This document shows, piece after piece, positions 1 to 33,605 of a stretch of 33,605 bases of DNA (position 1 is its first letter; each line of letters opens with the position of its first letter). Below the pieces are notes generated by a model, which did no database searches, had not been told where the DNA came from, and worked only from the letters and a program-made list of their open reading frames with translations. This DNA comes from Methylobacter sp. GTDB taxonomy: Bacteria > Pseudomonadota > Gammaproteobacteria > Methylococcales > Methylomonadaceae. The stretch spans positions 1 to 33,605 of the forward strand of contig SCPZ01000110.1 in the NCBI GenBank assembly GCA_004299305.1. The letters are read 5' to 3'. Made by a program: the position numbers and the translations under genes.

Positions 1-120
1 GATAGGACGGATTTACACAGATTTTTTTCAAAATATTCTGGGTTTTTAATCGGTGATTATCCGTTTAATCAGTGTCATCCGTGTTCCATTAATCATTTTT
101 AGCATACGCTGAATAGTTAC
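1..120. mobile_element. Small inverted-repeat element (MITE-like), right part, cut by window edge
   Basis: The sequence is nearly identical to the interior of the complete element at 24094-24255 (ACGGAT-rich tracts, then TTCAAAATATTCTGG) and ends with the same 12-bp terminus CTGAATAGTTAC at 109-120. Its last ~40 bases are the reverse complement of the left end of that complete copy, so the element is a long imperfect palindrome. The left end lies outside the window. It is directly followed by CAAAAATC, the 8-bp duplication that also flanks the next element. Confidence 0.75.
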
Positions 121-302
121 CAAAAATCGTAAGTATTCAGAGCCCTTGGCTTCATGCGGTTGGCTTAACCATTAAACGGTTCATTTAGGATTTTATGGCT
201 AAATCATCCTATTGAAAAACATAGTGTTACGCCAAGACCTTCCAGGTTTTAAAAACCTGGAAGGTCTAAATACAGTCGGGGTCTGAATAGTTACCAAAAA
301 TC
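121..302. mobile_element. Second MITE-like element with perfect 8-bp target duplication
   Basis: The element proper is 129-294. It begins GTAAGTATTCAG (129-140) and ends CTGAATAGTTAC (283-294), which are inverted repeats with one mismatch. It is bracketed by perfect direct repeats CAAAAATC at 121-128 and 295-302. The ends match those of the elements at 1-120 and 24094-24255, but the interior is different and carries a separate palindrome. Ends starting GTAA with 8-bp duplications are the known signature of IS66-family transposition; no transposase is encoded, so it would have to be moved in trans (inference). Confidence 0.8.
236..266. repeat. Perfect 31-bp palindrome (ACCTTCCAGG type)
   Basis: The arms GACCTTCCAGGTTTT (236-250) and AAAACCTGGAAGGTC (252-266) are perfect reverse complements around one central A. 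It lies inside the MITE-like element at 129-294 and is probably a separate palindromic repeat carried along or inserted into it. Confidence 0.85.
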
Positions 303-384
303 AAGTCATTTTCACTTGAATCTGGAAACTTTAGCTCGCAGAGTGAGTTAATAATCCGGTCATCGAGTAAAACCAAATACCACC

Positions 385-1014
385 ATGAACCAAAAAAAAC
401 GCCTGGATATTTTTGACCGGCTGGCTACAGCCATACCCGAACCGACTACGGAATTGCACTACACCAGCGCTTTTGAATTATTAATTGCGGTCGTTCTATC
501 GGCGCAGGCAACCGATAAAGGCGTTAATAAAGCTACCGCTAAATTGTTTCCCGCTGCCAATACGCCCGGCGACATTTTGGCGCTGGGCGAAGACGGCCTG
601 AAAGAGTACATCAAGACCATCGGGCTGTTTAACAGCAAGGCCGCCCATATCATCACGCTTTGCAGGCAGTTGCTCGATAAGCATGACGGCCAGGTCCCGC
701 AAACACGGGAAGAGCTGGAGGCGCTGGCAGGCGTCGGCAGAAAAACCGCTAATGTCATACTGAATACCGCTTTTGGAAAACATACGATTGCGGTAGATAC
801 GCATATCTTCAGGGTTGCCAACCGTACCGGCATTGCGCCCGGTAAAAATGTGCTGGAGGTGGAGCGCAAATTGGATAAATGGGTGCCTAAACAGCACAAG
901 AAAGATGCGCATCATTTACTGATTCTGCATGGACGTTATACCTGTATTGCCAGAAAGCCGCGCTGTTCGAGCTGTGTTATTGAGGATTTGTGCGAATATC
1001 AGCATAAAACCTGA
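385..1014 (+). CDS. nth: Endonuclease III (DNA glycosylase/AP lyase)
   Basis: Base-excision repair enzyme that removes oxidised pyrimidines from DNA and cleaves the resulting abasic site. The 209-residue product has the helix-hairpin-helix LAGVGRKTANVIL with catalytic Lys120 and the catalytic Asp138 in VDTHIFRVANR, the same numbers as in the E. coli enzyme. The C-terminal [4Fe-4S] loop is complete: Cys187, Cys194, Cys197, Cys203 (C-x6-C-x2-C-x5-C). In many gammaproteobacteria nth follows metG and rnfB; here metG and an rnfB-like gene are in the same window but about 11 kb away, so that cluster looks split. The ATG start gives the normal family length although the upstream ribosome site is weak. 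Confidence 0.97.
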   Translation: MNQKKRLDIFDRLATAIPEPTTELHYTSAFELLIAVVLSAQATDKGVNKATAKLFPAANTPGDILALGEDGLKEYIKTIGLFNSKAAHIITLCRQLLDKHDGQVPQTREELEALAGVGRKTANVILNTAFGKHTIAVDTHIFRVANRTGIAPGKNVLEVERKLDKWVPKQHKKDAHHLLILHGRYTCIARKPRCSSCVIEDLCEYQHKT

Positions 1015-1107
1015 CATCAATATGACGACATTGCAAGAATACCAAGCCAGGTAATCTGACGGCGTTTTGTTGGTTAGAAGGATATTCGTTTGTTATTCGC
1101 TTGATTT

Positions 1108-1116
1108 TGATATGAT
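1108..1116 (+). promoter_or_regulatory. Candidate extended -10 promoter for the RiPP operon
   Basis: TGATATGAT (TG-n-TATGAT) is a good extended -10 box, with a poor -35-like TTGTTA at 1090-1095 only 15 bp upstream of TATGAT. It would give an 80-base leader before the precursor gene at 1201. Bufferin-type operons can instead be driven by ECF sigma factors or copper sensors; no clear CueR-type dyad was seen. Confidence 0.4.
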
Positions 1117-1200
1117 AAGACGCACTCGATGCGATTTACGTATCGATTCATACCCCGCCTAACCGTTGGGAACAGATTGAAACAACACTCTGGAGTCAAA

Positions 1201-1599
1201 ATGAAAAAAAATAATAAAACACCTTTAGCTGTTGCAATGGGTGCTGCTTTTCTGTCTACTTTTGCTGCAACTGCGGTTAATGCCGAAGCTAATCCTTTCG
1301 GAATGACTGAATTATCGACCGGTTACATGCAAGTCGCAGAAGCCGATAAAGCGGCTGAAATGTCATGCGGCGCGTCAATGGGCGGCATGGCTAAGCCTAA
1401 GGCAGCGGAAGGCGCATGTGCCGGCAATAAAAAACCTGAGGCCGCTAAGGCTACTGAAGGCAAATGCGGTGAAAGCAAATGCGGCGCTATGATGCAAGGC
1501 GATAAAATGAAGCCGGGTATGGAAGCTGCCTGCGGCGCAATGATGAAAGGTAAAGAAGGTTCATGCGGCAACATGTCTAAAGACGCAACCGGCAAATAA
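1201..1599 (+). CDS. hvfA: HvfA-like Cys-rich RiPP precursor (copper-binding peptide family)
   Basis: Predicted 132-residue secreted precursor of a modified metal-binding peptide. The ATG at 1201 is preferred over an in-frame ATG at 1129 because it has CTGGAG upstream and starts a typical signal peptide: MKKNNK, a hydrophobic stretch to about residue 26, then AVNA-EA. A conserved leader block NPFGMTELSTGYMQVAE (31-47) is followed by a low-complexity Lys/Gly/Ala/Met core with six cysteines (56, 73, 89, 94, 111, 122), mostly in xxxCG contexts. Only one unit is the canonical EGKCG (86-90), followed by ESKCG (91-95). In characterised HvfA, EGKCG cysteines are converted to oxazolone/thioamide groups that bind copper. 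The next two genes encode the matching modification enzyme and partner. Modification and metal here are inferred from the family. Confidence 0.88.
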   Translation: MKKNNKTPLAVAMGAAFLSTFAATAVNAEANPFGMTELSTGYMQVAEADKAAEMSCGASMGGMAKPKAAEGACAGNKKPEAAKATEGKCGESKCGAMMQGDKMKPGMEAACGAMMKGKEGSCGNMSKDATGK

Positions 1600-1624
1600 G
1601 CCTAAGTTTCTATTCTTAGCACAA

Positions 1625-1650
1625 GGGGGAGCATGATCATCATGCCCCCC
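1625..1650 (+). terminator. Strong hairpin between precursor gene and MNIO gene
   Basis: GGGGG-A-GCATGA at 1625-1636 pairs with TCATGC-CCCCC at 1640-1650 around a 3-base loop. No T-run follows, so it is unlikely to be a full intrinsic terminator. Position suggests that it limits read-through or protects the 3' end of the precursor mRNA, so that precursor is made in excess over enzyme. It also buries an in-frame ATG at 1633, an argument against that start. Confidence 0.6.
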
Positions 1651-1680
1651 AATTCCCATCAAATCACACAAGGTGTTCTT

Positions 1681-2532
1681 ATGGACACGACTCAAAATCT
1701 CGTTCACGGCGCCGGTTTAGGCCTGCGGCGGTCTTTTTTAAGCCAGATTGTTGAAACGCCTCCAGAGGATGTCGACTTTTATGAAGTTGCGCCGGAAAAC
1801 TGGATCACCATCGGCGGCAAGCTAGGCAAACAATTTCGTGCGATGACCGAGCGCTTTGACTTTATCGGTCATGGCTTGTCGCTATCGATAGGCGGCACCG
1901 ACCCGTTGGATGAAAAATTCGTCCGCGAAATCAAACAGTTCAACGCCGAACATCAAATCAAGTTTTACAGCGAACATTTAAGTTATTGCAGCAAGAACGG
2001 GCATTTATACGATTTGATGCCGATTCCGTTTACCTCGGAAGCGGTTACTCACGTTGCCGGACGGATCAGGCGCGTTCAGGATATTATGGAGCAAAAGATA
2101 GCCATAGAAAATGTATCCTATTACGCCGCTCCCGGCCAGGAAATGGCCGAGATTGATTTTTTCAATGCGGTAATCGAAGAAGCCGACTGCGATGTGCTGA
2201 TCGACATTAATAACATTTACGTGAACAGCGTTAACCACGGTTACGATGCCGAAGCGTTCTTAAAAGCCATGCCCGCCCACCGTATTGCTTATGCGCATAT
2301 CGCCGGACATTACGTCGAAGCTGAAGACTTTTTGGTTGACACCCACGGCGCTGAGGTTATCGATCCGGTCTGGAAACTGCTGGGCAAGGCTTATGAGCTT
2401 TACGGCGTGTTTCCGACCTTGTTGGAGAGGGATTTTAATATTCCTGCCATGGAAGAATTAATCAAGGAAGTTAACACCATCAGCGCCATACAAAAAGCCT
2501 GGGGAACGCAACATGCACAGCAATCCGCTTGA
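1681..2532 (+). CDS. hvfB: DUF692 multinuclear non-heme iron oxidase (HvfB/BufB/MbnB family)
   Basis: A TIM-barrel iron enzyme that installs oxazolone/thioamide or related groups on cysteines of a RiPP precursor, in the cytoplasm. The 283-residue product shows the family's ligand positions: His64 in FIGHGLS, Glu98-His99 in SEHLSY, Glu143-Asn144 in AIENVS, Asp175-Asn177 in LIDINNIYVN, His206 and His210 in AHIAGH, Asp220-His222 in DTHG, and Glu249 in LLERD. Start 1681 is chosen because AAGGTG lies about six bases upstream, and the earlier in-frame ATG (1633) sits inside a hairpin. It follows the Cys-rich precursor and overlaps the DUF2063 gene, the classic three-gene layout. MbnB of methanobactin operons is a relative, but no mbnC-like gene is present. 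Confidence 0.93.
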   Translation: MDTTQNLVHGAGLGLRRSFLSQIVETPPEDVDFYEVAPENWITIGGKLGKQFRAMTERFDFIGHGLSLSIGGTDPLDEKFVREIKQFNAEHQIKFYSEHLSYCSKNGHLYDLMPIPFTSEAVTHVAGRIRRVQDIMEQKIAIENVSYYAAPGQEMAEIDFFNAVIEEADCDVLIDINNIYVNSVNHGYDAEAFLKAMPAHRIAYAHIAGHYVEAEDFLVDTHGAEVIDPVWKLLGKAYELYGVFPTLLERDFNIPAMEELIKEVNTISAIQKAWGTQHAQQSA

Positions 2533-3304
2533 GACCGTTATGAGCGTGGACTTTAAAGCCAAACAGCTTGAATTTGCCGCCTATATTAGGGATCCCGAAA
2601 ACAATCCTCCGCCTGCCGATGTCCAGCCGCAGCGGATGGCGATGTATCGCGAGCTGTTTTTTAACAATATCGACAGTTTTTTGTCCGCCAATTTTCCAGT
2701 GTTGCGGACATTATTGAATAGTAAGCAATGGTTCGAATTAGGACAGGATTTTTTCGCCAAACATGCCAGTCAATCGCCGCATTTTTCGGAAATTCCTGAA
2801 GAGTTTTTGGATTATCTGCAAAACGAGCGGGACAGTGCGGATGATTTCCCGTTTATGCTGGAGCTGGCGCATTACGAATGGGTGGAAATGGCTTTGTCCA
2901 TCTCTAAGGAAACCGTGCCCGCCAATCCCCCTAATTCGGATAACCTCTCCTACCAGCGCATCCGCTTGTCGCCTTTGGCTTGGCCGCTGGCTTATCAATA
3001 TCCGGTCCATAAAATATCGCCCGCCTTCTTACCGGTAACCGCACCGGATTTAGCCACATTCCTGATTGTTTACCGTGATTTGCATGATGAGGTTAATTTC
3101 ATCGAAATCACCCCGCTCACTTATCGGTTGCTGGAAATTATTCAAGAGCATGAGGAAATGCCGACAATGGATTGTCTAAAGCAGGTTGCGGAGGAATCGA
3201 ATCATCCGAACCCTGAAATGATTATGACGGGAGGCCAGGCAATACTCAAAGAGCTGGTTGAGAAGACGGTTATCACGCTTGTTGATCTGGGTAGGCCGGA
3301 ATAA
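2513..3304 (+). CDS. hvfC: DUF2063 RiPP partner protein (HvfC/BufC family)
   Basis: Partner of the DUF692 oxidase, expected to bind the precursor leader and present the core to the enzyme. The N-terminal ~100 residues carry the DUF2063 ('putative DNA-binding') pattern: FAAYIRDPENNPPP, then RMAMYRELFFNNIDSFLSANFPVLRTLL; despite the domain name, the role in RiPP operons is partner protein. The 263-residue reading uses ATG 2513, which overlaps the oxidase gene by 20 bases and has GGGGAA six bases upstream; ATG 2540 (MSVDFKAK) is an equally possible start. The final residues GRPE and the stop codon lie inside a dispersed palindrome (3291-3345), so the natural C-terminus may have been altered by repeat insertion. 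No DoxX-like HvfD gene follows. Confidence 0.9.
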   Translation: MHSNPLETVMSVDFKAKQLEFAAYIRDPENNPPPADVQPQRMAMYRELFFNNIDSFLSANFPVLRTLLNSKQWFELGQDFFAKHASQSPHFSEIPEEFLDYLQNERDSADDFPFMLELAHYEWVEMALSISKETVPANPPNSDNLSYQRIRLSPLAWPLAYQYPVHKISPAFLPVTAPDLATFLIVYRDLHDEVNFIEITPLTYRLLEIIQEHEEMPTMDCLKQVAEESNHPNPEMIMTGGQAILKELVEKTVITLVDLGRPE

Positions 3305-3345
3305 GCTTGTTCGAGCGGCGGCGAGAGCAGCTGTTTCCGGCCTAC
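3291..3345. repeat. Dispersed palindrome B, copy 1
   Basis: GTAGGCCGGAA (3291-3301) and TTCCGGCCTAC (3335-3345) are perfect 11-bp inverted arms around a TCGAGCGG-rich centre. A second diverged copy lies at 6985-7036. This copy supplies the stop codon of the DUF2063 gene and could act as its transcription end. Confidence 0.8.
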
Positions 3346-3353
3346 AGGGCTAA

Positions 3354-3815
3354 TCAATTAGTTTGTGGCACTCTGGTAAAATCCGGTCCTTTAGGATGAG
3401 CGTTCTGTTGCAGGCAATGGTAAGCCGCATTTTCATACTTGATGACTAACGACTGGGCATTTTTATGCTCGCCTAGGAACAGTTGAGCTTCATCGGCAGT
3501 TAAGTCTTTCATCAAATATTTGGCGATGCACATGCACGGCGTAGCGTAGCGCATTTTATCGAATTCTATGTTGGTCGAATTCTTCAGTTCCCTTTGCACG
3601 CATTGGTCGGCAAAATCATGTTCAAACTTGTGCTTTTGTATATCGGTCACCGGGGTATCGTGGGAATGATCGAACGGATTATGCGCAACAGCAGCGGGCG
3701 CCGATTTTGCTGCTACGGGTTTTTCATCATCGGAACAGCCTGCAACCGATAAGGCGATAACCACGCAGGCCAACGCAGAAAAAAAGAAGTTTCTTGTAAA
3801 AGTAGGTGTTTTCAT
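3354..3815 (-). CDS. Small Cys/His-containing lipoprotein of unknown function
   Basis: Function not recognised. The 153-residue product starts with a lipoprotein signal peptide (Lys2/Arg8, hydrophobic core 10-26) and lipobox VAGC, with acylated Cys27. The next residue is Ser, so outer-membrane sorting is likely by the Lol rule. The mature part has HNPFDHSHD (45-53) with three histidines, and four further cysteines: Cys72, Cys94 and Cys96 (CMC), and Cys134. These could form disulfides or bind metal in the periplasm. It converges on the copper-RiPP operon, which makes a metal-related role imaginable, but that is only an inference from position and residues. A 165-base gap separates it from glnE, with which it is divergent. 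Confidence 0.8.
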   Translation of the reverse strand: MKTPTFTRNFFFSALACVVIALSVAGCSDDEKPVAAKSAPAAVAHNPFDHSHDTPVTDIQKHKFEHDFADQCVQRELKNSTNIEFDKMRYATPCMCIAKYLMKDLTADEAQLFLGEHKNAQSLVIKYENAAYHCLQQNAHPKGPDFTRVPQTN

Positions 3816-3980
3816 AAGTTTAAATCGTAAATAGTTTAAGTAGGGTTAATCGAACTTTATCATTTTATTAAGCCTCGTTCTACTGATCTTCGCCCTTCCT
3901 ACCAAGATGTTTACAAATAGCGCTACTCGTTGCGCGTCTATTTTCGTTATCATGGAAGTTTTTTTCGATGACGTCTCCTC

Positions 3981-6908
3981 ATGTCTTTTATTAAAAATCT
4001 CGAACCCGAATTTGCAGCACTACCGGATCAGTTAGCAGCAACGGTAATTGCCTCGCTGACAAAATGGGATGAACGGCTTGCGGAACTTAAGCTCAACATC
4101 TCTCAATCGCCCGAGTTTAACGCTGCTATCGTCAAGGTTTGGTGTTCCAGCCTGTTTGTTGCCGAAAGTTGTACCCGCAGGCCTGAATTGCTGGTCAATT
4201 TGGTCAACTCCGGCGATTTAACGACTATTTATAATGAGAGCCGTTATGCCGAAAAATTGGCGCTCACACCTGTTGCATCGCAGGCCGAGCTAATGACCAA
4301 ACTGCGCCAGTTCCGGCGCAGGGAAATGGTCAGGATAGCCTGGCGGGATTTGGCCGGATGGGCCGAGCTATCGGAGACGCTGGCCGATTTATCGCATCTG
4401 GCCGATGCCTGCATTCAATACGCGCTGGATTTCCTCTACCGAGAGGCCTGTGAGCTGCGCGGTACGCCGCTATTGTCCGACGGCAGCCCACAGCAAATCG
4501 TGGTGTTAGGTATGGGCAAACTGGGCGCTTACGAATTGAATTATTCCTCCGATATAGACCTGATTTTTGCTTACGCGGAAGACGGCGTACTGCCGGACAG
4601 GAAGGAAACGACTTATGGCGAATTTTTTACCAAGCTATGCCGTAACCTGATCAAAGTCCTGGACGAGATCACCGTAGACGGTTTTGTGTTTCGCACCGAC
4701 ATACGTTTAAGACCATACGGCGACAGCGGGCCTATCATCATGACCTTTGACGGCATGGAAAACTATTACCAGACCCAGGCTCGGGAATGGGAGCGTTATG
4801 CGATGATCAAAGTGCGCCAAGTTGCCGGTGATTTTAAAGTCGGTGCGCAGCTGATGGCACTATTCAGGCCATTCGTATACCGGCGTTACCTCGATTACGG
4901 CGCGTTTGAGGAATTGCGCTCGCTAAAGGCGCAGATTACCCAGGAACTGCGACGCAAAGACCGCATGGAAAATATCAAGCTGGGGCCGGGCGGCATCCGC
5001 GAAATCGAATTTATCGGCCAAGCGTTTCAACTGATACGCGGCGGCAATGACAAAGCTTTGCAAATCCGTCCGATTCTGGATGTCTTGCAGCTGCTGGGCG
5101 AGATGGAGTTGTTGGCGCCAAAAGACGCCGAGCAGTTAAAACAGTCGTACCGCTTTTTGCGCCGGGTCGAAAACCATATCCAGCAATATCAGGATCAGCA
5201 AGCCCACGATTTGCCGAAAGATTCGTTAGTGCAGCAGGTCTTGGCCTATTCGCTGGATTATCCTGACTGGATTAACTTTAAACAGGATCTGGACAAGGTC
5301 AGAACGCAGGTGCATGAAGTCTTCGACCAGGTTTTTTCGCTGTCGAAACACGATGGTTCGGCAGGTTCGCTACGAACGGGAATAATTTGGGCTTGCGTGG
5401 CGGATGACTCGGAGTTGATGGATCATCTAAAAGAATGGGGCATACAAGACACCGGCGCACTGCTCGCCGCGATAAAAGACTTTAAAAACTCCACCGCCGT
5501 CAGAAGGCTGACGGCCAAAGGCGCGGGCGTGCTGGACCGGTTAATGCCGCAATTAATAGAAGCCATGCAGCAGGTTACTAACCCGGATGAAACCTTGCTG
5601 AGGATACTCGGTTTGTTCGAGGCGGTCGCGGGCCGGAATGTGTATTTGGCGTTATTGTCCGAAAACCCCGGCGCCTTATCGCAATTAATCAAACTGTCAT
5701 CGGCCAGTCCGTGGATTTGCGGCTATTTATCGCAGTACCCGGTGTTGTTCGACGAATTGCTCGATACCCGCACTCTTTACGAGCCGCTCAAAAAAGCCGA
5801 TCTTGATGAGCAACTTAAGGTTTTGCTGACCCATGTTGAGGTGCAGGATCTTGAGCAACTGATGATTGTGCTACGCCAGTTCAAGCAATTGAATGTACTG
5901 AGAGTGGCCGCCGCCGATATTATGGGGGCAATCCCGCTGATGGTGGTCAGCGATTATTTGACTTATATCGCCGAAAGCATCGTCGGCCATGTTGTCGAGC
6001 GGGCGTGGCTGATGCTGACCGACAAGCACGGCTTGCCGCCCGCGCCGCGCCAGTTCCCGACTGGCTTGCGGCATACACACCATCCCGGGCGATATACCGA
6101 CAATGCTTCGATAGGCTTTGCGGTGATCGGTTTCGGTAAACTGGGCGGTATCGAGCTGGGTTACGGCTCCGATTTAGATCTGGTGTTTTTGTACGATTGC
6201 AAGGACGGCAATGCGATGACCGACGGAGACAAACCGATTTCCTGCGCCCAGTTTTACGGTCGGTTGGGCTTGAAAGTCCGGCATATTCTCGATACTAAGA
6301 TGCTGTCCGGCGTGCTCTACGAAGTGGATATGCGCTTGCGGCCCAACGGCGACTCCGGCTTGCTGGTTGCGCATATCAACGCCTATGAGGATTACCTGAA
6401 AACCCAGGCCTGGACATGGGAGCTGCAAGCCTTGGTCAGGGGGCGGTTTATCGCAGGCGACCCGCATCTGAAAGCCGAGTATGAAGACATACGCAGCCGG
6501 GTTTTGAGCCTGCCCAGGGAAACCGGGGCCTTAAAAAAAGAAGTCCGCGAGATGCGCGAAAAAATGCGCGATGCCTTGGCGACCAAAGATAAGGACAAGT
6601 TCGACCTAAAACAAAGCAAAGGCGGTATTGCTGATATTGAGTTTATAGTACAATTTGGCGTTTTAGATCAGGCGGCTCTTAATACAGCGTTAACGGCCTA
6701 CACCGATAACGTAAGACTGCTTGAAGGCTTGCAACAGCAGGGCTTTATGACTAAAGCCGATGAGCAAACACTTAAAAACGCTTACTGCACTTATCGGGAT
6801 TTCGGGCATAAACAGGTTTTACAAGGCGATAAGGCGGTTATAGATGAGGCCGAGGTTGCCGAAATGAGCGCTCAAGTCGAGCGGATTTGGCATGAGTATA
6901 TGGAATAA
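3981..6908 (+). CDS. glnE: Bifunctional glutamine synthetase adenylyltransferase/deadenylase
   Basis: Controls glutamine synthetase by adding or removing AMP in response to PII and glutamine. The 975-residue protein has the expected two nucleotidyltransferase domains: the N-terminal deadenylylating one with GMGKLGAYELNYSSDIDL near residues 177-194 and the C-terminal adenylylating one with GFGKLGGIELGYGSDLDL near 716-733, each with the Gly-rich turn and the metal-binding DxD. Each is followed by the LRPxGDSGxx signature and the KLGPGGIREIEF or QSKGGIADIEF segment. Length is slightly above the E. coli protein (about 946). It stands alone; no glnA or glnB is in view. The gene looks intact. Confidence 0.97.
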   Translation: MSFIKNLEPEFAALPDQLAATVIASLTKWDERLAELKLNISQSPEFNAAIVKVWCSSLFVAESCTRRPELLVNLVNSGDLTTIYNESRYAEKLALTPVASQAELMTKLRQFRRREMVRIAWRDLAGWAELSETLADLSHLADACIQYALDFLYREACELRGTPLLSDGSPQQIVVLGMGKLGAYELNYSSDIDLIFAYAEDGVLPDRKETTYGEFFTKLCRNLIKVLDEITVDGFVFRTDIRLRPYGDSGPIIMTFDGMENYYQTQAREWERYAMIKVRQVAGDFKVGAQLMALFRPFVYRRYLDYGAFEELRSLKAQITQELRRKDRMENIKLGPGGIREIEFIGQAFQLIRGGNDKALQIRPILDVLQLLGEMELLAPKDAEQLKQSYRFLRRVENHIQQYQDQQAHDLPKDSLVQQVLAYSLDYPDWINFKQDLDKVRTQVHEVFDQVFSLSKHDGSAGSLRTGIIWACVADDSELMDHLKEWGIQDTGALLAAIKDFKNSTAVRRLTAKGAGVLDRLMPQLIEAMQQVTNPDETLLRILGLFEAVAGRNVYLALLSENPGALSQLIKLSSASPWICGYLSQYPVLFDELLDTRTLYEPLKKADLDEQLKVLLTHVEVQDLEQLMIVLRQFKQLNVLRVAAADIMGAIPLMVVSDYLTYIAESIVGHVVERAWLMLTDKHGLPPAPRQFPTGLRHTHHPGRYTDNASIGFAVIGFGKLGGIELGYGSDLDLVFLYDCKDGNAMTDGDKPISCAQFYGRLGLKVRHILDTKMLSGVLYEVDMRLRPNGDSGLLVAHINAYEDYLKTQAWTWELQALVRGRFIAGDPHLKAEYEDIRSRVLSLPRETGALKKEVREMREKMRDALATKDKDKFDLKQSKGGIADIEFIVQFGVLDQAALNTALTAYTDNVRLLEGLQQQGFMTKADEQTLKNAYCTYRDFGHKQVLQGDKAVIDEAEVAEMSAQVERIWHEYME

Positions 6909-6923
6909 GGCGATTTAAAAAAT

Positions 6924-7109
6924 AGAACACGGATGACGCGGATTTGGACGGGTTTACACGGACTTGATTCTGTTTTATCACACCTGTAGGCCGGAATAAG
7001 TCGGTTCGAGCGGTAGCGAGAACGGACGTTTCCGGCGGTATCTGATTAGGCGGGTTAAAACGGATTTTTATCAGTGGTTATCAGTCAAATCCGTGTCATC
7101 CGTGTTCCA
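6924..7109. repeat. Dispersed ACGGAT repeat A, with palindrome B nested inside
   Basis: Begins with GAACACGGATGAC and ends with GTCATCCGTGTTC, inverted ends enclosing ACGGATTT-type tracts on each side. In the middle, 6985-7036 is a copy of palindrome B (TGTAGGCCGGAATAAG ... TTTCCGGC). It fills most of the glnE-ilvE gap (6909-7154). The GTAACTATTCAG termini seen in other copies are absent here. Confidence 0.75.
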
Positions 7110-7154
7110 TGCCCTTTTACATAAATAAACATTAATTAAGTTGGAGAATAAACG

Positions 7155-8078
7155 ATGACGATGGACGATAGAGACGGCGTTATTTGGCTGGACGGACAAT
7201 GGGTTGAGTGGCGTGAAGCTAAAGTCCATGTGTTGACGCACACCCTGCATTACGGCTTGGGGGTGTTTGAAGGCATAAGAGCCTATCACGCGGAAAAAGG
7301 CACCGCGATTTTCAAAATGCAGGATCATACCGATCGCCTGTTCCGGTCAGCACATATCATGAATATGCTTATGCCTTACGGCAAAGACGAGCTGAACCAA
7401 GTTCAGCGTGATGCGGTGGCTAAAAACAACCTGGACAGCGCCTATATCCGCAGCATGTGCTTTTTAGGTTCCGAAGGCATGGGACTCCGGGCCGATAACC
7501 TGAAAGTGCATGTCATGGTTGCCGCATGGTCGTGGGGCGCGTATTTGGGCGCGGAAAGCATAGAACAAGGCATCCGCATCCGCACCTCGTCTTATACCCG
7601 CAACCATCACAACAGCACCATGTGCAAAGCCAAAGCCAACGGCAACTACATTAATTCCATACTCGCGTTACAAGAAGCGCGCGCCAATGGTTACGATGAA
7701 GCGTTGATGCTGGATCATGAAGGTTTCGCGGCCGAAGGCAGCGCGGAAAACCTGTTTATCGTGCGTAACGGCAAGATTTACACGCCGGAAACCACTTCAG
7801 CATTGGAAGGCATTACCCGCGATACAGTCATGACCATTGCCAGGGAACAAGGTTATGAAGTGATTGAAAAACGCATCACCCGCGACGAGATTTACGTGGC
7901 CAATGAAGCGTTCTTTACCGGTTCCGCAGCCGAAGTGACGCCAATCAGGGAATTGGACAATCGCGTTATCGGTTCAGGCAGCCGCGGCCCGGTCACTCAG
8001 CAATTGCAATCGCTGTATTTCGACTATGTGCATGGCCGCAGGGACGATCATGCCGATTGGTTGACTTACGTCGCCTAG
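7155..8078 (+). CDS. ilvE: Branched-chain amino acid aminotransferase
   Basis: PLP enzyme for the last step of valine, leucine and isoleucine synthesis, transferring the amino group from glutamate to the branched 2-oxo acids. The 307-residue product is a fold-type IV aminotransferase with YGLGVFEGIRAY (34-44) and the PLP-lysine region CKAKANGNYINS, Lys160 being the likely Schiff-base residue, followed by EARANGYDEALMLDHEGFAAEGSAENLF. The start has TTGGAG eight or so bases upstream. The C-terminus retains FFTGSAAEVTPI, the cofactor phosphate-binding segment. It stands alone between two repeat-filled gaps. Confidence 0.96.
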   Translation: MTMDDRDGVIWLDGQWVEWREAKVHVLTHTLHYGLGVFEGIRAYHAEKGTAIFKMQDHTDRLFRSAHIMNMLMPYGKDELNQVQRDAVAKNNLDSAYIRSMCFLGSEGMGLRADNLKVHVMVAAWSWGAYLGAESIEQGIRIRTSSYTRNHHNSTMCKAKANGNYINSILALQEARANGYDEALMLDHEGFAAEGSAENLFIVRNGKIYTPETTSALEGITRDTVMTIAREQGYEVIEKRITRDEIYVANEAFFTGSAAEVTPIRELDNRVIGSGSRGPVTQQLQSLYFDYVHGRRDDHADWLTYVA

Positions 8079-8083
8079 ATAAT

Positions 8084-8128
8084 AGGACACGGATGCCACA
8101 GATTAGACGGATTTAAACGGATTTTTTT
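8084..8128. repeat. Partial dispersed ACGGAT repeat A
   Basis: GGACACGGATGCCACAG followed by ATTAGACGGATTTAAACGG and a T-run match the left half of the A repeats. The right, inverted half is missing, so it is a fragment. Confidence 0.65.
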
Positions 8129-8173
8129 GCTGGTTCTCAAGCCCAACCTTTAAGGCGTCGACATATCAACAAC

Positions 8174-8206
8174 GCGTCATCCCGGCAGGGAATGCCGGGA
8201 TCCACG
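8174..8206. repeat. REP-like hairpin E, copy 1
   Basis: ATCCCGGCA (8179-8187) and TGCCGGGAT (8193-8201) are perfect 9-bp arms with a GGGAA loop, preceded by CGTC. The same unit occurs at 12582-12611. It is followed at 8212 by a segment (ATGGATGCAGGAGGTAGAGC) that recurs inverted at 12720-12741. Confidence 0.8.
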
Positions 8207-8252
8207 ACCGCATGGATGCAGGAGGTAGAGCAACGCAGGAGCAGTAATGTAG

Positions 8253-8316
8253 GGTACGCTTCGCGTACCATTTTCCAAGCATCGCTCCAAGCTCAATAAA
8301 GGTACGCGCAGCGTAC
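8253..8316. repeat. Pair of GTACGC hairpins between ilvE and waaF
   Basis: GGTACGC-TTC-GCGTACC (8253-8269) is followed by ATTTT. A second hairpin, GTACGC-GCA-GCGTAC, lies at 8302-8316. The first could end ilvE transcription weakly. Together with the preceding repeats they fill the 264-base gap; no gene is visible there. Confidence 0.7.
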
Positions 8317-8342
8317 ATGACTTATGAATATCAGGTAAGGTT

Positions 8343-9407
8343 TTGAAAAAATATCACAAGATTTTAGTCGTCGGTCCCTCTTGGGTCGGCGATATGGTGA
8401 TGGCGCAAAGCCTGTTTATCGCCCTGAAAAATACCCTCCCCGATTGCCGGATTGACGTGCTGGCTCCCTCATGGACATTGTCCCTGCTGGAAAGAATGCC
8501 CGAAGTGAGCAAAGCCATTGCTATGCCGCTACCGCGCGGCAAGTTCGGCTTAATTGAGCGCATCAAGCTGGGTAAAAGCCTACGCTCGGAAAGCTACGAT
8601 CAGGCCATCCTGCTGCCGAATTCCTGGAAATCCGCAATCCCCCCGTTTTTTGCCAACATTCCTGTTCGTACCGGTTACATCGGCGAATGCCGCTGGGGTT
8701 TGCTTAACGATGCCAGAAAGCTGGATAAAAACCTGCTGACTATGACTGTGCAGCGTTTCGTGGCCTTGGGCCTGCCTGTTGATGCACCTATGCCGCCGGT
8801 ATACCCAAAGCCTGCGCTAGCGATCAGCAAAGACCGGCAACAGGCAGTCATCGATAAATTCAAACTGACGCCCTCGCCCGCCGAGTCTGTTCCCGACAGA
8901 CTTACGGCATACACTCCATCCATGGAGATAAAGATCCTGGCCTTATGCCCCGGCGCCGAATACGGCCCGGCAAAACGTTGGCCCCCCGAGTATTACGCCG
9001 AAGTCGCCCGGCAAAAAATCGACCAAGGCTGGCAGGTTTGGCTGTTCGGCTCCGAGAAAGACAAAGACGACGCCGCACAAATCAACAAGGACTGCTCCGG
9101 GCTATGCATCGATTTTTCCGGTAGGACATCCTTAGCCGAGGCGGTCGATTTGATGTCGCTGGCTAATACCGTAGTAAGCAACGATTCCGGCCTGATGCAT
9201 GTCGCCGCCGCGTTGGACAAAAAACTCATCGCCATTTACGGCTCATCGGATCCTGGCTTCACGCCGCCGCTGAACGACAAGGCCTATATTATCTCGTTAA
9301 ATCTTGACTGCGCCCCCTGCTTCAAGCGCGAATGCCCGCTAGGCCACAACCATTGCCTGACCGGTATCACGCCGGAGCGGGTGCTTGAATTGATAACGCT
9401 TAGCTAA
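8343..9407 (+). CDS. waaF: ADP-heptose:LPS heptosyltransferase II
   Basis: Adds the second heptose to the lipopolysaccharide inner core on the cytoplasmic face of the inner membrane. The 354-residue GT9 glycosyltransferase has VVGPSWVGDMVMAQSLF at the N-terminus and, in the C-terminal ADP-heptose domain, LCPGAEYGPAKRWPPEYYAEVA and VVSNDSGLMHVAAAL. The start is TTG, with AGGTAAGG just upstream; no better ATG exists in frame. Between the two domains residues about 180-195 (ESVPDRLTAYTPSME) look inserted and are encoded by a segment with the palindrome CTCCATCCATGGAG, similar to the tail of gph. The gene is 11 bases from waaC and clearly cotranscribed. Confidence 0.93.
   Translation: MKKYHKILVVGPSWVGDMVMAQSLFIALKNTLPDCRIDVLAPSWTLSLLERMPEVSKAIAMPLPRGKFGLIERIKLGKSLRSESYDQAILLPNSWKSAIPPFFANIPVRTGYIGECRWGLLNDARKLDKNLLTMTVQRFVALGLPVDAPMPPVYPKPALAISKDRQQAVIDKFKLTPSPAESVPDRLTAYTPSMEIKILALCPGAEYGPAKRWPPEYYAEVARQKIDQGWQVWLFGSEKDKDDAAQINKDCSGLCIDFSGRTSLAEAVDLMSLANTVVSNDSGLMHVAAALDKKLIAIYGSSDPGFTPPLNDKAYIISLNLDCAPCFKRECPLGHNHCLTGITPERVLELITLS
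8914..8927. repeat. CATCCATGG palindrome inside waaF
   Basis: CTCCAT-CC-ATGGAG in the coding frame. The bases before it (GTTCCCGACAGACTTACGG) resemble those before the palindrome in the gph tail (GCTCCCGGCAATTAC), so the unit seems to be a dispersed repeat tolerated in a protein. Confidence 0.55.
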
Positions 9408-9418
9408 TCGGGGTCTAA

Positions 9419-10417
9419 GTGAAAATTGCGATTGTAAAACTCTCGGCGCTGGGAGACATTGTCCATGCGATGGTCGCTCTCCAATTCATCAAAGCGCATT
9501 CGCCTGCCATTCAGGTCGACTGGGTCGTTGAGGAACGTTTTGCCGACGTTCTAAAAAACAATCCTGACATCGATAACATTCTGACAGTTAACCTGAAAGC
9601 CCTAAAAAGCAACAAGGCCGGAATTTTTGCACAGCTCAAAAAAATGCGCGGCTATGCAAATAACAACTATGACTTGGTTATCGACGCCCAAGGACTGATC
9701 AAGTCAGCGCTTACTGCCAAGATTATAGGAAAGCGCATTGCCGGATTCGATGCCGATTCAATCAGGGAAAAAGCCGCCTCATGGTTTTATGATGTCAAAG
9801 TGGCCTGCGCTTACGATGCCAACACTATCGATAGGAATGCGTTGATACTATCCAGCCCTTTAGGGATAGACATCAGCACCGAGCAAATTCTGGGCAAAAA
9901 GCCGTTCCTGTTTTTCAACAACGAAAATCCGCAACTTTATGATTTCCTGTTAAAAGACCGGCTCAACATTGTACTGGTAATCGGCTCAACCTGGGACAGC
10001 CGTAACTATCCGGCCGCCAAGTTTGTAAAAATAGCCGAGGCCTTGCAGCAAAACTGCCTGGTCGTTTGGGGCAACGAACAGGAAAAAAACACCGCAGCGT
10101 GGATGGCAGCGCAATCCGAGCTGATTAAAGTCATGCCCAAGCTGGACTTAAACAGCCTGAAAGCGCTGATTGCCAAAGCCGATTTACTGATCGGCAACGA
10201 TACCGGGCCGACCCATATGGCCTGGGGGCTAAATAGGCCTTCAATCACCCTCTTCGGCCCGACCCCGGTCAGCCGGGTTTACCAAACCGACATTAACAAA
10301 GTGGTTAAGTCCGCATCCATCGTCAATCCGTATAAACTCAACAAGCAGGATTATTCGATCAAGGACATTGATGAGCAAACGATTATCGGGCAGGCAAAAC
10401 TTTTGTTATCGTTATGA
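9419..10417 (+). CDS. waaC: ADP-heptose:LPS heptosyltransferase I
   Basis: Adds the first heptose to Kdo of the lipopolysaccharide inner core. The 332-residue GT9 protein begins IAIVKLSALGDIVHAM, the WaaC hallmark, and has VDWVVEERFADVL and, near the C-terminus, LLIGNDTGPTHMAWGLNRPSITLFGPTPVSR, the nucleotide-sugar binding segment. The start is GTG with GGGG five bases upstream, 11 bases after waaF. Base composition is more A/T-rich in its central part than waaF. The pair would act in consecutive steps of core synthesis. Confidence 0.93.
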   Translation: MKIAIVKLSALGDIVHAMVALQFIKAHSPAIQVDWVVEERFADVLKNNPDIDNILTVNLKALKSNKAGIFAQLKKMRGYANNNYDLVIDAQGLIKSALTAKIIGKRIAGFDADSIREKAASWFYDVKVACAYDANTIDRNALILSSPLGIDISTEQILGKKPFLFFNNENPQLYDFLLKDRLNIVLVIGSTWDSRNYPAAKFVKIAEALQQNCLVVWGNEQEKNTAAWMAAQSELIKVMPKLDLNSLKALIAKADLLIGNDTGPTHMAWGLNRPSITLFGPTPVSRVYQTDINKVVKSASIVNPYKLNKQDYSIKDIDEQTIIGQAKLLLSL

Positions 10418-10508
10418 ATGACTTGATTTCGATAATCACTGATTGCTATTGTTTTATGCCATAATAGCCAGTTGATTTTGCCTTCGAATTGATTGAACTT
10501 TTTACACT

Positions 10509-12527
10509 ATGTCAGATAGAAAAATTCTCGTCACCAGCGCCCTGCCTTACGCCAACGGCCCCATTCATCTCGGTCATCTGGTCGAATATATTCAAACCGA
10601 TATTTGGGTGCGTTTCCAGAAACAACGCGGCAACCTTTGCTATTACGTTTGCGCGGACGACACCCACGGCACGCCGATTATGCTCAGGGCGGATCGCGAA
10701 GGCATTACCCCTGAACAACTTATTACCCAGGTCGGCAAGGAACATTTGGCCGATTTTATCGAATTCGGCGTAGCGTTCGATAATTACCACAGCACCCATT
10801 CCGAAGAAAATAAAGCTTACTCAGAACTGATCTACGAGCGTTTACGCGATGCCGGACATATCAGCTCACGCAGCATTACCCAAGCCTTTGACCCGGTCAA
10901 GAACATGTTTTTGTCCGACCGTTTCATCAAAGGCGAATGCCCCAAATGCGGCGCAGCCGATCAATACGGCGACGGCTGCGAAGCCTGTGGTTCAACATAC
11001 TCGCCGACCGAACTGAAAAACGCGGTGTCGGCGATTTCAGGCGCAAAACCCGTCGATAAAGATTCCGTACATTATTTTTTCGACCTGGCTAATTTTAGCG
11101 ACATGTTGCGCGAGTGGACCCACGCCGGTCACTTGCAGCCCGAAGTCAGCAACAAATTGGCCGAATGGCTGGACGGCGGATTGCAACAATGGGACATAAG
11201 CCGCGATGCGCCGTATTTCGGCTTTGAAATCCCCGATGCGCCCGGCAAATATTTTTACGTCTGGCTGGATGCGCCGATCGGTTACATGGCCAGTTTTAAA
11301 AACCTGTGCGATAAAGAAGCGCTGGATTTTAACGATTTCTGGTCCAAAAACAGCGACGCCGAGCTGTACCATTTCATCGGCAAAGACATCATTTATTTCC
11401 ACGCCCTATTCTGGCCTGCAATGCTCAGCGGCGCGCACTTTCGAACGCCCAGCGCGATTTTTGCGCACGGTTTTTTAACCGTGAACGGCGAAAAAATGTC
11501 CAAATCGCGCGGCACCTTTATCACCGCCAGAACCTACCTGGATCATTTGAATCCTGAGTACCTGCGCTATTATTTTGCCGCCAAGCTCAGCGCCGGGGTC
11601 GATGACATAGACTTGAATTTCGACGATTTCAGCCAGCGGGTTAATTCCGACCTGGTCGGCAAAGTGGTCAACATCGCCAGCCGTTGCAGCGGTTTTATCG
11701 CCAAGCGCTTTGATAACAAGTTGTCCGAACACTGTTCGGATCAGGCTTTATTCCATGAATTCGTCAGCGCCAATGAGCATATTGCCGCACTTTACGAGGC
11801 GCGCGAATTCGGCAAAGCCATGCGCGAAATCATGGCGCTGGCCGATAAGGCCAACCAATATATCGATGAGCTTAAGCCTTGGCTGATTGCCAAGGAAGAG
11901 GGCAAGGATGAACAGTTACACGAAGTCTGCACGATGGGGCTCAACCTGTTCCGCTTACTGGCCGTTTATTTGAAACCGGTGCTTCCTGTTTTGTCCGGTA
12001 ATGCGGAAAGCTTTTTAAACATAGCCGAGCAAGCTTGGCCGGTTGATGCGAAGCCCTTATTGAACCATGTCATCAATGAATTCAAACCGTTAATGACACG
12101 GGTTGAGGCCGACAAAATCGAGGCGATTGTAGAGGCCTCCAAAGAAAACCTGGAAAAAACCGCCGAAGCCCCAAAGCCTAAAAAATGCGAGCCCATTGCC
12201 CCCACCATCGAGTTTGAAGATTTCGCCAAACTGGATTTGCGTATCGCCAGGATCATCAAAGCCGATCATGTCGAAGGCGCAGACAAGTTATTGCAGTTGA
12301 CCGTAGATATAGGCGATGAAACCCGCAACATATTCGCCGGCATTAAATCCGCCTACAGCCCGGAAGACCTGGAAGGAAAATTGACCTTAGTCATCGCCAA
12401 TCTTGCACCGAGGAAAATGCGTTTTGGCTTGTCCGAAGGCATGGTGCTGGCGGCAGGTCCCGGCGGCAAGGATATTTGGATTTTGAGTCCTGATGAAGGC
12501 GCTGAGCCGGGGATGCGGGTTAAGTAA
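10509..12527 (+). CDS. metG: Methionyl-tRNA synthetase
   Basis: Class I synthetase that charges tRNA-Met. The 672-residue product carries [16 protein letters not shown] (HIGH motif, here HLGH), a zinc knuckle C-x2-C-x9-C-x2-C ([18 protein letters not shown], near residues 143-160), and [11 protein letters not shown] (KMSKS). The C-terminal ~105 residues are the EMAP/Trbp111-type tRNA-binding and dimerisation domain ([31 protein letters not shown]). Length and domain order match the E. coli enzyme. It is followed by an rnfB-like gene, a common neighbour in gammaproteobacteria, here separated from it by 239 bases of repeats. Confidence 0.98.
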
Positions 12528-12581
12528 GCACCTTATCGTTCCCACGCTCCGGTGCTCATTGTTATACACGAGCATAAAGCA

Positions 12582-12741
12582 CGTCATCCCGGCAGGGATT
12601 GCCGGGATCCAGAGCACAGGGATGTGAAACATAAATCCAAAAGGTTTCATTTAGGTGAAAAAGCAGTCTGCGAAATGTAGTATTTGCCATCCATCGCTTC
12701 TCGGCAATTGCTCCATGCATTGCTCTACCTCCTGCATCCAT
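12582..12741. repeat. REP-like hairpin E (copy 2) and associated inverted segment
   Basis: ATCCCGGCA (12586-12594) and TGCCGGGAT (12600-12608) form the same hairpin as at 8179-8201. At 12720-12741 lies the reverse complement of the ATGGATGCAGGAGGTAGAGC segment at 8212-8233. The block fills the metG-rnfB gap; no gene is seen in it. Confidence 0.75.
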
Positions 12742-12766
12742 GACTATAGGGCTTGCGTAGATTCCT

Positions 12767-13351
12767 ATGCCTGAATTCCCCACCTTGATTGACCAAATAA
12801 ACGCATTACTGCCGCAGACCCAATGCGGGCAATGCAGCTTCCAAGGCTGCCGCCCTTACGCCGAAGCTATTGCTTCCGGCGTGGCGGACATCAACCAATG
12901 TCCGCCGGGCGGTGATGAAGGCATACGCGATCTGGCCGATTTATTGGGCGTCTCCCCCAAACCGCTGAATACCCACTTTGGTGTACATAAGCCTGCAAGC
13001 GTCGCATTTATCGTTGAGGAAGATTGTATCGGCTGTACCAAATGCATTGCCGCCTGCCCGGTCGATGCAATATTGGGTGCGGCAAAATTTATGCATACGG
13101 TTATAGCCTCGGAATGTACCGGATGTGAATTATGCATAGCGCCTTGCCCGGTAGATTGCATCATCATGCAACCCGCACCGCCAACTAATGCCGACGGGCA
13201 TCGGGCGCAAAAATCCGCACAGGCAAAACGGCGCTACGATGCGCGCTGCTTGCGTAAGGAAAAAGAAGAAGTTGAAAAAGCGGAACGTGCGAAAAAGAAA
13301 AAACAGGCCTTGCTGGCGGCCAACTTAAGGCGGAATATGCCTAAGGCTTAA
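12767..13351 (+). CDS. RnfB/RsxB-like multi-cluster ferredoxin lacking the membrane anchor
   Basis: Electron-transfer iron-sulfur protein related to subunit B of the Rnf/Rsx complex. The 194-residue product starts directly with the 4Fe-4S domain of RnfB ([18 protein letters not shown]...NQCPPGG), followed by two classic 2[4Fe-4S] motifs, [14 protein letters not shown] and [14 protein letters not shown]. The N-terminal transmembrane helix of true RnfB is absent, and the C-terminus instead ends in a Lys/Glu/Arg-rich probable helix (residues ~147-194). No other rnf gene is in the window. Placement after metG is typical of this orphan form in Gammaproteobacteria. It is likely a soluble ferredoxin whose partner is unknown. 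The ribosome site before ATG 12767 is weak. Confidence 0.88.
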
Positions 13352-13381
13352 CCTAGCGCAGACTCCTAGAAAATGCAATTG

Positions 13382-13507
13382 AGCCACGGATGAACGCGGA
13401 TATTCACGTATTAACAACGGCTTACATCAATTCTTTGCGCTACCCTTTGGGTGAACTGCTAAGTAACAGAATGTTTTATCAGCGTTTATCTGTGTAAATC
13501 CGTGGCT
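13382..13507. repeat. Dispersed ACGGAT repeat A, diverged copy
   Basis: AGCCACGGAT (13382-13391) and ATCCGTGGCT (13498-13507) are perfect 10-bp inverted ends. Inside are CGCGGATATTCACG and TTTATCTGTGTAAATC, decayed versions of the A tracts. It fills the gap between the rnfB-like gene and purK. Confidence 0.7.
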
Positions 13508-13550
13508 GACTGATTTTTTTTAGGTTTAATGGCTAAGCCAACCGTATAGT

Positions 13551-13574
13551 GGGGAAACATGACGAACCTTCCCC
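13551..13574 (-). terminator. Weak hairpin downstream of purK
   Basis: GGGGAA (13551-13556) pairs with TTCCCC (13569-13574) just beyond the purK stop. There is no T-run on the purK strand, so termination here is uncertain. Confidence 0.3.
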
Positions 13575-13586
13575 GCCTGCAAACAT

Positions 13587-14681
13587 CTACGAATCGTCAA
13601 CCTGGTCGGCAAGCAGGCTCAGCTTCTTAACTAACCCCGATAATTGTTCTGGATTCTCTGCACGCACCGTGGCATGAGCCACTTTACGGCCTTTGCGCGG
13701 GGATTTATCGTACAAATGCAAATGCGCCTTAGGGATTTCCAATATATCTTTAGTCTCGGGAAGTCCGCCGATGAAATTAACCATTGCTGCGTTGCCTACC
13801 GGTGTTGTTGCGCCTAAAGGCAAATCCAGAATCGCCCGTAAATGATTTTCAAATTGGCTGGTTTCCGCGCCCTCAATCGTCCAGTGGCCTGAATTATGCA
13901 CTCGTGGCGCAAACTCGTTGGCAACCAGCTTTCCGTCTATTTCAAATAATTCCAACGCCAGCACACCGACATAATCCAACGCTTCCAGCAAGCGGGATAC
14001 ATAGGTTTCGGCCTGTCGTTGCATGGGATCATCGGCGCGGCATTCGGAAACGCGCAGGATGCCGCCGCGATGCAGGTTTTCCGATAACGGGTAGAAAACA
14101 ATCGCCCCTGAAACATTACGCACCGCAATGATAGACACTTCCCGGCTAAACGGGACGAAAGCCTCAACGACAGACGGGACGCCTTGCAATAACGCCCAAG
14201 CGCCTGTTAAATCGTCCTCCGATTTGAGCAGGGACTGGCCTTTGCCGTCGTAGCCTTGAGTGCGACTTTTCAAAATAGCCGGGTAGCCGATGGTGGTCAT
14301 GGCTTGTTGCAGGCTTTCGAGGCTGTCCACCGCTGCATAATCGGGCGTAGGGATGCCGATGTCATGGAAAAAAGTTTTTTCGGCTAATCGATCCTGGGCA
14401 ACGGCCAGAGCTTTCGGGGAGGGATGGACTTGGGTGTGAGAAGCCAAAAACTCTGCGACTTCAGACGGCACATTTTCGAACTCATAAGTGACTACATCGG
14501 CGCGTTCGGCCAACTGCGCCAGCAATTTAGGATCGTTGTAGTCGCCGATCAAAGGTTCGCCCAGCCTGTTCGCGCAGGCATCGGCGGACGGATCGAGAAA
14601 AATAAAATCCACCCCTAAAGGAATGCCCGCCAACGCTATCATTCTGGCCAACTGGCCTGCGCCCAATACACCGACTATCAT
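13587..14681 (-). CDS. purK: N5-carboxyaminoimidazole ribonucleotide synthase
   Basis: ATP-grasp enzyme of purine synthesis that carboxylates AIR to N5-CAIR using bicarbonate and ATP. The 364-residue protein starts [18 protein letters not shown] and has [10 protein letters not shown], the ATP-grasp segments [17 protein letters not shown] and [18 protein letters not shown], and [31 protein letters not shown] near the active site. It overlaps the end of purE by four bases (ATGA), so the two are translationally coupled; PurE then converts N5-CAIR to CAIR. The gene looks complete. Confidence 0.97.
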
Positions 14682-15178
14682 AAATCGTCCTCTGCTCGTG
14701 GATCTGAGTGTGCAAGCACCGATTCGGTTTGCTCACGCCTGAAATTTTGTAATGCGTCCTTATACTGGACATGTTTGTTGCTGATAATGGCCGCTGCCAG
14801 CAAAGCTGCGTTGATCGCGCCCGCTTTACCTATCGCCAGCGTGCCGACCGGAATGCCGGCCGGCATTTGTACGATGGACAGCAGCGAATCCATGCCGTTC
14901 AGGGCTTTGGACTGTACCGGCACACCCAACACGGGGACGGCGGTTTTCGCTGCGGTCATGCCCGGCAAATGCGCCGCTCCGCCCGCCCCGGCGATGATCA
15001 CTTCCAGGCCCTTGGTCTCGGCTGTTTCGGCATAATTGAACAGTTTATCCGGTGTACGGTGCGCCGAAACGACCTCAACCTCATGCGGGATGCCAAGCCG
15101 TTCCAGCGTTTCCGCTGCAAAGCGCATGGTTTCCCAGTCAGAGGTCGAGCCCATGATGATGCCAACCAGTGCGGTCAT
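14678..15178 (-). CDS. purE: N5-carboxyaminoimidazole ribonucleotide mutase
   Basis: Rearranges N5-CAIR to CAIR in purine synthesis, the step after PurK. The 166-residue product has the class I PurE signature [14 protein letters not shown] at the N-terminus, [19 protein letters not shown], and the loop [56 protein letters not shown] split here only by its natural order. AAGGAG lies about eight bases upstream of the ATG. It is first in the purE-purK operon. Confidence 0.97.
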
Positions 15179-15184
15179 CTGTAA

Positions 15185-15486
15185 CTCCTTATTAAGCAGG
15201 TAATCATAAATTTCTAATTGGAAGTGCCTGTATAAATTTCGATGCGTATTTGCGTTTTGTTAATTTAGTTTTTTGTAACTACCAGCAGATAGAAAATGGA
15301 ACACTCGGGCGTGGTTTCACTACCTTGTTGTTAATTTTTAGCGGCCTTAAAAGTATAATAAGCTTATCAGGCTATCAATTTGGATATTATATAAATTAAG
15401 TCGATTTAAACGCATCGGGCAAGATTTTAAAATGTCGGGGGTGACAGCTTATACCAATAATCTAAAGCGTCAAGGCGTTCTTGTTT
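15185..15486. other. A/T-rich gap upstream of purE with no recognised gene
   Basis: Apart from the purE ribosome site at its left edge, no coding pattern, RNA or repeat is recognised. It probably holds the purE promoter. No 16-bp PurR-type operator was identified with certainty. Confidence 0.4.
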
Positions 15487-15660
15487 TCAATTCTTTTCGC
15501 AGTCATCCATTAGCTTTATTGAAAGCAACAAAGCTGAATTGACTTTCATTTCATCTACAGTAGCATAAGCGTAGTTGCCTTGACGGATAGCCTCATTGAC
15601 ACGCGCTACATGATGAATAAGACGGGGATCGAAATAAAATTTCTCCGCACGCTTACCCAT
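15487..15660 (-). CDS. Short hypothetical ORF, possibly a gene remnant
   Basis: An uninterrupted 57-codon frame begins at ATG 15660 (MGKRAEKFYFDP) and ends at TGA 15487-15489 (LMDDCEKN). The amino-acid mix looks protein-like: charged, with a helical stretch HHVARVNEAIRQGNY and DEMKVNSALLLSIKLMDD. The frame is open for about 16 codons upstream of the ATG (ending VVPPPG) without another start, which suggests either a lost 5' end or a start elsewhere. No clear ribosome site and no family recognised. It is divergent from ubiG and points toward purE. Confidence 0.35.
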   Translation of the reverse strand: MGKRAEKFYFDPRLIHHVARVNEAIRQGNYAYATVDEMKVNSALLLSIKLMDDCEKN

Positions 15661-15738
15661 ACCCGGTGGCGGAACAACATATGACGAATAACCTACTAAT
15701 ATAGTAAACTATCTCAACCTCACATTACGGTTAACACC

Positions 15739-16446
15739 ATGACAGCAACAAACAATGTACACCCGCACGAAATCCATAAATTCGGTTCGATGGCGGAACG
15801 CTGGTGGGATACCCAGGGCGAATTCAAAACCCTGCACGACATTAATCCGCTTCGCATCCAGTTTATCCGCCGTTATGCGGATATGGCAGGCAAACGCATC
15901 GTTGATGTCGGTTGCGGCGGCGGTATTTTAACCGAAGGCTTGGCTAAACAGGGCGCCGATGCATTAGGTATCGACCTGAGTGAAGACTTGATCGACATCG
16001 CCGATCTGCACGGGCTTGAATCAGGCGTTAACGCGCATTATCAAAAAATCAGCGCCGAAGACTTGGCTAAGCAACAGCCGGAAAGCTTCGATCATGTGAC
16101 TTGCATGGAAATGCTCGAACATGTGCCGGATCCCGGCTCTATCATTTCCGCTTGCGCAACAATGGTTAAGCCCGGCGGCATGGTGTTTTTCTCGACGCTG
16201 AACCGCAAACCTAAAGCGTACTTATTGGCTATTTTTGCAGCGGAATACGTCCTGCACATGTTGCCTAAAGGCACACATGACTTTAAAACCTTTATCAAGC
16301 CATCGGAGTTGTGCCAGTCAGCGCGTGCGGCAGGCCTTGAATTGCAGGGCATGGTAGGGATTGAATACAACCCGTTTACCAAGCATTTTAGCCTTGGCAA
16401 AGACATTGATGTTAATTACATCGCCGCCTTTAAGCGTTCCGCGTGA
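15739..16446 (+). CDS. ubiG: Ubiquinone biosynthesis O-methyltransferase
   Basis: SAM-dependent methyltransferase that performs both O-methylations of the ubiquinone ring. The 235-residue protein starts with the typical EIHKFGSMAERWWDTQGEFKTLHDINPLRI, has SAM motif I VDVGCGGGILTEGLA (55-69), ALGIDLSEDLIDIA, and CMEMLEHVPDP, and ends with GIEYNPFTKHFSLGKDIDVNYIAAFKR. The gene opens a tightly packed run ubiG-gph-yciK-sufT-pilZ; gph starts only three bases after its stop. ubiG-gph linkage is common in Gammaproteobacteria. Confidence 0.97.
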   Translation: MTATNNVHPHEIHKFGSMAERWWDTQGEFKTLHDINPLRIQFIRRYADMAGKRIVDVGCGGGILTEGLAKQGADALGIDLSEDLIDIADLHGLESGVNAHYQKISAEDLAKQQPESFDHVTCMEMLEHVPDPGSIISACATMVKPGGMVFFSTLNRKPKAYLLAIFAAEYVLHMLPKGTHDFKTFIKPSELCQSARAAGLELQGMVGIEYNPFTKHFSLGKDIDVNYIAAFKRSA

Positions 16447-16449
16447 AAT

Positions 16450-17193
16450 ATGCCTGCTGATTTTAAATTATCCTGCGTATTATTCGATCTTGACGGCACC
16501 CTGGTAGATACCGCGCCGGATTTGATCTCATGCTTGAACCGGGCGCTAACCATTCATGGCTTTGATGTTGTTGCGCCTGAAACTATCAAACCGTTTATTT
16601 CTTACGGCGCTGCGGCCATGATTAACGCAAGCCAGCCGCTGTGTAACGATCAGTTAAAGGCGGAGATTCTGGAAACCATGCTCACTCACTACCAAAACAA
16701 TATTGCCGAACATTCGGTTTTTTTTCCGGGTATAACCGATATATTGGTCGCGATTGAAGCCCAAGGCCTGAAATGGGGCGTGGTCACCAATAAACGCGAG
16801 CGCTTCACCAACCCGCTGATGGCGGCGTTAAAGCTGACGGATCGCGCCGCCTGTATCGTCAGCGGCGATACCACCGCCAACCCCAAGCCTCACCCTGAAC
16901 CGATGCTGGCGGCGTGCAAGCAGGCGAATGTCAATCCGCAAGAATGCGTATACATCGGCGACGCCCTGCATGACATTATCGCCGGAAAAAATGCGCAGAT
17001 GAAAACACTGGCCGCAGTTTACGGCTACGTTAAGCCCGGCGATGCCCCGGAAACTTGGGGCGCGGATGCGTTAATCGAATCGCCCGGACAAATTTCAACC
17101 TGGATAGCCACGGTAACTGCTCCCGGCAATTACTCTACCTCCCCCATCCATGGGGCTCTTCCATCCATGGAGTCGACACTACCATGCCGTTAA
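16450..17193 (+). CDS. gph: Phosphoglycolate phosphatase (HAD family)
   Basis: Hydrolyses 2-phosphoglycolate, made by DNA repair or by Rubisco oxygenation. The 247-residue HAD hydrolase has motif I VLFDLDGTLVDTAPDL (nucleophile Asp), the WGVVTNKRERFTNPLM motif II region, Lys in NPKPHPEP, and motif IV YIGDALHDIIAGKNA. Conserved sequence ends near IESPGQISTWI. The last ~25 residues (APGNYSTSPIHGALPSMEST) are encoded by repeat sequence with two CATCCATGG palindromes and are not expected in the family, so the original stop was probably displaced by a repeat insertion. The end overlaps the start of yciK by 10 bases. Confidence 0.93.
   Translation: MPADFKLSCVLFDLDGTLVDTAPDLISCLNRALTIHGFDVVAPETIKPFISYGAAAMINASQPLCNDQLKAEILETMLTHYQNNIAEHSVFFPGITDILVAIEAQGLKWGVVTNKRERFTNPLMAALKLTDRAACIVSGDTTANPKPHPEPMLAACKQANVNPQECVYIGDALHDIIAGKNAQMKTLAAVYGYVKPGDAPETWGADALIESPGQISTWIATVTAPGNYSTSPIHGALPSMESTLPCR
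17121..17172. repeat. CATCCATGG palindrome pair at the gph-yciK junction
   Basis: CCCCAT-CC-ATGGGG (17142-17155) and TCCAT-CC-ATGGA (17160-17171) lie in tandem, preceded by TTACTCTACCTCC, which resembles the TTGCTCTACCTCC segment at 12720. The block encodes the tail of gph and the spacer carrying the yciK ribosome site (GGAG, 17169-17172). Confidence 0.6.
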
Positions 17194-17912
17194 CCAATCA
17201 AGTCATCTTAATTACCGGCGCCGGCGGCGGTCTTGGCAGCACCGCTGCCTTGGCATTAGCCACACACGGTGCGCATATCATTTTACTGGATAAAAATATT
17301 GCCAAACTGGAAGCCGTTTACGATGCGATTTTGACAGTCAAAGCGCCGGAGCCGATCATTTATCCGTTCGACCTGGCTGGCGCCAATGAAAACGAGTACC
17401 AGGACTTGGCCGATAAAATTGATGAAAAATACGGCTCCCTGCAAGGCATTTTGCATTCGGCGGTAGAGTTCAGCGCCTTTTCTCCGATCGCGGCGCACAA
17501 AACCAAAGACTGGGGCCATACCTTAAATGTCAACCTGAACGCGCCTTTTCTATTGTGCCGGGTTTTATTGCCGGTACTGCAAAAGAGCGAATATGCCTCC
17601 ATCGTGTTCACCTCCGACTCCTCCGCCAGAAAGACGCCCGCTTACTCGGGCGCTTACGGCGTTTCCAAAATAGCCATGGAGGGCTTAGCCAATATCCTGG
17701 CCGAAGAACATGAGTCCTTCGGAAAAATTCGGGTCAATACCCTGATACCGGGGCCGATAGACTCCCCGTTAAGAAAGCGCGCCTATCCGGCGGAAGATAA
17801 AAGCAAATTTCCTGCAATGAAATCACTCGCCCCCATTTATCTGTATTTATTCGGCTCAGAAAGTATAGGCATCACCGGCCAGACTATCGATGCCCGAACC
17901 TTCTACCTATAA
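17184..17912 (+). CDS. yciK: YciK-type short-chain dehydrogenase/reductase
   Basis: NAD(P)-dependent oxidoreductase of the SDR family; the physiological substrate of YciK is unknown. The 242-residue product starts at ATG 17184 (MPLTNQVILITGAGGGLG) because an SDR begins exactly here and GGAG lies upstream; the longer reading from 17055 would run through gph and repeat sequence. Visible motifs are the cofactor turn TGAGGGLG, the NLNAPFLLCR helix, the catalytic Ser region SDSSARKTPAYSGAYGVSK with Tyr-x3-Lys, and NTLIPGPIDSP. Ten bases separate it from sufT. Confidence 0.92.
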   Translation: MPLTNQVILITGAGGGLGSTAALALATHGAHIILLDKNIAKLEAVYDAILTVKAPEPIIYPFDLAGANENEYQDLADKIDEKYGSLQGILHSAVEFSAFSPIAAHKTKDWGHTLNVNLNAPFLLCRVLLPVLQKSEYASIVFTSDSSARKTPAYSGAYGVSKIAMEGLANILAEEHESFGKIRVNTLIPGPIDSPLRKRAYPAEDKSKFPAMKSLAPIYLYLFGSESIGITGQTIDARTFYL

Positions 17913-17922
17913 TTAAATTATT

Positions 17923-18471
17923 ATGTCTGAAAGAGAAGACGTTGTTTTAACCCGTGATGTCAACATTGTTACTATCCCTGACGGCAATACCGGCACTTTA
18001 AGCAAAGGCCGGATAGTCACCATTCATCAGGCCCTCGGCGATAACTATACGGTAGTCACCGAACACGGTCACATGGTACGGATTGCCGGAGCGGATGCCG
18101 ATGCGCTGGGCAAGGAAGCGCACCAGCTGCATACACTGGTATCGGAAACCGATGCAGCAGCGGTTGAAAAAAACTGCTGGGAAGTGATGAAGACGGTTTA
18201 TGACCCCGAAATCCCGGTTAACATTGTCGATCTCGGCTTGGTTTACCAATGCAAGGTAACCCCGACCGAAACCGGCCTGAATGACGTTCATGTCATGATG
18301 ACCCTAACCGCGCCAGGCTGCGGGATGGGGCCTGTCATCCAGAGCGACGTGGAAAAATGTATCCGCGCATTGCCCGGTGTCGATCATGTTAATATCGAAG
18401 TGGTGCTTGACCCGCCTTGGTCGCGGGACATGATGTCGGAAGTGGCGCAACTGCAATTAGGCTTGTATTAA
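17923..18471 (+). CDS. sufT: SufT-like Fe-S cluster assembly factor (DUF59/MIP18 domain)
   Basis: Auxiliary protein for maturation of Fe-S proteins. The 182-residue product combines an N-terminal ~75-residue segment (LTRDVNIVTIPDGNTGTLSKGRIVTIHQALG...NYTVVTEHGHMVRI), typical of the SufT/long form, with a C-terminal MIP18 domain: WEVMKTVYDPEIPVNIVDLGLVYQC, then MMTLTAPGCGMGPVIQSDVE and VVLDPPWSRDMMSE. The conserved cysteine in TAPGCGMG is present. It is normally found in suf operons but is here in the ubiG run, without other suf genes. Confidence 0.92.
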   Translation: MSEREDVVLTRDVNIVTIPDGNTGTLSKGRIVTIHQALGDNYTVVTEHGHMVRIAGADADALGKEAHQLHTLVSETDAAAVEKNCWEVMKTVYDPEIPVNIVDLGLVYQCKVTPTETGLNDVHVMMTLTAPGCGMGPVIQSDVEKCIRALPGVDHVNIEVVLDPPWSRDMMSEVAQLQLGLY

Positions 18472-18505
18472 AGCTGGCGCAAATTAGAGCTCAGGTGAAA
18501 ACAGG

Positions 18506-19156
18506 ATGATCACTTTTAAGGAGCTTAATCTGCAAGTCGGCATTCGCTTACAAATGGCATTGCAGCATGGTCCCAAGCAACTCATTTATTATACGGAACT
18601 GATCGGTTACGTAGATGGGGAGTTCTTGGTAATAAAGACCCCCTTTAAGCATGGGCTTTCGGTTCCAATACGGGTAGATGAGCAAGTTATCCTGCGGATA
18701 TTCTCTGGAATGAATGTTTTTATTTTGACCTGTAAGGTAAAAACTATTTTCAGGGCTCCTCATTATTTTATGCTCCTCAGTTTTCCCTCGGACATTAAAT
18801 CCATGGCGGTACGCGGCGCTATCAGGGCCAAGGTGAAGTTGCCAGTACAAGTCAATGGCCAGGCCGAAATCGGTACGATTACCGATATTAGCGTCACAGG
18901 CGCCGACATAGTTGCCGCCGGAGCGCTGGGTGAAATTAATGAAGACGTGTCAATTTCTTTCGAATTTCCTATAAAACCGACCCATCAGAACGCCCATATA
19001 GAGACCAGGGCGACGATTCGCAGTATTCAAGAGCGGCCCAGTAAGAAAGAAAACACACCAGCAAAATTTTCGCATGGGATTTCGTTTCATGAGCTTGACC
19101 TTACCAGCCAAGTGATGCTGTTAAACTTCATATATGAATCAATGAATAAATTGTGA
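18506..19156 (+). CDS. PilZ-domain c-di-GMP-binding protein (YcgR-like)
   Basis: Predicted cyclic di-GMP receptor. The 216-residue protein has an N-terminal PilZN/YcgR-N-like barrel (residues ~5-100, with GEFLVIKTPFKHGLSVPIRVDEQVILRIF) and a C-terminal PilZ domain starting with the RxxxR motif RGAIR and continuing to DISVTG (the D/NxSxxG motif), both needed for c-di-GMP binding. AGGTGA lies seven bases before the ATG. It ends the ubiG-led run. Family members act on flagellar motors, pili or exopolysaccharide synthesis; the target here cannot be told, as no such genes are in view. Confidence 0.88.
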   Translation: MITFKELNLQVGIRLQMALQHGPKQLIYYTELIGYVDGEFLVIKTPFKHGLSVPIRVDEQVILRIFSGMNVFILTCKVKTIFRAPHYFMLLSFPSDIKSMAVRGAIRAKVKLPVQVNGQAEIGTITDISVTGADIVAAGALGEINEDVSISFEFPIKPTHQNAHIETRATIRSIQERPSKKENTPAKFSHGISFHELDLTSQVMLLNFIYESMNKL

Positions 19157-19225
19157 CTTGTGTCATCTATCTTCACGTCGTACTTACATTATTTTGTGGC
19201 TTCCAATTTAAAGCGGGACGATTTT

Positions 19226-19258
19226 ACAGATAACATCCCTTAAAGGGATGTTATCTGT
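19226..19258. terminator. Perfect 15-bp-arm hairpin between convergent pilZ and norR genes
   Basis: ACAGATAACATCCCT (19226-19240) and AGGGATGTTATCTGT (19244-19258) are perfect complements around TAA; an outer GGGAC/GTCCC pair lies at 19214/19256. There is no strong T-run. Its place between convergent genes suggests a bidirectional transcription block or a mobile palindrome. Confidence 0.6.
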
Positions 19259-19342
19259 CCCTGATTAAGTTGATAGCCTATTTTGTAACTGCTCAGCCTT
19301 TTTTAAGCTTTGAAAGCGGCCAAAGCCAGCTTTGTTGTGCAT

Positions 19343-19366
19343 CACCTAAAACGCCTACTTTGGGTG
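19343..19366. repeat. Dispersed repeat C, copy 1
   Basis: CACCTAAAACGCCTACTTTG with short CACC/GGTG ends. Related copies lie at 21191-21216 and, inverted, at 33580-33605 (core GCGCCTACTTTTGG). Confidence 0.6.
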
Positions 19367-19397
19367 TCAACTCCTGCATCCACACAGGCCGCGAATA

Positions 19398-20933
19398 TCA
19401 ACTTTCAATAAGCGCCAGCCGTTTTAGCAAGCGATGAAAATTCCCCCTATCCAGCCCTAGTGCGCGTGCTGTAGCAGCCATATTGCCCTGTTGAGCTGCA
19501 AGTTGCTGACGGATGATCCGGCGCTGAAACTCATCAACTGTATTTTTAAAATCTATCGGTGCGGATGAAACCGTTTCGGTGCTGATATTCGGAGGATTCA
19601 ACGGCTCAAGCACTATATCCAAATAGGCCGTAGAAATAGTTATAAAATCAGCCTGGCGATTTTCCGGGCTTGCCGATTTTAGCGCGGCCCGGCTCAGTAA
19701 ATGCTCCAATTCTCGAATATTACCCGGCCAGTGGTAAGCCAATAACGCTTTTTTGGCGTCTTGATCCAAACGCAGTTTTTTAATACCCAGACGCTGCTGG
19801 TTTTTTTCCAAAAAAGCGCCTGCCAGCAATAAAATGTCTTTGCCCCGCTCGCGCAATGCCGGAACATGCATCGGATAAACGGCCAGACGGTGATAAAGAT
19901 CAGGGCGAAACAACCCTGCCGCAACTTCTTGTTGCAGATTGCGGTTGGTTGCAGCAATGACCCGCACATTAACTTTGATTTGTTGATCGCTGCCGACACG
20001 CTGTATCTCGCCATTTTGCAAGGTACGCAATAACTTGGCCTGAATCGAAAGCGGCAATTCGCCGATCTCATCCAGGAAAATCGTGCCGCCGTTAGCCAGC
20101 TCAAACTTGCCTGCTCTATCATTAATCGCGCCGGAAAATGCGCCTTTGCTGTGGCCGAATAATTCGCTCTCGGCAATAGTCTCAGGCAATGCCGCGCAAT
20201 TGACGTAGACCATGACTTGCTCGGCGCGATTCGATTCCAGATGAATACGCAGTGCAACCAATTCTTTACCTACCCCCGTTTCGCCCAAAATCAGGACAGC
20301 CAGTTCCGACGGGGCGACGATAGCAATTTCATTGCGTAATTTTCGTATGCATTCGCTGTCACCGATCATATCTTGCTCGGTATTTTCTTTGAATAAAGTT
20401 TGGCTCGCATATCGAACCCGCTGTTCCAAAGAGGCAATCAGCCCCGCCGCCTTGACCGTAGCGGCAGTCAGGCTGATAAAGGTGTTCAGTTGCATCGGGT
20501 CGATGTTGTCGAAACTGCCGGGAGCCAGCGAGTCCATCGTTAAAACGCCCCAGGGTTCCCCATCGATAAGCAGCGTAACACCCATGCAATCATGCACTAA
20601 TAACTGATCGTTATCGGTCTCGATGAGTCCGTCGTAGGGATCGGGCAACCCGGAATCGGCGGCAAAGCGCACCGATTGATTGGCGGCCAAAATCTGCGCC
20701 AAACGCGGATGCTCGCTGACCGCAAAACGTCGTCCCAAGGTATCTTCCGATAGGCCGTTAACCGCCAGCGGTATCAGGTAATGGTTTTCAAATTTAAGCA
20801 ATGCGGAGGCATCGCAAGGAAAAATCCGGCATAAATGTTCTAACAAGCGTTGGTAACGTTGCTCTGCCGACATGTGCGTAGACAGGTCGGCAACAATGGA
20901 AATTAACGAAGTAAAAAATAGGTTTGTCGTCAT
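19398..20933 (-). CDS. norR: NorR-type nitric-oxide-sensing sigma54 activator
   Basis: Bacterial enhancer-binding protein that senses NO at a non-haem iron in its GAF domain and activates sigma54 promoters. Start 20933 (MTTNLFFTS) gives 511 residues, close to E. coli NorR (504); a 33-residue upward extension to 21032 would overlap the predicted control region. The GAF domain has Asp98, Asp101, His114, Cys116 and Asp134 at spacing matching the iron ligands of E. coli NorR. The AAA+ domain has Walker [15 protein letters not shown] in place of the usual GAFTGA, Walker [14 protein letters not shown] and [10 protein letters not shown]. The C-terminal Fis-type helix-turn-helix is [22 protein letters not shown]. 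It is divergent from hcp, its likely target. Confidence 0.93.
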
Positions 20934-20948
20934 AGTGATAACGAAGAT

Positions 20949-20984
20949 GTCAATTAAACAACTTAAAGTCGATGTCAATAGCAC
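20949..20984. promoter_or_regulatory. Two candidate NorR-binding sites
   Basis: GTCAATTAAAC (20949-20959) and GTCAATAGCAC (20974-20984) each fit the GT-N7-AC core of NorR boxes, lie in a direct repeat GATGTCAAT with 25-bp period, and sit about 75-100 bp upstream of the start expected from the sigma54-like promoter at 21026. The motif is short, so the position and repeat are the main support. Confidence 0.45.
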
Positions 20985-21025
20985 AACAGTACCTTGATTA
21001 AACCAACAAACACAAGGTTTTTCGC

Positions 21026-21042
21026 TTGGCATGGTAAGTGCT
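21026..21042 (+). promoter_or_regulatory. Candidate sigma54 (-24/-12) promoter for hcp
   Basis: TTGGCATGGTAAGTGCT has GG and GC ten bases apart and matches the TGGCAY-N-TTGCW pattern except for G in place of the first T of TTGC. It points toward hcp, 245 bases downstream. The long leader contains repeats A and C, which may have been inserted later. Confidence 0.45.
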
Positions 21043-21117
21043 CTTACCTAAGCATTGGGAGAAGCCCAATCAATTTGGCTGCATACATCGGTAAACGCCC
21101 TGCTTTGTTAAAACTTA

Positions 21118-21225
21118 GCACACGGATGACACGGATTTAGACGGATTATTTTTGTTCTCGCTTTATCCGTGTTGATCAGTTAAATCCGTGTCGCCTAGAG
21201 GCGCCTACTTTTGGCATCCGTGTGC
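21118..21225. repeat. Dispersed repeat A with repeat C nested inside
   Basis: GCACACGGATGAC and GGCATCCGTGTGC are inverted ends with one mismatch. Inside are ACACGGATTTAGACGGATT and GTTAAATCCGTGTC. A repeat C copy (21191-21216, core GCGCCTACTTTTGG) interrupts the right arm. The block lies in the 5' leader of hcp. Confidence 0.7.
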
Positions 21226-21287
21226 CATTGCTTTGCTTGCCGATTTAGTGTGTCCGATCTTTAATTTAATCTCTAGGAGAATACCTG

Positions 21288-22955
21288 ATGTTTTGTTACC
21301 AATGCGAACAAACCGATCGTTCTAATGCCGACAGCGGTTGCGCGACGGCCAAAGGCATGTGCGGCAAAGACGCCACAACGTCTGATTTGCAGGATTTGCT
21401 GATTCACGGAGTCAAGGGCATAGCCCAATACGCCAAACGAGCCCGCGCCCTGAATGCCCCGGATAATGCGGCTGACGAGTTCATGTTGTACGCCATGTTC
21501 ACCACCTTGACCAACGTGAACTTTAACGCCACCCGCTTCGTTACCCTGATACAGGAAGCCGCGCAGGTGCGTGACCGGGTCAAGGCGAGTTACATCCAGG
21601 CTGCGCTTGCCGCAGGCGCAACACCTGAACAACTCACCGGCGCCGCTGCCTGGCAACCCGCTGCCGACATGGACGGAATGCTCAAACAGGCCGCCCATGT
21701 CGGCATCAATGCCGGACTCGACCAAGTGGGCCCGGACATTATCGGCCTGCGTTCGCTGGCGCTTTATGGACTCAAAGGCGTTTGCGCCTACGCTCATCAT
21801 GCCTATGTATTAGGCAAGGAAAGCAATGCCGTTTACGCCGGGATCGAAAATGCGCTGGATTTTTTAAGCAACGATCCCACCGATGTCGAAGCGTTGCTGG
21901 CTCAGTCCATGGCCTTGGGTACATTAAACCTTGAAGTAATGGCATTATTGGATGAAGCCAATACCGGCGCTTTCGGCGCTCAACAACCGACTCAAGTCCG
22001 GGTCACCCCGATCAAAGGCAAGGCTATTCTGGTATCCGGTCATGACTTGGGCGATTTGGCCGCTTTGCTGGAGCAAACCAAAGACACCGACATTAATATT
22101 TACACGCATGGCGAGATGCTGCCCGCTCACGCTTATCCTAAGCTCAAAGCTTATCCGCATCTGGTCGGCAATTACGGCGGCGCTTGGCAGGATCAACAAA
22201 AAGAGTTTGCCGAGTTTCCGGGCGCAATTTTGATGACCTCCAACTGCATCATCGAGCCGCAACCTCAATACCGTCAGCGCATTTTTACCGCAGGCCCGGT
22301 AGGCTGGCCCGGCGTGCGTCATATCAGCGACAAGAATTTCGCGCCGTTAATCCAGGCAGCCAACGCATTGCCCGGCTTCAAGGATGACGTCGACGAAAAA
22401 GTCATCACCGTCGGTTTTGGTCGCGATGCAGTATTGGGCGTAGCCGACAAGGTCATTGATGCGGTCAAATCCGGCGCCATTCGCCACTTCTTCCTGGTCG
22501 GCGGCTGTGACGGCGCAGCGCCCGGTCGCAATTACTATAGCGATTTTGCCGAACAGGCCCCACAGGACACCGTGGTAATGACCTTGGGCTGCGCCAAATA
22601 TCGTTTTAACCAACATGACTTCGGCGACATCGGCGGCATTCCACGCCTGCTGGATTTAGGCCAATGCAACGACAGCTACTCGGCGATCAAAATTGCCACC
22701 GCGCTGGCCGGTGCGTTTGAATGCGGCGTGAACGAGCTGCCCTTGTCCCTGGTCGTATCCTGGTTTGAGCAAAAAGCCGCCGCCGTATTGCTGACCTTGC
22801 TGGCGCTGGGTATCCGCAACATTCGCCTTGGTCCCACCTTGCCCGCCTTCCTGACGCCTAACCTGATACAGGTGCTGGTGGATAAATTCGGACTACTGCC
22901 TATTACCACCGCAGAGGCAGACATCGAAGCATCGTTGACGCGCCAAGCGGCTTAA
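21288..22955 (+). CDS. hcp: Hybrid cluster protein (NO/hydroxylamine reductase)
   Basis: Reduces NO to N2O in low-NO conditions and can reduce hydroxylamine; cytoplasmic. The 555-residue protein begins MFCYQCEQ and has Cys3, Cys6, Cys18, Cys25 (C-x2-C-x11-C-x6-C), the pattern of class II Hcp that binds a [2Fe-2S] proximal cluster as in E. coli. Hybrid-cluster regions are visible further on, e.g. [39 protein letters not shown] and [19 protein letters not shown] stands about ten bases upstream of the ATG. norR is divergent and a reductase gene follows, matching a nitrosative-stress unit. In methanotrophs hydroxylamine and NO arise from ammonia co-oxidation (established knowledge); the link to this cell is inferred. 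Confidence 0.97.
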
Positions 22956-22967
22956 TCCTCCCCGCGT

Positions 22968-23004
22968 TGCCGGAAATCCATAAGCTTTTCCGGCAGCATT
23001 TTTT
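22968..23004 (+). terminator. Hairpin plus T-run between hcp and its reductase gene
   Basis: TGCCGGAA (22968-22975) pairs with TTCCGGCA (22988-22995), followed by GC and a run of six T beginning at 22999. This is a good intrinsic terminator or attenuator shape, only a few bases before the reductase ribosome site (TTGGAGA). It should reduce reductase transcript relative to hcp. Confidence 0.65.
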
Positions 23005-23020
23005 GGAGACAAAACAAAAC

Positions 23021-24052
23021 ATGAACACTCACGCTATCGAACTTACCACCCGCGACGGGGAGCGACTCCGTTTCGAATGCGCTGCCGACCGGAACCTGCT
23101 GGAAGCCGCCGCCGATGCCCATATAATATTACCGGCCCAATGCGGTCAGGGTAATTGCGGAACTTGCTATGCCGATGTTAGCCATGGTGACTTTACCTTG
23201 GGCAAGCATAATGCCGCCGCGTTGCCGGACAAGGCGGGCCAGGGCGGTACATTGCTTTGTTGCACCTTTCCTCATAGCGATTTGCGCATTGACCTGCCTT
23301 TTGATCGTGACCGCATCCTGATTGGCGAAATCAAGGTCAGAAACGCCGACATCATCGCCATCGATTCCGTCGGTGAAAATACCCTGCGTTTGGAGCTGCG
23401 TCTTGCGCCGAATGAAGACGACGGCAGCACGGCAGAATTTGAACCCGGCCAGTTCATGGAGCTGGAAGTGCCGGGTCAAGACATCAAACGCGCCTATTCC
23501 CTTGCCAATATCAGCAACTGGGACGGTCGGCTGGAATTTTTGATCCGCCTGCAACCCGGCGGACTTTTCTCCACTTGGCTACGGGAACAGGCAGCTGTCG
23601 GACAGACATTGATCGTTCACGGCCCCAAAGGCGCGTTCGGCTTGTATGAAAGCGGCCTGAGACCGCGCTGGTTTGTAGCTGGCGGCACCGGTCTGGCGCC
23701 TATGCTGTCGATGTTAAGGCGAATGGCCGAGTTTCAGGAACCGCATCCGGCGCGGCTTTATTTCGGCGCAAACCGCGCCGAAGAGTTGTTTTGCCAAGCC
23801 GAGTTGAAAGCGTTGCAAGCGGAACTGCCCCAGCTTCAGGTGATTTTATGTGTCTGGAAGCCGGAAGATAACTGGCAGGGTTTTTGCGGTACGCCGGTAG
23901 ACGCCCTGGCTCAAGACTTGGCGGATGCGAGCATATTACCCGACATTTACCTGTGCGGACCGCCCGCCCTGATCGATGCCGCCGAAGCGGCGGCGCGGGC
24001 AAAAGGCGTACCTGATAATCAGGTGCTGAGCGAAAGATTCTTACCTGCTTAA
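23021..24052 (+). CDS. MmoC-like ferredoxin/FAD/NADH reductase, likely Hcp partner
   Basis: Electron-transfer flavoprotein predicted to pass NADH electrons to Hcp. Start 23021 gives 343 residues; a TTG 54 bases earlier lies in the terminator hairpin and is unlikely. An N-terminal plant-type [2Fe-2S] domain has Cys41, Cys46, Cys49 and Cys80 (or Cys81). It is followed by an FAD domain with RAYSLAN (157-163) and an NAD domain with GGTGLAPMLSMLR (221-233) and YLCGPPALIDAAEAAA. This order (ferredoxin first) is that of MmoC/BenC reductases, whereas E. coli Hcr has its ferredoxin domain at the C-terminus. Position after hcp suggests functional replacement of Hcr. A true mmoC role is unlikely as no mmo genes are here. 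Confidence 0.88.
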   Translation: MNTHAIELTTRDGERLRFECAADRNLLEAAADAHIILPAQCGQGNCGTCYADVSHGDFTLGKHNAAALPDKAGQGGTLLCCTFPHSDLRIDLPFDRDRILIGEIKVRNADIIAIDSVGENTLRLELRLAPNEDDGSTAEFEPGQFMELEVPGQDIKRAYSLANISNWDGRLEFLIRLQPGGLFSTWLREQAAVGQTLIVHGPKGAFGLYESGLRPRWFVAGGTGLAPMLSMLRRMAEFQEPHPARLYFGANRAEELFCQAELKALQAELPQLQVILCVWKPEDNWQGFCGTPVDALAQDLADASILPDIYLCGPPALIDAAEAAARAKGVPDNQVLSERFLPA

Positions 24053-24085
24053 AGATTTGGGCTTCCCGTTTAAGGCGGGACACAT

Positions 24086-24263
24086 AAAAGGCTGTAACTA
24101 TTCAGCGTATGCTAAAAATGATTAATGGAACACGGATGACACGGATAGGACGGATTTACACAGATTTTTTTCAAAATATTCTGGGGTTTTAATCGGTGAT
24201 TATCCGTCCTATCCGTGTCATCCGTGTTCTATTTCTTTTTTCTCTGAATAGTTACAAAAGGCT
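24086..24263. mobile_element. Complete MITE-like element with 8-bp target duplication
   Basis: The element is 24094-24255 (162 bp). Its ends GTAACTATTCAG (24094-24105) and CTGAATAGTTAC (24244-24255) are perfect inverted repeats. They are flanked by perfect direct repeats AAAAGGCT at 24086-24093 and 24256-24263. The interior is ACGGAT-rich repeat A, nearly identical to 1-99. No coding capacity. The GTAA ends and 8-bp duplication fit IS66-type transposition in trans (inference). Confidence 0.85.
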
Positions 24264-24324
24264 TAACCTCAGACTACCCCGGCTTAGTTGCTAGCCAGAT
24301 TTTCAAACCCGAAAACTAACCGCC

Positions 24325-25875
24325 TCAATCCTCAACGCATAACCACTTTGCAGATAAAAATATCAGTCCCATCAGTGCGTATGCAATCGACCATTCCCAA
24401 GCCGGGGTTAAGGACAAGGCGGTATCGCTAACCGTCCAGCGATAAGAATGGATCAAGCCGCAGGCCGATAATAAACTTGCCGAACCGCTCCATAATGCGG
24501 CCTTGATAAAATGACGCTCGATAATAGCGACCGTTAACGCGGCCAAGATCATTGCAGTAAAAATAAACCCCTGTTCCAGCGCAAACGCCCCGTGAATCCA
24601 GATGTCCGACTGTTGAAAACGCATCAGCATAGCCTCTGAAAACGCGGGCATTGGTGCTGTACCGTAGTCGGCGGCACGCACACCGCTTTTTGCCATAAAA
24701 GCGCCCCACGCGGCAATGCCGGGCAGCAGCCCCATTACAACCGCCGGGGCATGGCTTTTGGGTGTTTCCTGGAAAGCCTGCGCGGCAATCACAATGCCTA
24801 TCCATAATACAATCGCCATACCCGCATCGATAGGAATCGCCCAGGCAATATACGACAAGCTGCCGGTTAAACAAATCAAGGTGATAAACGCACCGTTTAA
24901 AATCGAATAACCGGCGCGAGCGCCCATCGCCTTCCAGCCCGGATGGCCGATATAAATCGTGGTCGGAAAACAGGAACCGAACAGACTGGCCGCTAAGGTC
25001 CCTATACCGTTAACCGCTAACGAAGGTTGGGTTGGATAGCTGTCCCCGGCAGCTTCGGCCGATTCGATATTTTGCAAGGAGCCGATCAGGTTAAACAGCC
25101 CCATCGGAATAATGACCGATAGATAGGTTAAATTGTTTTCCGAGGTCAGCACCTCGAATAAATCGCCGATTACCGGTACCGGCAAATATAAATCCAGCTC
25201 ATTAGTCGGCATCGGGCCAACCGGCGCCAAGCCCATTAGCCAGGATAACAAAGCGCCCAATGCCACGGCCACCAGCCCGCCCGGAATATTGCCGCGAAAC
25301 CGGAGTTTGCCGAAATAGACCAACAAAATCACGCCCAGCGTCACCAAGCCGACCACCGGGTGTGCATAGGTGCGAAACAAAAAACCCAAGGAAATAAACG
25401 TTAAGGCGATGCCCGATAAAGTGGATAACAAGGCCGCGCGCGGCGTCGCCTTTCGTAACCGTTCCACGACAAACGCACCGCCCAATTCAATCAAGCCGGA
25501 ACCGAAACAGGCTAACAAACCCGCCTGCCAAGCGATCTGCTCAGGATTTGCAGCGCCATTGGCTTCGGCCAGCAACTTTGCAGGCAGCATCACCAGGAAA
25601 ATATAGGCAAATAAAGAAACCGTATTAATGCCGTAAGGCAAGGCGCAAATATCATCGCGCCCGGAAGCTTCCGCCAGTTTTTTAGCTTGATAAGCGTAAT
25701 ACAAGTTACCGACCAGCAATGAAACCGCAGCGCCGGGCAGAATATGTTGGTAAACCAAGTCATCCGAAAACCCCAAAACCTGCCGGCATAAGCCTACGAT
25801 AACCAACAATTGCACAAGATTATCCAGGGCCAGGCCAAAAAAGCCGTCAACATCGGCGCGCACAAACCATTTCAT
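24325..25875 (-). CDS. NCS2-like (xanthine/uracil/AzgA-type) permease, substrate unknown
   Basis: Inner-membrane transporter of 516 residues with about 12-14 hydrophobic segments. The start (MKWFVRADVDGFFGLALDNLVQLLVI) has the glycine/leucine-rich first helix, and LVGNLYYAYQAKKLAEASGRDDICALPYGINTVSLFAYIF resembles the conserved early part of nucleobase/AzgA-like permeases, including the ALPYGINT motif. A later helix with SYPTQPSLAVNGIGTLAASLFGSCFPTTIYIGHPGWKAMGARAGYS matches the second conserved repeat seen in AzgA-type proteins. Substrate cannot be assigned. It lies downstream of the hsd operon on the same strand and convergent to the hcp reductase gene. Confidence 0.78.
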   Translation of the reverse strand: MKWFVRADVDGFFGLALDNLVQLLVIVGLCRQVLGFSDDLVYQHILPGAAVSLLVGNLYYAYQAKKLAEASGRDDICALPYGINTVSLFAYIFLVMLPAKLLAEANGAANPEQIAWQAGLLACFGSGLIELGGAFVVERLRKATPRAALLSTLSGIALTFISLGFLFRTYAHPVVGLVTLGVILLVYFGKLRFRGNIPGGLVAVALGALLSWLMGLAPVGPMPTNELDLYLPVPVIGDLFEVLTSENNLTYLSVIIPMGLFNLIGSLQNIESAEAAGDSYPTQPSLAVNGIGTLAASLFGSCFPTTIYIGHPGWKAMGARAGYSILNGAFITLICLTGSLSYIAWAIPIDAGMAIVLWIGIVIAAQAFQETPKSHAPAVVMGLLPGIAAWGAFMAKSGVRAADYGTAPMPAFSEAMLMRFQQSDIWIHGAFALEQGFIFTAMILAALTVAIIERHFIKAALWSGSASLLSACGLIHSYRWTVSDTALSLTPAWEWSIAYALMGLIFLSAKWLCVED

Positions 25876-26017
25876 GGCGAAATCCTAATCAAAAATAATA
25901 AAGCGGAAATTAAACGCTTCCCTCGGCATTAAGGGGATGTCAAAAAAAGCGTAGATTATGTTGCCTTCCTGAACGTAACGCTTGCCATTCACGGCAATCA
26001 TTTTTATATGGAAATCA

Positions 26018-27955
26018 CTACTCCGCCAACAACCCCCGCAAATTGTTCATAGCCGTAGCAGCTATCTGACCTTGCAGATTGATATTGTCGATAATCTCCA
26101 ACACGGTACGGGTATCGACAATCGCCTTCACGTTGGGATTAACCGCTTTCAGGTCATAAACCGCCGCGTCAATGTCCGCAGCCTTGGTTTGCGCCTCACG
26201 GACGGCTTTTTCCTTGGCTTTGATCGCCTCTTCGATAGCCGATATTTTACCCTTGTCGGCTTTATCCTTTTTCAACGCTTTCAAATCTTCTTTCAGAGGC
26301 AGCAATGCTTCGGTGAGATTTTTAACCTCTTCCAAAAACGGCTGCATGTCCGCCTGAGCCTTTGCACGTCGCGCGGTAAAATCTACCGTCCAGGAAAAAT
26401 CACTGTCCGCTTCAGGCGTTCCGTGTTTGCCGAGCAACCTTGCTATTGAAGGAAAGGGTTTGCCCTGATTACCCTCCTGTTCCAGCCAGTCAGCGACTAA
26501 TGGCCTCGGCAAATCGGCATCATCTAAAACGCCGCCTTGCTTATCAAAACCAAAATACGCCAAGGTCGTCGGCGTTTTCTTGCCGACTTTAATTTGCGAC
26601 AAATCGTAATACCAGATACGTTCGGTTTTTTTGCCCCTGGTAAAAAACAGCAGATTGGTTTTAACACCGGCCCCCGCCGTTGAAAACACACCGCCGGGCA
26701 AACTGATGATGCACCACAAATCGCATTCATCAACCAGCTTGCGCTTGGTTTCTACAAAAGCGCTTTCATTGGTTCGAAACAACAAGCCTTCATCCAGCAC
26801 AATGCCGCAACGTCCGCCTGCTTTGCCATCCATCGGCATTTTCAGGTCGGCTAAAATATGTTGCAGGAATAAAACCTGGGTCGAACCGGTCTCAAAACTG
26901 TAATTTTTTTGCGCATCCGTGCCTTCCTTGCCGCCGAACGGCGGATTGGTCAGAATCACATCGAACGTGGCCGGGGCTTGCTCAAACAATCCGGCATAAG
27001 TAGGCCGGTTGGTCAGCGTATTGCCGTGCCATAAATTCGGCTGGTCTATGCCGTGCAAAATCAAATTGGCTAAAGCGATAGGAAAAACCAGGTTCTCTTT
27101 TTCCCTGCCGAAAAAGGTATCGTGTTTCAATACATCCAACATCGTCGCGGCAGGCGCATTGCCCAAATTGCGGCTGATATGTTCGAACGCGACCGCCAAA
27201 AAGCCGCCGGTACCGCAACAAGGATCGTAAACCGTTTCCCCGGCCTGCGGATCGAGAATATGCACCATGCCTCGAATCACTTCGCGCGGTGTAAAGAACT
27301 GGCCGCCATCGGAGTTTTTCTCGCCCATTTTCAACAGCAAATCTTCATAGACTTGCGACAAGGTAAAAAAGTGGGTGTCGTCGATATGGTCGATATGGAT
27401 TTCATGCACCTTGTCGAGAATATCGCGCAGATTGGTTTCGCTATCGACCCGCACTTTTTCCACCGCCGTCATAATCCGGCCGATCACCCGCTGTTTGCGG
27501 CTGGCATTGCTATTGGGCAACTGGCTGATAGGATCGACATCCAGACTGTGCAAATGCGGCAGCAGTTCGTTGTTGATAAACTCAAACAGCTTGCCGTCGC
27601 CCGCTGCGTACAGTTCCTTACGCTTCCAGCCGATAGCTTGTTCTCCCGTCTCTTCTTGATCGGCAAACGGCGCAGCCCAATCCTGCCAACGGTACGGTGC
27701 AGTCAAGGCGGGTGCATAATCGTTACCCAAAGCTTCGGCTTGTTCCCGCGCCTTTTGTTCTTGCGCATCCAGAATGCGCAAAAACAGAATCCAGGTTAAT
27801 TCCGGCACATACTGCAAGGCGCTGGCGCAATTGGAGCGGCGCATCACGTCGCAAATGGCTTTGACAAATGAGGATAACGATTGCGTGGAAGCGATGGACT
27901 TGGGCGGTTTGCCTTTTTTCGTTGATTTTAGTGTGTTGATTGGTTTGTTGTTCAT
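26018..27955 (-). CDS. hsdM: Type I restriction-modification methyltransferase subunit
   Basis: N6-adenine methyltransferase subunit that works with HsdS in modification and with HsdR in restriction. The 645-residue protein has an N-terminal helical HsdM domain (residues ~28-190), then GGQFFTPREVIRGMVHIL, SAM motif I DPCCGTGGFL (244-253) and catalytic motif IV NPPF (337-340). The C-terminal part has a Lys-rich coiled coil (about 545-605, LKEDLKALKKDKADKGKISAIEEAIKAKEKAV) for subunit contact. In the transcription order it is last, separated from hsdS by 720 bases holding a RAYT gene, REPs and a gene remnant, so its coexpression with hsdS/hsdR may be changed. The ribosome site is weak. Confidence 0.96.
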   Translation of the reverse strand: MNNKPINTLKSTKKGKPPKSIASTQSLSSFVKAICDVMRRSNCASALQYVPELTWILFLRILDAQEQKAREQAEALGNDYAPALTAPYRWQDWAAPFADQEETGEQAIGWKRKELYAAGDGKLFEFINNELLPHLHSLDVDPISQLPNSNASRKQRVIGRIMTAVEKVRVDSETNLRDILDKVHEIHIDHIDDTHFFTLSQVYEDLLLKMGEKNSDGGQFFTPREVIRGMVHILDPQAGETVYDPCCGTGGFLAVAFEHISRNLGNAPAATMLDVLKHDTFFGREKENLVFPIALANLILHGIDQPNLWHGNTLTNRPTYAGLFEQAPATFDVILTNPPFGGKEGTDAQKNYSFETGSTQVLFLQHILADLKMPMDGKAGGRCGIVLDEGLLFRTNESAFVETKRKLVDECDLWCIISLPGGVFSTAGAGVKTNLLFFTRGKKTERIWYYDLSQIKVGKKTPTTLAYFGFDKQGGVLDDADLPRPLVADWLEQEGNQGKPFPSIARLLGKHGTPEADSDFSWTVDFTARRAKAQADMQPFLEEVKNLTEALLPLKEDLKALKKDKADKGKISAIEEAIKAKEKAVREAQTKAADIDAAVYDLKAVNPNVKAIVDTRTVLEIIDNINLQGQIAATAMNNLRGLLAE

Positions 27956-27970
27956 ATTTCATTACATTTT

Positions 27971-27993
27971 GTAGGAGCGGGCCATGCCCGCGA
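27971..27993. repeat. Single REP sequence upstream of hsdM
   Basis: GTAGGAGCGGGCCATGCCCGCG: hairpin GCGGGC-CAT-GCCCGC preceded by GTAGGA. It matches the units forming the REPIN pairs at 28584-28651 and 29243-29310. Confidence 0.85.
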
Positions 27994-27994
27994 A

Positions 27995-28115
27995 AAACTT
28001 TCTTGCCACCTCAGATAACCTGAAGCCGGGGAGTTAATATCTTGCGCCTGAACCGACTTCAACCATTACGAGGACATCCTCGAAATGGTCTTCAACCACC
28101 TGATTACTGTTGCAG
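27995..28115 (-). pseudogene. dinD: Decayed fragment resembling DNA-damage-inducible protein D
   Basis: On the minus strand a frame reads CNSNQVVEDHFEDVLVMVEVGSGARY, then an in-frame TAA (28034-28036), then LPGFRLSEVA. As I recall E. coli DinD, this resembles its conserved stretch with VEDHFIDVNKMVEIGSGA followed by the HLSRYA region. Only this short piece survives, squeezed between the RAYT gene and a REP. DinD-like genes are known passengers in type I restriction operons. Function is surely lost. The match is from memory and needs a search. Confidence 0.6.
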
Positions 28116-28122
28116 CGAACAA

Positions 28123-28638
28123 TCAAACCCAAATCGCATTCCAAAACGGATAATCCCCTACCCGTTGAACCAACCCTGCCCGCAAAGGATTGGCAATAAT
28201 GTATCGGGCAATATTGAGTAAATCCTCCTCGGCGCGTAAAGCGTGATCGTGATACCCCGGTTCCCATAGCGTCCCGCTACGTTCAAGAATACGATTCGCC
28301 AATCTTGAACTGGACGATTTCAGCCGATTGACAACAATGCTCAAGTTATCTTGATTGCCCAAACCAACAAGCCAGTGTGCATGATCCGGCATCAGAACCC
28401 AAGCGAGCATTCGGGCATCACCAAGAATTTCGTTGTTTTCAAAGCACCGGGCAGCCGCACAACCAGCGTTAAATTCACCAAAAAAACGTTGCCGGTTAAG
28501 CGTTGTAGCGGTTATCAGATAAACGTGGTTGGGTAAAGACACGCGTCCCTTGCGCAAAGCCTGATGTCCGGGGCGATTTTTTTGTAGGAGCGGGCCGTGC
28601 CCGCGAATGAGTAACGACATAATTCTAATCGCGGGCAC
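28123..28638 (-). CDS. REP-associated tyrosine transposase (RAYT, Y1 HUH family)
   Basis: Single-strand DNA transposase that acts on REP hairpins. The 171-residue reading has the HUH motif MPDHAHWL (His86, His88) and the catalytic tyrosine in IARYIIANPLRAGLV (Tyr146), plus FFGEF and GTLWEPGYHDHALR typical of the family. REPs of one family flank it on both sides, as expected for a RAYT and its own repeats. The first ~30 residues are encoded by the neighbouring REPIN and are probably not translated; a GTG at VSLPNHVYL or a TTG slightly upstream may be the true start. It is inserted between hsdS and hsdM in the same orientation. It looks intact. Confidence 0.92.
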   Translation of the reverse strand: MPAIRIMSLLIRGHGPLLQKNRPGHQALRKGRVSLPNHVYLITATTLNRQRFFGEFNAGCAAARCFENNEILGDARMLAWVLMPDHAHWLVGLGNQDNLSIVVNRLKSSSSRLANRILERSGTLWEPGYHDHALRAEEDLLNIARYIIANPLRAGLVQRVGDYPFWNAIWV

Positions 28639-28651
28639 GGCCCGCTCCTAC
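28584..28651. repeat. REPIN (inverted REP pair) at the 5' end of the RAYT gene
   Basis: GTAGGAGCGGGCC at 28584 and GGCCCGCTCCTAC ending at 28651 are perfect inverted units, each with its own GCGGGC/GCCCGC hairpin, and spaced by GAATGAGTAACGACATAATT-type DNA. Length 68 bp. Confidence 0.9.
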
Positions 28652-28677
28652 AACGAATTTATTGACACATCGCATTC

Positions 28678-29940
28678 TTATTTCTGCTCAAAGGCTTGGG
28701 CAAGCAAGCGTTCAGGGATTTTATTAAGATCATTCAACTGTTTTTGAATCGCATATTTAACCGGCTTTAACGTGGTCAAAGCTTTAGATGCCCGAAGCTG
28801 TGCTTGATAAGACGGCAGCAGAATCGAACCTTCCGCCAGTCGATTGAACAGCATCCGTTCCCGCACCGCGCCGCGCGCCAATGAATTGATGCATTGCTCG
28901 CCATAAGGCGACCTGAGCCAATAATAAAACCAGCGCGAATCGACCAGTCCGGCTTTACCTTGCAAAGCGACATAATCCGGGCTGGTGATGCCGGGTTCAT
29001 CGTCGTCATCGACAAAGGCAATCGAGCCGATCAGAATACGCATCGGGTTATAAAAAACCGTGCCGCAAAATACCGGCTTGTAGCGTTGCGGCTGTTTTCC
29101 CGGCGGTTCTTTGGCGGGAGCCAAACCGCCGCGGGTTGCGCCCAATACCGGATAGTCCGCCCAGATTTCGCCTATGCCATTTTTGATTTCATCCAACACC
29201 TCACCCAAACGGGTTTCAATGACCGGTGATTGTCCATTTTCGGTAGGAGCGGGCCGCGCCCGCGAACGAGCAACGACCTGACTCAAATCGCGGGCACGGC
29301 CCGCTCCTACGGTTTTGGCGGATGCCGGACCGTCATGAGTTTTGGCGCTTGGCGATTGTTCGATGCTTTCGCGGATGTAGGCATTCGCAAGGTTAACGAT
29401 TTCCTGTTGTTGTAATTCTAAGGCTTTGCGGGCGGTTTCTACTTCGGCGAATTGGGATTTGAGTTTTGCGGCGATTTTGCGTTGTTGATTTAATGGTAGC
29501 CAAGGAATTGACTGAATAAATATCTGCTTATCCGTAATGGCAGGATATAACGCGCCTTGAACAAGAGCAGCCAATGAATCAACAAACAACCTTGATTGTG
29601 TAAAATAAAACAAATAGTCTGGATCTAATTCTGGGCCAGAACGAAGCACACAAAATCCTGTGCTACAAATCCCATCGTGCAATTCACTGGGTACAATCGC
29701 AACCGCATTCAGATTAGGTCTAGTTGTTGAAACAATGACATCATTTTGGCATACCACTTGGCGAGCACGAACAGAAGCAGATTTACCATTTATTCTCTGA
29801 GGGGAAGTAATTTGTTTAGTTATATTATCAACAGCAGAAATATCAATGTACCAAAACTCCTTGTCAGGCTGAGCTTTTGGATTGATAAATATAATATTTC
29901 GTTCACACAAATCATTTAACGGGCGCAAAACAAATTTCAT
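28678..29940 (-). CDS. hsdS: Type I restriction-modification specificity subunit with in-frame REPIN
   Basis: Sequence-recognition subunit of the type I enzyme. The 420-residue protein has the expected two half-repeats: target-recognition domain 1 (about 1-155) with helix NQQRKIAAKLKSQFAEVETARKALELQQQEIVNLANAYI (151-189), and domain 2 (about 240-380) with the final helix ALTTLKPVKYAIQKQLNDLNKIPERLLAQAF. Between them, residues ~211-233 (GAGRARDLSQVVARSRARPA) are encoded by a complete 68-bp REPIN, and the surrounding SPSAKT...ASAKT repeats are also low complexity. The frame is unbroken. Linker length in HsdS can change the spacing of the recognised half-sites, so specificity may be altered. It overlaps hsdR by four bases. 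Confidence 0.93.
   Translation of the reverse strand: MKFVLRPLNDLCERNIIFINPKAQPDKEFWYIDISAVDNITKQITSPQRINGKSASVRARQVVCQNDVIVSTTRPNLNAVAIVPSELHDGICSTGFCVLRSGPELDPDYLFYFTQSRLFVDSLAALVQGALYPAITDKQIFIQSIPWLPLNQQRKIAAKLKSQFAEVETARKALELQQQEIVNLANAYIRESIEQSPSAKTHDGPASAKTVGAGRARDLSQVVARSRARPAPTENGQSPVIETRLGEVLDEIKNGIGEIWADYPVLGATRGGLAPAKEPPGKQPQRYKPVFCGTVFYNPMRILIGSIAFVDDDDEPGITSPDYVALQGKAGLVDSRWFYYWLRSPYGEQCINSLARGAVRERMLFNRLAEGSILLPSYQAQLRASKALTTLKPVKYAIQKQLNDLNKIPERLLAQAFEQK
29243..29310. repeat. REPIN inside the hsdS coding sequence
   Basis: GTAGGAGCGGGCC (29243-29255) and GGCCCGCTCCTAC (29298-29310) are perfect inverted ends. The 68-bp unit matches the one at 28584-28651, including the spacer (GAACGAGCAACGACCTGACT against GAATGAGTAACGACATAATT). 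Confidence 0.92.
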
Positions 29941-32345
29941 ACCCCAAACAACCTCTGTTTAGCCTCAAGAATCACCGCCGCCGGTTTCCCCCATTTTTTC
30001 AAAGCCTCCAAACCGCCCGCCCGACTAATCTCCGGCACTTGCCAAAGCGAATCCGATTCCAGCGCCTCGGTGCCCCCCAAACCAAACTGATGGCCGAAAC
30101 CTTTCAGCACAACCGCGGTATCGCTCGGCATGTCTTCGAACCAGGGTAGATTCCGGTCGAGATAACCTTGGCCGCGTTCTTGCCGTTTTAAAGCTTGGGC
30201 GCGATAACCGTGGTGAGCGAACATGTCGTAATAATCAAAATCCTGCATGTCTTCCAGTTCCCTTAATACTTCCGGCGAGTAGTTTTCGCCGACCAAGTGA
30301 TCGATTAGTTCGCGGCGTTTTTTGTTTTCTATCCACAGTTGCCGAAAATCCTGCAAGTTGCCCGCCTCGCTGAGCACCCGTTGCAGCATTTCCTGGCGGT
30401 ATTCCTCTATCGGGATTTTTACATCCCGGCCTTCGCGGCGGCTCAGGATAAAGCGGCCTTCCGAATTGACGGTGACGGTTTGCCCGCCAATTTGAATGAC
30501 CGGCGGTTCGTCTCCTCCTTTGCCATCATCTCCGCCATCTTCGCCTCCACCGCCGCCGATTTTCTTTTTTCCTGAACTGTGCGCGCTAATAAAATCGGTG
30601 CCGAACAAGTCGGTTACGCCGGTGTAATCGTACAGCCAGAATTTGTATTTTTGCGTGACTTCGTCGATACGGGTGCCGCGTCCGACCATTTGGTAAAACA
30701 GGATGCTGGATTCCAGGTAGCGGAAAAACACCACGGCATTGAGCCGTTCTATATCGACGCCGGTTGCCAGCAAGTCGACGGTACAGGCGATGAAAGCCCG
30801 TTCGCCGGAGCCGCGCATTGGCTCTATCAATTCTCTCCCGCCATTAGCGGTGCCCATGCATTTGAATGCGTAATGTTGTTTGGCGGTGCGGCCCTGTTGC
30901 TTGCACCACGCGCTGTAAAGGTTGTTCATCTGCATAGCAACCCGGTCGGCATGGATTTCGCGGGTGCAAAAAATAATCGCTTTCTGCTCGGGACCGCCGT
31001 GCTGGCAAAGCTGCTTGAACAAATCCTCGCACATGGCCGCAATGCGTTCCGGCATCAGCAGTTGGCTGTCGAAATGCCGGGACGTGTATTGGTCTTTGAT
31101 TTCTTCCTGCCTGATTTCTCTGCCGGTTTTGGCATCAATCGGGTTGGCTTTAAGCACCTCTTCGCTGGTAAAGGTTTTGCCGTCTATCGAGGCCTTGCGT
31201 TTGACGATTTCGCAAGCGGCGAGGTAGCCGTCTTCCTGGGCTTGGATCAGGTTGTATTCGTAAACCGGTTCGCCAAAGTATTTGAGGTTGTTGGCGGTGA
31301 TCAGCGCATCTTCTTTGTTTTGCGTTTTGGATTCGCGCAGTTGCCGGGGCGTGGCGGTCAAACCGATCTGCACCGCATTGGGATTGCGCAGCAACACTTC
31401 GGACCATCGGCCCCAAGCGGAACGGTGGCATTCATCGATGATAATCACGCTGAAGGCATCGGGCGGATAATGTTCACTGAGAAAGCTGGCGGTGTCGTTC
31501 TCTTCATCATCCAGCCCCAAGGTTTGGTAAGTCGCAATATGAATCCGGGCATTTTGGGCGCTGTTTTCGCCTTTGGTATTATTGGTAACGATACGGGCAT
31601 TGTCGCCGAATACCGCTTTGAGTTTGTTGTGGCCTTGAGTGCGCAATTCATCCCGGTCACAAAGAAACAAAGCGGGCTTGGGTAAACGTTGCGCCTGATG
31701 CAAGCGCCACAATAGGTTTGCGGCAATGACGGTTTTACCGGCCCCGGTAGCTAATGCCAACAACACGCGGCTGGGTTGCTGTTGCTGTTCGCAATACAGA
31801 ATTTTTTCAAAGCAGGCGCGGATCGCGGCATCCTGATAATACCGGGCTTTGGGATAGGCGGGACTGTCGGCCATGAATAACAAGGCCGATTCGGGATTGC
31901 CAAGATCAATTCCCGTATCTTTAGCATAACGGATGGTTAACTCGTCATGGCTGGGAAAATGGTCTTTTAGTGAATGCGGCCCGGCCTGCAAACCGCTGGT
32001 TTTATCGTATTCAGCGTATAAATGGCCGTTACTGGCAAACACATATTGAACGCTAAAACGGCTGCATTCGGAATAACCTTTGGCTTGCTGCATGCCTTTG
32101 AGCGGGTCTTCTCCTTCTTTTTTGGCTTCCAGTACGCCGACCGGTAACGGCTTAGGGCTGTCGCCTGCTTGTACGCAAAGCAGGTAATCGGTGCGACCGC
32201 CGCCTGCACGTCTGCGACCTTTATGGCCGATAGCCTCTACCGGCGCAGGAGTTTCCAGTTTGAGTTTGGAATGATGGTCATAGCCTTTTTCGCGAAGCAC
32301 CGGATCAATCAGGTAATAGCGGGTTTCTTGTTCGTTATAGCTCAT
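29937..32345 (-). CDS. hsdR: Type I restriction endonuclease subunit R
   Basis: DNA translocase/nuclease of the type I system. The 802-residue protein has an N-terminal PD-(D/E)xK nuclease with Asp53 in GRTDYLL and Glu73-x-Lys75 in VLEAKKEGED, a Walker A motif ATGAGKT (199-205), DECH helicase motif (304-307, IIIDECHRSAWGRW), TATPRQL and later QMVGRGTRID (motif VI). A Gly/Asp-rich hinge (IGGGGGEDGGDDGKGGD, near 596-612) precedes a C-terminal EcoEI-type domain. Length fits EcoEI-like HsdR. It is first in the operon and its stop overlaps the hsdS start. The gene is intact. Confidence 0.96.
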   Translation of the reverse strand: MSYNEQETRYYLIDPVLREKGYDHHSKLKLETPAPVEAIGHKGRRRAGGGRTDYLLCVQAGDSPKPLPVGVLEAKKEGEDPLKGMQQAKGYSECSRFSVQYVFASNGHLYAEYDKTSGLQAGPHSLKDHFPSHDELTIRYAKDTGIDLGNPESALLFMADSPAYPKARYYQDAAIRACFEKILYCEQQQQPSRVLLALATGAGKTVIAANLLWRLHQAQRLPKPALFLCDRDELRTQGHNKLKAVFGDNARIVTNNTKGENSAQNARIHIATYQTLGLDDEENDTASFLSEHYPPDAFSVIIIDECHRSAWGRWSEVLLRNPNAVQIGLTATPRQLRESKTQNKEDALITANNLKYFGEPVYEYNLIQAQEDGYLAACEIVKRKASIDGKTFTSEEVLKANPIDAKTGREIRQEEIKDQYTSRHFDSQLLMPERIAAMCEDLFKQLCQHGGPEQKAIIFCTREIHADRVAMQMNNLYSAWCKQQGRTAKQHYAFKCMGTANGGRELIEPMRGSGERAFIACTVDLLATGVDIERLNAVVFFRYLESSILFYQMVGRGTRIDEVTQKYKFWLYDYTGVTDLFGTDFISAHSSGKKKIGGGGGEDGGDDGKGGDEPPVIQIGGQTVTVNSEGRFILSRREGRDVKIPIEEYRQEMLQRVLSEAGNLQDFRQLWIENKKRRELIDHLVGENYSPEVLRELEDMQDFDYYDMFAHHGYRAQALKRQERGQGYLDRNLPWFEDMPSDTAVVLKGFGHQFGLGGTEALESDSLWQVPEISRAGGLEALKKWGKPAAVILEAKQRLFGV

Positions 32346-32426
32346 GGTATTTCCCTATTGGCGGGGTTCCTTGCGAACTGATTAACACGGGGTAGGCAGA
32401 CGACTAACCTGCCCGATACACACTAT

Positions 32427-33218
32427 TTATTCGTTTTGAATCGTTTTTTTATGCGCAAAATAAACCAACCCTGCACCGATCAAAATCATCGGCGTTGACA
32501 GTATCTGGCCCATGGTCACCCAGTCCAAAGCCAAATAGCCTAATTGCACATCCGGCATCCTGAAAAACTCGACAAAAAACCTGAAGCAGCCGTAAAAAAA
32601 CAACGCCATGCCGGTAGCGGCCATAGTCGGTCTTGGCTTGCTGGTATATACCCAGAGAATGACGAATAACACCACGCCCTCTAAAAAAGCTTCGTACAAT
32701 TGCGAAGGATGGCGGGCTAACGGACCGGCGTTTGGAAATACCATGGCCCAAGGCACATCGGTAGGCCTGCCCCATAATTCGGCATTGATGAAATTGCCGA
32801 TACGGCCCGCGCCCAAACCGATAGGCGCGAGCGGCGCGATAATATCGGTCAATTGCAACATGCTGCATTGCTGTTTTTTGGAGAATAACCACATCGCGAT
32901 AAATACGCCCAACATGCCGCCGTGAAAAGACATGCCGCCCTGCCAGATTTTAATCAGCACCAGCGGATTATTCAGGAAACCGGCAAAATTATAAAACAGG
33001 ATATAGCCTATCCTGCCGCCCAGGATGACGCCGAATGCGCCGTAAGTAACCAAGTCTTCTATCGCTTCCGGCTTGATCGGCGACCAGGGCTGTTCTGCGC
33101 GTTTTTGTCCTATGAACCAAACGGCGGCAAAACCGATCAGGTACATAAGGCCGTACCAGTGAATCTTTACCGGGCCTAAACTTAAAGCAATGGGATCAAT
33201 TTGGGGGAAGTTCAGCAT
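32427..33218 (-). CDS. lgt: Prolipoprotein diacylglyceryl transferase
   Basis: Inner-membrane enzyme that transfers diacylglyceryl from phosphatidylglycerol to the lipobox cysteine of prolipoproteins, the first step of lipoprotein maturation. The 263-residue protein has about seven membrane segments, VHWYGLMYLIGF-type first helix (IHWYGLMYLIGF), SFHGGMLGVFIAMW with the essential His, and the Lgt signature GAGRIGNFINAELWGRPTDVPWAMVFPN, followed by RHPSQLYEA. It would act on proteins such as the small lipoprotein encoded at 3354-3815. No thyA follows within the window. Confidence 0.97.
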   Translation of the reverse strand: MLNFPQIDPIALSLGPVKIHWYGLMYLIGFAAVWFIGQKRAEQPWSPIKPEAIEDLVTYGAFGVILGGRIGYILFYNFAGFLNNPLVLIKIWQGGMSFHGGMLGVFIAMWLFSKKQQCSMLQLTDIIAPLAPIGLGAGRIGNFINAELWGRPTDVPWAMVFPNAGPLARHPSQLYEAFLEGVVLFVILWVYTSKPRPTMAATGMALFFYGCFRFFVEFFRMPDVQLGYLALDWVTMGQILSTPMILIGAGLVYFAHKKTIQNE

Positions 33219-33605
33219 AATTGTGGGATGAATGGTTTATTGAAGTGGTGGTTATCTTTATATCCATCGCACATTAAAATTCGGCACCTTCGTTCCCTCT
33301 CCTGCTGGACGACTGCACGGATGCAGAAGCAGTTGCCGAGATGGTTAGGGTGAGTAGATTTAATAACCGACAATGATGTGCGAACACTATATTTGCCTTA
33401 TTGTATCTTTAGCCGCATCTGCCAGCCTAATAAGATTTGTCTCTTAATATCCGTGTTTACATACTCGATTTGCCGCTTGAATCTGTTTACAGCGTTTTCA
33501 ATTTAAATGAGTTACTAATTATTAGCGGGCTATGTCGGCTTCATTGCCGCTGGAGTGCAGGCTTCGCCTGCGCTGGCAAGCACCAAAAGTAGGCGCTTTA
33601 GGCGA
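33219..33605. other. Terminal non-coding stretch with repeats
   Basis: No gene is recognised. 33557-33571 is the hairpin GCAGGC-TTC-GCCTGC, and 33580-33605 is an inverted copy of repeat C (core CCAAAAGTAGGCGC) running into the window edge. The 33290-33360 part (CTCCTGCTGGACGACTGC) resembles further repeat debris. The left part should hold the lgt promoter. Confidence 0.5.

Follow-up and report, generated by a model that had tools for sequence, protein, structure and literature searches.

A predicted HvfABC-type operon with a Met-rich precursor variant in a Methylobacter-like bacterium

On sequence evidence, positions 1201 to 3304 of the window (the whole 33,605-nt stretch of DNA that was analyzed) are an HvfABC-type operon of the EGKCG captophorin/oxazolin kind, the product of which is probably an exported, modified, copper-binding peptide of a known family. 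The enzymes of this operon are ordinary, and its novelty is a clear Met-rich variant of their substrate. We consider it likely that this captophorin-type operon makes a RiPP of known kind, in a Met-rich form, that buffers Cu(I) in the periplasm of a bacterium using copper for pMMO. The features of the operon and its upstream region, in window coordinates, are as follows:

1084 to 1099, plus strand: candidate activator site, an 11-bp direct repeat (ATTCG-N6-ATTCG) that precedes the -10
1108 to 1116, plus strand: extended -10 (TGA TATGAT), a block of the TTTG[AGT]TA[TC]NAT type
1126 to 1146, plus strand: leader hairpin TCGATGCG-ATTTA-CGTATCGA, starting 9 nt past the -10
1201 to 1599, plus strand: hvfA-like RiPP precursor of 132 aa, with a signal-peptide-like start, a EANPFGMTELSTGYMQVA segment and six Cys
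1480 to 1569, plus strand: Met-rich conserved core CGAMMQGDKMKPGMEAACGAMMKGKEGSCG within the precursor, its pattern shared with locus-A-type precursors (the type of the window operon)
1681 to 2532, plus strand: hvfB-like MNIO (DUF692/PF05114) of 283 aa
2513 to 3304, plus strand: hvfC-like DUF2063/RRE partner of 263 aa

Gene content, enzyme families and host

A preliminary description of this DNA had proposed a Cys-rich precursor, a DUF692 oxidase and a DUF2063 partner in tight order, and all three genes were found at these positions, with the start of the HvfC gene overlapping the MNIO gene by 20 bp. An alternative in-frame ATG at 1633 would yield an MNIO of 299 aa instead of 283, but the start at 1681 was preferred because the longest ORF in many relatives starts at an MDTTQNL-type ATG. 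The assignment to the HvfABC/bufferin-type family was borne out by curated NCBIfam models, with the MNIO scoring 439 bits against NF003818 (HvfB; cut-off 360) and the partner 307 bits against NF050145 (HvfC; cut-off 142). Furthermore, the MNIO scored 349 bits against PF05114 (cut-off 25), and the partner exceeded the cut-offs for DUF2063 (PF09836) and NGO1945_C (PF22106) and matched 3DEE with an E value of 1.4e-11.

The ligand residues expected of the oxidase are also present, as the MNIO matches 3BWW (E 5.1e-72) with agreement at the active-site positions, and these are kept in the MNIOs fetched for comparison. Among 101 locus-A-group MNIOs, grouped by locus number and including one row with a gap at several active-site positions, the positions matching N175, D242 and H244 of HvfB by motif are kept in 100 or 101 sequences, as are further His, Glu and Asp positions that we take to be metal ligands. 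The three HvfB residues belong to site 3 and have been probed by mutation (PMC13419390). The MNIO also carries RR and DF at the positions that match, by motif and without a FonB alignment, Arg15/16 and Asp249/Phe250 of FonB, which are reported as marks of the Lys-Cys enzyme class (PMC13097082).

Two other assignments were considered and rejected. For methanobactin, searched through MbnB alone, the MNIO scored 51.6 bits and the best match in the genome 51.4 bits, compared to a cut-off of 325; MbnB is nonetheless a relative, as had been suggested, through kinship in the MNIO superfamily. For bufferins, the BufB model NF050167 gave 265 bits against a cut-off of 310, and the precursor has no Pfam match at E values up to 1, hence no DUF2282 as in bufferin 1.

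The host genome contains one PF02461 (AmoA/PmoA family) gene, scoring 433 bits, and MNIOs in records named as Methylobacter share up to 96% identity with that of the window. We therefore took the host to be Methylobacter-like and probably a pMMO methanotroph, in agreement with the methanotroph contemplated in the preliminary description; its family, labeled f1 in the genome samples, would be Methylomonadaceae in GTDB. No DoxX gene was found among the neighbors examined (nth, a lipoprotein-like gene and, by eye, further ORFs), and no copper regulator was seen by eye among the neighboring ORFs.

The lipoprotein-like gene (3354 to 3815, minus strand) is convergent with the operon, lacks a Pfam match and encodes HNPFDHSHD and CMC motifs that recur at 15 of the 50 named loci of full length. 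By eye, an almost perfectly matched inverted repeat, AGACCTTCCAGGTTTT/AAAACCTGGAAGGTCT, was located at 235 to 266, on the upstream side of nth; it is perhaps a REP element, and CueR boxes differ from it in spacing. Elsewhere in the window, also by eye, hybrid-cluster protein and reductase-like genes adjoin a NorR-like regulator (19398 to 24052), and type I restriction-like hsdM, hsdS and hsdR genes occupy the minus strand from 26018 to 32345, with a REP-transposase-like gene (28123 to 28638) between the hsdS-like and hsdM-like genes.

The Met-rich precursor variant and its spread

The N terminus of the precursor, MKKNNKTPLAVAMGAAFLSTFAATAVNA, resembles a Sec signal peptide by appearance, and from the NPF motif onward the protein has 6 Cys and 12 Met. 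Its repeats, read by eye, comprise one EGKCG and one ESKCG, and its Cys contexts include AACG, GACA, MSCG and GSCG. Against the KCGExKCG domain model NF050137 the precursor scores 22.2 bits, over the cut-off of 19.5, and against the HvfA equivalog NF050188 it scores 26.3 bits, under the cut-off of 95. Across 42 aligned precursors, the core Cys, Gly and Met positions are invariant or at least 90% conserved, and the N-terminal part is also conserved, in agreement with the reported preference of HvfBC for the full-length precursor including its signal sequence (PMC13419390). An AlphaFold2 prediction for the precursor of a relative (L006, 184 aa, 42 sequences) produced no confident fold (mean pLDDT 49.9, pTM 0.19). 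A search of the genome for stand-alone extra precursors returned, beyond the window, a second locus, locus B, at E 0.0145, and one weak match with an internal stop at E 0.22.

To place this precursor among its relatives, we took as candidates the Cys-rich ORFs upstream of MNIO genes at 140 loci, drawn from the family of the host and from close kin selected by record name; 109 loci had a candidate, 30 had none and one (L074) had no MNIO match. Collapsing identical sequences left 76 distinct locus-A-type and 7 distinct locus-B-type precursors, with L060 and L097 (which look like A-type fragments), L126 (an EAKCG form) and L114 and L115 (Cys-Lys forms, e.g. CSGVNKCNGHNDCK in L114) falling outside both sets. 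As controls, 70 HvfB loci of the class were used, their MNIOs being located with phmmer, and 57 of the loci gave a candidate; removal by hand of six that were spurious or truncated (L182, L203, L212, L224, L225 and L242) left 51 distinct controls, or 50 after exclusion of L222, which belongs to the host's order. A VTT/DedA-type membrane protein gene lies between precursor and MNIO in Methylomonas fluvii (L086, 3416 to 3997), and a motif of this gene recurs at 5 of the 50 named loci of full length. Five loci of mussel symbionts and Methyloprofundus (L099, L103, L106, L109 and L110) have no Cys-rich precursor within 1.8 kb upstream of the MNIO; theirs may be elsewhere or lost.

The core CGxMM...KM[KR]xG...CGxMM is present in 68 of 76 locus-A-type precursors, compared to none of the 50 class controls, and it is likewise absent from the 7 locus-B-type precursors and from those of two other families of the order, f2 (0/15) and f173 (0/13), which are perhaps Methylococcaceae and Cycloclasticus-like bacteria, respectively. 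The CGxMM motif occurs in 72 of 76 locus-A-type precursors versus 1 of 51 controls, EGKCG is absent from 37 of 76 versus 6 of 51, and the median Met fraction is 0.118 versus 0.032. Met is found four residues after 62% of locus-A-type Cys, compared to 12% in controls, and three residues after 42% of them, while general Met-Cys closeness is in modest excess (75% versus 66% in shuffled sequences). The strong Met signal of locus A is a fixed place relative to Cys and not general closeness. Since the locus-A and control precursors are related sequences, small P values do not represent independent events, and the Met enrichment is confounded with ancestry.

The residues flanking Cys bear on how many sites are modified. 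Locus-A-type Cys are mostly preceded by Ala or Ser instead of Lys, which precedes 19% of them compared to 83% in controls, and 95% are followed by Gly or Ala. FonBC is reported to prefer Gly or Ala after Cys, to tolerate in vitro both Ala before and Ala after Cys, and to introduce at most one modification into several substituted motifs (PMC13097082); its Ala tolerance covers the AACG and, in part, the GACA contexts of the window precursor. The low proportion of Lys and the poorly modified motifs would be consistent with conversion of the K-C-G sites only, the A/S-C-G sites remaining free thiols in a mixed thiooxazole and Met/Cys metallothionein-like chelator. Acceptance of Ala before Cys, together with the Gly or Ala after nearly all locus-A-type Cys that matches the FonBC preference, argues against such a peptide, which we regard as rather unlikely.

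The captophorin reading would have modification extend to these Ala and Ser contexts, and the genes it invokes are widespread. At E values up to 0.001, PF05114 matched 23 of 23 genomes of the genus, the host's own included, and 192 of 201 genomes of the family, 191 of them over the cut-off. In a sample of the order, NF003818 matched 119 of 121 genomes, including all 102 good ones, with 105 of 121 over its cut-off; an operon of this copper-peptide family is nearly universal in the order as sampled. None of the 201 family genomes had an MbnB match over the cut-off, and the weaker matches in 190 are expected from MNIO kinship.

Outside the host's family, f2 yielded 15 precursors (from 20 loci, four without a candidate and one, L267, dropped as spurious) with a median of 4 Cys, 90% of which have a Met no more than four residues away (56% in shuffled sequences), and f173 yielded 13 plain EGKCG precursors with almost no Met. 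PF02461 was matched in 30 of the 42 order genomes checked, some of which are incomplete. Met-flanked precursors were found with a match in f2 (10) and f174 (2) and without one in f2 (5) and f171 (1); plain precursors were found with a match in f173 (9, lower-scoring), f169 (1), f170 (1) and f172 (1) and without one in f173 (4) and f172 (1). Met-flanked Cys outside the host's family thus follows family and not detection of an AMO/pMMO gene. Two Met-flanked loci without a PF02461 match, L259 (G445) and L281 (G434), come from genomes rated 100% and 94% complete, respectively; a detectable AMO/pMMO gene is no prerequisite for the predicted peptide variant.

This distribution, with Met-flanked Cys in f2 irrespective of the AMO/pMMO gene and plain forms alongside that gene in f173 (9 of 13), f169 and f170, is also what one might find if the same peptide served solely to detoxify excess copper, the role proposed for bufferins, with Met adding capacity and no supply to pMMO. 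Bufferins are reported to aid growth under copper stress (PMC12452194), and 5-thiooxazole pathways to be often induced by excess copper (PMC13097082). We see detoxification as quite possible, if somewhat short of an even chance; taken alone, however, it offers no reason for the Met-rich core to be kept across the host's family.

Conserved sequences upstream of the operon

Relatives of the window operon share an upstream block composed of two ATTC[A/G] boxes 11 bp apart, both reading ATTCG in the window, followed by TTTGATATGAT and then by the hairpin. The -10 block (TTTG[AGT]TA[TC]NAT type) is present in 36 of 61 distinct upstream regions and absent at, for instance, Methylomonas and Methylotuvimicrobium loci; 27 of the 36 also present a near ATTCA-N6-ATTCA (at least 4/5 per box) in register with it. 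A simple -35/-10 scan found 4 promoters versus 3.7 expected, the conserved promoter not being among them. Sites of OmpR/PhoB-type activators take the form of direct repeats of 11 bp that cover the -35 region, with an extended -10 following, and by analogy with this layout we infer a candidate site for an activator of that type. The only exact genome match to the repeat and -10 pattern is the window itself, and no regulon is claimed because, at one mismatch, 2 further matches compare to 1 in a reversed control.

In the hairpin, 84% of cells are paired, compared to 19-37% for slid versions, although reading the structure from the window's own sequence favors the true register. Six of its eight pairs show two-sided, compensatory changes, a number matched by 18 of 500 shuffles, none of which matched the covariation score. 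The leader has no Rfam match at E values up to 1 in the region 1000-1260, and the hairpin sequence may alternatively be a DNA dyad operator.

No copper-response element was identified at the window operon, and gold and oxidative stress are reported to induce 5-thiooxazole family pathways too (PMC13097082), as would suit a peptide directed primarily at a thiophilic metal other than copper (Hg, Ag or Au) or at an oxidant (hydrogen peroxide). Such a role is improbable, given the copper binding reported for relatives (PMC13097082, PMC12538549) and the probable nature of the host as a pMMO methanotroph.

Besides the putative copper-buffering operon of the window, the genome carries a second captophorin-type operon, locus B, on contig C116 (L246, 8012 to 12021), in which precursor, HvfB and HvfC genes are followed by HD-domain and DoxX genes. 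Locus B (L002/L246) resembles the window operon in gene order and in both enzymes scoring over their cut-offs, and differs from it in its EGGCSG/EGKCG precursor, its downstream genes and its promoter. A FastTree phylogeny of MNIOs, rooted at the midpoint, has locus B as one clade (support 1.0) and locus A as another, which includes 15 further family sequences (support 0.84). All seven locus-B upstream regions contain GTAA[C/G]-N16-CGACTG 63-76 nt ahead of the start. A search for this element on both strands of the window, L246 and L247 (119,214 bases) gave a single occurrence, L246 holding the locus-B copy. Its layout is like that of ECF sigma promoters, and the element looks like a candidate promoter of this class.

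Proposed function and comparison with known systems

The oxazolone/thioamide chemistry of the preliminary description has been superseded, the structure of oxazolin having been revised to 5-thiooxazole, and enzymes of the HvfB type are reported to convert Cys to 5-thiooxazole with loss of 4 H (PMC13097082). In the proposed mechanism, transcription would start from the activator-type promoter with its extended -10, giving an mRNA that begins with the hairpin. HvfC, through its RRE, would recruit the precursor bearing its Sec-type signal, and the Fe-dependent MNIO HvfB would oxidize Cys in x-Cys-Gly/Ala steps to 5-thiooxazole, each with loss of 4 H, so that up to six sites would be modified (-24 Da). 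The modified peptide would then be exported to the periplasm, where thiooxazoles and the Met thioethers located 3 and 4 residues after several Cys may hold Cu(I), the sharing of Cu(I) by the thioethers being suggested by their position alone. It would there act as a copper buffer in a bacterium using copper for pMMO.

The captophorin reading is supported by both enzymes scoring over curated cut-offs with conserved active-site residues, by RR and DF positions as in the Lys-Cys enzyme class, by the Ala tolerance of FonBC, and by the wide MNIO/HvfB spread in family and order together with the conserved core Cys, Gly and Met. Copper binding is suggested by the relatives fontiphorin and gonophorin, reported to bind copper (PMC13097082), and bulbicupramide, a reported copper chelator (PMC12538549). 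Counting against this reading are the HvfA equivalog score, the single EGKCG unit, the lack of a DoxX gene or copper regulator seen alongside, a Met enrichment that is confounded with ancestry and follows family elsewhere in the order, and the low-confidence AlphaFold model of a relative's precursor.

The Met-rich peptide is a candidate for the copper handling done elsewhere by methanobactin. More specifically, in methanotrophs of the family, whose sampled genomes lack MbnB over the cut-off, the putative Met-rich thiooxazole peptide (CGxMM) could be a periplasmic Cu(I) store and pMMO donor with its own activator and leader hairpin. We put this forward as a long shot, because Met-flanked Cys follows family and not AMO/pMMO detection in the order sample; if true, it would make the Met-rich thiooxazole peptide the missing copper peptide of the family's methanotrophs. 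The precursors also offer a natural substrate series, from K-C-G to A-C-G-x-M-M, for MNIO specificity. Among titles and the beginnings of abstracts, subscription papers and supplements aside, we found no published account of the Met-rich variant or of such peptides in methanotrophs.

Compared to known systems, the window operon is closest to HvfABC/oxazolin of Haemophilus influenzae, the EGKCG captophorins (fontiphorin and gonophorin) and Buf_EGKCG, sharing the precursor-MNIO-partner organization, one EGKCG unit and enzymes that pass the same NCBIfam equivalogs. Unlike those of HvfABC and the captophorins, however, the window-type precursor is Met-rich with a CGxMM core, has mostly A/S-C-G sites across its group and fails the HvfA equivalog. 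Bulbicupramide (mmr operon, Microbulbifer) also derives from an MNIO/DUF2063/Cys-rich precursor operon, reported as conserved genus-wide, but its precursor has repeating EGKCG units (PMC12538549). Bufferins 1 and 2 (DUF2282, Buf_6/12Cys) share the MNIO and DUF2063 pair. Finally, methanobactin (MbnABC) is a copper peptide of methanotrophs made with an enzyme of the same MNIO superfamily, whereas the window operon has a DUF2063 partner and a precursor with a signal-peptide-like start.
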